Shown: piece after piece, positions 1 to 60,372 of the stretch | Layout: each line of letters begins with the position of its first letter | Position numbering within the stretch: position 1 is the stretch's first letter | DNA from: an uncultured Clostridia bacterium | GTDB taxonomy: Bacteria > Bacillota > Clostridia > UBA1381 | Direction: 5' to 3' | DNA: 60,372 bases | Assembly (NCBI GenBank): GCA_947591315.1 | Contig: CANQDD010000009.1 | Coordinates: forward strand, 37,518-97,889 | Program-made: the position numbers and the translations under genes | The notes under the pieces: generated by a model | Told to the model about the DNA's origin: nothing | The model's database searches: none | Seen by the model: the letters and a program-made list of their open reading frames with translations, nothing else

Positions 1-398
1 TTTAAGAACAGCGCGTTGCCCGGCTTAATATCCGCGCCCTCGCCCGATACTACGACGCTGCCGTCCGTAAGACCTATCGGAGCGATGATGTACGCCTTTT
101 CGCCGTCCTCATACTGAATGAGAGCGATGTTCGCGCTTCTGTTCGGGTCATACTCGACACCGATTACGGTAGCGGGCATGCCGTCCTTATTTCTCTTGAA
201 GTCTATAATTCTGTACTTTCTTCTGTTGCCGCCGCCTCTGTGACGAACGGTAATTCTGCCGTAAGAGTTTCTGCCGGCGTGCTTATCCTTCTTTGCAAGG
301 AGCGAACGCTCGGGAGATTTCTTCGTGACCTCGGCAAAATCCGAAACGGTCATATATCTTCTGGCAGGTGAAGTCGGCTTATACTTTTTAAGTGCCAT
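1..398 (-). CDS. rplB: 50S ribosomal protein L2 (partial, 3' end outside window)
   Basis: First 132 residues of L2, a 23S rRNA-binding protein near the peptidyl-transferase centre. The N-terminus ([20 protein letters not shown]) and the [18 protein letters not shown] region are typical of bacterial L2. The start ATG lies behind GGAGAGG and 29 bp after rplW. It is the fifth gene of the S10 operon (rpsJ-rplC-rplD-rplW-rplB) and is cut by the left edge of the window, so the C-terminal half is not seen. Confidence 0.97.
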
Positions 399-427
399 TT
401 TTTACCTCTCCTTATCCGTTTATCATG

Positions 428-733
428 TTAAATCTCAAAAAACTCGATTTCCTTACTGTCGTCCGTAAGCGTTACGATTGCCTTTTTCCACGAGGCGCGT
501 CTGCCCTCGTAGCGTCCCATTCTCTTTATCTTACCGAGAACGTTCATGGTGTTTACCTTCGCAACCTTTACTCCGGGGAATACCTCCTCGACAGCCTTTT
601 TGATTTCAACCTTGTTTACCGTCTTGGGAACACGGAAGGTGTACTTCTTTATCTCGTTACCCTCTCTGTCATAGTGCTTATCCATGCTGCGCTCCGAGAT
701 AACGGGCTTTTGAAGAATATCGTATGCGTTCAT
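428..733 (-). CDS. rplW: 50S ribosomal protein L23
   Basis: 101 residues, the normal bacterial length. The start [17 protein letters not shown] and the motif [21 protein letters not shown] match L23, which sits at the polypeptide exit tunnel and docks trigger factor and SRP. Its start codon abuts the stop of rplD (shared base at 733), which suggests translational coupling inside the S10 operon. Confidence 0.97.
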
Positions 734-1356
734 TATGCAAGCACCTCCTCAATCTTCGCAACGGCGTCCTTCGAGATGATGAACGCATCGTGATTTAAAA
801 CATCATAAGTGTTGAGTGTTTCAACGTGTGTCGGCGTAACGCCCTTGATGTTTCTCGCCGACTTGTAGATTACGGGGTCTGAAGCCGCCGTAACGATGAG
901 CGCCTTTGTGTCTATCTCAAGTCCCTTTAAAAGATTTGCAATCTTCGCGGTCTTGATTTCGTCAAGCGTCATATCCTCGATTACGTATACCTTGTAATCA
1001 GCGTACTTTGCCGAAAGAGCGCTCTTTAATGCTATTCTCTTTACCTTCTTGTTAAGGCTGTAGCGGTAGCTTCTCGGCTTGGGGCCCAAAGCAACGCCGC
1101 CGCCCGTCCACTGGGGAGCGCGTATGCTTCCCTGTCTTGCGCGGCCCGTGCCCTTCTGTCTCCAGGGCTTTCTGCCGCCGCCGCGTACTTCCGTACGCGT
1201 CTTGGTACTCTGCGTACCCTGTCTTTGATTTGCAAGGTAGTTTACAACTACGTCATGCAGCACCGATTCATTCACTTCAGCAGCAAAGACAGCGTCCGAT
1301 GCCTCAAACGAGCCTGTCTTTTTGCCTTCCATGTTATATAAAGCCAGTGTAGCCAT
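733..1356 (-). CDS. rplD: 50S ribosomal protein L4
   Basis: 207 residues. Carries the conserved loop [19 protein letters not shown], which reaches into the exit tunnel. In Gammaproteobacteria L4 also represses its own operon by binding the S10 leader; whether it does so here is unknown, but the long leader upstream of rpsJ (2440-2860) would be the place to look. Lies between rplC and rplW in the standard S10 order. Confidence 0.97.
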
Positions 1357-1386
1357 TATGCTTTTCCTCCTTCCAAATATCCTTGA

Positions 1387-2013
1387 TTATGCCTTTACGC
1401 TGTTTCTGACGGTAACAAGTCCGCCCTTTGCGCCGGGGATTGCTCCCTTTACCAATATGAGGTTCTCGTCAGCGTCGATTTTAACAACCTCAAGGTTTTG
1501 GATCGTAACCTTTTCCGAACCCATGTGACCCGGCAGTACCTTACCCTTGAACACGCGTCCGGGGTTAGAGCACATACCCATTGAACCGGAAACTCTCTTA
1601 CTCTTTGAACCGTGAGTCATAGGTCCTCTGTGAAGTCCGTGCTTCATCGGGCCGGCAAAGCCTTTACCCTTTGAAATACCGCTTACGTCAACCTTGTCTC
1701 CGGCCGCGAATATATCCGCCTTTATTTCGTCGCCCACGTTAAGCTCCGAAATATCCTCAAGTCTGAACTCGCGCAGATACTTTTTGTTTGCAGTGTCCGC
1801 CTTCTTGAAATGACCGAGCAGCGGCTTGTTAAGATGCTTTTCCTTAACGTCGCCGAAGCCGACCTGAACGGCGTCGTATCCGTCCGACTCGACTGTCTTT
1901 TTCTGGACAACCGTGCACGGGCCCGCAAGTATTACGGTTACGGGGATAACTATGCCGCCCTCGCCAAAAATCTGCGTCATGCCGATTTTTGTGCCTAAAA
2001 TTGCTTTCTTCAT
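1387..2013 (-). CDS. rplC: 50S ribosomal protein L3
   Basis: 208 residues. The start [16 protein letters not shown] and the tip-loop region [20 protein letters not shown] with the [10 protein letters not shown] motif identify L3, which binds 23S rRNA near its 3' end early in assembly. GGAGGAAAAAAC precedes the ATG. It is the second gene of the S10 operon; the 110-bp gap to rpsJ is larger than the others in the operon. Confidence 0.97.
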
Positions 2014-2124
2014 GTTTTTTCCTCCTTATCAGTTATTGGTTCGCACAAAAGCCGGTACGAACTTGACCCGCATCATAGCCTTTGGCTACTGCGATATAGG
2101 TTTTTGCTTACCCTTTGGCTTCTC

Positions 2125-2439
2125 TTACTTCTGAATTACGTCGATGTCAACGCCGGCGGGTAAATCTATTTTGATAAGCGATTCCATGGTCTTAGCGCCC
2201 GGAACTACTATATCAATCAGTCTTTTGTGAGTTCTTCTCTCGAACTGCTCACGGGAATCCTTGTACATATGAACCGCTCTCAATATCGTGATAACTTCCT
2301 TGTCCGTAGGCAGAGGAATGGGACCCGATACCTTCGCGCCCGTTCTCTTCGCGATTTCAACGATTTTCTCCGCGCTCTGGTCGAGAACTACGTGGTCATA
2401 AGCCTTAAGCTTGATTCTGATTTTCTGGTTTGCTGCCAT
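2125..2439 (-). CDS. rpsJ: 30S ribosomal protein S10
   Basis: 104 residues, the usual length. Has the S10 signature region ([20 protein letters not shown]) and the C-terminus VDIDVIQK. In other bacteria S10 (NusE) also joins NusB in antitermination. It is the first gene of the operon and has the RBS TAGGAGGTAAAAGC. Confidence 0.97.
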
Positions 2440-2866
2440 TGCTTTTACCTCCTATAATTTTTTGTGTTGTACTGCACGACAGCCTGAGAACGCTGATGTT
2501 CTCTTACGAAAATTGCACACACTGCCGGGTGTTTCGCGCCACCCCTTAAATAAAACCCGAAACGCACCTAAATTCGCGCACACGGCTGTGAGACGCCGTT
2601 TTTCGGGCATAGCTCGTCAATTTTCACACACTGCTGCTCTCACGGCGCACAAAGGCAACTCGCGCAAACGCGCATCGCGTGCCGCGGAACAAATGTGATT
2701 TACGTAACTGCCGCCCGGTTTCATGAATCGGACTCGCTCCGCGGAAAAACCGGCTCCGTCAAGCCTTTTTCTAAGGCTCTTCAGCCGCAACCTCCCGTTT
2801 CATCGCGTATCAGTCCATTGCGTAAATCCGGCTTTTTAAGATTCACGCAAAAGTCACAACATACCA
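2440..2866 (-). promoter_or_regulatory. Long structured 5' leader of the S10 operon
   Basis: About 420 nt lie between the predicted start of transcription and rpsJ, with no credible ORF on either strand. In the RNA sense one can see a hairpin GAGAAC-ATCAGC-GTTCTC near the rpsJ end, a GGGGTG/CACCC stem, and two copies of GCAGTGTGTG followed by similar A/T-rich sequence. Ribosomal-protein leaders often autoregulate (L4 in E. coli). That this one does is inference; no known consensus was matched. Confidence 0.4.
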
Positions 2867-2895
2867 ATTATACATGAATACGTCAATGTTTGCAA
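2867..2895 (-). promoter_or_regulatory. Sigma-A promoter of the S10 operon
   Basis: On the minus strand, -35 TTGCAA (2890-2895) and -10 TATAAT (2867-2872) are separated by 17 bp. The position explains the long leader ahead of rpsJ. Confidence 0.75.
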
Positions 2896-2990
2896 GCATT
2901 TTTTGTATTTTTGGCGATAAAATTTTTTACAAAATTGCAGAAATTTATACCTGAATTTTGTGCAATTTTACATGTGGGGCGGTTGTGTGA

Positions 2991-3106
2991 GGCCCCCTTG
3001 TCAAAGGGGGCTGTCACGCGGAGCGTGACTGGGGGATTCCTTTTCTATTTTTACAAAGAATCCCTCCACCGCCTACGGCGGTCCCCCTCCCTTTAACAAG
3101 GGAGGC
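2991..3106. repeat. Interspersed palindromic repeat, type A, copy 1
   Basis: About 115 bp with inner and outer inverted repeats: GGCCCCCTTGTCAAAGGGGG at one end, CCTCCCTTTAACAAGGGAGG at the other, and GGATTCC...GGAATCC and short variable hairpins inside. It recurs in inverted orientation at 5999-6110. The variable hairpin arms differ between copies (CACGCGGAGCGTG here, CAGCTTTGCTG there), as expected of REP/MITE-like elements. Confidence 0.85.
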
Positions 3107-3130
3107 TAACGCCGCATCATTTTATTTCAT

Positions 3131-3159
3131 TTGACACGGCGGCGAAATACATATATAAT
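3131..3159 (+). promoter_or_regulatory. Sigma-A promoter of the HAD phosphatase-malQ pair
   Basis: TTGACA (3131-3136), 17 bp, TATAAT (3154-3159): a full consensus promoter about 33 bp before the start codon. Confidence 0.85.
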
Positions 3160-3191
3160 GTACGTTGCATAATACATTCGGAGGGATACAT

Positions 3192-3860
3192 ATGGATAAA
3201 ATAAAAGCGTGTGTTTTTGATTTGGACGGCACGCTGACAAACACGATAAACGCTATCGCACACTTCGGCAACGTCGCGCTGACCGCCTACGGACTTGAAC
3301 CCGTGTCGGTGACCGATTACAAGCTGTACGTCGGCGACGGGCGCGACAAGCTCATTCACCGCATACTCGCCGCGAACGGCGCGGACAACGCTGAAATGTT
3401 TGAGAAGGTCGGCTCGCTGTACGACGAGAATTACGAGAAGGATTTTCTCTACGACACCGACGCGTACGACGGTATACGCTCTCTTTTGTCGTCGCTTAAG
3501 GAGCGCGGCGTTAAAACGGCGGTGTGCTCGAACAAGCCCGACAACGTGGCGCATTTTGTGATTGACGCGATTTTCGGTCAAGGCGTTTTCGATATTGTGA
3601 ATGGCGTAAAGGACGGCGCACCGACAAAGCCCGATCCGACTTCCGCGCTTGAAATAGCGGCGGAGCTTAACGTAAAGCCGGAGGAATGTCTGTTCCCCGG
3701 CGACACGAAGGTCGACATAGCGACCGCGAAAAATGCCGGTATGCACTCGGTCGGTGTGCTTTGGGGCTTTCGCGGACGCGCGGAGCTTGAGGAAGCGGGC
3801 GCGGAATTTATAATAGAAAAGCCCGATGAAATTTTGGGACTGCTGCAAGGGGGATTTTAA
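3192..3860 (+). CDS. HAD-superfamily hydrolase, phosphoglycolate phosphatase-like
   Basis: 222 residues from the ATG behind GGAGGG; an in-frame ATG at 3165 lies too close to the promoter. HAD motif I is FDLDGTLTNT (residues 8-17), motif II VCSNKPDN, motif III lysine in PTKPDPTSA and motif IV GDTKVDIATAKNAGM. The helical cap between motifs I and II is of the Gph/PgmB kind. Likely a cytoplasmic small-molecule phosphatase; the substrate is uncertain. It ends 1 bp before malQ, so beta-phosphoglucomutase-type or sugar-phosphate activity is possible, but the catalytic motifs alone do not decide. Confidence 0.85.
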   Translation: MDKIKACVFDLDGTLTNTINAIAHFGNVALTAYGLEPVSVTDYKLYVGDGRDKLIHRILAANGADNAEMFEKVGSLYDENYEKDFLYDTDAYDGIRSLLSSLKERGVKTAVCSNKPDNVAHFVIDAIFGQGVFDIVNGVKDGAPTKPDPTSALEIAAELNVKPEECLFPGDTKVDIATAKNAGMHSVGVLWGFRGRAELEEAGAEFIIEKPDEILGLLQGGF

Positions 3861-3861
3861 C

Positions 3862-5349
3862 ATGAGACAAAGCGGAATACTTATGCACATATCGTCGCTG
3901 CCATCCGATTACGGCATCGGCACGTTCGGAAAAGAGGCGTACAAATTCGTTGATTTCCTTAAGGAGGCGCATCAGCACTGCTGGCAGATACTTCCGATAG
4001 GGCCCACAAGCTACGGCGACTCGCCGTACCAGTCATTTTCGACATACGCCGGCAACCCGTACTTTATCGACCTCGATCTTCTGCGCGAGGAGGGGCTGCT
4101 CAAAAAAAGCGATTACGACAGTCTTGACTGGGGCGGTCACAAAAATTACGTCGATTACGCCACAATTTACAAAAACCGTTTCAAGGTTCTCAGAAAGGCG
4201 TTTAAGAATTTCAAAAAGAGTGATATGGCGGGGTTTGACGATTTCCTGCGCGAAAACGACAGGTGGATTTCAAATTACGCCATGTTCATGAGCATAAAGG
4301 ACAAGTACAAGGGCAAGCCGTGGCTCGAATGGGACGAGGGCTTGCGTATGCGCGACGGCAGCGCGCTGTGGGCGTACACGCAGGAGCACGGCGATGACGT
4401 TATGTTCTGGGAGTTTTTACAGTTCAAATTCTTCGAGCAGTGGAAAACGCTCAAAAAGTACGCGAACGATAACGGCATCAGCATAATCGGCGATATTCCT
4501 ATATACGTCGCGCTTGACAGCGCGGACGTGTGGGTATTCCCCGACCTGTTTGACCTCGACGAAAACCGCGAGCCGAACGCCGTCGCGGGCTGTCCGCCCG
4601 ACGCGTTCTCGCCGACCGGTCAGCTTTGGGGCAACCCGCTCTACAACTGGGACGCGCACAGGCAGTGGGGCTACAACTGGTGGATCGACCGCATAAAGTG
4701 GGCGCTAACGCTTTACGACACCGTGAGAATCGACCATTTCCGCGGCTTCGAGGGTTACTACGCCATTCCCTACGGCGACAAGACAGCCGAAAACGGAGAG
4801 TGGCGCAAAGGCCCCGGCATGGAGCTTTTCGACGCGGTAAAGCGCGAGCTCGGCGATAACCTCCCCATAATCGCGGAGGATCTGGGCTTCCTCACCGACG
4901 ACGTGCACAAGCTGCTCCGTGACAGCGGCTTCCCCGGCATGAAGGTGCTGGAGTTCGCGTTCGACCCGCGCGAGCCGAGCAACTACCTGCCCCACACTTA
5001 CGCGTACAACAGCATCGTGTACATCGGCACGCACGACAACGACACGATACTCGGCTGGCTCGGCGACCTCGACCGCGATACGATCGAGTTTTGCAAAAAG
5101 TACATTGACGCGGAAAAGGACGAGGATATTCCGAGAAAGCTCATACGCGCCGCGCTCGCGTCCGTAAGCGACACGGCTGTAATCCAGATGCAGGACTGGC
5201 TCGGTCTCGGCTCGGAGGCGAGAATGAATATCCCCTCAACGCTCGGCAGCAACTGGAAGTGGCGCATGAGCAAAAATGCAGCGACAAAAAAGCTCGCGAA
5301 GGAAATAGCGGAGATTTCAAGTATATACGCGCGGTGCGAAAGATTATAA
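3862..5349 (+). CDS. malQ: 4-alpha-glucanotransferase (amylomaltase, GH77)
   Basis: 495 residues. The enzyme transfers alpha-1,4-glucan segments between maltodextrins or starch and glucose. GH77 signatures visible are SSLPSDYGIGTFG near the N-terminus, RIDHFRGFEGYYAIP with the nucleophile Asp, IIAEDLGF with the acid/base Glu, and GTHDNDT with the third carboxylate. It has its own RBS (CAAGGGGG) and starts 1 bp after the HAD gene; the two form an operon ended by the terminator at 5356. Confidence 0.96.
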   Translation: MRQSGILMHISSLPSDYGIGTFGKEAYKFVDFLKEAHQHCWQILPIGPTSYGDSPYQSFSTYAGNPYFIDLDLLREEGLLKKSDYDSLDWGGHKNYVDYATIYKNRFKVLRKAFKNFKKSDMAGFDDFLRENDRWISNYAMFMSIKDKYKGKPWLEWDEGLRMRDGSALWAYTQEHGDDVMFWEFLQFKFFEQWKTLKKYANDNGISIIGDIPIYVALDSADVWVFPDLFDLDENREPNAVAGCPPDAFSPTGQLWGNPLYNWDAHRQWGYNWWIDRIKWALTLYDTVRIDHFRGFEGYYAIPYGDKTAENGEWRKGPGMELFDAVKRELGDNLPIIAEDLGFLTDDVHKLLRDSGFPGMKVLEFAFDPREPSNYLPHTYAYNSIVYIGTHDNDTILGWLGDLDRDTIEFCKKYIDAEKDEDIPRKLIRAALASVSDTAVIQMQDWLGLGSEARMNIPSTLGSNWKWRMSKNAATKKLAKEIAEISSIYARCERL

Positions 5350-5386
5350 AAAAATATCCGACGGTTTATTGCCGTCGGATTTTTGT
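5350..5386. terminator. Bidirectional intrinsic terminator
   Basis: ATCCGACGG (5356-5364) pairs with CCGTCGGAT (5372-5380) around a short loop. An A-run lies before it and a T-run after it, so it can end both malQ (plus) and the GNAT gene (minus). Confidence 0.85.
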
Positions 5387-5387
5387 T

Positions 5388-5885
5388 TTAGCAGTCTTTT
5401 TTCGCGTACTCCTTGACGAGCAGCGCGCGCGTGTAGCCGCGCGACTTGTCGGTAGAGTCGATGTAGAAGCCGCGCCCGTAGTAGAAGCGTATAAGCGGCG
5501 TAGCCTTTGAGTCAGTGTGTAGGCTTATCTGCGTCACGCCCTTTTTCATCATTATGCGGTCGGCGAGGTTCATAATTGACTTGCCGATACCGTTGTTCTG
5601 GCTCGTGACCTTAACCGCGAAACGCGACAGGTACGCCGTTTTGTCGGGAAATATCTCTATGCGCACGCTGCCCACCGGCTCGCCGTCCGACAGCGCGATA
5701 AGCACTACCTTTGTATCTATGTCCTTTTTAACGTCGTTGTACGACTCCTCAAGCGCGGCAAGGTGCTTTACGCCCGTCATCTGCTGATACTTCACAAAGC
5801 CCTCGCGCGTTATGCTCATTATTGCCGGAATGTCGTCGTAGTTCGCGAGACGAACCTGAAACAGCGACTGAAACTCTATATCCAT
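5388..5885 (-). CDS. GNAT-family N-acetyltransferase
   Basis: 165 residues. An N-terminal VRLANYDDIPAIMSITREGF strand-helix leads into the GNAT fold. The acetyl-CoA binding loop is degenerate (SQNNGIGKSIMNLADRIMMKKG) and the C-terminal part has FYYGRGFY. The acceptor is unknown. It is convergent with malQ and shares its terminator; no operon partner. Confidence 0.85.
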   Translation of the reverse strand: MDIEFQSLFQVRLANYDDIPAIMSITREGFVKYQQMTGVKHLAALEESYNDVKKDIDTKVVLIALSDGEPVGSVRIEIFPDKTAYLSRFAVKVTSQNNGIGKSIMNLADRIMMKKGVTQISLHTDSKATPLIRFYYGRGFYIDSTDKSRGYTRALLVKEYAKKDC

Positions 5886-5998
5886 TGCTATTCTCCCCTA
5901 TGTAAGTTTTCAATCCATTTTACACTCTCCCGCGCCGTTTGTCAACACCGCAATTTAAAATAGCAAACCGTCCGCACCGCATGACCGCCCCTACGTGT

Positions 5999-6110
5999 GC
6001 CTCCCTTGTTAAAGGGAGGGGGACCGCCGAAGGCGGTGGAGGGATTCATCAAAAAACAAAAAGGAATCCCCCAGTCAGCTTTGCTGACAGCCCCCTTTGA
6101 CAAGGGGGCC
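5999..6110. repeat. Interspersed palindromic repeat, type A, copy 2
   Basis: Inverted relative to the copy at 2991-3106. Ends are CCTCCCTTGTTAAAGGGAGG and CCCCCTTTGACAAGGGGGCC, with the GGAATCCCCCAGTCA block inside. A fragment of the type C repeat (ATGACCGCCCCTACG) directly precedes it at 5980-5994. Confidence 0.85.
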
Positions 6111-6128
6111 TTTCATACGGACGGCATA

Positions 6129-7400
6129 TCATTCCATATGTTCTCTTGTTTTTTCAATCTTTTCGGAGCTTACGGACGGTCCGTGGTGACGCGTCGGTTC
6201 CCAGCGCACCTTTTTAAATATCGCCAGTATTGAAATCGGCACATAAGTAAACTGGAAGAGCGGGAATGTGAAAAGGTACTTCATCCTTTTCGCCGTGCTT
6301 GTGTGTATTCTTTTCGATTCGGAAATCGCGGCGACAAGTCCCATTATGAACAGCATCGCGTACATTCGCCCGCACCACTGTCCGACCGACCACAGCGGCT
6401 CCCACCAAGCCATTGCTCCGTTTATAATCTGAACGGAAAACGCCGCCGCGTTCATCACGGCTATGGCGAGCGTTATAACGTTTATCGGGAGGACTGTTAT
6501 AAGCATATCGTAGCACGTCCAGCCGTTTTTGGAAAACACCTTTTTGAACAGCTCGAGACCGTAATGGCGGAACACCTGCAAAAATCCGCGCGCCCATCTT
6601 AAACGCTGCTTCCACGACTGTCTGAAGGTACGCGGCTGCTCGTCGTACACGAACGCGTCGGGACAGAAGGCTATTCTTTCACCGTCTATCGCCTTCGCCA
6701 CCGAAAATTCTATATCCTCGGTGAGCAGATGATATTTCCAGCCGCCGGATTCTTTAAGTACTTCGCCGCTTACGAGGAAGCCCGTGCCGTTCACGGCGCA
6801 GCCGCTTCCCAGAAGCATACGCGAATGGTTCACGTACTGCGATTCTCTTATGTACCAAAGCGCGTAGCCGGACGTTACCCAGTTAGTGCCGTAGTTTGTG
6901 GAGTTGCGGTAGCTCGTGACGATCCTGTGACCGTCGGAAAACGTGCGGTTCATAGCCGTTATGTAGCCGGTGTCGAGTATGTTGTCCGCGTCAAACACGA
7001 AAAAGCCGTCGTAAAAATCCCCGCCCTTTTCCTTAAAAATCCTCGCTATGGCGTAATCGAGAGCGTAGCCCTTGCCGACAAGCTCAAGGTTTTCGCGCAC
7101 AAACACATTCGCGCCCGCTTCCTCGGCACGCCCGGCTGTATTGTCCGTGCAGTTGTCGGCTATAACGTATATATCGACAAGCTCTGCGGGATAGTCCTGA
7201 TGATGTATGGAGTTAACAAGGTTGGCGATGACGTTTTCCTCGTTCCTCGCCGCTATGAGAACGGCGTATTTGTGGAGCTTGCTTTCCTTGTGAGGCTTGT
7301 CCTTCTTTATAAAAGGTACGCATATATAGAAAATCTGATATGAGTAAAATAACAGAAACATCGTACCCAAAATCATATTTATCATTCTGACTGCAGCCAT
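6129..7400 (-). CDS. Membrane glycosyltransferase, family 2 (processive beta-glycosyltransferase type)
   Basis: 423 residues with one N-terminal hydrophobic segment (residues 8-25) and three near the C-terminus, giving a cytoplasmic GT-A domain between membrane spans. Motifs in order are VLIAARNEENVI, DNCTDNT, DADN (DXD), GTGF, TEDIEF and QRLRW (Q/RXXRW), the set seen in cellulose/chitin synthase-like and poly-GlcNAc synthase-like enzymes. Donor and product are unknown. AGAGGGG precedes the ATG. Monocistronic, with its own promoter. Confidence 0.88.
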   Translation of the reverse strand: MAAVRMINMILGTMFLLFYSYQIFYICVPFIKKDKPHKESKLHKYAVLIAARNEENVIANLVNSIHHQDYPAELVDIYVIADNCTDNTAGRAEEAGANVFVRENLELVGKGYALDYAIARIFKEKGGDFYDGFFVFDADNILDTGYITAMNRTFSDGHRIVTSYRNSTNYGTNWVTSGYALWYIRESQYVNHSRMLLGSGCAVNGTGFLVSGEVLKESGGWKYHLLTEDIEFSVAKAIDGERIAFCPDAFVYDEQPRTFRQSWKQRLRWARGFLQVFRHYGLELFKKVFSKNGWTCYDMLITVLPINVITLAIAVMNAAAFSVQIINGAMAWWEPLWSVGQWCGRMYAMLFIMGLVAAISESKRIHTSTAKRMKYLFTFPLFQFTYVPISILAIFKKVRWEPTRHHGPSVSSEKIEKTREHME

Positions 7401-7496
7401 TATATTCCCCTCTGTAATCCTTCCCCGAACGTACTCCGACTGCGCATAAATACACGTTAAACGGGAGCATGTCCGTTTAAGTTACAATTATTATTC

Positions 7497-7525
7497 ATAA
7501 TATCACATATTGGGAATTAAGTCAA
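7497..7525 (-). promoter_or_regulatory. Sigma-A promoter of the glycosyltransferase gene
   Basis: Minus strand: TTGACT (7520-7525), 17 bp, TATTAT (7497-7502). A TAAACGG/CCGTTTA hairpin lies in the roughly 90-nt leader (about 7458-7479). Confidence 0.65.
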
Positions 7526-7558
7526 TACGGCTTTTGATTTTGGAGCGTGTACGGCGCC

Positions 7559-7717
7559 TCAAACGGAACGGCACAAAAGCGCGCACAACAGCGCGAACAC
7601 GGCGGCAAGCACCGTGAAAAATACCGCGAGCGACACCCGAAGCCTTTTCTCCCTGCGCGCGGAGCGGTAAAGCGCCGAAGCGATGTAAACGCTGTTTTTG
7701 TCGAATTGTGTAATCAT
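7559..7717 (-). CDS. Small single-pass membrane protein, unknown function
   Basis: 52 residues (MITQFDKNSVYIASALYRSA...). A basic stretch (RSARREKRLR) precedes one hydrophobic segment (VSLAVFFTVLAAVFALLCALLC), so it is probably a small inner-membrane protein with its N-terminus inside. GAGAGG lies 11 bp upstream. A 73-codon ORF in another frame starts 7 bp earlier, but it is Arg-rich and has unlikely codon use, whereas this frame follows the local GC-rich third-position pattern. No family recognised. Confidence 0.5.
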   Translation of the reverse strand: MITQFDKNSVYIASALYRSARREKRLRVSLAVFFTVLAAVFALLCALLCRSV

Positions 7718-7845
7718 ATGTCATTTATCCTCTCGTAAAAATTTGCTTATAACATTATATGCGCGTACTTTTCCAAATATTACCGCAAATTTGCGAAATA
7801 ATACGCGTAAAAAATGAACAGTTTGTAAATATACGGAAAAAGGGT

Positions 7846-7873
7846 TTGAAATTTTATGAATTTGTGATATAAT
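7846..7873 (+). promoter_or_regulatory. Sigma-A promoter of the clpE run
   Basis: TTGAAA (7846-7851), 16 bp, TATAAT (7868-7873). No CtsR heptamer repeat (GGTCAAA) and no CIRCE element was seen nearby, although Clp genes in Bacillota are often under CtsR. Confidence 0.7.
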
Positions 7874-7921
7874 TACCCCTATATTGATAAACTCGGTTTA
7901 TCTCACGGAAAGGGTACTCAA

Positions 7922-10246
<2,325 letters not shown>

Positions 10247-10262
10247 TTACGGGAGGAAAACA

Positions 10263-11450
10263 ATGCTTGAAGATATAATCGCTTTGGACAAAAAATATTA
10301 TATGAACACCTTCGGCGACAGGCAGAGGGTGTGCTTTGAGCGCGGCGAGGGAATTAAGCTGTACGACACCGAGGGCAAGACGTACTACGATTTCCTTGGC
10401 GGCATAGCCGTGAACGCGCTCGGTCACGGTCATAAGGACTTCATAGCCGCGTTAAAGGCACAGCTCGACAAGGTTATACACACGTCGAGCCTTTACTACA
10501 TAGAAAATCAGGCGCGTCTCGCGGAGCGTCTCGTTAAAAGCACGTGCACAGAGAGGGTGTTTTTCGCGAACAGCGGCGCGGAGGCGAACGAGGGCGCGTT
10601 TAAGCTCGCGAAAATATACTACTACAAAAAAGGCGTTGACAAAGCGGATATAATCACGCTCGACCACTCGTTCCACGGAAGAACACTCGCTACCGTGGCG
10701 GCGACAGGTCAGCCAAAATACCAAAAGCCGTACAAGCCGCTTACGCCGGGCTTTACGCAGGTCGAGCCGAATAATCTTGACGCGGTAAAGGCAGCAGTAA
10801 CGGACAAAACCGCCGCAATTATGATAGAGCTCATACAGGGCGAGAGCGGCGTTCACCCGATGGATAAGGAGTACGTGCAGACGCTACGTGAGCTGTGCGA
10901 TGAAAAGGACATACTGCTGATATTCGACGAGGTTCAGACGGGTATGGGCAGGACGGGTTACCTGTTCGCGCACGAGCTTTACGGCGTAGAGCCGGACATA
11001 TTCACGTCGGCGAAGGCTCTCGGCGGCGGTATACCGATTGGCGCGGTGTGCGCGTGCAAAAAGGTACAGGACGCGTTCGAGCCGGGCGACCACGGCACGA
11101 CGTTCGGCGGCAACCCGTTCGCAACGGCGGCGGGACTTGCCGTGTTCGACATATTTGAAAAGGAAAAATTGGTGGACAACGCGAGAGAGGTCGGCGCGTA
11201 CCTCAAGGACAAGCTTACTACGCTGATGGAAGGCTCGGACGGTAAAATCACCGACGTGCGCGGCGCGGGACTGCTTATCGGAATACAGATTAAGGACGAG
11301 ATCGCGAAGGACGTTTTTGCAAAGCTGTTCGGCAAGGGCTTTCTTACAAGCCTTTGCGGCGGCAACACGATACGTATCGCTCCGCCGCTGATTCTGAAGA
11401 AGGACGAGGCGGATATGTTTGTAAACGCGCTCGCGGACGTTATCGCGTAA
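10263..11450 (+). CDS. argD: Acetylornithine aminotransferase (class III PLP enzyme)
   Basis: 395 residues. It interconverts N-acetylglutamate semialdehyde and N-acetylornithine in arginine synthesis; in some bacteria the same enzyme also acts in lysine synthesis. Class III features: NSGAEANEGAFKLAK phosphate-binding region, HGRTLATVAATGQ, IFDEVQTGMGRTG and the Schiff-base lysine in TSAKALGGGIPIGA. GGGAGGAAAACA precedes the ATG. No other arg gene is in the window, so ornithine or GABA transaminase activity cannot be excluded, though length and motifs favour ArgD. Confidence 0.9.
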   Translation: MLEDIIALDKKYYMNTFGDRQRVCFERGEGIKLYDTEGKTYYDFLGGIAVNALGHGHKDFIAALKAQLDKVIHTSSLYYIENQARLAERLVKSTCTERVFFANSGAEANEGAFKLAKIYYYKKGVDKADIITLDHSFHGRTLATVAATGQPKYQKPYKPLTPGFTQVEPNNLDAVKAAVTDKTAAIMIELIQGESGVHPMDKEYVQTLRELCDEKDILLIFDEVQTGMGRTGYLFAHELYGVEPDIFTSAKALGGGIPIGAVCACKKVQDAFEPGDHGTTFGGNPFATAAGLAVFDIFEKEKLVDNAREVGAYLKDKLTTLMEGSDGKITDVRGAGLLIGIQIKDEIAKDVFAKLFGKGFLTSLCGGNTIRIAPPLILKKDEADMFVNALADVIA

Positions 11451-11461
11451 GGGGTATGGAT

Positions 11462-11797
11462 ATGTACGAGGTAAAGAAACGCATAGAAATAAGCGCGGCG
11501 CACTATCTGACGCTCGGCTACGAGTCGAAATGTCAGAATCTCCACGGTCACAACTGGATAATAGACGTGTACCTGCGAAGCGACACGCTCGACAAAAACG
11601 GCATGGTTATTGACTTTTCGCATATAAAGAAGCGCGTAAAAGACAAGTTCGACCACAAGGTTATAAACGAGGTCGTTGACTTCAACCCCACAGCCGAGAA
11701 CCTTGCAAAGCATATATGCGACGAGCTCGCGCCGCACTGCTACAGGGTCGACGTGTGGGAGAGCCGCGACAATATGGCGTCGTATATAAAGGATTGA
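11462..11797 (+). CDS. queD: 6-carboxy-5,6,7,8-tetrahydropterin synthase
   Basis: 111 residues. It converts 7,8-dihydroneopterin triphosphate to 6-carboxytetrahydropterin, an early step to queuosine. The zinc-binding histidines are in SAAH (residues 10-13) and NLHGHNW. An in-frame ATG at 11456 lies 1 bp from the GGGG, so the ATG at 11462 (7-bp spacing) is the better start. It is followed after 2 bp by queE, then folE. Confidence 0.93.
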   Translation: MYEVKKRIEISAAHYLTLGYESKCQNLHGHNWIIDVYLRSDTLDKNGMVIDFSHIKKRVKDKFDHKVINEVVDFNPTAENLAKHICDELAPHCYRVDVWESRDNMASYIKD

Positions 11798-11799
11798 AT

Positions 11800-12468
11800 A
11801 TGAAGGTAGTTGAAATTTTCGACTCGATAGAGGGCGAGGGCATACGCACCGGTCAGCCGACGACGTTTATACGGCTCGCGGGCTGCAACCTGCGCTGCGC
11901 GTACTGCGACACGCTCTACGCGCTTTTCGGTGAGAACGAGCCGTGCCGGTACGAGGAAATGACGGTTGACGAGATAGCCGCGCGCGTAAACAAAAGCTAT
12001 ATGCGCGTCACGCTCACGGGCGGCGAGCCGCTTGTACATAAGGACGTAAACGCGCTTATAAAAAAGCTCGCGGACATGGGCTGCGAAATAAATATCGAAA
12101 CGAACGGCGCGGCTGACATAAGCGAAGTGCCGAGGTACGACGGGCTGTTTTTCACGATTGACTACAAGCTGCCGTCAAGCGGCGTGAGCAATAAAATGCT
12201 CCGGTCAAACTTCACGCGCCTCACTCCGTATGACGTCGTAAAGCTCGTGTGCGGCACTGACGAGGACATAAGAGTTATGGTTGAAATCGCGGCATGGCTC
12301 AATGAAATGTACGATAAGCCGCCGCATATATTTGTCGGAGCGGTTTACGGTGAAATGGATTACAAAAAGCTTGTGAACGTGATACTGACCGAGCCGCAGC
12401 TAAAGGACGCGCGGTTCCAGATACAGCTTCACAAGGTTGTCTGGGACGCGGACGAAAGAGGGGTATAA
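11800..12468 (+). CDS. queE: 7-carboxy-7-deazaguanine synthase (radical SAM)
   Basis: 222 residues. It rearranges 6-carboxytetrahydropterin to 7-carboxy-7-deazaguanine with a SAM radical. The N-terminus EIFDSIEGEGIRTGQP is typical of QueE, and the cluster motif is CNLRCAYC (CX3CX2C). TGGEPLV and NIETNGA follow. It starts 2 bp after queD and its stop touches the folE start. Confidence 0.94.
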   Translation: MKVVEIFDSIEGEGIRTGQPTTFIRLAGCNLRCAYCDTLYALFGENEPCRYEEMTVDEIAARVNKSYMRVTLTGGEPLVHKDVNALIKKLADMGCEINIETNGAADISEVPRYDGLFFTIDYKLPSSGVSNKMLRSNFTRLTPYDVVKLVCGTDEDIRVMVEIAAWLNEMYDKPPHIFVGAVYGEMDYKKLVNVILTEPQLKDARFQIQLHKVVWDADERGV

Positions 12469-13050
12469 ATGAAAAAGGAAATTGACAGCGAAAAGATAAA
12501 AGAGGCGGCGCGTATGTTTATCGAGGCTGTCGGCGACGATCCGAGCCGCGCTGACCTCGTCGAAACGCCCGACCGCGTCGCGCGTATGTGCGGCGAGCTT
12601 TTCGAGGGTATGCGCTACACGAACGATGAGATCGCCGAGATGTTCGGCAAGTGCTTTGAGTACAGCAAATCGAACGATTTGGTGATTGTGAAGGATATAG
12701 ATATTTTCAGTTTCTGCGAGCATCATATCGCGCTTATGTACAATATGAAGTGCCATGTCGGATATATCCCGAACGGCAAGGTTATCGGGCTCAGCAAAAT
12801 CGCGCGGATATGCGATATGGCGGCGAAGCGGCTTCAGCTACAGGAGCGTATATGCGCCGACATAGCGGAGATTATACAGAAGGCGTGCGGCACGGAGGAT
12901 GTTATTGTAGTTGTCGAAGGTGAGCATAGCTGCATGACCGCCCGCGGCATACGCGCGCGCGGCGCAAAAACCCGCACCGCCGCGATACGCGGTATGTTCG
13001 ACACCGACCACGAGCTTAGAAAGGAATTTTACAGCCTTATACGTGAATGA
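12469..13050 (+). CDS. folE: GTP cyclohydrolase I
   Basis: 193 residues. It opens GTP to 7,8-dihydroneopterin triphosphate, which feeds both folate and, through QueD, queuosine. Zinc and catalytic residues appear in FCEHH and in GEHSCMTARGIR; VGYIPNGKVIGLSKIAR is the GCHI signature. The ATG follows the queE stop directly. The grouping queD-queE-folE points to a queuosine role; queC and queF are not in the window. Confidence 0.95.
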   Translation: MKKEIDSEKIKEAARMFIEAVGDDPSRADLVETPDRVARMCGELFEGMRYTNDEIAEMFGKCFEYSKSNDLVIVKDIDIFSFCEHHIALMYNMKCHVGYIPNGKVIGLSKIARICDMAAKRLQLQERICADIAEIIQKACGTEDVIVVVEGEHSCMTARGIRARGAKTRTAAIRGMFDTDHELRKEFYSLIRE

Positions 13051-13133
13051 TATATTTTGTGTTGAACATAATGCCTTAACGTGACGACTTGAGGTAAAAA
13101 GTTAAAATTATGTCAAAATATTTTAAAAAACAC

Positions 13134-13161
13134 TTGCAATTTTGTATATTTATGCTAAAAT
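13134..13161 (+). promoter_or_regulatory. Promoter of a candidate small RNA
   Basis: TTGCAA (13134-13139), 16 bp, TAAAAT (13156-13161), in an AT-rich stretch. No ORF with an RBS follows, but a structured stretch ending in a T-run does. Confidence 0.55.
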
Positions 13162-13167
13162 ATATTT

Positions 13168-13294
13168 ATATGAAGCTTCATATTTTGTATTCTTTATTAG
13201 CTCCCGCATTTTATGGGAGCGGGGATGCCGTATTCTGCTAATGAATCATTGTTGTTTTTTGTTGTTTTCTCATTAGCGCGGCATCCTTTTTCTT
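13168..13294 (+). ncRNA. Candidate structured small RNA
   Basis: Behind the promoter lie a perfect palindrome ATGAAGCTTCAT (13171-13182), a hairpin GCTCCC...GGGAGC (13200-13220), and a long two-part stem: GGATGCCG with CGGCATCC and, inside it, GCTAATGA with TCATTAGC across a U-rich loop. It ends at about 13286 and is followed by TTTTTCTTT. The last stem plus T-run looks like an intrinsic terminator. No known RNA family recognised. It could instead be only a complex terminator of the folE operon. Confidence 0.4.
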
Positions 13295-13343
13295 TGCCCG
13301 CAGATGACGGCTGCAGCGGGACACACGAAAAACGTATCTCTTA

Positions 13344-13372
13344 TTGTCATTTCGCCGGAATTATGTTATAAT
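13344..13372 (+). promoter_or_regulatory. Sigma-A promoter of the methyltransferase gene
   Basis: TTGTCA (13344-13349), 17 bp, TATAAT (13367-13372), 37 bp before the start codon. Confidence 0.8.
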
Positions 13373-13409
13373 TTTCACGGAAATTATTAACTATGTGAGG
13401 GGAATATCA

Positions 13410-14180
13410 ATGTCTGAATGGAGTTCCGAACAATATCTAAAATTTAGAAATCAGCGGACGCAGCCCGCTATTGACTTGGCAAAAAGAATTGCCGATAAAA
13501 ATCCGCGCACTGTTCTTGACATAGGCTGCGGTCCGGGCAACAGTACGGCTGTGCTGAAAAATACATTTCCCGAGGCTCATGTTGTCGGAATAGACAGCTC
13601 GGCTGAGATGATAGAAAAAGCGAGAGCGTCATGCGCGGATTTAGAATTCAAATTATGCGATATTGCGGCGGATATGGAAAAATTGGAAAGCTATGACGTC
13701 ATCTTTTCCAATGCCTGTCTGCAATGGGTTCCCAACCATAAAGAACTTATTCCGGCGCTATTCGGCAAACTTAATGACGGCGGCGTATTGGCTGTACAAA
13801 TACCGATGAATTATAAAGAGCCGCTGTTTGTAGTTGAAAACGAGATTCTGTCCGAGCCGCGCCGGGGATTTGCCGGTAAGGAAATAAGAACCATTGCAAC
13901 TCTGTCGCCGGAGGAATATTTTGATATACTCGCCTCGTGCACGAATAACTTTGACATTTGGGAAACGGTATATTATCATCGTATGCCTTCCGTGAAGGCT
14001 ATGGTCGAGTGGATAAAAGGAACAAATTTGCGCCCGTATCTAAGCGTTTTGGACGAGAAAAAAGCGAAAGAGCTTGAAGCGGAAATAACCGCCCGCGCCG
14101 CCGAGGTTTATGCAAAACAGGCAAACGGGGAATATATATTCAGATTTCGCAGATTTTTCTTTGTTGCACGGAAAGAATAA
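13410..14180 (+). CDS. Class I SAM methyltransferase, trans-aconitate methyltransferase-like
   Basis: 256 residues from the ATG behind GTGAGGGG. SAM-binding motif I is VLDIGCGPGNSTAVL, with GIDSSAEMIEKAR after it and FSNACLQWVPNH as the post-motif region. Together with SEWSSEQYLKFRNQRTQPA at the N-terminus this resembles Tam, which methylates trans-aconitate to protect the TCA cycle. Substrate assignment is by similarity of these motifs only. It is AT-richer than its neighbours and monocistronic. Confidence 0.8.
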   Translation: MSEWSSEQYLKFRNQRTQPAIDLAKRIADKNPRTVLDIGCGPGNSTAVLKNTFPEAHVVGIDSSAEMIEKARASCADLEFKLCDIAADMEKLESYDVIFSNACLQWVPNHKELIPALFGKLNDGGVLAVQIPMNYKEPLFVVENEILSEPRRGFAGKEIRTIATLSPEEYFDILASCTNNFDIWETVYYHRMPSVKAMVEWIKGTNLRPYLSVLDEKKAKELEAEITARAAEVYAKQANGEYIFRFRRFFFVARKE

Positions 14181-14306
14181 TCTCATATCTCGTATTGGTT
14201 GGCTTGCGTTTCTCACGCTTGCCGACATAACTCCGTAACCGCAGCCGTTTGTTTCCCCCGCGATAACCGCTTTCCTTATCCGCCGCGCTCCGCATCACCG
14301 TGTCTT

Positions 14307-15623
14307 TTATAACCGACCGACAGAACAGATTTCGCCGACTTTCAAAATAATTGTTATTGCCTGCTCAAGTGTGCAATATTCCTGCGGTTCAAAATAATTA
14401 TTTCCGACACCGCTCATAAATTTATATTTTGTCATAGTATAAACACCGTCACGCGCCCAGTCCGAAATCATATTATCATCATTATATACTGTAATTTCCG
14501 ATATTTCTTTGAATCTTTCCAAATCGGAAAAATATTTATCGAATTCTTTATACACATCAAAAGCGCGGCTGAAAATTGTACATATTTGTTCTCTTGTAAT
14601 ATATCCGTCAGGATTGAACGTTCCATCTCCCATACCGTTAATAATACCCAGTTCGGACAAAAGCCTGATGCTCTCGTCTACCGTGTCCATATCGGAATAT
14701 TGTATATCTTTGAGATCTGCTCCGACAGAATGTGCCTTCTCGGAAATAACGGTATAACCGTTGGGATTTTCAAATAAATCATCATAGTTTCTGAATGGGA
14801 TCATATTTAACATATTTGCCGTAAGAGCGCAGAATTCTTTTCTGGTTACAGGCGAAGTATATTGTGTGCTTGTATTATACGGTATCAAATTATTCCCCGC
14901 CGCCTTTTGTAATATATCATACGCCCATTCACTGCATCCGTCAGCCGTAAAGAAGCATGTCATAGAGATTTTCGTTTCCCAGGTACCGTCATAACCGCTG
15001 AAATATTGTTCATCATGTGTTCCCTCATAATCTCCCAATACCTTCGCTTTATCTTTGTATTTGTTATAAAGCTCGCTTCCGAGCTCCGCAACCTTATACG
15101 CTTCCGAACCGCATGGCTTATACCATATAAAGTTTCTCGGCATTACGGGAAACGGGCTGTCTTCTCCATAGGTGCTTACTCCTTTTCCGTATCCGCCGTA
15201 TATAGCCGCGCCGCCGTATTCGCCGCCGAAACAAAGCTGCGTCATCTTTACATTCCTATACCATGTTTGGCGTTCGGCAGGGAGCTGCGCCGAAATGCCT
15301 ATATAAAAGTAAGGATAGCTTTCATCAATATCCGATCTGCTGTCAAAATCCGAATTGACAGGCGCAATAATACATTCTCCATCTACCTGACTGTACGCGT
15401 CTTTAATATTTTGAATATCCTCTTCATCCAATTCAGCCAAACGATTTATTCCTTCTGACGGGAAACAAATAATACCGTATTTAATATTATCAATGTCCGT
15501 TCCGATCGACTCGCTGAAAACATCATCAAAGGACTTAACACGGCTTGGCAGAATTTCGCTTTCCGCAAGCACCGGTGCGGCAAACATCAAGCTGATTATT
15601 ATCAGGCAAATCAATTTTTTCAT
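14307..15623 (-). CDS. Secreted SLH-domain surface protein, unknown function
   Basis: 438 residues. A signal peptide (MKKLICLIIISLMFAAPVLA) is cleaved after Ala, then follows a region of about 230 residues I do not recognise. Three SLH-type repeats fill the C-terminal half, the clearest being ELGIINGMGDGTFNPDGYITREQICTIFSRAF. SLH repeats bind pyruvylated secondary wall polymer, so the protein is held at the surface. The start is the second ATG (AAGGAG, 9 bp). The N-terminal region could be an enzyme or binding module. Confidence 0.8.
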   Translation of the reverse strand: MKKLICLIIISLMFAAPVLAESEILPSRVKSFDDVFSESIGTDIDNIKYGIICFPSEGINRLAELDEEDIQNIKDAYSQVDGECIIAPVNSDFDSRSDIDESYPYFYIGISAQLPAERQTWYRNVKMTQLCFGGEYGGAAIYGGYGKGVSTYGEDSPFPVMPRNFIWYKPCGSEAYKVAELGSELYNKYKDKAKVLGDYEGTHDEQYFSGYDGTWETKISMTCFFTADGCSEWAYDILQKAAGNNLIPYNTSTQYTSPVTRKEFCALTANMLNMIPFRNYDDLFENPNGYTVISEKAHSVGADLKDIQYSDMDTVDESIRLLSELGIINGMGDGTFNPDGYITREQICTIFSRAFDVYKEFDKYFSDLERFKEISEITVYNDDNMISDWARDGVYTMTKYKFMSGVGNNYFEPQEYCTLEQAITIILKVGEICSVGRL

Positions 15624-15653
15624 ACATAACATCTCCTTATTTTTTCAAATACT

Positions 15654-15682
15654 ATTATACTATCTTAAATTTTAATTGTCAA
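15654..15682 (-). promoter_or_regulatory. Sigma-A promoter of the SLH protein gene
   Basis: Minus strand: TTGACA (15677-15682), 17 bp, TATAAT (15654-15659). Full consensus. Confidence 0.85.
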
Positions 15683-15700
15683 TTTTTTTTTTGACAAAAC

Positions 15701-15747
15701 AAAATCCAGTGCTTATAGTCTAAAATGACTTAAACACTGGATTTTTT
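15701..15747 (-). terminator. Intrinsic terminator of tRNA-fMet
   Basis: AAAATCCAGTG and CACTGGATTTT form a long stem immediately 3' of the tRNA on the minus strand, followed there by a T-rich run. Confidence 0.8.
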
Positions 15748-15748
15748 C

Positions 15749-15824
<76 letters not shown>

Positions 15825-15855
15825 ATATAGCATTTCACCTTTTCGGTGCTTATAT

Positions 15856-15884
15856 ATTTTACCATAGTAAGACGAAAATGTCAA
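15856..15884 (-). promoter_or_regulatory. Promoter of tRNA-fMet
   Basis: Minus strand: TTGACA (15879-15884), 17 bp, TAAAAT (15856-15861), about 31 bp before the tRNA 5' end. Confidence 0.85.
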
Positions 15885-15941
15885 TATTTTTACGGATTAT
15901 TTTCATTTAATTCTTATGTCATATTCCGACAAAAAAAGCTA

Positions 15942-15970
15942 TTGTTTTTATTGCTTTTTTGTTATATAAT
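15942..15970 (+). promoter_or_regulatory. Sigma-A promoter of gtrA-like and comM genes
   Basis: TTGTTT (15942-15947), 17 bp, TATAAT (15965-15970), 31 bp before the ATG. Confidence 0.7.
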
Positions 15971-16001
15971 ATATTTATATATCTGCGAAAGGGTGGTCTG
16001 C

Positions 16002-16508
16002 ATGGATAAGGTCTTATCGGATCTCCGCGTGCGTCTCGAAAACCATATTTCTCCGCGCGCGATGCGGACGGTGCGTCCGTTTCTGACCGTTCAATTCCTG
16101 ACCTTTATGCTTATGGGCATAATAAACACGGTCATTTCCGTCGTGTCCGCCACGCTTCTGGACATACTCACGGCGCGGCTTCTCCCGGTCGGCAGCGCGT
16201 ACAGAATACTTGCCGCGCGCACAAACGTCAACTTTATATGCGGATATATAATAAGCATCGTAACGTCGTTCTTCCTGAACTCAAAATACACGTTCCACGT
16301 CAAGCCGACGCTGCGAAGGTTTATAAAATTTCCGCTGAGCTATATACCGAATTTCGCGTTTCAATATATTTTTGTATTTTTATTCACGGCTCTCGGACTG
16401 CAACGAACAACCGCTTACATATTCGCCGCAATCATAGGAACGCCTATCACATTCGCGGCAATGAAGCTCTTCGTGTTCAGCCGCAGAAAATCCACAAATG
16501 AAGGTTAA
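16002..16508 (+). CDS. GtrA-family membrane protein
   Basis: 168 residues with four hydrophobic segments (about residues 28-50, 70-85, 102-122 and 130-150). The motif NSKYTFH, between the second and third segments, is the family hallmark. GtrA-like proteins move lipid-linked sugars across the membrane or help such transfer for wall polysaccharide decoration. AAAGGGTGG precedes the ATG. Only 11 bp before the next gene, with no evident functional link to it. Confidence 0.85.
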   Translation: MDKVLSDLRVRLENHISPRAMRTVRPFLTVQFLTFMLMGIINTVISVVSATLLDILTARLLPVGSAYRILAARTNVNFICGYIISIVTSFFLNSKYTFHVKPTLRRFIKFPLSYIPNFAFQYIFVFLFTALGLQRTTAYIFAAIIGTPITFAAMKLFVFSRRKSTNEG

Positions 16509-16519
16509 CGGAGGAAATT

Positions 16520-18058
16520 ATGCTATCAAAGGTTTACTCGCGCGGACTGGCGGGAATAGACGGCTTTCCCGTGTCGGTCGAAACGGATATTTCAAACGGT
16601 ATGCCCGCGTTTGACATCGTGGGACTGCCCGACGCAGCCGTCAAGGAGGCAAAGGAGCGCGTGCGCTCCGCAATCAAAAACACGGGCTTCAAATTCCCTG
16701 CCCGGCGCATAATAATCAACCTCGCGCCAGCGGCGCAGCGAAAGGAAGGCTCAGGCTACGATCTGCCTATGGCTGTCTCGATTCTGAGAGCGATGGACAG
16801 GTTTTCAGTAGATGAAAATTACATCAAAAAATGCGTGTTCCTCGGCGAGCTGTCGCTTGACGGCACGGTAAACGGCATAAACGGCGTGCTGCCGATGGTC
16901 ATATCGGCGTACCGAGAGGGATTTACCGAAATGTTTGTGCCTGCCGAAAACGCCGACGAAGCGGCTGTCATAGAGGGCGTGAACGTCTACCCCGTAAAAT
17001 CGCTTGAGGATTTGTTCAATCATTTTGAAGGCATTAAGAAAATACAGCGTCACACGGTTGACCTCACGGAATATTTCGCGCAGTCGGCGGCGTCGGTGCT
17101 TGATTTCTGCGACGTCAAAGGTCAGGAAAACGTCAAGCGCGCGCTTGAGATAGCGGCTGCCGGCAACCACAACGTACTCCTTATCGGCAGTCCCGGCACG
17201 GGCAAAACAATGCTCGCGCAGCGTATGCCGTCGATACTGCCCGACCTCACATTCGACGAGGCGCTGGAGGTCACAAAGGTACACTCCATAGCCGGTCTTT
17301 TGAGCAAGGACGAGCCGCTCATATTAAAGCGTCCGTTCCGCAGTCCGCACCACACCATTTCGGCTGTGGGACTGTCGGGCGGCGGCACCGTTCCGCGTCC
17401 GGGCGAGCTGTCGCTCGCGCATAATGGTATACTGTTCCTCGACGAGCTGCCGGAGTTCAGCCGCTCAACGCTTGAAATAATGCGTCAGCCGCTTGAGGAC
17501 GGCGTTGTCACAATATCGCGCGTGAACGCGACGCTTACATATCCGTGCAACATCATGCTCATAGCGTCGATGAACCCGTGCAAGTGCGGCTACCTCGGCG
17601 ACACGCGCAGACAATGCACATGCACGCCCATGCAGATAAACCAGTACCGCAGCAAAATCTCCGGTCCGCTTCTCGACAGAATTGATATACAGGTGGAGGT
17701 GCCGAATGTCGATTATGACGATTTAAGCTCAACAACGAAGGGCGAGACGAGCGCGGAGGTCAAAAAGCGCGTGAATAAGGCGCGCAAGGTTCAGCTTGAA
17801 CGCTACAAGGATTTAAGCATATACTCAAACTCGCAGCTTGACGCGGGTATGCTGCAGAAATACTGTCCGCTCGACAATGAGAGCAACGCGATGCTCAAAG
17901 CCGCGTTCGACAATCTCGGCTTAAGCGCACGCGCGCACGGCAGAATTTTAAAGGTCGCGCGCACAATAGCCGACCTCGAAGGCAGCGAAAACATCAAGGC
18001 GGCGTACATCGCCGAAGCGATTCAGTACCGCAGCCTTGACAGAAAATATTTTGAATAG
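16520..18058 (+). CDS. comM: YifB/ComM family AAA+ ATPase
   Basis: 512 residues. The N-terminal Lon-like fold (VYSRGLAGIDGFPVSVETDI) is followed by a magnesium-chelatase-type AAA domain with Walker A GSPGTGKTMLAQ, Walker B GILFLDELPEF and a cysteine cluster CNIMLIASMNPCKCGYLGD, then C-terminal SRAHGRILKVARTIADLEG-like sequence (LSARAH here). In Gram-negatives ComM drives branch migration during natural transformation; in Clostridia the role is unproven. RBS CGGAGG. Confidence 0.93.
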   Translation: MLSKVYSRGLAGIDGFPVSVETDISNGMPAFDIVGLPDAAVKEAKERVRSAIKNTGFKFPARRIIINLAPAAQRKEGSGYDLPMAVSILRAMDRFSVDENYIKKCVFLGELSLDGTVNGINGVLPMVISAYREGFTEMFVPAENADEAAVIEGVNVYPVKSLEDLFNHFEGIKKIQRHTVDLTEYFAQSAASVLDFCDVKGQENVKRALEIAAAGNHNVLLIGSPGTGKTMLAQRMPSILPDLTFDEALEVTKVHSIAGLLSKDEPLILKRPFRSPHHTISAVGLSGGGTVPRPGELSLAHNGILFLDELPEFSRSTLEIMRQPLEDGVVTISRVNATLTYPCNIMLIASMNPCKCGYLGDTRRQCTCTPMQINQYRSKISGPLLDRIDIQVEVPNVDYDDLSSTTKGETSAEVKKRVNKARKVQLERYKDLSIYSNSQLDAGMLQKYCPLDNESNAMLKAAFDNLGLSARAHGRILKVARTIADLEGSENIKAAYIAEAIQYRSLDRKYFE

Positions 18059-18059
18059 C

Positions 18060-18081
18060 AAAAACCCCCTTTACAGGGGGT
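18060..18081 (-). terminator. Intrinsic terminator of the panBCD operon
   Basis: ACCCCCT (18064-18070) pairs with AGGGGGT (18075-18081) around TTAC. On the minus strand it is followed by TTTT, so it ends panD; on the plus side there is no T-run. Confidence 0.7.
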
Positions 18082-18097
18082 AATAAATGCATATAAC

Positions 18098-18481
18098 TTA
18101 CTCCGTCTCACCGTGTTTTTCGGCGGCGGAGATTTTCTTTATTTTGTTATCGCCGTCAACAAACACGACAGTCGGTCTGTGCGTTTTTGCCTCGTCTGGC
18201 GTGAGGGTACAGTACGCCATTATTATAACCTTGTCGCCGACGCCGACAAGCCTTGCCGCCGCACCGTTAAGGCATATCACGCCGCTGTTCTCCTCGCCCG
18301 CTATCACGTACGTTTCAAGGCGGCTGCCGTTATCTATGTCCACGACCTGAACCTTCTCGTATTCGAGTATGCCCGCCGCTTTCATGAGCGCGCCGTCAAT
18401 CGTTATCGAGCCGACGTAGTTAAGCTCCGCCTGCGTAACAGCCGCGCGGTGGATTTTTCCTTTAAGCATTTCTATGTTCAT
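18098..18481 (-). CDS. panD: Aspartate 1-decarboxylase
   Basis: 127 residues. Makes beta-alanine from aspartate. The self-cleavage site Y22-V-G24-S25 lies at exactly the canonical position when counted from the first ATG, which supports that start; Ser25 becomes the pyruvoyl group. K9 (GKIHRA) and the ENNGAA-like LNGAAARL region are also present. Its RBS (GGAG) lies inside the last codons of panC, 4 bp upstream. Confidence 0.96.
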
Positions 18482-18485
18482 TTTC

Positions 18486-19325
18486 TTACTCCATTATAAA
18501 ATTGTCGATAAGACGCGTTTTGCCGATGTATACCGCGATCGCGCACAAAAGCGGCTTTTTTATCTTTACGAGAGGGCTCAGATCCTTCAAATCCACTATC
18601 TCGGCATAATCTATTTCGGCAAGCGGCTCTTTGTTTATTTCTGTCTTGATCACGTCAAGCACAGCCGCCACACTTTCCTCGCCGCCCTCAATAAGCCTTT
18701 TTCCTTTTTCAAGCGAGCGCGACAGGCAAAGCGCGGCTTTTCTTTCTTCGGGGCTTAAATAGGTGTTGCGCGAGCTTTTCGCGAGCCCGTCACTCTCTCG
18801 TATGATCGGGCAGCCGACTATCTCTATATCGAAATTCAAATCCTCGGCCATTTTCCTTATAACACATAGCTGCTGCGCGTCCTTCTGACCGAAATACGCT
18901 CTGTCAGGCGTTACGATGTTAAACAGCTTGCTCACGACGGTGCATACGCCCGAAAAGTGTATGGGACGCGTTTTGCCGCACAGCACCTTTGTTATCTTGT
19001 TCATGTCCACGAACGTGAGCGCGTCACGGTACATCTCGTCCGGCTCGGGATTAAATATAACGTCCGCGCCGGCGGCTTCGCAAAGAGCCGCGTCCGCGTC
19101 AATGTCGCGCGGATATGTTTCAAAATCCTCGTTCGGTGCGAACTGCGTCGGGTTCACAAAGTCGCTCACGACTACGCGGTCGTTTTCCTTGACGGCGCGG
19201 TCGATAAGGCTTTTATGTCCCTCGTGGAGGAAGCCCATTGTCGGGACAAGTCCGACGGTCAGCCCTTCCCTTTTCCACGCTTTTATAATAGGTCTTAACT
19301 CGTCTATTTTCTTTATGATTTTCAT
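18486..19325 (-). CDS. panC: Pantothenate synthetase
   Basis: 279 residues. Joins pantoate and beta-alanine with ATP. Signatures: [14 protein letters not shown] (HIGH-like), [42 protein letters not shown] (KMSKS-like). Its start is 1 bp from the panB stop, and GGGAGG, which serves as RBS, lies in the last panB codons. Middle gene of panB-panC-panD. Confidence 0.97.
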
Positions 19326-19326
19326 T

Positions 19327-20166
19327 TTATATCCTCCCGTCGTTTATCGCTTGAAGCGTCTCGTCGTCGGTTTTGAACGTGTGCTCCTTCGCGGGGAACG
19401 TGCCCGCCTTCACCTCGTCTATATACGCTTTTATGCCGTTCTGCATCGCGCCGCCAACGTCGGCGAACCGTTTTACAAACTTCGGCTTAAAGCCGCCGTA
19501 CATAGTAAGCATATCCTGATACACAAGCACCTGACCGTCGCAGTCCGCGCCCGCTCCTATGCCTATCGTGGGGATTGTAAGTATTTGCGTTATGTGCGCG
19601 GCAAGCTCGGCAGGCACGCATTCAAGCACAACGGCGAATGCTCCCGCTTCCTCGACCGCCTTCGCGTCCTCGATAAGCCTGTGCGCGGCGGCGATGCTCT
19701 TGCCCTGAACCTTGAAGCCGCCGAACTCGTTCACCGACTGCGGCGTCATACCGATGTGTCCCATTACGGGTATCGACGCGTCCGTTATGGCGCGTATGTG
19801 TTCCTTTACCTTAACGCCGCCTTCTAATTTTATCGCCGAGGCGCGTCCCTCTTTTATGAGCCGTCCGGCGTTTACGACCGCGTCGTAAACCGACGTCTGG
19901 TACGACATGAACGGCATATCCGTTACAACAAACGCATTTTCGGCTCCGCGCGCGACTGCGGCGCTGTGGTGTATCATATCCTCCATTGTGACGCGAAGCG
20001 TGTCGTCATATCCAAGCATTACCATTCCGAGCGAGTCGCCGACGAGTATCGCGTCAACGCCCGCTTCGTCCTCAAGCCGCGCGGTCGAATAATCGTAGCC
20101 CGTTATCATCGTGATTTTCTCGCCGCGCTCCTTCGCCTCACGGAAGCTTGCCGTTGTAAATTTCAT
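19327..20166 (-). CDS. panB: 3-methyl-2-oxobutanoate hydroxymethyltransferase
   Basis: 279 residues. Transfers a one-carbon unit from methylenetetrahydrofolate to alpha-ketoisovalerate, the first step to pantothenate. Signatures: [55 protein letters not shown] and [19 protein letters not shown]. The frame is open well upstream, but GAGGGAATTTAACA places the start at 20166. First gene of the operon. Confidence 0.96.
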
Positions 20167-20310
20167 TGTTAAATTCCCTCTTTCATTGAAAAAATCCGCA
20201 CCGCGCGGCGTGTACCGCGTGGTACGGACAATATTTTCCATGACAAAAGTACGCCGCCCGAAGCGGCACAATATGTCTGGTGCAGTTTTCATAAAGAAAT
20301 ATTGCCCGTC
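20167..20310 (-). promoter_or_regulatory. panB leader with terminator-like hairpin (candidate attenuator)
   Basis: About 144 nt from the predicted transcription start to panB. Near its end, CCGTACCACGCGG pairs with CCGCGCGGTGCGG around TACACG, with one mismatch and one G-U pair, and is followed at once by six U: a full intrinsic terminator inside the leader, about 26 nt before the panB RBS. A second hairpin GCCGC-TTCG-GGCGGC lies upstream. This layout suggests conditional termination. The pan RNA motif is known upstream of panB in some Bacillota; I could not confirm its bulged-A pattern here. Confidence 0.6.
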
Positions 20311-20316
20311 CGACAT

Positions 20317-20345
20317 ATTATAACACACTCTTTCAGATATTACAA
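20317..20345 (-). promoter_or_regulatory. Promoter of panBCD
   Basis: Minus strand: TTGTAA (20340-20345), 17 bp, TATAAT (20317-20322). The -35 overlaps the stop codon of the upstream MATE gene. Confidence 0.75.
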
Positions 20346-21689
20346 TAGGGAATTTCGCGGTTTTTTTCGTATATACACAAGGTAGAACGAAACCGAAATC
20401 GCCGCCGCGACAGTCCAGCCGACGGGCCACGACAGCCATATACCTATTTCGCTGTTCATCATGTACGACAGCACGTATGCTATTATTACGCGCAGCAACA
20501 GGTCGGTGAACGTTGAAATCATAAACGGCCGCATCTGTCCCGCACCGCGCAGAAGTCCGTCCGCCGCAAGCTTTACCGCCGCTATAAAATAAAACGGCGA
20601 CGCTATCATAAGAAACGATCTGCCCACGTCCGTCACCTGCGCGATATCAGCCTCGGACGGGTTCACGAATATGTGCATCATGTACGTCGGGAAAATGAAG
20701 TACGCGATAAAGAACGGCAGCGCGGTCATTACCGACATAATAACGCCGCTCTTAAAACCCGCGCGCACGCGGTCGAACCTGCCCGCACCGGTGTTTTGAG
20801 CCGTGTAGCTCGACATTGCGTTGCCGAGCGTCGCGAAGCTCGTTATCGTGAAGGTGTTTAATTTAATCGCCGCGCTGTAGCCTGCTATCACGTCCGAGCC
20901 GAAAAAGTTGACGCGCGTCTGTATAAAAAGGTTGCCGACAGACACAAAGCTCTGCTGCAGAATACTCGGCACGGCGAAGCGTGATATTCTTCCGAGCATA
21001 CTCCACGAAAATTTACTGTACCGTCCCGACTTTATTTTCCTCACGCGCATGACCATTACCGCGAACGCGCACGCCATGCTTATTCCCTGCGCGATAAATG
21101 TTGCCCACGCCACGCCCGCAACGCCCATTCTGAACGCCGCCACGAAAAGTATATCGAGCGCTATGTTGCCGAGCGACGACGCTATAAGGAAGTAAAGCGG
21201 TGTTCGGCTGTCGCCGAGAGCCGTGAATATGCCGGTGCAGATGTTGTAGAGGAACAGAAACGCCAGTCCCCATATGTAAACAGAAAGGTATATCACCGAG
21301 TCGGGCATTATGTTTTCCGGCGTGTGCAGCATGCGCAGCATAGCCGTACACGTTACCGCGCCGGCAGCAGTGAGTATTACCGCGAGCGCAGCCATTGCGA
21401 TTACCGATGTGAAAATCGCCGTTTTCAGCTTTTCATAGCTTTTCGCGCCGAAAAGCTGTGAGATAACGACTGCCGCTCCGACGTTCGCGCCCGTCGCGAC
21501 AGCCATAAATATCATCGTTATCGGGTACGACGCGCCGACCGCCGCGAGCGCGTCCGCGCCTATGAACTTGCCCGCGACAACGCTGTCAACTATGTTGTAA
21601 AGCTGCTGGAACACGACGCTCAAAAGCATCGGCACAAAAAATTTCCACAAAACCCGCGAGGTTTTACCTTCCGTAAGGTCTGTTATCAA
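20340..21689 (-). CDS. MATE-family multidrug/metabolite efflux transporter
   Basis: 449 residues, about 12 hydrophobic segments in two homologous halves. Each half begins with a family-typical stretch ([46 protein letters not shown]). Exports substrates in exchange for Na+ or H+; cargo unknown. The start is TTG, which overlaps the purF stop (TTGA), so it is translationally coupled to purF. The coupling to purine synthesis is probably operon convenience rather than shared function. Confidence 0.88.
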
Positions 21690-23089
21690 TCAAAATCACT
21701 CTTTTCGCTCAATTCAATTTCCACGGGGTACCTGCCGCTGAAACAGCCGTCGCAGTAGCCGCACCGCGCGTTAGGGATTATCTTTTGAAGCGACTTTACG
21801 CTCAAAAATCCGATACTGTCCGCGCCGATAAGCTGTCTAATACCCTCCATGTCATACCTGCACGCCACAAGCTGGTCGCGCGACGGCACGTCCGTGCCGA
21901 AGTAGCAGGGCCACATAAACGGCGGAGCGGACGAGCGCACATGTACCTCTTTCGCGCCGAAGCTGCGGAGAAGATGTACAATACGTTTTGAGGTCGTGCC
22001 GCGCACGATCGAGTCGTCAACCATCACGACGCGCTTGCCCTCAACGGTGGAGCGCAGCACGTTCAGCTTAATTCTTACCGCGTTTTCGCGCATCGCCTGT
22101 GACGGCTGGATAAACGTTCTGCCGATATATTTGTTCTTAACAAAACCTATACCGTACGGTATGCCCGACTCAAGCGCGAACCCCATAGCCGCGCTTATGC
22201 CGCTGTCCGGCACGCCTATTACTACGTCCGCGTCTGCGGGGTGTTCCTTTGCGAGGTACTTTCCCGCGAGCATACGCGAGTCGTGCGCCGACTGCCCCTC
22301 TATAACGCTGTCGGGACGCGCAAAGTAAAGATACTCGAATATGCACATCGTATGCGGCTTTGTGCCGATGTAGGTCTTAATGCTTTTTATTTTGCCCTCA
22401 CACACGACCACGATCTCACCCGGTTCAAGCTCGCGCTCAAACTCCGCGCCCACGCTGTCGAGCGCGCACGTCTCGGACGCGAATATAATCGCGTCTCCGC
22501 GTCTGCCCATGCACAGCGGTCTGAACCCCCAAGGGTCGCGCGCCGCGATAAGCTTTCTCGGGCTCATCACGATAAGCGAAAACGCGCCCTTAAGGTGCGG
22601 CACAGCTCTTTCTATCGCGGCTTCGATACTGCCGCAGTTAAGCCGTTCCTTCGCTATCGTGTACGCTATCATTTCCGTGTCGGTTGTCGTCTGGAAAATC
22701 GCGCCCGTGACGCTCAGTTCGTCCATGAGCGCGTTTTTGTTTACGAGGTTGCCGTTGTGGGCAATGGCAATGTTGCCCTTGCTGTAACGCAGAACGAGTG
22801 GCTGAGCGTTCTCTCTCATGCTCTCGCCCGTTGTGGAGTAGCGGACGTGGGCGCACGCCATTGTGCCGCCGAGCCGCGTCAGTATTTCCTCGTTAAACAC
22901 ATCGTTTACAAGCCCCATATCCTTGTAAGATGTTATGTCGCGGTTATTGTTGACGGCGATACCGCAGCTTTCCTGACCTCTGTGCTGCAGCGCGAAAAGT
23001 CCGTAGTACGCCGTTTTCGCGCAGTCGCCCGCCGGATCGTATACTGCGAATACGCCGCATTCCTCGCCGATTTTGTTTTCCGTAAGCAT
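21686..23089 (-). CDS. purF: Amidophosphoribosyltransferase
   Basis: 467 residues. Makes phosphoribosylamine from PRPP and glutamine, the committed purine step. A propeptide of 10 residues (MLTENKIGEE) precedes the nucleophile Cys11 (CGVFAVY), as in the Bacillus-type enzyme. The four iron-sulfur ligand cysteines are visible in HTMCIFEY, FMWPCYFGTD and ARCGYCDGC (the last spans two). The PRPP loop is VVMVDDSIVRGTTS. It is separated from other pur genes. Confidence 0.97.
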   Translation of the reverse strand: MLTENKIGEECGVFAVYDPAGDCAKTAYYGLFALQHRGQESCGIAVNNNRDITSYKDMGLVNDVFNEEILTRLGGTMACAHVRYSTTGESMRENAQPLVLRYSKGNIAIAHNGNLVNKNALMDELSVTGAIFQTTTDTEMIAYTIAKERLNCGSIEAAIERAVPHLKGAFSLIVMSPRKLIAARDPWGFRPLCMGRRGDAIIFASETCALDSVGAEFERELEPGEIVVVCEGKIKSIKTYIGTKPHTMCIFEYLYFARPDSVIEGQSAHDSRMLAGKYLAKEHPADADVVIGVPDSGISAAMGFALESGIPYGIGFVKNKYIGRTFIQPSQAMRENAVRIKLNVLRSTVEGKRVVMVDDSIVRGTTSKRIVHLLRSFGAKEVHVRSSAPPFMWPCYFGTDVPSRDQLVACRYDMEGIRQLIGADSIGFLSVKSLQKIIPNARCGYCDGCFSGRYPVEIELSEKSDFD

Positions 23090-23132
23090 ATAAATGTCCC
23101 CTTTTTTCCCGTTTTCGGGTCATACATAATTA

Positions 23133-23161
23133 AGTATATAACAATTAAGGTAAAATTTCAA
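23133..23161 (-). promoter_or_regulatory. Sigma-A promoter of purF-MATE
   Basis: Minus strand: TTGAAA (23156-23161), 17 bp, TATACT (23133-23138). The leader is short (about 36 nt), so there is no room for a purine riboswitch. Confidence 0.7.
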
Positions 23162-23199
23162 TAGCTTAACGACAATTTTTGCGGACGGGGTTGTGATGC

Positions 23200-23222
23200 G
23201 GGCGGCCAATGACCGCCCCTAC
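23200..23222. repeat. Interspersed repeat type C, copy 1
   Basis: An inverted repeat built of GGGCGGCCAATGACCGCCCC and TAC. The same 23 bp occurs at 57610-57632 and, reversed, at 56688-56710, and a fragment lies at 5980-5994. Usually found next to type A or B elements. Confidence 0.85.
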
Positions 23223-23255
23223 AGTCGCAGCCGTGAATGTGCGGCGTTCTTCGTG

Positions 23256-23367
23256 AGGCTCCCCTTGAGGGGAGCTGTCGCCGAAGGCGACTGAGAGGTG
23301 GTTATAAAAAATCATTGCCACCTCTCCGTCATCGCTTCGCGATGCCACCTCTCCTCAAGGAGAGGCT
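23256..23367. repeat. Interspersed palindromic repeat type B, copy 1
   Basis: Outer arms GAGGCTCCCCTTGAGGGGAG and CCTCTCCTCAAGGAGAGGC; inner arms GAGAGGTGG and CCACCTCTC; short hairpins GTCGCCGAAGGCGAC and ATCGCTTCGCGAT. Closely matched by 57490-57604 in inverted orientation. MITE/REP-like. Confidence 0.85.
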
Positions 23368-23381
23368 GACGAGCCGTCTAA

Positions 23382-23414
23382 TTGTAAACCCATTCTAAAT
23401 AAAAAGGTTGACAA
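23382..23414 (+). promoter_or_regulatory. BirA operator of bioY
   Basis: TTGTAAACC (23382-23390), 15-bp spacer, GGTTGACAA (23406-23414). This is the dyad architecture and half-site sequence of Bacillota BirA sites. The right half-site covers the -35 box, so binding of biotinoyl-AMP-loaded BirA would block RNA polymerase. Predicts bioY repression by biotin. Confidence 0.9.
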
Positions 23415-23436
23415 ATCGCGTTTTATATATTATACT
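23408..23436 (+). promoter_or_regulatory. Promoter of bioY
   Basis: TTGACA (23408-23413), 17 bp, TATACT (23431-23436), followed by AAAGGAGG and the start codon only 20 bp downstream. Confidence 0.85.
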
Positions 23437-23456
23437 GTACGCAAAGGAGGCATAAT

Positions 23457-23999
23457 ATGAAAACAAAAACAATGATTACATGCGCGTTATTCGCGGCGGT
23501 GATATGCGTGTTCTCGGTGATAACGATACCGACGGGCATTGTGCCGGTGACGCTAGGACTGTTCGGCATCATGATTACGGCTGTAATACTCGGGCCGGCG
23601 AAGGCGGCGGTATCAACGGCGGTGTTCATACTTCTGGGCGCGGTAGGACTGCCGGTGTTTTCGGGCTTCAAGGGCGGCGTCGGCGTACTCGCGGGGCCCA
23701 CGGGCGGCTACATATGGTCGTACGTTATCATGGCTGTGATTATAGGCTTCGCTGCGTCGCGGCAATACGAAAAGAAGCTTACCGCCCTCGCGTCCATATT
23801 CGTGTCGTGCCTTATATCGGTCGCGATATGCTATGCGCTCGGCACGCTTCAATTCATGCTCGTGCAGAAAACGAACCTGCAGACAGCGCTCACGCTCTGC
23901 GTGCTGCCGTTTATACCGTTCGACTTTGTAAAAGCGGCTGCCGCGTCGTACGCCGGATATACGGTAAAGCAGCGGCTTGTCCGCGCGCACCTCATATAA
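23457..23999 (+). CDS. bioY: Biotin transporter BioY (ECF S-component)
   Basis: 180 residues with about six hydrophobic segments. Family motifs: TIPTGIVPVTLG, FILLGAVGLPVFSGFKGGVGVLAGPTGGYIWSY and FIPFDFVKA near the C-terminus. It captures biotin at the membrane, alone or with the shared ECF energy module, which is not in the window. It is preceded by a BirA operator and stands alone, so the organism probably imports biotin under BirA control. Confidence 0.95.
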   Translation: MKTKTMITCALFAAVICVFSVITIPTGIVPVTLGLFGIMITAVILGPAKAAVSTAVFILLGAVGLPVFSGFKGGVGVLAGPTGGYIWSYVIMAVIIGFAASRQYEKKLTALASIFVSCLISVAICYALGTLQFMLVQKTNLQTALTLCVLPFIPFDFVKAAAASYAGYTVKQRLVRAHLI

Positions 24000-24004
24000 A
24001 ACAG

Positions 24005-24043
24005 CACAAAAAAATGACGGAATAAATCCGTCATTTTTTTGTT
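24005..24043. terminator. Bidirectional intrinsic terminator
   Basis: AAAATGACGGA (24011-24021) pairs with TCCGTCATTTT (24027-24037), with A- and T-runs on the two sides. Serves bioY (plus) and the membrane-protein pair (minus). Confidence 0.85.
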
Positions 24044-24049
24044 TCAAAA

Positions 24050-25096
24050 TTACTGAGCGGGCTGTGCCTCCGTGTCAGCCGCGTCGGTCTGCTCCGCAGC
24101 CTGACCGTCCGCAGGAGCTTCTGTCTGAGCCTGATCGTCCGCAGGAGCTTCCGTCTGAGTCTCGTCGTCAGATTGTGACTGCTGCTCTTCCATCTGCGCC
24201 TGAAGCTCTTCCATCTGCTTCTCGTATTCTTCTCTTTCCTTCTTATCCGCCTCGTCAACGGTCTGTCTTACCTCTTTATAAAGCGTGTCGCCGTTGGCTG
24301 TATCCTGAAGTCCGTAATGCTCAAGGAACGCGTCCAGCTGTTCCTCACCCACGTAATTCTTAAGCGGAGCCTCGCCTATCGCATCGCCCCACGGCGTGTT
24401 CTCGTCAACCCAGTCGGGCAGAGCGAGGAACGACTTAGCCTCGTCAACCGTAGCCATATTCTCATACTGATACATCTCAAGTACCTTGCTTATAGGAATT
24501 GCATTGAACGCAGAAGCCTCGGTCGTATCCTCGGGCATATCGGCAGGAAGGCTGTATGTTTCCAGGAACTTATCATATTCCATACCCGACATCTCGGCAA
24601 TTTCGCCTATTGTTCTGCCTGTCGTGTCAACATACTTCTCATATGGGTTTTTATACAAAAGCTTTGGAATAAAAATTACCGCAAGCACGATTATTGCAGC
24701 CGCGATTACGGCGCAAACCGCTATAACCACCGCTTTTGTCGTTTTGCTTTCGGGCTGTGTAACCTCGCCGAGCATATCCTCGCCGTACTGAACGGTTTGC
24801 TCCGCATTTTCAGCCGCGCCTTCAACGCTTTCAGCCGCACCTTCAAACATATCAGCCGTTTCCTCGGCGGCCTCGCTTACTGTATCGACAGCATCTTCGA
24901 CCGTATCGGCAGCGTCCTCAGCCGCTTCCGTTACTTCGTCAACGACCTCGGCAGCCGTTTCTCCGACCGTTTCCTTTACCTCGTCAACAGCCTCCGATAC
25001 CGTTTCCTCCGCCGCTTCAGCGGCTTCATCTACGACATTCTCCGCCGCTTCCGTTGCTTCCTCGGCGGCTTCGTTTAAATTCTTTTCCTCATCCAT
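24050..25096 (-). CDS. Single-pass membrane protein with acidic Ala/Glu helical repeat, unknown function
   Basis: 348 residues from the ATG behind AGAGGAGAT. Residues 1-105 form an acidic, Ala/Glu/Val-rich amphipathic helix of repeating DEVxEAAE-type units, LEA-like. One membrane segment (VVIAVCAVIAAAIIVLAVIFIP) follows. The outer part holds units of the type TIGEIAEMSGMEYDKFLETY and a Gln/Glu-rich tail with two near-copies of DDQTQTEAPAD-like sequence. The same kind of helical unit occurs in the preceding gene 27 bp upstream. No family recognised with confidence. Confidence 0.75.
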   Translation of the reverse strand: MDEEKNLNEAAEEATEAAENVVDEAAEAAEETVSEAVDEVKETVGETAAEVVDEVTEAAEDAADTVEDAVDTVSEAAEETADMFEGAAESVEGAAENAEQTVQYGEDMLGEVTQPESKTTKAVVIAVCAVIAAAIIVLAVIFIPKLLYKNPYEKYVDTTGRTIGEIAEMSGMEYDKFLETYSLPADMPEDTTEASAFNAIPISKVLEMYQYENMATVDEAKSFLALPDWVDENTPWGDAIGEAPLKNYVGEEQLDAFLEHYGLQDTANGDTLYKEVRQTVDEADKKEREEYEKQMEELQAQMEEQQSQSDDETQTEAPADDQAQTEAPADGQAAEQTDAADTEAQPAQ

Positions 25097-25123
25097 TTCA
25101 ATATCTCCTCTACACAAAAATTA

Positions 25124-25777
25124 TTATTCCGCAGGTGTTTCGGCAGGCGCTTCGGTTGCCTGAGCCTCACCTTCGGGGCTTGCCGTACTCTGTGCCGCTG
25201 CCGCCGCGTCCTGCTGCGCCTGCACTAAAGCATTTTCAAAATCTTCGAGTGTTGTCTCGCCCGTTATCTCGTCACCGAGTCCGTACTGCTCTTTGGTAGC
25301 GTTGAACATTTCGCTTCCCAACGCTGTTTCGGCACTCATCGCATTCAAATCCTTCATAAGCGTGTCAGCCGTAACCGCGTCGCTGAACTGCGCCAGATAG
25401 CTGTCAACATCGGGATTGCCTTCATCATCGGTTATTCCCGCGAATTTTACATAGTTGCTTACCGTCATGTTGTGTGTCAGATCATCCAAGGTGGTCTGTT
25501 CCGTTATTTCGTCGCCAAGCGCAAGACCGTACTGCGCGAGATAGTCCTCAACCGAAATTCCCGTTGCTCTCGCCGCGTATGAAACGGTCGGCTCCTTCTC
25601 GCCGTTCGCCACCGCCATATCCTCCGCTGTCGCCGCTTCCTCCGCGCGCTTGTTGTCGATGTGAGCCTTGAACTTGGGGCCCGCGAATATTCCGCATACT
25701 ACCGCGAACACGACTATAACAGCAACGGCAATCAAAGTCAGCATTGATGTGGATTTTGACGTTTTACTGCTCTTCAT
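25124..25777 (-). CDS. Membrane-anchored protein with tandem helical units, unknown function
   Basis: 217 residues: a basic N-terminus, one membrane segment (LIAVAVIVVFAVVCGIFAG, residues 15-33), then three or four short units of the pattern YLAQYGL-x-LGDEITEQTTLDDL (also YGLGDEITGETTLEDF and YLAQFSDAVTADTLMKDL), and an Ala/Glu/Pro tail. The units resemble those in the downstream gene, so the two probably diverged from a common domain and may act together at the cell surface. Function unknown. Confidence 0.75.
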   Translation of the reverse strand: MKSSKTSKSTSMLTLIAVAVIVVFAVVCGIFAGPKFKAHIDNKRAEEAATAEDMAVANGEKEPTVSYAARATGISVEDYLAQYGLALGDEITEQTTLDDLTHNMTVSNYVKFAGITDDEGNPDVDSYLAQFSDAVTADTLMKDLNAMSAETALGSEMFNATKEQYGLGDEITGETTLEDFENALVQAQQDAAAAAQSTASPEGEAQATEAPAETPAE

Positions 25778-25843
25778 TAAATTTTCTCCTTCCGTTTTTA
25801 TAATAGTTAATGGTAAAACTTGTTTTTTTACACATTTGTATCA

Positions 25844-25872
25844 ACTATATCACTTTGCCGTAAAAAAATCAA
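25844..25872 (-). promoter_or_regulatory. Promoter of the helical-unit membrane protein pair
   Basis: Minus strand: TTGATT (25867-25872), 17 bp, TATAGT (25844-25849). Confidence 0.55.
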
Positions 25873-25903
25873 TATATTTTTTATGAATTTTTTGTTACGG
25901 CGT

Positions 25904-25932
25904 TTGACTTACGCGCCGAGCCGTATTATAAT
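25904..25932 (+). promoter_or_regulatory. Promoter of folC
   Basis: TTGACT (25904-25909), 17 bp, TATAAT (25927-25932), 20 bp before the start codon. Confidence 0.8.
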
Positions 25933-25952
25933 TTATGTTACTGGAGGGCATT

Positions 25953-27158
25953 ATGACTTACGAAGAAACCTTATCTTACATACATTCAATACCGAAATTC
26001 CGCCGGCCGCTGGGCAACGAAAACCTGAGCCGGCTGCTTGCTCTTTTGGGGAATCCGCAGAAAAAACTGTGCTTTGTCCACATCGCCGGAACGAACGGTA
26101 AAGGCTCGACGGCGGCGATGACGGCTGAAATTCTGAAACGCGCGGGCTATGTGACGGGGCTTTTCACGTCGCCCTTTATCGAGCGCTTCAACGAGCGCAT
26201 AAGTATAAACGGCGAAAATATTCCGGACGCCGCACTTATAGAATATGCCGGAAGAGTAAAAAATATTATGGAAACGAGCGGCGCGCTCGTGAGCGAGTTC
26301 GCGTTTGTGACCGCCGCGGCGTTTCTGTACTTTTACGAAAAAAAATGCGATATAGTGGTACTTGAGGTCGGAATGGGCGGCAAGCTCGATGCTACAAACG
26401 TGATTGACGGCAGCGTTGTGAGTGTGATATGCAAAATAGCTCTCGACCACACGCAGTACCTCGGCGATACGATAGAGGAAATAACGCGTGAAAAATGCGG
26501 CATTATCCGCGAGGGCGGCAGAGTGGTTGCGTACCCGAACGAAAAAAGCGTCACCGATATTATCCGCGCGTACGCCGAGAGTAAAAACGCGCGCCTTACC
26601 GTCGCGGACGCTCATGCCGCCGACGGGTACGAGCTGTCGCTTAAGGGTGGATACCAAAAGTACAACGCGGCTGTTGTGCTTGAAACGGTGCACGCGCTTA
26701 GAGAAGCGGGGTATACAATTTCCAGCGAAGCCGTGCGCGAGGGACTTAAAAACACGGCATGGCGCGCGCGGTTCGAGTTTGTTAGGGATAACGTCATAAT
26801 CGACGGCGCGCACAATCCCGACGGCATACGCGCGCTCAAAAAGTCACTCGCGGGAATAAATAAGGATATAACCGTTGTCGCAGCCATGATGGAGGACAAG
26901 GCGTGGGAGGAGTGCGTAAGGGAAATAGGCGCTATAGCCAAACGCTTTATCGCGACGGAGCTTAATATGCCGCGCTGTCTAAAAGCCGAAAAAATCGCGG
27001 CTATTGTCAAAAACGCCGAGGTCATAAAGGACGTGAACGCGGCCCTTGACGCGGCTTTGTCGGGCAATACGGGCGCAGTCTGCGTGTGCGGTTCGCTGTA
27101 CCTCGCGGGAGAGGCGGTAAAATATTTTAATAATCGGCAAAATAATACTTGCAAATAA
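25953..27158 (+). CDS. folC: Folylpolyglutamate synthase / dihydrofolate synthase
   Basis: 401 residues from the ATG behind GGAGGGC. Adds glutamate to dihydropteroate and folates with ATP. Mur-ligase-type signatures: HIAGTNGKGSTAAM (P-loop), GLFTSPFIERFNERISING, VLEVGMGGKLDATNVI, and DGAHNPDGIRALKKSL in the C-terminal domain. Length is slightly short of the usual 420-430. Monocistronic. Confidence 0.95.
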   Translation: MTYEETLSYIHSIPKFRRPLGNENLSRLLALLGNPQKKLCFVHIAGTNGKGSTAAMTAEILKRAGYVTGLFTSPFIERFNERISINGENIPDAALIEYAGRVKNIMETSGALVSEFAFVTAAAFLYFYEKKCDIVVLEVGMGGKLDATNVIDGSVVSVICKIALDHTQYLGDTIEEITREKCGIIREGGRVVAYPNEKSVTDIIRAYAESKNARLTVADAHAADGYELSLKGGYQKYNAAVVLETVHALREAGYTISSEAVREGLKNTAWRARFEFVRDNVIIDGAHNPDGIRALKKSLAGINKDITVVAAMMEDKAWEECVREIGAIAKRFIATELNMPRCLKAEKIAAIVKNAEVIKDVNAALDAALSGNTGAVCVCGSLYLAGEAVKYFNNRQNNTCK

Positions 27159-27177
27159 AATATTCTTGTGTTATACT
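27149..27177 (+). promoter_or_regulatory. Promoter of rpmE
   Basis: TTGCAA (27149-27154), 17 bp, TATACT (27172-27177), overlapping the folC 3' end. Confidence 0.75.
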
Positions 27178-27227
27178 AAATGATGGCGTTTTACGGACGC
27201 GCGAAATTCAAGAAAGGAGGAGTATGC

Positions 27228-27437
27228 GTGAAAGAGGGAATACATCCCGATTACAAGCAGACAACCATTACCTGCGCCTGCGGAAATGTTATTGAGACAG
27301 GCTCCACAAAGGAAAATATCCAGGTTGAAATCTGTTCAAACTGTCATCCGTTCTTCACGGGTAAGCAGAAGCTTGTAGACACGGGCGGACGCGTTGAGAA
27401 GTTCAACAAGCGTTTCAACAGAAAGCCGGCTAACTGA
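27228..27437 (+). CDS. rpmE: 50S ribosomal protein L31 (zinc-binding form)
   Basis: 69 residues with a GTG start placed 7 bp after AAAGGAGG; the upstream in-frame ATGs lie on top of the promoter. The start [20 protein letters not shown] and the cysteines CAC...CSNC show the C+ (zinc-binding) paralogue, expressed when zinc is adequate. C-terminus [11 protein letters not shown] is typical of L31. Confidence 0.95.
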
Positions 27438-27549
27438 TAAGCCGCAAAACAAAAACAAATTCAGTATGTAAAGTGAACCCCTGCTTGGAAAGCCGAATCA
27501 CCAACGGCATCTCAGCGGAGGGCGATGATTTATCATAGGAGGTGAAACC
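27438..27549 (+). promoter_or_regulatory. rpsO leader, candidate S15 autoregulatory RNA
   Basis: 112 bp between rpmE and rpsO contain nested stems: GCCG-AATCACCAA-CGGC inside an outer pairing of CCC..TGCT with AGCGG.AGGG, then ATGAT-TT-ATCAT next to the RBS (TAGGAGGTG). S15 represses its own mRNA through leader structures in several bacterial groups. Whether this stretch binds S15 is inference. Confidence 0.4.
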
Positions 27550-27816
27550 ATGACAAAGGAACGTAAGGAGCAGATTATAAAGGAATTTGCTACGCATGAG
27601 GGCGACACAGGCTCGCCGGAGGTACAGATTGCTCTTTTGACGGAGAGAATCAACCACCTTAACAACGACCACCTTAACATTCACAAGAAGGACCATCACT
27701 CAAGACGCGGTCTTCTTATGATGGTCGGTAAGAGACGCGGACTTATGAACTACCTTAAAGGTCAGGATATCGAAAGATACCGTGCGCTCGTGGCTAAATT
27801 AGGCTTAAGAAAGTAA
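27550..27816 (+). CDS. rpsO: 30S ribosomal protein S15
   Basis: 88 residues, the normal length. Signatures [20 protein letters not shown] and [20 protein letters not shown]. Binds the three-way junction of 16S rRNA. Followed by pnp, the order conserved across most bacteria. Confidence 0.97.
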
Positions 27817-27829
27817 TTTTGTTATATGG

Positions 27830-27864
27830 GGCAAACCGGCTCGTCCGGTTTGCCTGTATATATT
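27830..27864 (+). terminator. Putative rpsO terminator
   Basis: GGCAAACCGG (27830-27839) pairs with CCGGTTTGCC (27845-27854). The tail is TGTATATATTT rather than a clean U-run, so termination may be partial and allow read-through to pnp. Confidence 0.55.
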
Positions 27865-27866
27865 TA

Positions 27867-27944
27867 CGGAGATATTTGTTTAGCAAATAAATAGAGGACG
27901 GGAGCGCATCCCCTCTTGTATTTATCTGCTAAAACATATCTCCG
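27867..27944 (+). promoter_or_regulatory. Long hairpin in the rpsO-pnp gap (RNase III-type processing site)
   Basis: 78 nt fold on themselves: CGGAGATAT-TT-GTTTAGCA-A-ATAAATA on one side pairs with TATTTAT-C-TGCTAAAA-C-ATATCTCCG on the other, closed by a GC-rich tip around GAGG...CCCCTC. A stem of about 30 bp in the pnp leader is the substrate shape that RNase III cleaves before PNPase degrades and so autoregulates its own mRNA in E. coli. Function here is inferred from position and shape. Confidence 0.7.
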
Positions 27945-27972
27945 AAAAAATACAAAGAAAAGGAGAAAAAAT

Positions 27973-30054
27973 ATGTTCAGAACATTTGAAACAACACTCG
28001 CGGGCAGACCGCTCGTTATCGAAACGGGCAAAATGGCGCAGCTCGCAAACGGAAACTGCCTCGTGCGCTACGGCGACACGGTGGTTATGGTAAACGTAAC
28101 GGCGTCACGCTCACCCAGAGAGGGAATAGACTTCTTCCCCCTGAGCGTTGACTACGAGGAAAAGCTCTACTCGGTCGGCAAAATCCCCGGCGGCTACATC
28201 AAGCGCGAGGGCAAGCCGTCCGAAAAGGCTATACTCACGAGCCGCGTTATCGACAGACCTATAAGACCGCTTTTCCCGTCAGACCTTAGAAACGACGTTA
28301 CCGTTGTCGCGACGGTTCTCTCGGTCGAGCAGGACAACCCGCCGGAGGTCGCGGCAATGATAGGCACGTCGATCGCAATCTCAATTTCAGATATTCCGTG
28401 GAACGGCCCTATCGCGGGCGTATGGCTCGGTCTCGTTGACGGCGAGTACGTTATAAACCCGACCGTCGAGCAGAGAGAAAAGAGCGACATGCTCGTAACG
28501 GTAGCCGGTACAAAGCAGAAAGTCGTTATGATAGAAGCCGGCGCGAACGAAGTCCCCAACGACGTTATGCTTGAAGGCATAAAGTTCGCACACAAGGAAA
28601 TCATCACGCTCTGCGAGTTTATAAGCGGTATTCAGGCTGAGATAGGTAAGAAAAAGTTTGAGTACGAGTCGCACGACGTTGACCACGACCTTTACGACGC
28701 GATTAAGGAAATGGCGTTCGAGAAGCTGCAGTACGCGCTCGACACCGACGACAAGAACGTCCGCGACGAGAGAATAGGCGTTATAACGGACGAAATTATC
28801 CCCGCGCTGGAGGAGCGTTTCCCCGACATTAACGAGCAGATAGGCGAAATTTTATATAAGATGCAGAAGGAGATCGTCCGCGCGTGGCTCGTGCAGGGCA
28901 GACGCGTTGACGGCAGAGGTCTTGACGAGATAAGACCGCTTGCCGCCGAGGTCGATCTGCTCCCCAGAACACACGGTTCGGGTATGTTCACGAGAGGTCA
29001 GACGCAGGTATTGTCTGTAGCGACACTCGCGCCGCTTTCGGAGCATCAGCGTCTTGACGGTATCGACATGGAAGAAGAAAAGAGATATATGCACCACTAC
29101 AATTTCCCGTCGTACTCTGTCGGTGAGACAAGACCTTCGAGAGGTCCCGGCAGACGCGAAATAGGTCACGGCGCGCTCGCGGAGCGTTCGCTCGTACCGG
29201 TGCTTCCGTCGGAGGACGAATTCCCGTACGCGATAAGAGTTGTGTCCGAGGTGCTTTCGTCAAACGGTTCAACGTCGCAGGGCAGCGTGTGCGGCTCGAC
29301 ACTCGCGCTCATGGCTGCCGGCGTGCCGATCAAAGCGCCCGTTGCAGGTATTTCATGCGGTCTTATCACGACCGACGACGGTTTCACGACAATGGTTGAC
29401 ATACAGGGACTTGAAGACTTCTACGGCGAAATGGACTTTAAGGTTGCCGGCACAAAGAAGGGCATAACGTCCATTCAGGTCGATATAAAGAACGACGGTC
29501 TCCCCTACGAGGTAATCGCCGAGGCTCTCGACAAGACGTACAAGGCGCGCTGCCACATTATAGACGACGTGCTTCTGAAGGCTATACCGGCTGTACGCGA
29601 CAAGCTCTCGCCGTACGCTCCGAAGGTTGACGTTATGAAGATAGAGGTTGACAAGATACGCGAGGTAATCGGCAAGGGCGGCGAAGTTATTCAGAAGATA
29701 GTAGCCGAAACCGGCGCGAAGATAGACATTGAGGAGGACGGCACGATCTACATTTTTGCCACGACGCAGGAAGCGGGTCAGGCGGCAAGAGACGCGATTG
29801 AGACCATCGTCAAGGATCCCGAAGTCGGCGAGATTTACAACGGCCTTGTCAAGACGATACAGCCTTTCGGCGCGTTCGTTGAGATACTCCCCGGCAAAGA
29901 CGGTCTGTGCCACATCAGCGAGCTTGCAAGACACAGAGTTGAAAAGGTCGAGGACGTCGTTAAGGAAGGCGACTATCTGAAGGTAAGAGTTAAGGAGATT
30001 GACACCAGAAACGGTAAAATCTCGCTTACTCACAAGGAATTTTCAGAGGACTGA
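27973..30054 (+). CDS. pnp: Polynucleotide phosphorylase
   Basis: 693 residues. Phosphorolytic 3'-5' exoribonuclease of mRNA decay. Two RNase PH-like domains (first: NGNCLVRYGDTVVMVNVTAS; second: RTHGSGMFTRGQTQVLSVATL), an alpha-helical linker, then KH (VIGKGGEVIQKIVAETGAKI) and S1 (GEIYNGLVKTIQPFGAFVEI) domains. The ATG follows AAAGGAG; the frame is open further upstream only through the leader hairpin. Confidence 0.97.
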   Translation: MFRTFETTLAGRPLVIETGKMAQLANGNCLVRYGDTVVMVNVTASRSPREGIDFFPLSVDYEEKLYSVGKIPGGYIKREGKPSEKAILTSRVIDRPIRPLFPSDLRNDVTVVATVLSVEQDNPPEVAAMIGTSIAISISDIPWNGPIAGVWLGLVDGEYVINPTVEQREKSDMLVTVAGTKQKVVMIEAGANEVPNDVMLEGIKFAHKEIITLCEFISGIQAEIGKKKFEYESHDVDHDLYDAIKEMAFEKLQYALDTDDKNVRDERIGVITDEIIPALEERFPDINEQIGEILYKMQKEIVRAWLVQGRRVDGRGLDEIRPLAAEVDLLPRTHGSGMFTRGQTQVLSVATLAPLSEHQRLDGIDMEEEKRYMHHYNFPSYSVGETRPSRGPGRREIGHGALAERSLVPVLPSEDEFPYAIRVVSEVLSSNGSTSQGSVCGSTLALMAAGVPIKAPVAGISCGLITTDDGFTTMVDIQGLEDFYGEMDFKVAGTKKGITSIQVDIKNDGLPYEVIAEALDKTYKARCHIIDDVLLKAIPAVRDKLSPYAPKVDVMKIEVDKIREVIGKGGEVIQKIVAETGAKIDIEEDGTIYIFATTQEAGQAARDAIETIVKDPEVGEIYNGLVKTIQPFGAFVEILPGKDGLCHISELARHRVEKVEDVVKEGDYLKVRVKEIDTRNGKISLTHKEFSED

Positions 30055-30070
30055 TAAACAAAAACCACAC

Positions 30071-30103
30071 ACAGCCGTTCCTATAAGGAGCGGCTGTTGT
30101 TTT
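30071..30103 (+). terminator. Intrinsic terminator of pnp
   Basis: ACAGCCGTTCC (30071-30081) pairs with GGAGCGGCTGT (30087-30097) with one G-U pair, then TTGTTTTA. Confidence 0.8.
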
Positions 30104-30120
30104 ACTCCGGAGCTAAGATA

Positions 30121-30603
30121 ATGGACGAAAAATTTATGAAGGAAGCCTTAAAACAGGCGAAAAAAGCGGCCGACCTCGGCGAAACGCCCGTCGGCGCGGT
30201 TATAGTGAGGGACGGGAAAATCATCTCGCGCGGCTATAACAAGCGCGAAACTAAGAAAAACGCGCTCATGCACGCTGAAATCTCGGCTATAGACAAGGCG
30301 TGCCGGAAGCTGGGCGGCTGGAGACTGCCCGCCTGCGATATGTACGTCACGCTCGAACCGTGCCCCATGTGCGCCGGCGCGATTTTGAACGCGCGGATAG
30401 AGAACGTATATTTCGGCGCGTACGACAAAAAATCGGGCTGCGCCGGCAGCGCGGTAAACCTGTTCGACAAAGGACTGTGCAACTACAGCCTCACCGTGCG
30501 CGGCGGCGTTATGGAGTATGAGTGCGCCGCCGTTTTGAAGGATTTTTTCAAATCGCTCCGAAATTCAAAAAAGGACTATAAAACTCCCGAAAACCGTCAA
30601 TAA
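30121..30603 (+). CDS. tadA: tRNA-specific adenosine deaminase
   Basis: 160 residues. Converts wobble A34 to inosine in tRNA-Arg(ACG). Zinc site: HAEISAID (His and the proton-shuttling Glu) and PCPMCAGAI (two Cys). TPVGAVIV and the C-terminal FFKSLR are typical. The ATG 8 bp after CCGGAG is chosen over one 24 bp upstream. The next gene follows after 33 bp. Confidence 0.94.
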   Translation: MDEKFMKEALKQAKKAADLGETPVGAVIVRDGKIISRGYNKRETKKNALMHAEISAIDKACRKLGGWRLPACDMYVTLEPCPMCAGAILNARIENVYFGAYDKKSGCAGSAVNLFDKGLCNYSLTVRGGVMEYECAAVLKDFFKSLRNSKKDYKTPENRQ

Positions 30604-30636
30604 TAAAAGCATTAAGCGTTTTTCGGAGGTGTTTTT

Positions 30637-31671
30637 ATGCGGTACGGTCTCGCGCTCGCGGGCGGCGGCGTAAGGGGCGCGTTCCACATCGGCGTGTGGA
30701 GGGCGCTGCGTAAGACGGGCGTGGAAATATGCGCGGCTGTCGGAACGTCGGTCGGCGCGATCAACGGCGCGCTCATCGCGCTTGACGAGTACGACGAAGC
30801 CGTCAGGCTGTGGCGTAACATTTCAGCCGACGATATTGTCGCACTGCCGGACTGTATGAAAGGTCAACATGACCTTTTCGCGCTGAAAAACCTACCGCCC
30901 GTAATACGCGAAATCTACAAAAACGGCGGACTTGACCTGTCGCCGCTTAAGCGTCTTTTAAGCCGCGTCGTGGACGAGGACAAGCTGCGCAAATCGGATA
31001 TTATGTTTGGGCTCGCGCTGCTGTCGCTGAGCGATAAAAAGGGCGTGTACCGCTTCGCCGACGAAATATCGCGCGGCGAACTTATAGATTACATCGTCGC
31101 AAGCGCGAGCATATTCGGCTCAAAGCGCGTGAACTCGGAAACGCTGTCCGACGCCGGACTTTACGACAATTTACCCGTGAACATGCTGCTCCAAAGGGGC
31201 ATAAAGGACATAATTGCCGTTGACGCGGGCGGTATCGGCATAAACCGCGCGCCATCGGCGGCTGACGCGAACATCATAACGGTGCGCGCCGCGCGTCCGC
31301 AGACAGGCATAATGGATTTTAACCGCGCCGGCATAGTCCGCGCTATGGAGGAGGGCTACGTCGCGTGTATGCGCGCTCTCGGTCATGCCGCAGGCGGCAC
31401 GTACAGCTTCGCCTCGGACGATTACATCTCCGCGCGCGCGAGGTACAGTCCCGACTTAATATCGGGTATCGAAAAGGCGGCTGAAATGCTGCGGATTAAC
31501 CCGTTTGAGATATACACCTTCGACGGTCTGAAACAGCTTGTGCTCGACTGCTACCGCGCCGAAGCGATGAGAGCCGACACGCCGCTCGTAAAGGCTGTGC
31601 GGTCGGTGAACGACGGCGGCGCACGCGGCGACACGCTGAAAGCAGCAGCCGCGATTTCGTATTTTTCGTGA
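30637..31671 (+). CDS. Patatin-like phospholipase
   Basis: 344 residues. Lipid acyl hydrolase with a Ser-Asp dyad: oxyanion loop AGGGVRGAFH (residues 8-17), nucleophile elbow GTSVG (Ser about residue 40), and the catalytic Asp in DAGLYDN. No signal peptide, so it is probably cytoplasmic or membrane-associated. The C-terminal third is not recognisable. CGGAGG lies 8 bp before the ATG. Substrate unknown. Confidence 0.9.
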   Translation: MRYGLALAGGGVRGAFHIGVWRALRKTGVEICAAVGTSVGAINGALIALDEYDEAVRLWRNISADDIVALPDCMKGQHDLFALKNLPPVIREIYKNGGLDLSPLKRLLSRVVDEDKLRKSDIMFGLALLSLSDKKGVYRFADEISRGELIDYIVASASIFGSKRVNSETLSDAGLYDNLPVNMLLQRGIKDIIAVDAGGIGINRAPSAADANIITVRAARPQTGIMDFNRAGIVRAMEEGYVACMRALGHAAGGTYSFASDDYISARARYSPDLISGIEKAAEMLRINPFEIYTFDGLKQLVLDCYRAEAMRADTPLVKAVRSVNDGGARGDTLKAAAAISYFS

Positions 31672-31677
31672 AATACA

Positions 31678-31706
31678 ACAAAACCCCCTTGCGAGGGGGT
31701 TTTATC
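31678..31706. terminator. Bidirectional intrinsic terminator
   Basis: AAAACCCCCT (31680-31689) pairs with AGGGGGTTTT (31694-31703) around TGCG. Serves the patatin gene and mscL. Confidence 0.85.
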
Positions 31707-31724
31707 GTATATTATATATATTTA

Positions 31725-32162
31725 TTATTTCTTTTCCTTCAAAAGGTCGCGGATTTCGGCAAGAAGCTCTTCCTGTGTCGGGCCCGCAGGAGCTTCCTCG
31801 GCGGGTTCTTCCTCACTGTGTGACCGTTCTCTCATTTTGTTAATTCCCTTAACAACGCAGAACAGTACAAACGCTACAATCAGGAAATTGATTATAGATC
31901 CGATAAACATACCTATTGCAATCTCAGTGCCGGGAATAGTCCAAAGCTGGAATGACGATATTGTTTCGGCAACACCGTCCGCGCCGACCGTAGCAGCGCC
32001 CTGCACAATCAAACTGCCCAAAAAAGCTATAAAAGGCATAATAATGTAATTAACAAGCGCATCAACTATTGCCTTAAACGCGCCGCCGACAACAACACCA
32101 ACAGCTAAATCCAGAGCGTTGCCTTTGGCAATAAACTCCTTAAATTCGCTGAAAAATTTCAT
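31725..32162 (-). CDS. mscL: Large-conductance mechanosensitive channel
   Basis: 145 residues. Pentameric emergency valve against osmotic downshift. N-terminal amphipathic helix KFFSEFKEFIAKGN, pore helix LDLAVGVVVGGAFKAIVDALV, second membrane helix IGSIINFLIVAFVLFCVVKGIN, and a C-terminal charged helix (EELLAEIRDLLKEKK) with an acidic linker. Confidence 0.97.
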   Translation of the reverse strand: MKFFSEFKEFIAKGNALDLAVGVVVGGAFKAIVDALVNYIIMPFIAFLGSLIVQGAATVGADGVAETISSFQLWTIPGTEIAIGMFIGSIINFLIVAFVLFCVVKGINKMRERSHSEEEPAEEAPAGPTQEELLAEIRDLLKEKK

Positions 32163-32182
32163 TTGAAATACCTCCAGTCACA

Positions 32183-33574
32183 TTAAAAATTTAATTTTTC
32201 ATCAAGGAACTTTTCAAGATTCTCAATTTTCACTCTCTCCTGCTCCATGCTGTCTCTCTCTCTTATCGTCACCGCGTTATCCTCGAGCGAGTCGAAGTCG
32301 AACGTTATGCAGTACGGCGTGCCTATTTCGTCCTGACGGCGGTAACGCTTGCCTATCGAGCCGGCGTTGTCGTACTCGCAGTTGTATTTTTTCGCCAGTT
32401 TCTGATATACAGCCGTCGCGCCCTCGTCGAGCTTCTTTGACAGCGGCAGCACCGCAGCCTTTACCGGCGCGAGCGCGGGGTGCAGGTGCAGAACCACGCG
32501 GCTGTCGCCGCCTTCAAGCTGTTCCTCGTCATACGCCTCGCAAAGGAACGCCAGCGCCACTCTGTCCGCGCCGAGCGACGGCTCGATGCAGTACGGCACG
32601 TATCTCTCGTTCGTTACGGGGTCGATATACTCCATACTCTCGCCCGAATGTTCCTGGTGCTGCTTCAAATCGTAATCGGTTCTGTCGGCGATGCCCCAAA
32701 GCTCGCCCCAACCGAACGGGAACACAAATTCTATGTCGGCGGTCGCGTTTGAGTAGAACGCCAGTTCCTCCGGCGAATGGTCGCGGAAGCGGAGGTTTTC
32801 CTCCTTCATGCCAAGGCTCAAAAGGAAGTCCATGCAGTACTTTTTCCAGTACGCGTGCCACTCAAGGTCTGTACCGGGCGCGCAGAAAAATTCAAGCTCC
32901 ATCTGCTCAAACTCGCGCGTTCTGAATGTGAAATTGCCGGGCGTGATCTCGTTGCGGAACGACTTGCCGACCTGTCCGATACCGAACGGTATCTTTTTGC
33001 GGCTCGTTCTCTGCACGTTTTTGAAGTTTACGAATATACCCTGCGCCGTTTCGGGACGAAGGTAAACGACGGACGACGAGTCCTCCGTTACGCCCTGGAA
33101 TGTCTTGAACATCAGATTAAATTCGCGTATATCGGTAAAGTTGCTCTTTCCGCATTTCGGGCAGACAATGTTGTTCGCGCTGATGTACTCGACCATTTTT
33201 TCCTTGCTCCAGCCGTCAACGGTTATATCCTCGCCCTTTTCGTGCGCGAAATCCTCTATAAGCTTGTCCGCTCTGTGACGCGATTTACATTCCTTACAGT
33301 CCATAAGCGGGTCGGAGAAGCCGCCCACGTGTCCCGACGCGACCCATGTTTCGGGGTTCATCAGTATCGCGCAGTCTATGCCGACATTGTACGGCGATTC
33401 CTGTATAAATTTCTTCCACCATGCCTTTTTTACGTTGTTCTTAAACTCAACTCCCAAAGGGCCGTAATCCCATGTGTTTGCCAAGCCGCCGTAAATCTCG
33501 CTGCCCGGATATACGTAACCGCGTCCCTTGCAGAGAGCCACGATTTTGTCCATTGTTTTCTCTGAATTTTTCAT
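32183..33574 (-). CDS. glyQS: Glycyl-tRNA synthetase, homodimeric class II type
   Basis: 463 residues. The alpha2 type: [32 protein letters not shown] at the start; class II motif 2 in [28 protein letters not shown]; motif 3 in [18 protein letters not shown]...CPKCGKSNF zinc-like insertion lies between. No T-box leader (no AGGGTGG specifier/antiterminator sequence) was seen upstream. Confidence 0.96.
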
Positions 33575-33594
33575 CTATACCTTGTCCTTTCATA

Positions 33595-33839
33595 TGCGGA
33601 TAATAATTATTTATACATATATTTTATTGAATATCGACATGTTTGTCAAGCCATTTCTGACATTTTCCGCCGCTTGTGCATTTATTCGTCATATATGTAA
33701 TTCTATCCCTCGGGGACAGAAAATGTTATGTAAACGAAAAAGTTATCCCCGTTTTTCGTAAAAAGTGCGGATAACTCGCCGAAAGGACAGGCTTTCGGGA
33801 AATTTTACCGTGAAAAACCGTGGATAAGTGCGGGGATAA
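33595..33839. other. Cluster of DnaA-box-like 9-mers
   Basis: The glyQS-radA gap holds five 9-mers close to TTATCCACA: TTATCCGCA at 33595-33603 and 33766-33774 (reverse), TTATCCACG at 33819-33827 (reverse), and TTATCCCCG at 33743-33751 (forward) and 33831-33839 (reverse). A hairpin CCGAAAG-GACAGG-CTTTCGG lies among them. Could be a DnaA-titrating or regulatory site, or chance. Confidence 0.3.
33621..33649 (-). promoter_or_regulatory. Promoter of the GlyRS gene
   Basis: Minus strand: TTGACA (33644-33649), 17 bp, TAAAAT (33621-33626). Confidence 0.8.
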
Positions 33840-33890
33840 AGAGGATAGTAATACGTTTGTAACATTATTATGTAAAACAAAAATTTGTAA

Positions 33891-33919
33891 TTGAATTAAG
33901 CGCGGAAATGTTATATAAT
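33891..33919 (+). promoter_or_regulatory. Promoter of radA
   Basis: TTGAAT (33891-33896), 17 bp, TATAAT (33914-33919), 32 bp before the start codon. Confidence 0.75.
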
Positions 33920-33951
33920 ATTTTCAGGATAAAACCGAAAGGAAAAGGCGT

Positions 33952-35328
33952 ATGAAATCGAAAACCACGTATATTTGCCGCGAATGCGGCTACAAATCAC
34001 CGAAATGGCTCGGAAAATGTCCGTCGTGCGGCAACTGGAACACGCTCGAAGAGACGATTGTCGCTCCCGAAAAGAAAACGTCCGCCACGAAGTCGCTCGT
34101 GCGTGAAAGCGTATCGTCGGCGCGTATGCCGAAGCGTATAGGCGAGGTCAAGGCGGGATACGAAACGCGGTACAAAACGGGTATGAAGGAGCTTGACCGC
34201 GTACTGGGCGGCGGTATAGTAAAAGGCTCGCTTATTCTCGTCGGCGGCGATCCGGGTATAGGTAAATCGACGCTGCTTCTTCAGATATGCGAGACGCTCG
34301 GCAATGATAAAAAGGTGCTGTACGTGTCGGGCGAGGAAAGCGAGGGACAGATAAAAATACGCGCCGAACGGCTCGGAGTAACGTCGGAAAATCTGTACCT
34401 GATAACCGAGACGGACGTGGAGCTTATACTTGAAACGATAAACGAGCTTAAACCCGAAATAGTCATAATCGACTCGATACAGACGATGAGCCACGAGGCA
34501 ATATCGTCTGCGGCGGGCAGCGTGCCGCAGGTGAGAGAGGCAACGAACGCGTTTATGCGCGCCGCGAAATCAACGGGCGCGGCGATGTTCATTGTCGGTC
34601 ACGTCACAAAGGAGGGCGCGATCGCGGGCCCGAGAGTTCTTGAACACATGGTTGACTGCGTTCTGTATTTCGAGGGCGACAGACAGCTTTCGTTCAGGAT
34701 TTTGAGAGCCGTTAAAAACCGTTTCGGCTCGACGAACGAGATAGGCGTGTTTGAAATGCTCGACACAGGTCTTAAAGAGGTGGAGAACCCGTCGGCAACA
34801 CTGCTCGAAGGACGAAACGAGAACATTTCGGGAAGCGCGGTCGTGTGCGCTATGGAGGGAAGCCGCGGCGTTATGGCTGAAATTCAGGCGCTTGTCACGC
34901 CGACCGGCTTTGGCAACCCGCGCCGTATGGCGAACGGTATAGACATGTACCGCTCACTGATGCTTATCGCCATACTCGAAAAGCGGTCGCGAATGAATTT
35001 GTCAAACTCGGACGTGTATATAAATGTTGCGGGCGGTCTCAAAATCGATGAGACAGCCGTTGATTTGGGCGTGTGCGCGGCGATAGCGTCAAGTCAGGCG
35101 GACGTCGCGATAAGTCCCGATATGGTGTTTATCGGCGAGGTCGGCCTGGGCGGTGAGCTGCGCGGCGTGAGCAGGCTCGAAAAACGCATAAACGAGGCGG
35201 CAAAGCTCGGCTTTAAGTCGGCATTCGTACCGAAACAGTCGCTGCGTGGTGTTAAAGTGCCGGACGGCTTCGCGGCTTACGGCATACGCACCGTCAGCGA
35301 AATGGTGAATATGCTGCGCAAGAAGTAA
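33952..35328 (+). CDS. radA: DNA repair protein RadA
   Basis: 458 residues. A RecA-like helicase that extends D-loops in recombination. N-terminal zinc finger CRECGYKSPKWLGKCPSCG (residues 9-27), Walker A GGDPGIGKSTLL, the RadA motif KNRFGSTNEIG, and a C-terminal Lon-protease-like domain (NVAGGLKIDETAVDLGVCAAI) without the active serine. AAGGAAAAGGCGT precedes the ATG. Confidence 0.97.
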   Translation: MKSKTTYICRECGYKSPKWLGKCPSCGNWNTLEETIVAPEKKTSATKSLVRESVSSARMPKRIGEVKAGYETRYKTGMKELDRVLGGGIVKGSLILVGGDPGIGKSTLLLQICETLGNDKKVLYVSGEESEGQIKIRAERLGVTSENLYLITETDVELILETINELKPEIVIIDSIQTMSHEAISSAAGSVPQVREATNAFMRAAKSTGAAMFIVGHVTKEGAIAGPRVLEHMVDCVLYFEGDRQLSFRILRAVKNRFGSTNEIGVFEMLDTGLKEVENPSATLLEGRNENISGSAVVCAMEGSRGVMAEIQALVTPTGFGNPRRMANGIDMYRSLMLIAILEKRSRMNLSNSDVYINVAGGLKIDETAVDLGVCAAIASSQADVAISPDMVFIGEVGLGGELRGVSRLEKRINEAAKLGFKSAFVPKQSLRGVKVPDGFAAYGIRTVSEMVNMLRKK

Positions 35329-35339
35329 ATTCCGCGCGG

Positions 35340-35368
35340 TTGACAATTTGCGCGATATGTTATATAAT
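35340..35368 (+). promoter_or_regulatory. Promoter of the 35401 membrane protein and ricT
   Basis: TTGACA (35340-35345), 17 bp, TATAAT (35363-35368): full consensus. Confidence 0.85.
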
Positions 35369-35400
35369 TAACGGGATCAAAGCTGTGAGGAGAAATCAAA

Positions 35401-35862
35401 TTGGAGGAAAAAAGAACGGGCGGTAAAAAGGAATTTTTATATTCCGTGCTGTGGGCTGTGGCGCTTTTGGTTGTCGGACGGTTCATAATATTCGCGCTGC
35501 CGCGTTACAAGGTAATAGGCACGATAATTACGCTGCTCATGTTCTGTGTGCTCGGATTTTTCGTGCTGACGCGTTACAGCGCGGTGTATACATACTCCCT
35601 TAAAAATACGCGCTTCCGCGTGAACCGTCAGATAGGTCACCGGAACAAGGAATTTGAGGTCGCGCTTTCGGGCGTTAAATCCGTTACGAGAAAGCGTCCG
35701 AAAAATTCACCCAGAGCGCAGAATATGCGCGCGACCGTATTTTCCAAAAAGGATTTGTGGTATATCCTGTACAAGAAAAACAAAGAGGATATGCTCCTTG
35801 TATGCACGATTTCAAACAAAATGGCAGAAAAAATCAAAAGCGGCGTGAAGCACGCAAAATAA
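35401..35862 (+). CDS. Two-span membrane protein, unknown function
   Basis: 153 residues with a TTG start behind AGGAGA (7 bp). Two hydrophobic segments (about residues 13-32 and 39-57) are followed by a basic soluble part (RVNRQIGHRNKEF...KSVTRKRPKNSPRAQ) that may fold as a small beta domain, in the manner of PH-like membrane proteins. No family recognised. It is 26 bp upstream of ricT and shares its promoter. Confidence 0.75.
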   Translation: MEEKRTGGKKEFLYSVLWAVALLVVGRFIIFALPRYKVIGTIITLLMFCVLGFFVLTRYSAVYTYSLKNTRFRVNRQIGHRNKEFEVALSGVKSVTRKRPKNSPRAQNMRATVFSKKDLWYILYKKNKEDMLLVCTISNKMAEKIKSGVKHAK

Positions 35863-35888
35863 TTTATGTTGAAAGGTTTTAGATATAT

Positions 35889-36737
35889 ATGGAAGTTATA
35901 GGAGTTCGCTTTAAGAGCGCCGGTAAAACATACTATTTCAATCCCGCCGGACTGGATATTAAGGCGGGCGATCACGTTATAGTCGAAACGTCGCGCGGCA
36001 TGGAGTACGGCGACGTCGTTATGGGCAGGCGCGCAATCGAGACGGAGCAGTTCAAAAAACCGGTCAAGGACGTTATACGCATCGCGACGGACGACGACAC
36101 TGAAAGATACCGCTACAACAAGGAATTTGAAAAGGAAGCGTACAAAATCTGTCTCGAAAAAATCGCCGACCACAAGCTTGAAATGAAGCTCGTCGAGGTT
36201 GAGTACACGTTTGACGGAAGCAAAATTCTGTTCTACTTCACCGCCGACGGCAGAATAGATTTCCGCGAGCTTGTAAAGGATCTGGCAAATGTTTTCCGCA
36301 CAAGAATAGAGCTTAGACAAATAGGCGTTCGAGACGAGGCGAAAACTCTCGGCTCGATAGGCGTGTGCGGCAGAGGTCTTTGCTGCAGTAACTTTTTGGA
36401 GGAATTCGTGCCCGTGTCTATTAAAATGGCGAAGGAGCAGGGGCTGTCCCTTAACCCGTCAAAAATATCGGGCGCGTGCGGCAGGCTTATGTGCTGTCTC
36501 AAATACGAGCAGGACACTTACGAGGAGCTTCTGAAGGTCACGCCGAAGCAGGGCGCAGCCGTTTCCACACCGTCCGGCAACGGTACGGTCGAGTATGTCA
36601 ATATCCTGAAAGGTCTTGTGAAAGTGAAGTTTGAGAACGAGCACGAAAAAACCTTAAAGGATTTTGATGTCGCGGATGTAAAACCCTTAAAGCGCGGCAA
36701 AAATAACGACTTCTCCAAGGAAGATGCGGCTAACTAA
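35889..36737 (+). CDS. ricT: PSP1-domain protein RicT/YaaT
   Basis: 282 residues. Part of the RicAFT (YmcA-YlbF-YaaT) complex that guides RNase Y maturation of mRNAs and affects sporulation and competence in Bacillus. PSP1 core: GVRFKSAGKTYYFNP and VIVETSRGMEYGDVV. The cysteine set CGRGLCCSNFL and GACGRLMCCLKYEQ matches the ligands used for the complex's iron-sulfur clusters. Its presence supports assignment to Bacillota. Confidence 0.93.
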   Translation: MEVIGVRFKSAGKTYYFNPAGLDIKAGDHVIVETSRGMEYGDVVMGRRAIETEQFKKPVKDVIRIATDDDTERYRYNKEFEKEAYKICLEKIADHKLEMKLVEVEYTFDGSKILFYFTADGRIDFRELVKDLANVFRTRIELRQIGVRDEAKTLGSIGVCGRGLCCSNFLEEFVPVSIKMAKEQGLSLNPSKISGACGRLMCCLKYEQDTYEELLKVTPKQGAAVSTPSGNGTVEYVNILKGLVKVKFENEHEKTLKDFDVADVKPLKRGKNNDFSKEDAAN

Positions 36738-36744
36738 AGTTGTC

Positions 36745-36773
36745 TTGAAATAAGCACGTTTTTGTGTTAAAGT
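36745..36773 (+). promoter_or_regulatory. Promoter of the ferredoxin gene
   Basis: TTGAAA (36745-36750), 17 bp, TAAAGT (36768-36773). Confidence 0.65.
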
Positions 36774-36814
36774 AATAATAGCTGAAATAGTTATATCATG
36801 AGGAGGTGTATCAA

Positions 36815-36985
36815 ATGGCTTATGCAATTTCAGATGAATGCATCATGTGCGGCGCATGTGCGGCGGAATGTCCCGTAAGTGCGATTTCCGAGGGTGATAC
36901 CAAGTACGCAATCGACGCCGATACATGTATAGAATGCGGCGCATGCGCGGGTGTCTGCCCCGTAGGTGCTCCGGCACAGGCATAA
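36815..36985 (+). CDS. 2[4Fe-4S] clostridial-type ferredoxin
   Basis: 56 residues. Two cluster motifs CIMCGACAAECP and CIECGACAGVCP (each CX2CX2CX3C) with the internal twofold symmetry of clostridial ferredoxins. It carries low-potential electrons in anaerobic metabolism. AGGAGGTGTATCAA precedes the ATG, and a strong terminator follows. Confidence 0.96.
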   Translation: MAYAISDECIMCGACAAECPVSAISEGDTKYAIDADTCIECGACAGVCPVGAPAQA

Positions 36986-37000
36986 TACATATAAGAAATT

Positions 37001-37035
37001 AAAGGCGTTGTATTTACGGTACAACGCCTTTTTTC
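37001..37035 (+). terminator. Intrinsic terminator of the ferredoxin gene
   Basis: AAGGCGTTGTA (37002-37012) pairs with TACAACGCCTT (37020-37030), followed by TTTTT. Confidence 0.9.
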
Positions 37036-37055
37036 TGCATTTTAGGAGTTGTACC

Positions 37056-37868
37056 ATGATTATAGATTTTCACACACATATTTTCCCCGACAAAATAGCC
37101 GAACGCGCGGTGGCGTCGCTCGAAAGCAACATACACAACCGTTTCCGCGATGATGTGCGCGCCGTTATTCCCGCGACGCTTACGGCGCTTAAAAAGTCCA
37201 TGGCGGAAAACAACATAGATTACTCTGTCGTAATGCCAATCGCGACAAATACGCACCAGTCGGCGAGCATAAACAGCTTCGCAAAAATCGTGAACGAGAC
37301 GGACGGGCTGTTTTCGTTTGGCAGTCTCCACCCGGCGCAGGAGGATTGGGAGAGCGTTCTGTATGACATAAAGGAAAAAGGTCTTAAAGGAATAAAGTTG
37401 CACCCGGAGTACCAGAAATTTTACGTTGACAGTCCGGAGGCGTTAAAGATATTTAAGAAATGCGAGGAGCTTGACCTTATTGTGCTGCTCCATGCCGGAA
37501 AGGATCACGGCACGGATCCGCCCGTGCACTGTGAGCCCGAAAGACTTAGAAACACGCTCAACTATGTCAGCGGCGAAAAAATAGTCGCCGGTCATCTGGG
37601 CGGCTGGGATATGTGGGACGACGTTGAAAAGTACCTCGTCGGCACGCCTGTTTACTTAGACACGGCGTTTACCGTCGATTTTATTGACAAAGAACAGCTT
37701 GTGCGTATTATCAAAACCCACGGCAGCGAAAAAATACTCTACGCTACCGATTCGCCGTGGGAAAAACAGTCGCACGCGGCGGATTATATCAAAACGCTCG
37801 GACTCGGCGCGGAGGAAATTGACAATATTTTTTACAAAAATGCTCAAAAACTTCTTAATTTGTATTGA
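37056..37868 (+). CDS. Amidohydrolase-family metal-dependent hydrolase
   Basis: 270 residues. TIM-barrel amidohydrolase of the amidohydrolase 2 (ACMSD-like) group: metal motif DFHTHIF (residues 3-9), KGIKLHPEYQKF, VLLHAG with the next His ligand, AGHLGG and the catalytic Asp in ATDSPW. Substrate unknown; decarboxylase or hydrolase activity is possible. TTAGGAG precedes the ATG. No separate promoter was found, so it may rely on read-through of the ferredoxin terminator. Confidence 0.87.
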   Translation: MIIDFHTHIFPDKIAERAVASLESNIHNRFRDDVRAVIPATLTALKKSMAENNIDYSVVMPIATNTHQSASINSFAKIVNETDGLFSFGSLHPAQEDWESVLYDIKEKGLKGIKLHPEYQKFYVDSPEALKIFKKCEELDLIVLLHAGKDHGTDPPVHCEPERLRNTLNYVSGEKIVAGHLGGWDMWDDVEKYLVGTPVYLDTAFTVDFIDKEQLVRIIKTHGSEKILYATDSPWEKQSHAADYIKTLGLGAEEIDNIFYKNAQKLLNLY

Positions 37869-37893
37869 GTTGACGGGAATAATAATGTATAAT
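37865..37893 (+). promoter_or_regulatory. Promoter of the mreB-like gene and downstream run
   Basis: TTGAGT (37865-37870), 17 bp, TATAAT (37888-37893). Confidence 0.65.
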
Positions 37894-37927
37894 ATATTTA
37901 CAAACATACGATTTGGGAGTAAATTTA

Positions 37928-38953
37928 ATGTTCGATAATGATATAAGTATAGACCTCGGAACGGCGACAATGCTCGTGTATATCAAAAACAAGGGCATTG
38001 TGCTGCGCGAGCCTACCGTTATAGCCGTAAACACCAAAACGAACGAGGTGTGCGCGGTCGGTAAGGACGCGCTAAAAATGCTCGGCAGAACGCCGCCGCA
38101 CATTCAGGCGGTGAGACCGCTCATCGACGGCGTTATCTCGAACCTGACGCTTACCGAGGAAATGATCAAGTATTTCTTCAAGAAAATATTGGCGCGGACG
38201 CTCGGTCACCCACGTATTATGATGTGCGTGCCGAGCGGTGTCACGGACGTTGAGCAGAGAGCCGTTATTGACGCAGCACGGGAGATGGGCGCGAAGGATA
38301 TATATATCATCGAGGAGCCTGTCGCGGCTGCACTCGGCGCGGGGTTTGACATATCGCGTCCGCGCGGAACGATGGTCGTTGACATAGGTGGCGGCACAAC
38401 AGATATAGCTGTGCTTTCGCTCGGCGGCATTGTCGCGTCACGCTCGCTCAAAATCGCGGGCGACGAATTTAACGACGCGATCATACGCTACCTGCGCAAG
38501 GAGAAAAATATGCTCATTGGTCCGCGCACGGCTGAGAGGATAAAGCTTGAGGTCGGCGGCGTTATACCGCGCGGCAAGGAGCTTTACTGCGAGGTAAAGG
38601 GTATAAGCGTTGTTTCGGGACTGCCGAGGTCGGTCACGATATCGTCGGACGAGCTGTGCGACACATTTGACGACTTTGTGCATAACATCACGGAGCGCGT
38701 GCGCGAGGTACTGGAGGAAACGCCGCCGGAGCTTCACGGCGATATTATACAGGACGGTATCATCATGACGGGCGGCGGTTCGCTTATATACGGTCTCGAC
38801 AAGCGCATAAGTGACGCTACGGGCGTGAGAGCGGTGCTCGCCGACAATATCGTAGACTGTGTGGCACTCGGCGCGGGCAAGGCGCTTGAAAGCATCGATA
38901 CCGTTAAAGATCCGACGCATATATTCCATAAAAAGGCGTATATAAGAGATTAG
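37928..38953 (+). CDS. MreB/Mbl-family actin-like cell-shape protein
   Basis: 341 residues. Filament-forming ATPase that guides lateral wall synthesis. Actin-fold motifs: IDLGTATMLVYIKNKGIVL, phosphate-2 loop VVDIGGGTTDIAVLSLGGIV, and MTGGGSLIYGLDKRIS. It lacks mreC and mreD neighbours, which points to an Mbl/MreBH-type paralogue rather than the mreBCD copy. First gene of a run with fabZ, trmN6 and rsmI. Confidence 0.93.
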   Translation: MFDNDISIDLGTATMLVYIKNKGIVLREPTVIAVNTKTNEVCAVGKDALKMLGRTPPHIQAVRPLIDGVISNLTLTEEMIKYFFKKILARTLGHPRIMMCVPSGVTDVEQRAVIDAAREMGAKDIYIIEEPVAAALGAGFDISRPRGTMVVDIGGGTTDIAVLSLGGIVASRSLKIAGDEFNDAIIRYLRKEKNMLIGPRTAERIKLEVGGVIPRGKELYCEVKGISVVSGLPRSVTISSDELCDTFDDFVHNITERVREVLEETPPELHGDIIQDGIIMTGGGSLIYGLDKRISDATGVRAVLADNIVDCVALGAGKALESIDTVKDPTHIFHKKAYIRD

Positions 38954-38974
38954 TACGAAGAAAGGACAAAGACT

Positions 38975-39427
38975 ATGGAAAACATTGTACTCACAAACGT
39001 GGATATTCAGAAAATACTCCCCCACCGCTACCCGTTTCTGCTCGTTGACGCGATAACAGAGTTCGAGGAGGGTAAGAGCATAACGGGTATTAAAAACGTG
39101 ACGGCGAACGAGCCGCAGTTTACGGGACACTTTCCCGGCAACCCTATCATGCCCGGCGTGCTTATAACCGAGGCGCTCGCGCAGGTAGGCGCGGTAATGC
39201 TGCTCTCGATGCCGGAAAACAAGGGTAAGCTCGGCGTTTTCACGGGCATAAACAACTTCAAGTTCCGCCGTCAGGTAGTCCCCGGCGACACGCTCGTGCT
39301 GCACGCCGACCTTGTGACGTACCGCCACGGCATGGGTAAGGCGGAGGTCAAGGCTACGGTTGACGGCAAGCTTGCCGCGGGCGGTGAAATAAGCTTTGCG
39401 GTAGTGGATAACGCGGCAAATGCTTAA
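38975..39427 (+). CDS. fabZ: 3-hydroxyacyl-ACP dehydratase FabZ
   Basis: 150 residues. Dehydrates beta-hydroxyacyl-ACP in fatty-acid elongation. Catalytic His in LPHRYPFLLVD; GHFPGNPIMPGVLITEALAQ holds the active-site Glu; hot-dog fold length is normal. It overlaps trmN6 by 8 bp. Confidence 0.96.
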   Translation: MENIVLTNVDIQKILPHRYPFLLVDAITEFEEGKSITGIKNVTANEPQFTGHFPGNPIMPGVLITEALAQVGAVMLLSMPENKGKLGVFTGINNFKFRRQVVPGDTLVLHADLVTYRHGMGKAEVKATVDGKLAAGGEISFAVVDNAANA

Positions 39428-40151
39428 GGCGGACGAGATTTTGGACGATTTGCAGAACGGCTATTTCATCATTCAGAAACAAAACGGCTTCAAATTCGGT
39501 GTTGACGCCGTTTTATTATCCGATTTCGCAAAGGACGCGCGCTCAAAGCGGATGCTCGACCTCTGCACCGGTACGGGTATTGTGCCGATTCTGCTCGCGG
39601 CAAAAACCGACACGCCGCGTATTGACGCGCTTGAAATTCAGGAGGATATGGCTGACGCGGCGCGGCGCAGCGTCGAGTACAACAGGCTCCAAGACCGCAT
39701 AACCGTTACGCGCGGAGATTTGAAGGACGCGGTAACGATTTACGGCGGCGGAAGCTTTGACACAGTGACGTGCAATCCTCCGTATATGAAGCGCGGCGCG
39801 GGACTTCTGGGCGAGGCTGACGCGAAAACGGTCGCGCGGCACGAGATTTTGTGCACGCTTGACGACGTTGTAAGGGTGAGCTCGAAGCTGCTCATATCGA
39901 AGGGCAAATTTTTTATGATACACCGTCCGTCGCGGCTTACGGATATTTTGTGCTGTATGCGCGGATATAAGTTAGAGCCGAAAAGACTGCGGCTCGTGTG
40001 CCCGTCGGAGGGCAAAGCGCCGAATCTTGTACTCGTGGAGGGTATGAAGGACGGCGGCGGAGAATTAAAGGTTTTGCCGCCGCTCATCGTGCATAACGCG
40101 GACGGCTCGTACACAGACGAAATTGACATTATCTACGGAAGGACAAAGTAA
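39420..40151 (+). CDS. trmN6: tRNA1(Val) (adenine37-N6)-methyltransferase-like protein
   Basis: 243 residues. SAM motif LDLCTGTGIVPILLA and the N6-adenine methyltransferase motif CNPPYM. The start (QNGYFIIQKQNGFKFGVDAVLL) is typical of the YfiC/TrmN6 group common in Clostridia next to rsmI. Starts inside the fabZ 3' end. Confidence 0.92.
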   Translation: MLKADEILDDLQNGYFIIQKQNGFKFGVDAVLLSDFAKDARSKRMLDLCTGTGIVPILLAAKTDTPRIDALEIQEDMADAARRSVEYNRLQDRITVTRGDLKDAVTIYGGGSFDTVTCNPPYMKRGAGLLGEADAKTVARHEILCTLDDVVRVSSKLLISKGKFFMIHRPSRLTDILCCMRGYKLEPKRLRLVCPSEGKAPNLVLVEGMKDGGGELKVLPPLIVHNADGSYTDEIDIIYGRTK

Positions 40152-40155
40152 GAAT

Positions 40156-40998
40156 ATGAGCGGAAAACTGTACTTATGCGCAACGCCGATAGGCAACCTC
40201 GGCGATGTGTCGGCGCGGTGTCTTGAGGTGCTTTCGTCGGCTGACCTTATAGCCGCCGAGGATACGCGCAGGACGCTGCAGCTACTTAATCATTTCGGCA
40301 TAACGAAGCCGCTCACAAGCTATCACGAGCATAACAAGCGCGAAAAGGGCGGCTATATAATATCGCTGTTAAAGGACGGCAAGAATGTCGCGCTCGTGTC
40401 GGACGCCGGTACGCCGGCTATCTCCGATCCGGGCGAGGATATGGTAAAGCTGTGTATTGAAAACGGCATAGAGGTTACTTCCGTACCCGGTCCCGTCGCG
40501 GCGGTAAACGCGCTTATACTGTCGGGGCTTAACGCGTCACGGTTCGCGTTTGAGGGGTTTTTGTCGGTTAATAAGCGTCACCGTCACGAGCATCTCGAAA
40601 GCATAAAAAATGACACGCGCACGCTTATCTTTTACGAAGCGCCGCATAAGCTCAAAAACACGATAGCCGATATGCAGGCATCGTTCGGCGGCGAAAGACG
40701 TATCGCGCTCGCGCGCGAGCTTACGAAAATACACGAGGAAGTCATGCGCTGCACGCTTGACGAGGCGGCGGCGTACTATGAGGGAAACGCGCCGCGCGGC
40801 GAGTATGTCATAGTCGTAGAGGGCGCGGCTGAAAAAGAAAACGATACGGAAAACGAATGGGAGGACGTGCCGGTAAAGGAGCATGTCGAGCGTTACATCG
40901 CGCAGGGAATGACGGTAAAGGACGCTGTCAAAGCCGCGGCTGCCGACCGAGGCGTTCCGAAACGCGATGTGTACAACGAATATCACAGGGAGGACTGA
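40156..40998 (+). CDS. rsmI: 16S rRNA (cytidine1402-2'-O)-methyltransferase
   Basis: 280 residues. Tetrapyrrole-methylase fold: LYLCATPIGNLGDVSARCLEVL, AEDTRRT, VALVSDAGTPAISDPG and FEGFLSVNKRHR. Methylates the 2'-OH of C1402 in the decoding centre. It is 4 bp after trmN6. Confidence 0.95.
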   Translation: MSGKLYLCATPIGNLGDVSARCLEVLSSADLIAAEDTRRTLQLLNHFGITKPLTSYHEHNKREKGGYIISLLKDGKNVALVSDAGTPAISDPGEDMVKLCIENGIEVTSVPGPVAAVNALILSGLNASRFAFEGFLSVNKRHRHEHLESIKNDTRTLIFYEAPHKLKNTIADMQASFGGERRIALARELTKIHEEVMRCTLDEAAAYYEGNAPRGEYVIVVEGAAEKENDTENEWEDVPVKEHVERYIAQGMTVKDAVKAAAADRGVPKRDVYNEYHRED

Positions 40999-40999
40999 A

Positions 41000-41290
41000 A
41001 TGAAAAGAAGCACTAAGGCATTTTTAATCAGCGCCGCTGCTGCCGGTATATATGGCGCGGTGAACGGCAAAGGTCCTTTTAACAGGCTGCGTTTCCGCGA
41101 CCAGCACGAGCATATAGCGAATTACGTCGAGACGCATTACCCCGGCGCATTTTACGCGCCTATTTCAGCCACCGAAAAGGGCTGGGTCACTGTTATACGC
41201 CGCGCCGGTATGCCGAAAATCATGCTGTACGTGACGTGCGACCTGAACGGCAATTACATTTTCTCGGAATCGGCTGTGGCGGAGCGGTAA
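41000..41290 (+). CDS. Small protein with N-terminal hydrophobic stretch, unknown function
   Basis: 96 residues. A short Ala-rich stretch (AFLISAAAAGIYGAVNG) follows the basic start MKRSTK; the rest (RFRDQHEHIANYVETHYPGAFYAPISATEKGWVTVI) is soluble. It could be membrane-attached. It begins 1 bp after the rsmI stop, with GGAGG inside rsmI, so it is part of that operon. No family recognised. Confidence 0.7.
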   Translation: MKRSTKAFLISAAAAGIYGAVNGKGPFNRLRFRDQHEHIANYVETHYPGAFYAPISATEKGWVTVIRRAGMPKIMLYVTCDLNGNYIFSESAVAER

Positions 41291-41338
41291 CCGTTTGCCC
41301 CCTTGCGGCATAGTATATGTCAAAAGGAGGTAATAATT

Positions 41339-41491
41339 ATGTGTTTATTCGGTAACAACAGCGACAACTCATGGGTTTGGATTATCGTCATAGTCGTTTT
41401 GGTTCTTCTCTTTACGGACGGTAACGTATTGGGCAGCAGCTCGGGCTGCGGCTGCGGCTGTGAGAACCAAAATAATGATTGCTGCTGCTGA
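41339..41491 (+). CDS. Very small membrane protein with cysteine-rich tail
   Basis: 50 residues: polar start MCLFGNNSDNS, one hydrophobic helix (WVWIIVIVVLVLLFTDG), and a tail CGCGCENQNNDCCC holding six of its seven cysteines. AAAAGGAGG lies upstream. It resembles in plan the short YjcZ-like sporulation membrane peptides but has no sequence match I can name. The Cys tail could bind metal or be lipidated or cross-linked. Confidence 0.75.
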   Translation: MCLFGNNSDNSWVWIIVIVVLVLLFTDGNVLGSSSGCGCGCENQNNDCCC

Positions 41492-41499
41492 CGCATAAG

Positions 41500-41537
41500 A
41501 AGAAATCCCGAAGGGCAGTCCTTCGGGAATTTTTTAT
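41500..41537. terminator. Bidirectional intrinsic terminator
   Basis: TCCCGAAGG (41506-41514) pairs with CCTTCGGGA (41520-41528) around GCAGT, followed by TTTTTT. Confidence 0.85.
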
Positions 41538-42370
41538 TGTTCTTTGTACGCGTCCCTGAGCATTTTTATTTCCTTCGCATAGCCGTCAAGCTCGTTCGGC
41601 GTTTCGAGAAATACGGGTATGCCCTGAAGTCTCTGGTGATTTATGATTTTAACCATTGTGTCAAAGCCTATGCTGCCCTCGCCTATCTTTTCATGTCTGT
41701 CCTTGTGGCTCTCGAACGGGTTTTTGCTGTCGTTCATGTGTATCGCTTTTAAGCGGTCAAGACCGATCACGCGGTCAAACTCGTCAAGCACGCCGTCGAG
41801 GTCGTTTACAATGTCGTAGCCGCCGTCATAGATGTGGCACGTGTCAAGGCACACGCCGAGCTTTTCATTCAGCTTTACCCCGTCTATTATCGCGCGGAGT
41901 TCCTCAAATTTACCGCCTACCTCGCTGCCCTTGCCCGCCATCGTTTCGAGCAGCACGGTCGTGGTCATGTCGGGCGTGAGGCACTCGTTTAACTGATTGA
42001 TTATAAGCTCTATGCCGACCTCCGTTCCCTGTCCGACGTGGCTGCCGGGGTGAAAGTTGTAAAGCTGACCGGGCGTGTATTCCATACGCGCGAGGTCGTC
42101 CTTCATTGTGCGGAGCGCAAAATCGCGCGTTTCCTCTTTCGCGCTGCACGCGTTTAACGTGTACGGCGCGTGGGCGAGGATATATTTCCAGTTCTTTTCC
42201 TTCATAAACGCGAGGAACGCTTTTACGTCGTCCTCATCGATCGCTTTCGCGCTGCCGCCGCGTGGGTTGCGCGTGAAAAACTGGAACGTGTTCGCGCCGA
42301 TTCCGTCAGCCTCCTTGCCCATGTGCATATATCCCTTAGATGCGGATAAGTGACAACCAATGTACAGCAT
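41534..42370 (-). CDS. nfo: Endonuclease IV (AP endonuclease)
   Basis: 278 residues. Cuts 5' of abasic sites. Zinc-site motifs in order: [76 protein letters not shown] and FLETPNE. GGGGAGA precedes the ATG. The upstream gene ends 13 bp away. Confidence 0.97.
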
Positions 42371-42382
42371 AAAAATCTCCCC

Positions 42383-44176
42383 TTAAAAATTCATATATTT
42401 AATGTAAAGCTTATTAAATTCACTGTCCGAGGCAAGCGGCAGGTCGGACGACACGCTTTGTATGTGTTTTATCCTTTCCTCTCCGTCGGCGCGCGCGGTC
42501 AGTTTCACACAGCCGCCGAGCGAGCTGTTGCCCACCGAAACCGCTTTGTCCGCAAGCTCCGTCGGCAGCAGACCGATATTGCACGCCTTTTTTACCGACA
42601 GTCCGTAACCGAAGCCGCCGGCGATGTAAACCGTGCCTATATCGTCATATTCCGCGCCGTAAGCGCGCATAAGACACTCTATTCCCGCTCTCACCGCGCT
42701 TTTCGCGGTCTGAACCTGCCGTATGTCGCTTTGTATGAATGTGATTTTATCCGTCACGGGGAAGCCCAGCGCGAAATATTTATCGCACAGCTTACCCGTA
42801 CCGTCAATAATGCCGCTGTCCTTCATTTCCGACACAAGCTCGATTATGCCCGTACCGCATATACCGACGGGCGGCTTGCCGCCTATTGTGGTAAAGCGCG
42901 GCGGGTTTAACCGCGCCGAGCATATCGCGCCGTCGACGCTGCCCGTGCCGCACGAAATAAGTCCGCCCTCAAACGCGGGGCCGGCGGCTGTTGACGCGGC
43001 GAGCATCTTATCCTTATTGCCTATAACCATTTCGCCGTTCGTGCCGAGGTCGATAAAAAGATTCACTTTGTCTGACAAATCGAAATCGCACATATACAGT
43101 CCGCTCGTGATGTCACCGCCCACAAACGCGGAAATGCCGCCGAATATGAGCGTCGGGACGGGCGCGCACTGCGATGCGGTAACCTTGTCGAACGTCGTTT
43201 TTATCGTGTCGGTGCGGGCGGTAAACGGATACTGTCCGAGCGGCGCGCAGTCGTATTCCATGAGCAGATGTACCATCGTTGTGTTCGCGGCTATTACCGC
43301 CCTGTCGGGCGTTTTGCCGCGCGTCACCGCGTTATAACCGTTTATCAGCGCGTACCGTATGTCGGACGCAAGCTCCGCGCCTCTGCCGCGGTTCGCGGCT
43401 TCAATGCGCGAAATTACGTCGTGACCGAACCGCCGCTGCGGGTTTATGACCTTGCGTGACGCCGTTACTTTTCCGTCCTCTATATATTCAAACACAACCG
43501 TGGTCGTGCCGATGTCTATACATACCGCTGAGCCGACCATGTTTTCGGGCGTGTAGCTGTAGCCCGACAAGATTGAAAATTCGCCTTTATACTCGGTTCT
43601 ACGCATCGGACAGTCCTTCGCGGTACATTTCGAGCAGTCGTGCTGCGCGTTGAAAACAGCGCGGTCGTCTGTAAGCTCCAGCGCGTAAGCCATGCTTTTT
43701 ACGGGATTCAGCATAAACGCGTCCGTCACGGTGACGCGGCTCGTGCCGATTTTCGATATGATAACGGTCTGCTCCGAAAGCGGAAAGTCATCGGGGGCGG
43801 CGAGACGTTTACCCACGCCGACGTTCATCACGGCGCACTCACGCTTAAGCCGTTCCGTAAGCAGCGCGTCAATTTCAAAAAGGTACGCGTCTGCCATAGC
43901 GTCCGCGACAAGTCCCTTCACCGCCTCGCCATCGGCGAAAAGGCGGCCTGTGAGCGCGCTCACGCCTTCACCGAGCGTGAGCAGGCAGTATATTTTATCG
44001 TTTTCCCTTACCGCCGCGGCGTACGGCGCTACCGCAGTCTCAAAATCATCTTTAAGCTCCTCAAAACAGCGCGCCGTCATGTCGCGCGCCGCGCCGCTCT
44101 CACCGCAGCCTACGGCGCGGAGTATGTCGTCCTTATTCAGTTTTACGGCAAAGTCCTCAATTTCAGTCCTGTACAT
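42383..44176 (-). CDS. MetH-activation-like domain fused to ASKHA ATPase (RACo/DUF4445 type): putative corrinoid-protein activator
   Basis: 597 residues. Residues 1-205 resemble the stand-alone vitamin-B12-dependent methionine synthase activation proteins of Clostridia: DDFPLSEQTVIISKIG, MLNPVKSMAYALEL and a closing cysteine motif CSKCTAKDCPMR. From residue 225 an ASKHA domain follows (CIDIGTTTVVFEYIE, ANTTMVHLL, FIDLGTNGEMVIGN, GGLISCGTGSVDGA, YIAGGFGYGLSVKKA), as in RACo-type reductive activators. The usual N-terminal 2Fe-2S domain is absent and the SAM-binding PGYG of MetH is not visible. Likely couples ATP hydrolysis to corrinoid reactivation; partner unknown. 14 bp after the deacetylase gene. 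Confidence 0.75.
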   Translation of the reverse strand: MYRTEIEDFAVKLNKDDILRAVGCGESGAARDMTARCFEELKDDFETAVAPYAAAVRENDKIYCLLTLGEGVSALTGRLFADGEAVKGLVADAMADAYLFEIDALLTERLKRECAVMNVGVGKRLAAPDDFPLSEQTVIISKIGTSRVTVTDAFMLNPVKSMAYALELTDDRAVFNAQHDCSKCTAKDCPMRRTEYKGEFSILSGYSYTPENMVGSAVCIDIGTTTVVFEYIEDGKVTASRKVINPQRRFGHDVISRIEAANRGRGAELASDIRYALINGYNAVTRGKTPDRAVIAANTTMVHLLMEYDCAPLGQYPFTARTDTIKTTFDKVTASQCAPVPTLIFGGISAFVGGDITSGLYMCDFDLSDKVNLFIDLGTNGEMVIGNKDKMLAASTAAGPAFEGGLISCGTGSVDGAICSARLNPPRFTTIGGKPPVGICGTGIIELVSEMKDSGIIDGTGKLCDKYFALGFPVTDKITFIQSDIRQVQTAKSAVRAGIECLMRAYGAEYDDIGTVYIAGGFGYGLSVKKACNIGLLPTELADKAVSVGNSSLGGCVKLTARADGEERIKHIQSVSSDLPLASDSEFNKLYIKYMNF

Positions 44177-44190
44177 AAGTTCACCGCTTT

Positions 44191-44964
44191 TTAGAAAAAC
44201 TTGTTCGCCCTGTCAAATACCCACTGAGTTGACGCGGAGCTTTCACGGTTCATGCGCTTGAGCGGCACGGACGTGTCGCCCGTAAAGAAGTTTACGCCGT
44301 AGGTCGTTCCGAAAGAAATCTTATAGCCGAGCATCCTCTTTACCGATGAGTCGAGAAAGCTCGTATAATAGCCGTAGGGCCATGATATACTCGTCACATC
44401 GTAGCCGGTAATGCTCTTTATAAACGCTCCGTTGCGGCTCACGTCCTCGATAACGTCATACATTGTATACGGATCGTTGTATATGTCGTAAAGCAGCGAC
44501 ACGGGCGTGTGATGTATCGCGTCGGTGTGGTTTCCCATTTCAACAAGACCGCTGTGCGCCATTTCAAAGATTTGGTCGCGGTTAAGGTAACCGTAACGGT
44601 CTATGTACGAGCCGATGAGGAACATTGTCGCCTTGGCGTTGTACTTCTGCAATATCGGGAAAACCTCGGTGTAAAAATTGTCATAGCCGTCGTCAAACGT
44701 AAGCAGCAGCACCTTCCTGTTGTCTATATTCGCAAGGTTTTCCGTTGCAAGCTCGCTCGCGGTCATAGGTATGTAGCCGCAGTCCATAAAATACTTTATA
44801 TCGCTTTCAAGCTGTTCGGGCGAAACCGTGTAGTCGCCCAGACGCTCCGTATCCTCCGTAACACTGTGGTACATAAGCGTCACCACATTCGCCGCCGCGG
44901 AAGCCGACGCCGCTCCGAGTACAAGAACCGCGCAGAATACCGCTATAGCAAATATTTTCTTCAA
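44191..44964 (-). CDS. Secreted polysaccharide deacetylase (CE4/NodB)
   Basis: 257 residues with a TTG start 8 bp after GGAGG, giving a clean signal peptide (KKIFAIAVFCAVLVLGAASASA). NodB motifs: LTFDDGYDNFYTEVFPIL (metal Asp), MGNHTDAIHH (motif 2) and SWPYGYY. Motif 2 reads GNHT rather than SHT, as in the PgaB/IcaB-like branch that acts on poly-GlcNAc; peptidoglycan or another glycan is possible. Confidence 0.87.
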   Translation of the reverse strand: MKKIFAIAVFCAVLVLGAASASAAANVVTLMYHSVTEDTERLGDYTVSPEQLESDIKYFMDCGYIPMTASELATENLANIDNRKVLLLTFDDGYDNFYTEVFPILQKYNAKATMFLIGSYIDRYGYLNRDQIFEMAHSGLVEMGNHTDAIHHTPVSLLYDIYNDPYTMYDVIEDVSRNGAFIKSITGYDVTSISWPYGYYTSFLDSSVKRMLGYKISFGTTYGVNFFTGDTSVPLKRMNRESSASTQWVFDRANKFF

Positions 44965-45053
44965 CCTGTCCACCTCCAATAACGGTATTTTACCATAGTT
45001 CGCGCTTATATGTCAAGCGCGGTCAAATTACGCGCCGTTATACCCCCAAACCG

Positions 45054-45084
45054 CAAAAAAAGAGGACGCATAAAGCGTCCTCCT
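45054..45084 (-). terminator. Intrinsic terminator of the rhamnogalacturonan lyase gene
   Basis: GAGGACGC (45062-45069) and GCGTCCTC (45075-45082) form a stem. On the minus strand it is followed by seven T (45054-45061 region). Confidence 0.88.
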
Positions 45085-45098
45085 TAATTATGCCGTTA

Positions 45099-47861
45099 TT
45101 ACTGCATTAAATCCCAAAGCATTGAAAGCATTGTAGCCGACTGCGCTCTTGTAGCGTTAGCCTTCGGCTGGAATGTAAGACCCGCATCTGTGTCGATACC
45201 GTTGATGATACCGAGCGCAACAGCGTTCTTAACATCTGCCGCAGCCCATGCCGCAATGTCGCCTTCGTCTATAAACGCGTTCTGTGCAGCGGGTTCAGCC
45301 GTAATGCTCTTGTAAGCCGCTGCCTTGGCAACCATTGAAGCCATCTCTTCTCTCGAGATGTTTACATCAAACTGGTCAACCGTGAACGGAATATCCTCAG
45401 CGATGAGGTTAGCGTTCTGCGCAGCCTTTACGTAGGGCATTGCCCAGTGCTCGCTTGCGAGCGATGTGTCAACATCGAGCTTGAGAGCGTTTACAATAAG
45501 AGTAGCAAACTGACCCTTTGTTACGGTGCCGTCCGGCTGGAATGTACCGTCAGGCATACCGTTGATAACGCCTACGCCGTTCATCTTAAGGATATAATCC
45601 TTAGCCCAGTGGGTGCTTATATCCGAGAATGTCTCGCCTGTTGAAGGCGTCGAAGGTGTCGATGAACCGCCCTCGGGGAGAAGCGACTCGTCAAACTTAG
45701 TCGGCGTATACTTGTTGTTTACAAGACTTACATTAGCCGCAGGCTGAGTTGTGTATGTCGAACCCTCGATTGCGTCGTTCATGTACCAGCTTATATGAGG
45801 CGGCTGGTTGTAGCAGTTCGAGTTACATCCCGACGAGTTTCTGTAAATGTCGTCGTGAGCAAGCGTGTAGAAGTTGTAATCCGTCGGATACGGTGTCTCG
45901 AATATTCTCAAGGAGTACTGATATACGGTCTTCTTCATGTCAACCTCAACATCAGCGTCATAGTCGCCCTTGATTGTCATCTTTTCAGTTTCCGTATTCT
46001 CGCCTATAACAGCGTAGGAAACGATTTCCTCTCTCCAGTCGCCGAGAAGGTCTGCCTGGAGGTTTACGTTACCCTTTGTACCGTTGATAGAGTGCGAACC
46101 CTCGCCCTTGAATATTTCGTCAAACTTCTTTGTGCTGTCGTTCCACTTTGTAAGCGTAACTTCTGTACCGTTGTGGTCCTGAAGCTCATCCTGGAGGTCG
46201 CCGTCCCAGTAAATTCTGCCGTTCATCGAAGCGCCAAGGTCGCTGAGTTCGTTACCCTTGTCATCCCAGTAACCCATCGAGCCTGCGCCCCACATTACAT
46301 AGTAGGAATCGCCGTAACCGATATTAGCGATCATACCACGGCCTGTATCCTTAACGCCGTTGTGTATCTGATAGAATTCACCCGTCTTAGCGTTCTGAAC
46401 GGTACCGCCCCACTGATGACGGTTTTCCGGAGCGCCGCCCTCAGCAGCAGCAGCCGAGTTCTTGAAGACTGTGTTTGATGTGATATACGGTGAAAGCTGC
46501 TTGCTGTCAAGACCGAACACTTCGCTGTCAGCGCCGTAGTCCTCGTAAACCTTCATGAATTCGAGACCTTCCTTAGTCGGATCGAAGTCACCGAGGTGCA
46601 TAGCGTCGCCGTGCTCCTGATATGTACACCAGAGAATCTTGCCGTTGTCGTCCCACGCAAGCGCGCCGTAAACGATTTCGTCCTTACCGTCGCCGTCAAT
46701 ATCGCCGGCTTCGATCTGGTGGTTACCCTGACCTATGTAGCCGTTGTACTGACCGTCAGCCGTATCAAACGACCATACGAGTGAGAGCTTGCCGCTCTTG
46801 AAGTTGTAAGCCGCGCAGCCTGTACGTCCGTTCGGTGTCGAGATGTTCTTACCGAAGTAATAACCTCTCGCGAATACTGCGGACGGAGTTACGCCGTCGA
46901 GATAAGCTACAGTACCGTTGTAACGTTCCGAGCGGTTACCGAAGTCATCGCCGAAGCTGTAGCATGTCTGCATAGAGCCGACAATGTTGTTCGGGAAGTA
47001 GTCGATTGTGTCGAGAGCCGCGCCTGTTTCACCGTCGAAGCATGTTACGTAAAGCGGTCCCTGGAGGTTCTTGCCTGCGTTCATGGCTGCCCAGCTTGCC
47101 TCGTATGTTGTACCCCTCGAAGCATCGCCTATCATATTGCCCGTACCGTCGATCGTACCGTCAGCCGTTCTTACAATAACCTCCGCCTTGCCGTTGCCGT
47201 CGAAGTCGGCAATGTTAAGCATTGTGTCATGCTGTCCCGCGCGGATATTGTAACCCATGTCAACTCTCCACATGAAAGTACCGTCGAGCTTGTAAGCGTC
47301 CATATACACGTTGCCGGTTCTGCCCGTTGTAGCCGCGTCCTTTGCGTCGGACGGGTTCCAGAGCATTACGATCTCGTACTGACCGTCGCCGTCAAGGTCG
47401 CCGTAGGACGAGTCACCCGGTGCGTAAGCGCCGATATAAACGCCGTTTCTGTCCATCTGAACAACATCGCTCTCGGGCGTGTCATGCAGAGGAATGTCGA
47501 GGTAACCATTCTCCCATACGGAAGCGGGAGCCGACATTTCGCCGTTTGCTACAACAGTGTACTTATCGTTTGCCGTACCCTGTTTATCAACAAAGTTCGT
47601 TACCGCGCCTTCGTTAATCTTTTCCTTATTTCTGTAAAGCGTGAATGTTGTGTCCGCCGGCTCCGTGGCAAGTCTTCTCCACGATACGAGCACGCCGTCA
47701 CTGATTTTTGTGGCAACGACGCCGCGGTCGAGCTTTTCCATATTTCTCGTCGACGCCGATCCCGCAAATGCTCCCGCGCTTGTCGGCATTGCAAGACCTA
47801 CAGCCGCAATCTGCGCAAGAACCAGGGTAAATATACCCAATTTCTTTAAGTTTTTGAACAT
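45099..47861 (-). CDS. SLH-anchored rhamnogalacturonan lyase (PL11)
   Basis: 920 residues. Signal peptide MFKNLKKLGIFTLVLAQIAA-, then a PL11 domain (about residues 40-715) that opens NMEKLDRGVVATKISDGVLVSWR and contains the beta-propeller calcium repeats DLDGDGQYEIV, DFDGNGKAEVIV and DIDGDGKDEIVYGA. A Ser/Thr/Pro linker (SSTPSTPSTG) leads to three SLH repeats (about 750-920; VINGMPDGTFQPDGTVTKGQFA, GIINGIDTDAGLTFQP). Cleaves the rhamnogalacturonan-I backbone of pectin at the cell surface. Codon use is AT-richer than in neighbouring housekeeping genes. Confidence 0.95.
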   Translation of the reverse strand: MFKNLKKLGIFTLVLAQIAAVGLAMPTSAGAFAGSASTRNMEKLDRGVVATKISDGVLVSWRRLATEPADTTFTLYRNKEKINEGAVTNFVDKQGTANDKYTVVANGEMSAPASVWENGYLDIPLHDTPESDVVQMDRNGVYIGAYAPGDSSYGDLDGDGQYEIVMLWNPSDAKDAATTGRTGNVYMDAYKLDGTFMWRVDMGYNIRAGQHDTMLNIADFDGNGKAEVIVRTADGTIDGTGNMIGDASRGTTYEASWAAMNAGKNLQGPLYVTCFDGETGAALDTIDYFPNNIVGSMQTCYSFGDDFGNRSERYNGTVAYLDGVTPSAVFARGYYFGKNISTPNGRTGCAAYNFKSGKLSLVWSFDTADGQYNGYIGQGNHQIEAGDIDGDGKDEIVYGALAWDDNGKILWCTYQEHGDAMHLGDFDPTKEGLEFMKVYEDYGADSEVFGLDSKQLSPYITSNTVFKNSAAAAEGGAPENRHQWGGTVQNAKTGEFYQIHNGVKDTGRGMIANIGYGDSYYVMWGAGSMGYWDDKGNELSDLGASMNGRIYWDGDLQDELQDHNGTEVTLTKWNDSTKKFDEIFKGEGSHSINGTKGNVNLQADLLGDWREEIVSYAVIGENTETEKMTIKGDYDADVEVDMKKTVYQYSLRIFETPYPTDYNFYTLAHDDIYRNSSGCNSNCYNQPPHISWYMNDAIEGSTYTTQPAANVSLVNNKYTPTKFDESLLPEGGSSTPSTPSTGETFSDISTHWAKDYILKMNGVGVINGMPDGTFQPDGTVTKGQFATLIVNALKLDVDTSLASEHWAMPYVKAAQNANLIAEDIPFTVDQFDVNISREEMASMVAKAAAYKSITAEPAAQNAFIDEGDIAAWAAADVKNAVALGIINGIDTDAGLTFQPKANATRAQSATMLSMLWDLMQ

Positions 47862-48081
47862 TTCGCAGTCCTCCCTCTGATATTTTACATATCACATTTT
47901 GTATACTCTGTCTTAGAGCATAGTGATTATTGTATTCATAATACCATATTTTGAACAAATTTTAAAGTGGTTTTTTATAATTTTTGTGTGTAATTTACAG
48001 TGTTTTTTGTTTAAAATGCGAACGAACATTCCGGCAAAATCCGTGCCGCCGCCGCAGTCTGAACGGTTGGCGATTACCGTA

Positions 48082-49800
48082 TCAGCTATTATACAGTTTC
48101 GCGTAAAAGCCGTTTTTGGCGAGCAGTTCGTCATGCGTGCCCTGCTCGACAATCGCGCCGTTATCCATAACGAGTATCAAGTCCGCCTCGCGTATCGTGG
48201 ACAGGCGGTGAGCGATAATAAAGCTCGTCCTGCCCTCCATCATTTTCAGAAACGCGCGCTGAATACGCCGCTCGGTCATTGTATCGACGTTCGACGTCGC
48301 CTCGTCGAGTATCAGAACCTCCGGGTCGGTAAGCATCGCCCGCGCAATCGTGAGAAGCTGCTTCTGACCGCTCGACAAATTGCCGCCGTCCTCCGTTATC
48401 ATAGTGTCGTAACCCTGCGGCAGACGCTTTATAAATCCGTGCGCCTCCGCCGCACGCGCAGCCGCCTCGATTTCCGCGTCCGTCGCGTCAGCCTTGCCGT
48501 ACGCGATATTTTCCCTTACAGTGCCCGAAAACAGCCACGTGTCCTGAAGCACCATTCCGAAGCTCTTTCTCAGACTGTCGCGCGTGACGGAGTCGATGTC
48601 CTGACCGTCAACGATTATCGCGCCCTTATCCGCGCCGTAAAAATTCATAAGCAGATTTACAATGGTCGTCTTGCCCGCGCCTGTCGGACCGACAATCGCG
48701 ACACGCTGTCCCTTTTTCGCGGTGATATTCAAATTCTTTATAAGCTCGCGGTTCTTGTCGTATGAAAAGTTCACGCCGTCAAACACGACCTCGCCGCCGT
48801 CAAGCTTTAATTCGGGACGGCTGCTGTCGTCCGTTTCGGGCCTCTCATCGGTGAGCGCGAATATTCTCGCGGCGGCAGCCGTCGCGGACTGCAGTTGTGT
48901 GAGTATGCTTGTCATGTCGTTTATCGGACGCGCGAACTGCGTGGCGTAAATTAGAAAACTCGAAATTATGCCGACGCTCAGCCCGCCCGCTATCGCGGCA
49001 AGACCACCCAGCACACCCACGCCGATGTACGCGAGGTTGTTTATATAACGCGTCGTCGGGTTCACGAGCGACGAGTAAAACTGTGCCTTCTGACCACAGT
49101 CGTACAGGCGGGAGTTTATCTTACCGAACGCCTCGCCGCTGCGCTCCTCGTACCCGAACGCCTTAACGACCTTCATATTGCCCACGATCTCACTCACATA
49201 TCCGTTAAGCTCGCCCGTCACAGCCGCCTGCATGCGGAACATTTTACCCGAATTTACCGCGATAAACCGCGACACGAACACGCACAGTACCGTCACCGCG
49301 ACAACACACAGCGCGATTTTGTAATCAAGGCTGAACATTACCGCGAGCGAGCCGACAACCGTTACCAGTCCGGCAAAAAGCTGCGTTATACCCTGTAAGA
49401 GTCCGTCCGATACGGCGTCCGTATCGTTCGTTAAGCGGCTTATTATGTCGCCGTGGGAATGATTATCAAAATAGCTCAATGGGAGTCGGGAAAGCCGCTT
49501 AAACGCGTCGGAGCGCATCCTTTCAATCGTGCGGTTGGAAAGGTGGTTCGTGAACACCGTCATGCCCCACGTGAACAGCGCGTTAAGCACGTACACGCCG
49601 AGCAGCACGGACGATATTTTTATAACCATGCTGAAATTAACGTCGCCCTCGCCGCGTATAAAATCTATCGCGCGTCCCGAAATGTACGGCGCGGCAAGCA
49701 TGAATATGTTCGCAAGCACGGCGGATATTATTACGAAATACAGATATTTTTTGTTTCCCGCGATATAGCGGTAAAGCCGTTTCAGCACACCCTTATTCAT
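48082..49800 (-). CDS. ABC exporter half-transporter, canonical ATPase subunit
   Basis: 572 residues: six membrane segments then an NBD with Walker A GPTGAGKTTI, signature LSSGQ, Walker B LILDEATSNVD with the catalytic Glu, and H-loop IAHRLS. It overlaps the upstream subunit by 8 bp; MNKGVLKRLY at 49800 follows a GGAGGTGACG RBS, so the longer open frame upstream is not used. Pairs with the next gene as a heterodimeric multidrug- or lipid-type exporter. Confidence 0.93.
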   Translation of the reverse strand: MNKGVLKRLYRYIAGNKKYLYFVIISAVLANIFMLAAPYISGRAIDFIRGEGDVNFSMVIKISSVLLGVYVLNALFTWGMTVFTNHLSNRTIERMRSDAFKRLSRLPLSYFDNHSHGDIISRLTNDTDAVSDGLLQGITQLFAGLVTVVGSLAVMFSLDYKIALCVVAVTVLCVFVSRFIAVNSGKMFRMQAAVTGELNGYVSEIVGNMKVVKAFGYEERSGEAFGKINSRLYDCGQKAQFYSSLVNPTTRYINNLAYIGVGVLGGLAAIAGGLSVGIISSFLIYATQFARPINDMTSILTQLQSATAAAARIFALTDERPETDDSSRPELKLDGGEVVFDGVNFSYDKNRELIKNLNITAKKGQRVAIVGPTGAGKTTIVNLLMNFYGADKGAIIVDGQDIDSVTRDSLRKSFGMVLQDTWLFSGTVRENIAYGKADATDAEIEAAARAAEAHGFIKRLPQGYDTMITEDGGNLSSGQKQLLTIARAMLTDPEVLILDEATSNVDTMTERRIQRAFLKMMEGRTSFIIAHRLSTIREADLILVMDNGAIVEQGTHDELLAKNGFYAKLYNS

Positions 49801-51523
49801 CGCCGTCACCTCCGTACTGCTCCTGCGACACGCATATTTCACGGTATATCCCGCACGTTTTAATAAGTTCGCTGTGCGTGCCGACGCCGACAATAACGCC
49901 ATCGTCCATGACAACTATTCTGTCGGAATTTTTAACGCTGTTCACGCGCTGCGAAACGATTATAACGGTTTTGCTCTCCGTGTTCTCCTTAATCGCGCGG
50001 CGAAGCGAAGCGTCTGTCGCGTAATCGAGCGCGCTCGCACTGTCGTCGAGAATGAGTATCGGAGAATTTTTCATCAGCGCGCGGGCAATCGTAAGGCGCT
50101 GTTTCTGACCGCCGGACAGGTTATTGCCGCTCTGTGACACGTGCGTGTCAAAGCCCTTGCCGAGACGGTTCACAAACTCGCTCGCCTGCGCTGTATCGGC
50201 GGCGGAACGCATTTCGCCTTCCGACGCATCGGCTTTCGCCATACGCAGATTGTCCGCGATCGTGCCGGAAAACAAATTCGCCCGCTGCTGCACTATCGCC
50301 ACATTTTTACGCAGCTCGCTCTCGCTTATTTCCTTTATGTTCACGCCGCCCAGCAGCACCTCGCCCTCCGTCGCATCGTAAAAGCGCGGTATAAGGCTCA
50401 CGAGCGTGGTTTTACCGCTGCCCGTACCGCCGATAATACCGAGCGTTTCGCCGCGGTGTACGGTAAGATTTATATTTTCGATTGCCGGCGCGCCGCTGCC
50501 GCCATACGTGAGCGACACGTTCCTAAACTCGACTGCCGCGTTGCTCTGCTCGTTAAATTCCTTGTCGCCGTACTTAATATCCGGCTCCTCCGCAAGCACT
50601 TCGCTCACGCGCAGCGCCGACGCGTACGCTTTTGTGTACAGCACGACGAGGTTTGCGAGAACTATCATTGCGTTCAAAATCTGCGTGATGTAATTTATGA
50701 ACGCAATAACCTCGCCCTGCGTCAGATTACCCGAGTACACACGCAGACCGCCGAAGTAAATGACGGCGATCGCGGCGAGGTTCATAATAATTGTGGTGAG
50801 CGGGTTCGTGAGCGCGGCAATACGTCCGACGCGTATGGCGACGCGCGCGTACTCGTCGTTTTTGTCGTCAAACCGCCTGCGTTCACGCCCAGTGCCGGCG
50901 AACGCTCGTATTACGCGAACACCCGACAGATTTTCACGTAAAACGAGAGTGAGCCTGTCAAGCTTTGTCTGCACCGACTTGTAAAGCGGCACAGCCTTAA
51001 ACATCACAAGAAACAACACAAGCACGAACAGCGGTATTACAATCATGAAAATAATTGACAGCTTGAGGTCTATAGACATTGCCATAACAAGTCCGCCGAC
51101 GCACAGAAACGGCGCGCGGATAACGAGGCGGATAAGCATCGCGACCGCCCCTTGGAGCTGGTTGACATCGCCGGTAATGCGGTTTATGAGTGACGGCGTG
51201 CCGAATTTGTCAATCTGCGAAAATGACAGCGTGCCGATTTTTTTGAACATCGCCCGCCGCACGTCCGTGCCGAAGCCCTGCGACGCGATCGACGCGCTGT
51301 ACTGGCAGATAAGCGCGAAAATAACGCCGCATGTCGCGACGATAAGCATAAAAATACCCATTTTAATAACGTATGACCTGTCGCCCACGTTAACGCCGTT
51401 GTCTATGAGCATCGCCATAAACGTCGGGATAAGGATTTCGAGCACCGCCTCCGACAGCTTGAAAAACGGACCTATCGTAAGCTGCAGGCGGTAGGGTTTC
51501 AGGAACGGAAAAAGTCGTTTCAT
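49793..51523 (-). CDS. ABC exporter half-transporter, degenerate ATPase subunit
   Basis: 576 residues. Same fold as its partner, but the Walker B ends ILILDDSASALD (Asp in place of the catalytic Glu) and the switch is VSQRV (Gln in place of His). This is the asymmetry of TM287/288- and BmrCD-type heterodimers, in which one of the two nucleotide sites is non-hydrolytic. Walker A GGTGSGKTTL and LSGGQ are intact. GAGGT lies before the ATG. Confidence 0.93.
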   Translation of the reverse strand: MKRLFPFLKPYRLQLTIGPFFKLSEAVLEILIPTFMAMLIDNGVNVGDRSYVIKMGIFMLIVATCGVIFALICQYSASIASQGFGTDVRRAMFKKIGTLSFSQIDKFGTPSLINRITGDVNQLQGAVAMLIRLVIRAPFLCVGGLVMAMSIDLKLSIIFMIVIPLFVLVLFLVMFKAVPLYKSVQTKLDRLTLVLRENLSGVRVIRAFAGTGRERRRFDDKNDEYARVAIRVGRIAALTNPLTTIIMNLAAIAVIYFGGLRVYSGNLTQGEVIAFINYITQILNAMIVLANLVVLYTKAYASALRVSEVLAEEPDIKYGDKEFNEQSNAAVEFRNVSLTYGGSGAPAIENINLTVHRGETLGIIGGTGSGKTTLVSLIPRFYDATEGEVLLGGVNIKEISESELRKNVAIVQQRANLFSGTIADNLRMAKADASEGEMRSAADTAQASEFVNRLGKGFDTHVSQSGNNLSGGQKQRLTIARALMKNSPILILDDSASALDYATDASLRRAIKENTESKTVIIVSQRVNSVKNSDRIVVMDDGVIVGVGTHSELIKTCGIYREICVSQEQYGGDGDE

Positions 51524-51651
51524 AATTTACCTCTTTTGTATTTTTCGCGTATCTATTGTACCACGCCGCGGCGGATTATTCAACATAAATTTTATCCAAA
51601 CGTACCGCGCCGGCATAATATAATAACACTACAAGGAAAGGGAGGATAGCT

Positions 51652-52140
51652 ATGGAATATAACAGAGCCGCCGCGGTCGCTTACGCGAACGAATGGGCAT
51701 ACCGGCGCAATCCGGAATACTTTGATTTTTCCGACCTCGGCGGCAACTGCACAAATTTCGCGTCGCAATGCCTGTACGCAGGCAGCGGCGTTATGAATTA
51801 CACGCCGATTTACGGCTGGTACTACATCTCATTAAACAACCGCGCTCCGGCGTGGACGGGCGTTGACGAGCTGTACCGTTTTCTCACGACGAACCGCGGC
51901 GCGGGGCCGCGCGGACGCGTGACGGGATTGGACGAGATACGCGACGGCGACATTATTCAGCTAAAATTCGACGAGGGAACGCGGTTTGACCACAGTCCCG
52001 TGGTGGTGGACGCGGGCAACAACACCCCGTCCGGCATACTTGTCGCCGCAAACTCCAACGACGCGAACTGCCGCCCGCTGTCAACGTACAGCTATGTTGA
52101 TATGCGCCCCATTCACATCATCGACATCGGCGAACAATAA
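51652..52140 (+). CDS. Amidase_6-domain protein (NlpC/P60-like papain fold)
   Basis: 162 residues, all domain. Start YNRAAAVAYANEWAYRRNPEY, catalytic Cys in GGNCTNFASQC, and His in FDHSPVVV, the order of the Amidase_6 family often found at the C-terminus of wall hydrolases. No signal peptide, which is common in short Clostridial members. GGGAGG precedes the ATG. Substrate unknown. Confidence 0.88.
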   Translation: MEYNRAAAVAYANEWAYRRNPEYFDFSDLGGNCTNFASQCLYAGSGVMNYTPIYGWYYISLNNRAPAWTGVDELYRFLTTNRGAGPRGRVTGLDEIRDGDIIQLKFDEGTRFDHSPVVVDAGNNTPSGILVAANSNDANCRPLSTYSYVDMRPIHIIDIGEQ

Positions 52141-52143
52141 AAA

Positions 52144-52213
52144 TACCACACCCATTCACTTTACTACGGCGTTTGTTGCGTCGTTCACTTGACATGAGGG
52201 AACGGGTGTGGTA
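52144..52213. repeat. Operator-like inverted repeat around small-RNA promoter 1
   Basis: TACCACACCC (52144-52153) and GGGTGTGGTA (52204-52213); the right arm runs into the -10 box. The same pair occurs at 56751-56759 and 56782-56790 around the second small-RNA promoter, with a shorter gap. Suggests a shared regulator. Confidence 0.65.
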
Positions 52214-52217
52214 TAAT
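52189..52217 (+). promoter_or_regulatory. Promoter of small RNA 1
   Basis: TTGACA (52189-52194), 17 bp, TATAAT (52212-52217): full consensus, with no ORF of note behind it. Confidence 0.85.
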
Positions 52218-52223
52218 AGGCAT

Positions 52224-52308
52224 ATGAGAAGGCATCCGCTTTAAAGGCGGTTTGTCCTAGGTTTGCGAAAATAGCCGCATTCCTTGGTCGGGGCGGCTAT
52301 TTTTTTAT
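52224..52308 (+). ncRNA. Small RNA 1, putative antitoxin RNA facing the 24-residue peptide gene
   Basis: About 85 nt from a consensus promoter to a strong terminator (AATAGCCGC 52270-52278 with GCGGCTATT 52293-52301, then T6). It holds the hairpin CCGC-TTTAAAG-GCGG and an 11-mer GGCGGTTTGTC that is identical to one in the 5' region of the convergent toxin mRNA. The terminator part is antisense to the toxin stop codon region. Positions 52281-52309 are identical to 56863-56891 in small RNA 2. Confidence 0.6.
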
Positions 52309-52371
52309 GTTCCGAATTATTTCAAGAATGATAATTAACATTACCAGTTGAATAAGTAAATTCATGTCCAT
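52297..52371 (-). CDS. 24-residue hydrophobic peptide, putative type I toxin
   Basis: MDMNLLIQLVMLIIILEIIR plus NIKK: one membrane-spanning helix with a basic C-terminus, the plan of type I toxins. GGGGGTGA lies 6 bp before the ATG, and its own promoter lies 65-93 bp upstream. The stop codon sits in the 5' arm of the shared bidirectional terminator. Convergent with small RNA 1. Toxicity is inferred from size, composition and arrangement only. Confidence 0.6.
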   Translation of the reverse strand: MDMNLLIQLVMLIIILEIIRNIKK

Positions 52372-52435
52372 AAAATCACCCCCTTATTCAGAGAGTGACA
52401 AACCGCCCTTTGCATACCTTCCAAAGCCTGTAATT

Positions 52436-52464
52436 ATTGTATCACGCGGCGGCGGTAATGTCAA
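52436..52464 (-). promoter_or_regulatory. Promoter of the putative toxin mRNA
   Basis: Minus strand: TTGACA (52459-52464), 17 bp, TACAAT (52436-52441). Gives a 5' UTR of about 58 nt containing GGCGGTTTGTC. Confidence 0.75.
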
Positions 52465-52517
52465 CACACGGGTTGTCGGAACAGCAGCACCCCATTTCGG
52501 GTAAAATGATTTTCAAT

Positions 52518-52534
52518 CGTGTAAGAAACGTGTA
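52518..52534 (+). repeat. Tandem CGTGTA pair upstream of the recombinase
   Basis: CGTGTA at 52518-52523 and 52529-52534, an 11-bp period. An identical pair with the same period lies at the recombinase 3' end (53763-53768, 53774-53779). The flanks are also alike (AATCGTGTAAG..ACGT). Possible recombinase arm-binding or autoregulatory sites. Confidence 0.5.
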
Positions 52535-52549
52535 CAAAAAATAAGCGTA

Positions 52550-52578
52550 TTGCGGCATGTCGAATTTTTGTGTATAAT
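52550..52578 (+). promoter_or_regulatory. Promoter of the recombinase gene
   Basis: TTGCGG (52550-52555), 17 bp, TATAAT (52573-52578). Confidence 0.65.
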
Positions 52579-52608
52579 TTACTTATATGCAAAAGGAGGT
52601 CGAACATC

Positions 52609-53769
52609 ATGCCCATCTATAAAATGCAAGGAAAACGCGACGGATTACAGCGTTACCGCGTACGCATCAACTACACCGACAAAAACGGCAAAGCGCGTCA
52701 GCTTGACCGGGTGGCTTACGGCAGAGAGGCGGCGAAACAGCTTGAGGAACGCCTTAACCACGAGGTGAAGCCGATAGGCGCGCCCAACATGACGTTAAAC
52801 GAGCTTTACGCGGAATACATCGAAGCGCGCCGCCACGAGCTGCGTGAGAACACGCTCCGCGCGATACGAACCCGCTTAGAGCCGTACATACTGCCCGAAC
52901 TTGGCGCTTACACCCTGCGCGAGCTGACCGTGCCGCTGCTGCAAAAGTGGAAGTCGTGCTTTGACGAGCGCACAAACTCGCGCCGTCCTGACCGCAAGGT
53001 ATCGCTTATGCTGAAGCAGGACATATACGGCGAGCTCCGCACAATGCTCAACTATGCCGTGCGCATGGAATACCTGCCGCGCAATCCGCTCACGAGCGTG
53101 GGAAATTTCAAGAACCCGTACGAAATGAAGAAGGAAATGAAATACTACACGCCCGAACAGTTTGCGAAATTTATCGCGGTCGCGCGCGAGGAATCGGAGC
53201 GCGCCGAGGCGCGCGGCAACGACAAGGAGTGGAATTACTATGTATTTTTCAACATCGCCTTTTTCACCGGTATGCGCCGCGGCGAGATATGCGCGCTGAA
53301 ATGGTCGGACATCGACGGCGACATCATTCACGTCCGCCGCAGCCTGATACAGAAAATCAACGGCGGCGACATGGAAACGCCGACGAAAAGCAAAACGTCC
53401 ATACGCGACCTGCAAATGCCGCAGCCGCTCGTGAACATACTGCGCGACCACCGCGCGCGTCAGGAAAAGCTCGACGGCTTCACCGAGGAATTTCGTATAT
53501 GCGGCGGCGAGCGCAGCATTCGCACAACAACGACGGACTTCCGCAACACGCGCTATTCGCAGGGCGCGGGACTGGAGCGCATACGCGTCCATGATTTCCG
53601 CCATTCGCACGCGTCGCTGCTCGCGAACAACGGCATAAATATCCAGGAAATAGCGCGCAGGCTCGGCCATTCCGACATCGAGATGACGTGGAACATCTAT
53701 TCCCACCTCTATCCGCGCGAGGAGGAGCGCGCCGTAACGCTTATGAATAAATTATTTCCATTCGTGTAA
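52609..53769 (+). CDS. Tyrosine recombinase (phage-integrase family)
   Basis: 386 residues from the ATG behind AAAGGAGG. An N-terminal arm-binding-like domain (YRVRINYTDKNGKARQLDRVAYG), a SAM-like core-binding domain (MTLNELYAEYIEARRHELRENT), then the catalytic domain: Arg I in TGMRRGEICALKWSDI, Lys in PTKSKTSIRDL, HDFRHSHASLL (HXXR), LGHSDIEMT and the nucleophile Tyr in WNIYSHLY. Tn916-Int-like in plan. No excisionase, phage or conjugation genes are near. It ends 57 bp before the left inverted repeat of the surface cassettes, so it is the natural candidate for the invertase. Confidence 0.93.
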   Translation: MPIYKMQGKRDGLQRYRVRINYTDKNGKARQLDRVAYGREAAKQLEERLNHEVKPIGAPNMTLNELYAEYIEARRHELRENTLRAIRTRLEPYILPELGAYTLRELTVPLLQKWKSCFDERTNSRRPDRKVSLMLKQDIYGELRTMLNYAVRMEYLPRNPLTSVGNFKNPYEMKKEMKYYTPEQFAKFIAVAREESERAEARGNDKEWNYYVFFNIAFFTGMRRGEICALKWSDIDGDIIHVRRSLIQKINGGDMETPTKSKTSIRDLQMPQPLVNILRDHRARQEKLDGFTEEFRICGGERSIRTTTTDFRNTRYSQGAGLERIRVHDFRHSHASLLANNGINIQEIARRLGHSDIEMTWNIYSHLYPREEERAVTLMNKLFPFV

Positions 53770-53779
53770 AAATCGTGTA
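53763..53779 (+). repeat. Tandem CGTGTA pair at the recombinase 3' end
   Basis: CGTGTA at 53763-53768 (overlapping the stop codon) and 53774-53779, the same 11-bp period as the pair at 52518-52534. Confidence 0.5.
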
Positions 53780-53826
53780 AGGCACGTCGCAAAAACCGCA
53801 TAAAATACCCCTCTCCCCCGTTTTCG

Positions 53827-53849
53827 GGTTCAGTTACGTCAGAGACAGT
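53827..53849 (+). repeat. Left inverted repeat of the putative invertible segment
   Basis: 23 bp that begin GGTTCAGTTACG and end CAGAGACAGT, identical to the reverse complement of 60309-60331. In both copies it is read in the same frame as G-S-V-T-S-E-T-V at the 5' edge of a surface-protein cassette. The flanks on both sides differ. Confidence 0.93.
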
Positions 53850-56613
53850 AGTTGTAACGAAGCCGGCGCTCCCCGCGAGTGCAGCTACCATCAAGGTAGA
53901 AGACAAGGACGTTTCTGCTGACAACGAGGAAGATAATGTTCCCTATACAGGCGACGAGCTTACAGTTGCGCTCACAGGCGTAGACACACCGGGCGCGCTC
54001 ACATATAAGTGGGAAGCTAACACGGGCGCAGAAGGCGCGTATGAGGCTATTACGGAAGCGGCAGAGGCAACAGATACGTTTACAATTCCCGACACTCTCT
54101 TAGGTAAGCAGATCAAGGTAACAATTACCGCTGCAAATTACAGCGGCGAGGCGTCTGTAACAACGGCTGTTATAGCTGAACCTGCAGTTCCGTATTCTGA
54201 GCATGCTACAAGGCACACAAGCGCAGGTGAAGCGGCAAAGTTCCAAAATGTCAGTGACAGTACGGTCTCAATAGAACAGGATGCGGCTTCAAATCTTGTG
54301 ACTGATAAGCCGGCAGGATTTGCCGAAAAAGTTCTAAAGGGCACAGGCAGAAAGACATCTATGACAAAATACATGCCATATAGTACCATATGCCCTGCTA
54401 ACGGCGCTAACATTGAGGTTGTATATGATTTCAGAATTGCAGGAAGAAACATGTATATAAGCGTTCGTGACAACGATGCAACCACTGATAACACCAACGA
54501 TAATGCTGACCATAGATTGTTTACCGTTAAGTGCGACAACAAAACATCTATCGCGCTTGAAACAAGCGAAGCGGCTAAATCGTTCACTACAGGAGGAGAT
54601 GACTCTTACCTGACGCTTTGGTTCCACGTTGAGGCTTCGATAAACATGTCGACAAAGAAGCAGACAATAAGAATTTACAAGTATAAGGCTAACAACAACT
54701 ACAAGAATGAAACACCGGTTATAGAAGCCGTAGATGTAGGATTCAGAGATACCAATGCTACGGGCGTTGCAGGTTTTGATGTATATTCGCCCACGAACGG
54801 TGCTAATGTCTACTTTGATAACTTCTATATCTATGACGAGACATACACAGAGCCTATGAGTATAACCTCATCGGATGCGACAGTTACTCCGGCGGCTGTC
54901 AGAACAAACGCCGAGGGTAAGCCTCTTGCCGATCAGGAAATCAGTATCGTGCCGAAAGCGAAAGCAGGTTATAAGGTTACGGGAGTTAAGGTAAACGGCG
55001 AAGACGCTGACAATGAAAGCGGATATACGTATACGACATCAGGTGACGAGACAGAACTTACTGTAACGGTTGAGTACGCTCGTGACAATGCAAACGACAT
55101 CGCTATCAGCGGTCCGACAATGATTAAGATACCCACTGCGGAAACGAATGAGGTAACATACACTGCTACCGTAACGAATGAGGCAGGCGATACGCTTGAT
55201 ACAACCACCGATAAAGTAACGTGGTCTAAGGAACTTATCGCCGAGAGCGGCGCGGCTAACATTGATAACGTTGAAGTTGATGCCGAGAGCGGTAAGGTAA
55301 CGGTTTCGACCGGTCAGGTAACGGGTGCATTCAACCTTGTTGCAACGGTTAAGAAAGATGTTACAGCCGATGATGGCGACACAAATAAGGTTACCAAAAA
55401 GTATAAAATTACGCTTACAAGTAATGATGTATACAGCGTAGAGGCTGCTCCGACAGAACACGGAAAGGTTCAGTTCAAGATTGGCGGCGAGGACGTTACA
55501 GCATTTGATTCAGCGGCAAATCTCACGATTACCACAGTTCCCGATGCGCATTATCATGTTGCGTCTATAACATGGCAGTCTGACGCATCTGACGATTTGG
55601 AAGCAACAACTTTAACGACCGAAAGCGCAAACAACTATACTCTTGCAGGCTCTGCTGTTAGTGCAAAGACAAACCCAACAAAGGTTACCGTAACAGTCGT
55701 ATTTGAGCTTGATAAGTTCACACTGACAAACAACAAGCATACAGCCCAAAACGGCAACCAGCTTAAAATTAAAATTGGTGACGCTCCTGATGAGAACACA
55801 GATGAAACAATCCAGGTTCCCTACGGCTCAAAGGTAACTGTTGTTCCGACAGTTAGTACAGAGAACGGTACCTACGGATTCGGTTATAAGATGACTGCAC
55901 TGACGTACAATGGCACAGACATCCTTGCTGCAAAGACGTTTACAATGCCTGATCAGGCAGTAACTGTAGACGCTACATTTGAGGACTGGGACGGCACATA
56001 CTATAGTGAAGACTTTAACGACTTTACCGGTAAGCAGAGCCTTGTTGACGCAGGATGGAGCATACACGGTGACGTGAATGGAGAAGACGCTACAATTATT
56101 AAGACAAAGACTGATGGTGATACCACTAAGTATGCGTACTTCACAAATAAGTCAACCAGCGGTAACAGAAGTGCAACCATTAACGTTAATGACAGCGTGA
56201 TAGACTCCGGTTCTGTTATTTTAGAGGCTGACCTTAATTTCAAGGCAGGCGGCGACCGTATAACATTCTTTAAGACGGGTGCGTTTACACTCGGAATAAG
56301 TAAGGAAGATAAGCTGTATGTAAATATAGATACTGCTAACGGAGATACACTTGATAAAGTATCGGATATAGTCAGCAGCACGGCTCAGAAGGAAAAGTGG
56401 GTACACTTAAAGGCTACTATGGACTACACTACCAAGAAGGTTAAGATTGAGATTAAGGATGCTGAATCAACAGATATTCTTACACAAACGGTTAATATGC
56501 CGGCAAACAACAACGGACTTCAGGTGTTAGATTTCAGCCTTGGAAGAAGTTCGGGTGCAATCGGTGTAGACAATATTTCCGTTAAGAAAACTACGGAAAG
56601 TGTAACAGCATAA
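53830..56613 (+). pseudogene. Silent surface-protein 3' cassette (no start codon)
   Basis: An open frame of 927 codons from the left repeat to a stop, without start codon or RBS. Modules: Ig-like (YKWEANTGAEGAYEAI... DTFTIPDTLLGKQIKVT), LamG/CBM-like with VYFDNFYIYDE, a Val/Thr-rich repeat (KVTGVKVNGEDADNESGYTY), a DUF-type Ig (ISGPTMIKIPTAETNEVTY), DVYSVEAAPTEHGKVQFK-type bacterial repeats, and a C-terminal CBM-like domain ending AIGVDNISVKK. Same order as the minus cassette with different sequence. Marked pseudogene only because it lacks a 5' end in this orientation; probably a stored alternative. AT-richer than neighbours. Confidence 0.85.
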
Positions 56614-56641
56614 TCTTACATCATCGAAATTGCATAATAAA

Positions 56642-56669
56642 AAAGGGAACGCAATGCGTTCCCTTTTTT
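56642..56669 (+). terminator. Intrinsic terminator of the plus-strand cassette
   Basis: GGGAACGC and GCGTTCCC form the stem (56645-56663), flanked by A- and T-runs. Confidence 0.85.
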
Positions 56670-56687
56670 GTGCGCGTGCGGCGTGAC

Positions 56688-56710
56688 GTAGGGGCGGTCA
56701 TTGGCCGCCC
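56688..56710. repeat. Interspersed repeat type C, copy 2
   Basis: Reverse complement of 23200-23222 and 57610-57632 (GTAGGGGCGGTCATTGGCCG-type). A second short palindrome, GGGCGAACCGCGTTCGCCC, follows at 56720-56738. Confidence 0.85.
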
Positions 56711-56750
56711 GCCTCCGTAGGGGCGAACCGCGTTCGCCCGCGCATAAAAA

Positions 56751-56790
56751 TACCACACCATTCACTTGACTTTTGTTAAACGGTGTGGTA
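56751..56790. repeat. Operator-like inverted repeat around small-RNA promoter 2
   Basis: TACCACACC (56751-56759) and GGTGTGGTA (56782-56790), the right arm entering the -10 box. Same arms as at 52144-52213. Confidence 0.65.
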
Positions 56791-56794
56791 TAAT
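56766..56794 (+). promoter_or_regulatory. Promoter of small RNA 2
   Basis: TTGACT (56766-56771), 17 bp, TATAAT (56789-56794). Confidence 0.8.
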
Positions 56795-56800
56795 AAAGAC

Positions 56801-56889
56801 ACAGAAAAGGCAAGACCTTCAACGGTTATGCCCAAAAATTTTAGCTATACAAAATAGCCGTATCCTTGGTCGGGGCGGCTATTTTTTTA
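56801..56889 (+). ncRNA. Small RNA 2, convergent with hicA-hicB
   Basis: About 90 nt. A hairpin GGCAAGACC-TTCAAC-GGTTATGCC is followed by the terminator stem AATAGCCG (56853-56860) / CGGCTATT (56876-56883) with T-run. The terminator block 56863-56891 is identical to that of small RNA 1. The hicB stop codon lies within the T-run, so the two transcripts meet at a shared bidirectional terminator. Only a nine-codon ORF without RBS is present. Confidence 0.55.
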
Positions 56890-57096
56890 TGCATACATCA
56901 GCTTACCGCGCGGGACGGGTATCTCTCTACCCTCGGCGCGCGCCGTATCGATCCATTCCTCAATAACGGTCTCGGCGTTTTGAATTGCTTCCGCGCGCGT
57001 TTTGCCGTCAGCCATGCAGCCAGCAAGCTCCGGCACTTCGGCGATAAACGCGTTGTCGTCCTTGCTCCAATAAAGTATGATTTCATAATTACGCAT
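56887..57096 (-). CDS. hicB: HicB-family antitoxin
   Basis: 69 residues. The partial RNase H-like HicB fold: MRNYEIILYWSKDDNAFIAEVPELAGCMADGKTRAEAI shows the family pattern of a strand, a D-x-x-(A/G)-F/Y-x-A-x-V-P-E-L-x-G-C turn, and the helix EAIQNAETVIEEWI. A short form without an obvious C-terminal DNA-binding domain, so operator binding, if any, may need the complex. Overlaps hicA by 8 bp. Confidence 0.92.
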   Translation of the reverse strand: MRNYEIILYWSKDDNAFIAEVPELAGCMADGKTRAEAIQNAETVIEEWIDTARAEGREIPVPRGKLMYA

Positions 57097-57349
57097 CTAA
57101 ATCCCCTCCCAAACCATATTTAACTATAATCCTTCTTATTTGTTTAACCTGATACGGTTTTGCGCTGTCGCCGTTAGGCTGTAAATTCAAAATTTCGTCA
57201 ACGCCCCGCTTGGTGTATATGAAGTGGTCGCCGCGTATTCGTTCATGGAAGCCGAGATAGCTCATCAACTGCCGCACATCGCTGAATTTAATGTTTGCGT
57301 CGCGGTTACCTTTTAGTATCATATATATTATTTTACGTATTTGGCTCAT
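57089..57349 (-). CDS. hicA: HicA-family mRNA interferase toxin
   Basis: 86 residues. dsRBD-like fold with the catalytic His in RGDHFIYTK, followed by ILNLQPNGDSAKPYQVKQIRRII, typical of HicA. It cleaves mRNA when HicB is lost. Toxin-first order with hicB. It lies inside the putative invertible segment, where a toxin-antitoxin pair would help to keep the segment. Confidence 0.92.
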   Translation of the reverse strand: MSQIRKIIYMILKGNRDANIKFSDVRQLMSYLGFHERIRGDHFIYTKRGVDEILNLQPNGDSAKPYQVKQIRRIIVKYGLGGDLDA

Positions 57350-57370
57350 TTTATACCACCCCGTGTATTC

Positions 57371-57399
57371 ATTTTATCACACCCCGTGCGCGGTGTCAA
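57371..57399 (-). promoter_or_regulatory. Promoter of hicA-hicB with tandem CACCCCGTG repeats
   Basis: Minus strand: TTGACA (57394-57399), 17 bp, TAAAAT (57371-57376). On the plus strand CACCCCGTG occurs twice, at about 57357 and 57380, on either side of the -10, a likely operator for autoregulation. Confidence 0.7.
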
Positions 57400-57402
57400 G
57401 GC
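57381..57402. repeat. 22-bp direct repeat, left copy
   Basis: ACCCCGTGCGCGGTGTCAAG plus GC, identical at 57636-57657. It contains the hicA -35 box. The two copies bracket 233 bp of palindromic repeats. Confidence 0.85.
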
Positions 57403-57489
57403 GCGGGACGTCGGGGTGAACAACACGCTAGTGTTGTAGGCGTGTTGCGAAGCAACAAACGCCGTGACAAAACGCCGTCCCCTACGGAA
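57403..57489. repeat. Unclassified palindrome-rich repeat
   Basis: Contains ACAACACGCTAGTGTTGT and TGTTGCGAAGCAACA palindromes inside GGGACG...CGTCCC arms. Seen once in this window; probably another interspersed element. Confidence 0.5.
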
Positions 57490-57604
57490 GCCTCTCCTTG
57501 AGGAGAGGTGGCATTGCACAGCAATGACGGAGAGGTGGCAGCAGAAATTTTGAAAACCACCTCTCAGTCGCTTTCAGCGACAGCTCCCCTCAAGGGGAGC
57601 CTCA
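57490..57604. repeat. Interspersed palindromic repeat type B, copy 2
   Basis: Inverted relative to 23256-23367: GCCTCTCCTTGAGGAGAGG at one end, CTCCCCTCAAGGGGAGCCTC at the other, CCACCTCTCAGTCGC inside. Confidence 0.85.
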
Positions 57605-57609
57605 CGCAC

Positions 57610-57632
57610 GGGCGGCCAATGACCGCCCCTAC
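57610..57632. repeat. Interspersed repeat type C, copy 3
   Basis: Same 23 bp as 23200-23222, same orientation, again directly beside a type B element. Confidence 0.85.
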
Positions 57633-57635
57633 GGT

Positions 57636-57657
57636 ACCCCGTGCGCGGTGTCAAGGC
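57636..57657. repeat. 22-bp direct repeat, right copy
   Basis: Identical to 57381-57402. Here the -35-like TGTCAA has no partner -10. Confidence 0.85.
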
Positions 57658-57663
57658 ACAAAG

Positions 57664-57693
57664 AAAGGGAGCGCATTCGCGCTCCCTTTTAAG
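57664..57693 (-). terminator. Intrinsic terminator of the minus-strand cassette
   Basis: GGGAGCGC (57667-57674) and GCGCTCCC (57679-57686) around ATTC, with T-rich sequence after it on the minus strand. Close in form to the terminator of the plus cassette. Confidence 0.8.
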
Positions 57694-57715
57694 TTATGTT
57701 TACACAAGATGATTA

Positions 57716-60372
57716 TTAGCCTTCGTCCTCAACGATAAGTTTAATCGATACTTCTTTGACAGTTGTCATTCTTCCTGTACCTGTACCGATAAACATCGTT
57801 ACCTGACCGCCCTTATTCTGCTGTGCGCCGTTCTTCATGAAGTAAGCGTTCATGTTAAGGTCTGTAAGTGCCGCGAAAGCGTTCTTACCTGTACCGTAAT
57901 CCCAGTTCTCTTTACCTGTGTCAATAACAACGGAAGCCTTACCGCCTGTTGTATTGATGTTGTTACCGTTAACCGTTGTCAAGTCTGAGATATAATTCTC
58001 AAACTGACCGAAATATTTGAACCATGTGTTCTTGTTCGCAACATCGGTCTGTGACGAAAGTGAGAGCTTCATGCCGTAAATCTTGTTCGCATACTCGGAA
58101 GCATCAATGTTGATAAGAGCCGCTGTTGAGCACTCATCATATTTCATATCCGATGAAGCAAGCTTATCTCCCGAAACAACCGCCTGACCTGCCTTAAATT
58201 CAGCATTTACCACGCAGTTTGTTTCAGGTGACTTGAAGTTTACTGACGAAGTCTTAATCTTATCAGCACTAAGCGCAACTTCCTGAACCTTTACAAACTC
58301 AGCATCAACAGTTACATCACCCGCAACCATCTTGAATGAGAATGTACCGTCAGCCGCTTCTGTGAGTGCGATAGGATCGGTGCCGTTCTTCTTAGCCGTA
58401 AGACTCTTTATAGCATAGTTATCACCAAGTGTCGGCGTAATTTTAACCGTATCTTCAACAGTCGCTGTTTCCTTGTCTACTTCAATCTTATTGCCGTTTT
58501 CGTCGTCTGTGCTATCGTTGTTCGTAATGTCATACGGTGTAGCCTTGAACTTAACTGTTACAACCGTATCGTCCTCAAGCGTGTTTGCATCGATCTTTGC
58601 GCTTGACTTATCAACATTTTTGGGCTCGCCTTCTGCGCCCATCGTGTAGCTTATTGACTCAACCTCATAACCTTCGTCAGGCGTCGTTTCAATCGTAAGC
58701 TCGGAACTCTTCTTGATGTAAGATACAGGTTGTGCATCTGCCTTAAGCTCAACCTTACCATGACCTTCGGCAACACCTGTTACCTTGTATACGTCCTCGT
58801 CTACGAATTCAACCGTAGCATACGCGGGTGTCTTACCCTCGGGGCTCTTAACATCTGTTACAACTTCAGCCTTTACACGAATCTTGGATGCTGTTTCTCC
58901 GGCTGCAGCCGCGAGAGCACCTGTAAGCGATGTGCCTGTAATAGCAGTGCCATCCTGAACCGTAGCAGCTTGATCCTGAGTTTCATCTGCGAGCGACCAT
59001 GTAATCTCTACATTGTCGTCATCAGTGAATGTATACTCGCCTGCCTTAACGATAGCCTTATAATCCTTAGTCGTGCCCTTCTTAATCATAGTAGGACCGT
59101 CTACTTTGATTTCGGTTACATCAGCTCTTACGAATGTAGCGTCGATTTCGATCTTACCTTCTGTTTCTTCGCCCGTTACAGTGTACTTGTAGCCTCCATT
59201 GTCTGTGACCTCTTCACCGTTAACCGTAACCTTATCAAGCTTCTTGCCGGGATCAGCCGTCGGTGTGATTGTGATTACGTTATCCTTAACCGCAACTGCG
59301 GGAGCGTCTGTCGCAATCTTACCGCCTGTCGGCGTCTTAACCGTTACGGGGATAAGACCTTCATCTGTCGAGTTGATCTGTACATTGTCAATCCTGAACG
59401 GAGCCGCGGAATAACCGTATCTCGCCGCAAGTCTGTTAAACGCTGTTGCGCCCGAAATGTCACCCGACGTCTTCGCAACGCAAACGGGGTCACCGCCTGC
59501 AATATTGAATACGAGAACGTCTACATGAGGAGTAGGCTCAGCCGTGTACTTAAGATATATCTTAAGTTTTGTGCTGTTGGTGCCAACATCGGCAACCTTA
59601 ACGGCGTCTGTCGCACCTGCCTTTACGGTTACACCCGTATCGCCCTGCGCAAATACCGTCAAGATTGAGTGACCTGTAAGCGTCATGCCTGCCTCGTCAT
59701 CCGAAATGATGAGGTATACGTTTCTGTTCTTTCCTGACTCTATATCAGGCGTGAAGTCGAATATCATTTCAAGGTTCTTAGCCTGAGATATAACTTCGGG
59801 GAATACCTTGTAGTCTGTCTGCTTGTCAGCAGTACTGTTTGCATCAGCTTTGTTATTTAATATAAGCTCACCGTTCGAGTTTGCAACGGAGCCACTCTTG
59901 TACGGTACAAATCCCCATGTGTCGCCTTCTGTCGAGAAGTCATTCTTGTCGATTTCTGTACCTGCAAGTGTCGGAACAGGAATGTCCGCAACCGCCAATG
60001 TTGTTACGCTTACGCCTTCTTCAGCGTAGCCTTCAGCCGTAGCGGTTACCTTAATGAACTTGCCCAGCTGGCTGGTGGGGATGTCATATGTTTCGCCCTC
60101 TGCTTCTGCAATCGGTGTGAAGTTGCCTTCAGCCGTGTCGCCAACCGACCAAGCATAGGTTACTTCAACATCGTCCTCACCTTCCGCAGGTGCATACGCA
60201 GCCGTAAGTGTATCAAATACCTTCGGAGCTGTCTCTGTTGCGTCTACAGTGTCTACCTTTAATGTAAGCGTTCCAGCCAATTCCGGATCCGGTGCAGCCG
60301 TTACTGTCACTGTCTCTGACGTAACTGAACCAGTGTAGTTTGCGTCTGTATCAGCCGGTTTAGCAACAACTT
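57716..60372 (-). CDS. Large modular surface protein, expressed-orientation 3' cassette (5' part outside window)
   Basis: 884 codons are visible and the frame stays open to the right edge (VVAKPADTDANYTG-SVTSETV at the repeat), so the start lies outside. Modules: Ig-like (TYAWSVGDTAEGNFTPIAEA... IPTSQLGKFIKVT), LamG/CBM-like (WGFVPY... APFRIDNVQINS), a TADPGKKLDKVTVNGEEV repeat, an Ig with DGPTMIKKGTTKDYK, DVYKVTGVAEGHGKVELK-type bacterial repeats, and a C-terminal CBM-like domain (TCVVNAEFKAGQ-like to end). Probably binds glycans outside the cell. The only ORF-internal GTG (60310) is not a real start. Confidence 0.88.
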   Translation of the reverse strand, partial: VVAKPADTDANYTGSVTSETVTVTAAPDPELAGTLTLKVDTVDATETAPKVFDTLTAAYAPAEGEDDVEVTYAWSVGDTAEGNFTPIAEAEGETYDIPTSQLGKFIKVTATAEGYAEEGVSVTTLAVADIPVPTLAGTEIDKNDFSTEGDTWGFVPYKSGSVANSNGELILNNKADANSTADKQTDYKVFPEVISQAKNLEMIFDFTPDIESGKNRNVYLIISDDEAGMTLTGHSILTVFAQGDTGVTVKAGATDAVKVADVGTNSTKLKIYLKYTAEPTPHVDVLVFNIAGGDPVCVAKTSGDISGATAFNRLAARYGYSAAPFRIDNVQINSTDEGLIPVTVKTPTGGKIATDAPAVAVKDNVITITPTADPGKKLDKVTVNGEEVTDNGGYKYTVTGEETEGKIEIDATFVRADVTEIKVDGPTMIKKGTTKDYKAIVKAGEYTFTDDDNVEITWSLADETQDQAATVQDGTAITGTSLTGALAAAAGETASKIRVKAEVVTDVKSPEGKTPAYATVEFVDEDVYKVTGVAEGHGKVELKADAQPVSYIKKSSELTIETTPDEGYEVESISYTMGAEGEPKNVDKSSAKIDANTLEDDTVVTVKFKATPYDITNNDSTDDENGNKIEVDKETATVEDTVKITPTLGDNYAIKSLTAKKNGTDPIALTEAADGTFSFKMVAGDVTVDAEFVKVQEVALSADKIKTSSVNFKSPETNCVVNAEFKAGQAVVSGDKLASSDMKYDECSTAALINIDASEYANKIYGMKLSLSSQTDVANKNTWFKYFGQFENYISDLTTVNGNNINTTGGKASVVIDTGKENWDYGTGKNAFAALTDLNMNAYFMKNGAQQNKGGQVTMFIGTGTGRMTTVKEVSIKLIVEDEG
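60309..60331 (-). repeat. Right inverted repeat of the putative invertible segment
   Basis: Exact reverse complement of 53827-53849, at the same codon phase within the minus-strand surface gene. Bounds a segment of 6505 bp. Confidence 0.93.

Follow-up and report, generated by a model that had tools for sequence, protein, structure and literature searches.

Gene-altering programmed inversions (Milman, Yelin and Kishony) and intragenic inversions (Chanin et al.) form, judging by the titles of these papers, the general class to which the locus analysed here belongs, and the cwpV/RecV system of C. difficile reportedly combines a tyrosine recombinase, inverted repeats and surface proteins. Two further described systems are close to this locus. 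In the IncI shufflon (pilV/Rci), according to excerpts of PMC5430464 and PMC11852207, a constant 5' part is accompanied by inverted alternative 3' ORFs, repeats and an adjacent tyrosine recombinase, and assembly is difficult. In Ureaplasma, excerpts of PMC3047005 describe chromosomal inversion at UU172 (mba-type), which joins one N-terminal part in frame to alternative C-terminal antigen parts; the enzyme is given there as unidentified, with Xer-like ones suspected. Clostridial and gut inversion switches lie mostly upstream of genes in the excerpted texts of PMC5903667 and PMC11892184; the latter also reports invertons that intersect genes, and it links one group of tyrosine recombinases to a set of 33 invertons, of which 32 are clostridial. 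As far as these excerpts go, the principle is already known from the pilV shufflon and the chimeric antigens of Ureaplasma. No clostridial shufflon of this sort appeared, by title and start of abstract, among the matches listed in our literature search, to which preprints and most subscription papers are external. Because this coverage is partial, we claim novelty for the variant only: its host group, tail size, enzyme kinship and dispersed cassettes.

We analysed a window of 60,372 nucleotides of DNA from an uncultured Clostridia bacterium. We propose, with a probability of roughly 0.92, that positions 53827-60331 are an invertible 3'-end switch, turned by the adjacent tyrosine recombinase, that swaps the tail of a protein in frame.

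Results

The locus in the window

The features of the locus are listed in Table 1, and most of what the sequence-only reading had claimed about them was reproduced. The 23-bp exact inverted repeat is present as claimed (~2.6e-5 exact 23-bp inverted pairs are expected in the window by chance, base composition ignored); it can be extended to 33 nt at 88% identity, and the spacer between the recombinase stop codon (53769) and the left copy is indeed 57 bp. Translation of both copies confirmed that they are read in the same frame, G-S-V-T-S-E-T-V, and G-[ST]-V is in frame at 18 of the 18 junctions listed from six genomes, a list that leaves out G005, G019, and the C43 and C26 ends. The site 22-mer has no further copies in the window's own genome at up to three mismatches, giving a total of two sites. 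The plus cassette, said to lack a start, lies in an open frame of 947 codons that begins right behind the recombinase stop; codons 1-120 include no ATG, GTG or TTG, and an ATG first appears at codon 198. The two facing cassettes do differ in sequence, with 28% identity over 766 aligned columns: they are related as proteins and not alike as DNA. The locus combines a constant 5' part with alternative 3' ORFs in one frame, the architecture of a shufflon-type system.

Other claims held in part. Each cassette had been credited with its own terminator, and a hairpin does lie behind each, but a terminator scan showed no enrichment (7 terminator-like sites against 8.4 in shuffles). The scan missed 56639-56669 and listed 57663-57690 on the plus strand only. 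The terminator labels therefore rest on position, not on enrichment. The minus cassette runs in frame off the window, as claimed, but contig C9 does not contain the gene outside the window either: it ends with the window, 41 bp past the right repeat, and the constant N-terminal gene is therefore missing here. By eye, the KPADTDANYT encoded at this end resembles APEADETYT of the N-terminal gene of a relative, G022. No match to the N-terminal gene was found in the window's own bin (85% complete) with the N-terminal part from another relative, G025, as query. As for the hicAB pair reported within the segment, HicB scored above its Pfam cut-off and HicA just below; NCBIfam named neither.

Table 1. 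Positions, strands and characteristics of the features in the window
Feature	Position	Strand	Remarks
Paired CGTGTA repeat (arm-type-like)	52518..52534	+	91 bp before recombinase start
Tyrosine recombinase, proposed invertase	52609..53769	+	386 aa; Phage_integrase, Phage_int_SAM_3; member of a clade of 8
Second paired CGTGTA repeat	53763..53779	+	Overlaps recombinase stop; 64 bp before site
Recombination site, left copy	53827..53849	+	23-bp exact inverted repeat with right copy
Recombinase-linked (silent) C-terminal cassette	53827..56613	+	928 aa from site; no Pfam domain
Hairpin and T run after plus cassette, likely terminator	56639..56669	+	15-bp perfect inverted repeat
Small-RNA-like unit	56766..56889	+	Promoter-like TTGACT-17-TATAAT and terminator-like stem; pattern matches only
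hicB-like antitoxin gene	56887..57096	-	Pfam HicB_lk_antitox 35.6 bits (cut-off 27)
hicA-like toxin gene of toxin-antitoxin pair	57089..57349	-	Pfam HicA_toxin 24.7 bits (cut-off 27)
Hairpin after minus cassette, likely terminator	57663..57690	-	Stem legible on minus strand by eye
N-terminus-linked (expressed) C-terminal cassette	57716..60331	-	871 aa from site; InlB-type B-repeat 36.4 bits
Recombination site, right copy	60309..60331	-	23-bp exact inverted repeat; in frame
Last 41 bp of constant N-terminal gene before contig end	60332..60372	-	Open frame KPADTDANYT

The hicB-like gene is conserved in the segments of G022, G025 and G027. A match to hicAB was found in 7 of the 16 genus genomes, with an orientation that is readable in only four: toward the recombinase here, and toward the N-terminal gene in G022, G025 and G027, at 94-95% identity (in G025 over only 360 of 525 bases). 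A 39-nt inverted repeat (87%) surrounds hicAB, which might flip alone by means of it, and we therefore treat its direction as supporting evidence only. For the small-RNA-like unit, Rfam gave no family above threshold; the only two Rfam matches, both sub-threshold, were Atu_C8 and BsrG. A similar unit is located at 52189-52299.

InlB-type B-repeats were recognised by Pfam in the four scanned N-terminus-bearing proteins as well as in the minus cassette of the window; the G022 cassette, like the plus cassette, gave no Pfam domain. A CBM_4_9 carbohydrate-binding domain forms the end of both G025 cassettes, and the Pfam scan found it in neither tail of the window. Across the cassettes compared, the tails measure 695-1,597 residues. 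G025 also encodes a rhamnogalacturonan lyase with S-layer domains about 4.7 kb from its recombinase.

The recombinase and its arm-type repeats

Pfam assigns to the recombinase a Phage_integrase domain (PF00589, 83.4 bits) and a Phage_int_SAM_3 domain (PF14659, 34.2 bits), the catalytic and SAM-like N-terminal domains expected of a Tn916/Tn1549-like or island integrase. Active tyrosine recombinases have the catalytic residues R-K-HxxR-H-Y; RRGEICALKW, HDFRHSH, LGHSDIE and NIYSHL were seen by eye in this protein (P0003). Relatives in Pfam, NCBIfam and the PDB are only of the general integrase/Xer type, the PDB entries being 3nkh (integrase), 5hxy (XerA) and 'Int protein' chains such as 6emy, which we take to be the Tn1549 integrase. 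A search of 70 family genomes returned 24 matches in 16 genomes, and a scan of viral contigs found no relative; the recombinases of four relatives are 85-99% identical. In a tree that comprised 23 relatives (G071 and 22 of the 24 matches, leaving out the partial matches L031 and L039), the eight site-adjacent recombinases form one clade with support of 100/98, the site-adjacent status of G005 and G019 being based on a partial motif only. A site-like sequence lies behind each of the eight, and six of them, all except G005 and G019, turned out to have a second, inverted or further copy. Outside the clade, 13 of the 15 recombinases, among them the nearest outgroup, G050, have a tRNA gene within 300 bp downstream (none for G055 and G071). 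No tRNA gene was found behind the eight clade members, of which G025, G022 and G019 had only 94-141 bp to search.

Paired CGTGTA-like repeats, reminiscent of arm-type sites, occur within 200 bp upstream of seven of the eight clade recombinases and of 0/15 others. They flank the gene on both sides in every clade member save G019; downstream, they are also found in 8 of the 15 other recombinases. A forward arm-type repeat precedes 6/6 recombinase-linked sites by 62-64 bp and 0/12 other sites, in a scan of 18 sites that covered up to 400 bp on each side and sometimes much less at contig ends. One looser reverse match lies near the N-terminal site of G004. Integrases of the tRNA-adjacent kind seem to be the ancestors of the enzyme, and we infer that it is an island-type integrase minus its island, now working between sites in a host gene.

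The same locus in relatives

In G027 the whole locus is contained within one 41-kb contig. It begins with a gene that has a start codon, a signal-like N-terminus and an internal site; next come its expressed cassette, whose frame is broken close to the end, then hicAB, the opposing cassette, the other site and finally the recombinase. The N-terminal gene of the relatives has a start codon, a signal peptide and roughly 840-1,140 residues before the site; it is complete in G027, G024 and G004 and present as far as the site in G025 and G022. The G019 and G015 contigs with this gene end inside it, not at the site. G024 has four sites on two contigs that are probably adjacent, since they share exactly 77 bases in a palindromic hairpin; the order would be recombinase, cassette D, facing cassette C, back-to-back cassette B, and a facing cassette joined to the N-terminal gene. 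In G004, a member of a different genus, sites are spread over four contigs: six are exact and a seventh has two mismatches. The N-terminal gene contains one of them, another follows the recombinase, and the rest precede cassettes or lie by purine-synthesis genes (identified by Pfam). More than two sites and several segments, as in a shufflon, are thus found in G024 and G004, whereas the window's own genome has two sites. Weak matches to the site pattern (1-2 mismatches) in G014, G017, G023, G026 and G000:C15 were set aside by eye; the one in G026 sits in a secreted-protein frame of 5,009 codons.

The dispersed sites raise the question of whether cassette exchange is wider than a two-way flip, with excision or long-range inversion among them. 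The sites of G004, some by purine-synthesis genes, the four sites of G024, a G004 cassette head that is joined to two flanks (see below), and the confinement of arm-type repeats, among the sites scanned, to the recombinase-linked site all speak for this, but the window's own genome shows two sites only, for which a two-way flip suffices; as the bin is 85% complete, further sites could be missing. We regard wider exchange as rather unlikely. A related idea is possible, and we put it forward tentatively: a domesticated integrase, encoded between two arm-type repeats, might run a chromosome-wide exchange of tails in which the recombinase-linked site is the preferred partner, much like an integron platform. 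Silent tails at several loci, in G004 by purine-synthesis genes, might then feed one expressed secreted protein.

Orientation was also compared across species. Over its initial 375 bp, the silent cassette of the window is 92% identical to the cassette that G022 has fused to its N-terminal gene, and the head must therefore have changed sides. The remainder of the cassette in G022 is similar to the N-terminus-linked one of the window (76% over 898 bp). The crossover in G022 could be narrowed to the 13 bp CAGTTACGTCAGA.

Contig ends

In a k=77 de Bruijn assembly, a repeat of 13-33 bp should break a contig only where several continuations are supported or coverage fails. The stretches shared at the junctions are 13 to 33 bp long, and the value of k was deduced from four exact overlaps (C57/C105, C17/C8, C23/C43 and C6/C26), not from records. 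Sites lie within 80 bp of a contig end in 12 of 22 occurrences in six genomes, against 0.096 expected, or at 8 of 18 places against 0.079 when overlapping ends are merged; these counts were compiled by hand with rounded contig numbers.

In G025 the segment forms a contig by itself, C26, which is 8,140 bp long and has a 30-bp exact inverted repeat at its ends. Exactly this repeat closes the recombinase contig, C10, and there is an overlap of exactly 77 bases between C26 and the N-terminal contig, C6. When a k=77 graph was built with both orientations present, one unitig equalled C26 (1-8140) and the recombinase unitig stopped at the end of C10; one orientation gave a single unitig of 9,340 bp, and the one set of three junctions that was tried gave a unitig of 8,186. 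The pieces of the graph were joined at the contig ends under test, so the comparison asks only whether ends and nodes coincide, which they do. C6 is 47 bases longer than the bare unitig and stops no more than one base from where the bridge to C26 ends, as if the assembler had kept one branch. The G025 contig ends thus match the graph of both orientations, indirect evidence that both occur in a population, whereas the window's own genome is assembled in one orientation only.

Three contig ends of G022 are at predicted k=77 nodes. C57, the N-terminal contig, stops at the final base common to two cassettes and has a 77-base overlap with C105, and the recombinase contig C104 ends 77 bases past the first base shared with the N-terminal flank. 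In G004, two flanks with only 6 bases in common continue into the same cassette head (71 identical bases); the ends are again of 77 bases, and most contig ends of this genome are at k=77 nodes. One G004 overlap is 65, not 77, bases, and the contig end of the window is off the rule, lying 64 rather than 77 bases away from the repeat's inner edge. No contig breaks at sites were seen in G024 and G027. One relative apparently carries the switch in both positions at once, and two hold at least four interchangeable tails. The same contig picture would arise from two co-resident strains, one fixed in each orientation; an inversion is implied all the same.

If switching is real, it might still be due to general homologous recombination between the short repeats and not to this recombinase. 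The cassettes are mosaic, so homologous exchange occurs, and to judge from the sequences it has also mixed cassette tails. As an explanation of the switch itself we consider it very improbable, as only 13 to 33 bp are common at the junctions, short for RecA exchange, the junctions break at a fixed core, and the switch is linked to one recombinase clade. An equally slim chance attaches to the reading that two separate loci were misassembled, or a duplication collapsed, into the facing cassettes, and that the repeat is just a conserved coding motif. The assembly is a draft without the N-terminal gene in its bin, paralogous secreted proteins are plentiful, and the two G025 cassettes have an identity of about 82% at their heads (209 bp) and tails (513 bp). 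Against it, the spacing of recombinase and site is repeated in eight genomes, and among 14 cassettes compared (G025 excluded) the only within-genome DNA match longer than 60 bp is between cassettes A and B of G024. A collapsed duplicate should also break at its distal end, where the contig of the doubly joined G004 cassette is unbroken. The misassembly of two loci, entertained by the sequence-only reading as well, is also countered by the same architecture in the single G027 contig. Least probable is an island with its integrase inserted into a surface gene, the plus cassette being a 3' remnant: the nearest outgroups of the recombinase do adjoin tRNA genes, like island integrases, but the sites are inverted and not direct, the arm-type repeats bracket the recombinase gene alone in 7/8, the G025 contig ends fit all four junctions, and G024 and G004 have many sites. 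On this evidence, plain misassembly, an inserted island and RecA-only exchange were all rejected.

Discussion

The inversion of 6.5 kb with an in-frame swap of the C-terminus, as first proposed from the window, is supported by the G027 locus, the contig ends of G025, G022 and G004, the cassette head shared with G022, and the recombinase clade. In the proposed mechanism, the adjacent tyrosine recombinase would recombine the two inverted sites and reverse the whole segment 53827-60331. The constant gene beyond the right site would thereby be fused in frame to either cassette (871 or 928 residues), while the unused one would be parked beside the recombinase, lacking a start codon; each cassette would supply its own stop codon and hairpin. 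We infer that the recombinase is the responsible enzyme and that it acts in its own organism. The product is probably a secreted, possibly glycan-binding protein with switched specificity. Its role may plausibly be a switch in glycan-binding or adhesive specificity; evasion of the immune system or of phages might be another. Relatives with at least four sites, the kinship with tRNA-adjacent integrases and the arm-type repeats had escaped the sequence-only reading.

If the proposal is correct, uncultured Clostridia possess a shufflon-like tail switch whose recombinase was apparently repurposed from tRNA-adjacent integrases and which would replace nearly half of a secreted protein of very large size. 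The CBM_4_9 tails of G025 and the rhamnogalacturonan lyase gene nearby may point to bet-hedging over plant or host glycans. The family of loci supplies new pairs of recombinases and sites, and inversion can be recognised in published assemblies by contig ends that lie at one fixed k-mer distance.

How does the locus compare with known systems? The recombinase is nested among tRNA-adjacent integrases. The constant 5' part of a gene, alternative inverted 3' ORFs, repeats and an adjacent recombinase are all as in the IncI shufflon. Unlike the latter, our locus is chromosomal, contains hicAB and has two sites in the window, and its tails of several hundred residues or more differ from those of the pilV shufflon, which are short pilin tips. 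With Ureaplasma UU172 it shares the in-frame swap of the C-terminus, in other bacteria and with other proteins. With the clostridial invertons, as far as these are described in the excerpted sources, it has in common a tyrosine recombinase, inverted repeats and surface proteins; most of those invertons sit upstream of genes, whereas the switch proposed here would exchange the 3' end of the gene itself.

Recombination sites and cassettes in related genomes

The two back-to-back silent sites of the related genome G024 (L077:2820-3464) have upstream flanks that are identical over 35 nt and closed by a pyrimidine-rich tract. By eye, similar tracts stand before recombinase-linked sites and not before the sites within the N-terminal gene. 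The tract may be a second recognition element.

In G004, a relative from another genus, purine-synthesis genes adjoin recombination sites on contigs C23 (L107) and C43 (L109). One neighbour is AICARFT (Pfam), and the other has a purE-like start, as judged by eye. Given these neighbours and a promoter-like sequence of ~65 bp common to two G004 loci, inversion at the C23 and C43 sites would relocate housekeeping genes.

Relatives of the N-terminal gene in G020, G026 and G014 have full-length frames, and no site match was found in the stretches fetched around them (L111, L113 and L115, respectively); these genes possibly represent a non-switching state. The N-terminus-linked cassette of G027 (L040:10700-11470) is split close to its end by a frame break, beyond which a 243-codon frame continues.

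Other features of the window

Further long inverted repeats in the window, of at most 63 nt (89%), resemble miniature elements of a dispersed kind. The hydrophobic peptide frame before the recombinase gene faces a small-RNA-like unit (52189-52299). A match to BsrG was sub-threshold; frame and unit may constitute a type I toxin-antitoxin pair.

Additional features and their window coordinates
Feature	Position	Strand	Basis
Long inverted repeats	2990-3111 and 5994-6111		
Long inverted repeats	23195-23367 and 56688-57606		
Small hydrophobic peptide frame, MDMNLLIQLVMLIIILEIIRNIKK	52297-52393	minus	sequence read
Promoter-like site preceding the peptide frame	52464-52436	minus	pattern match
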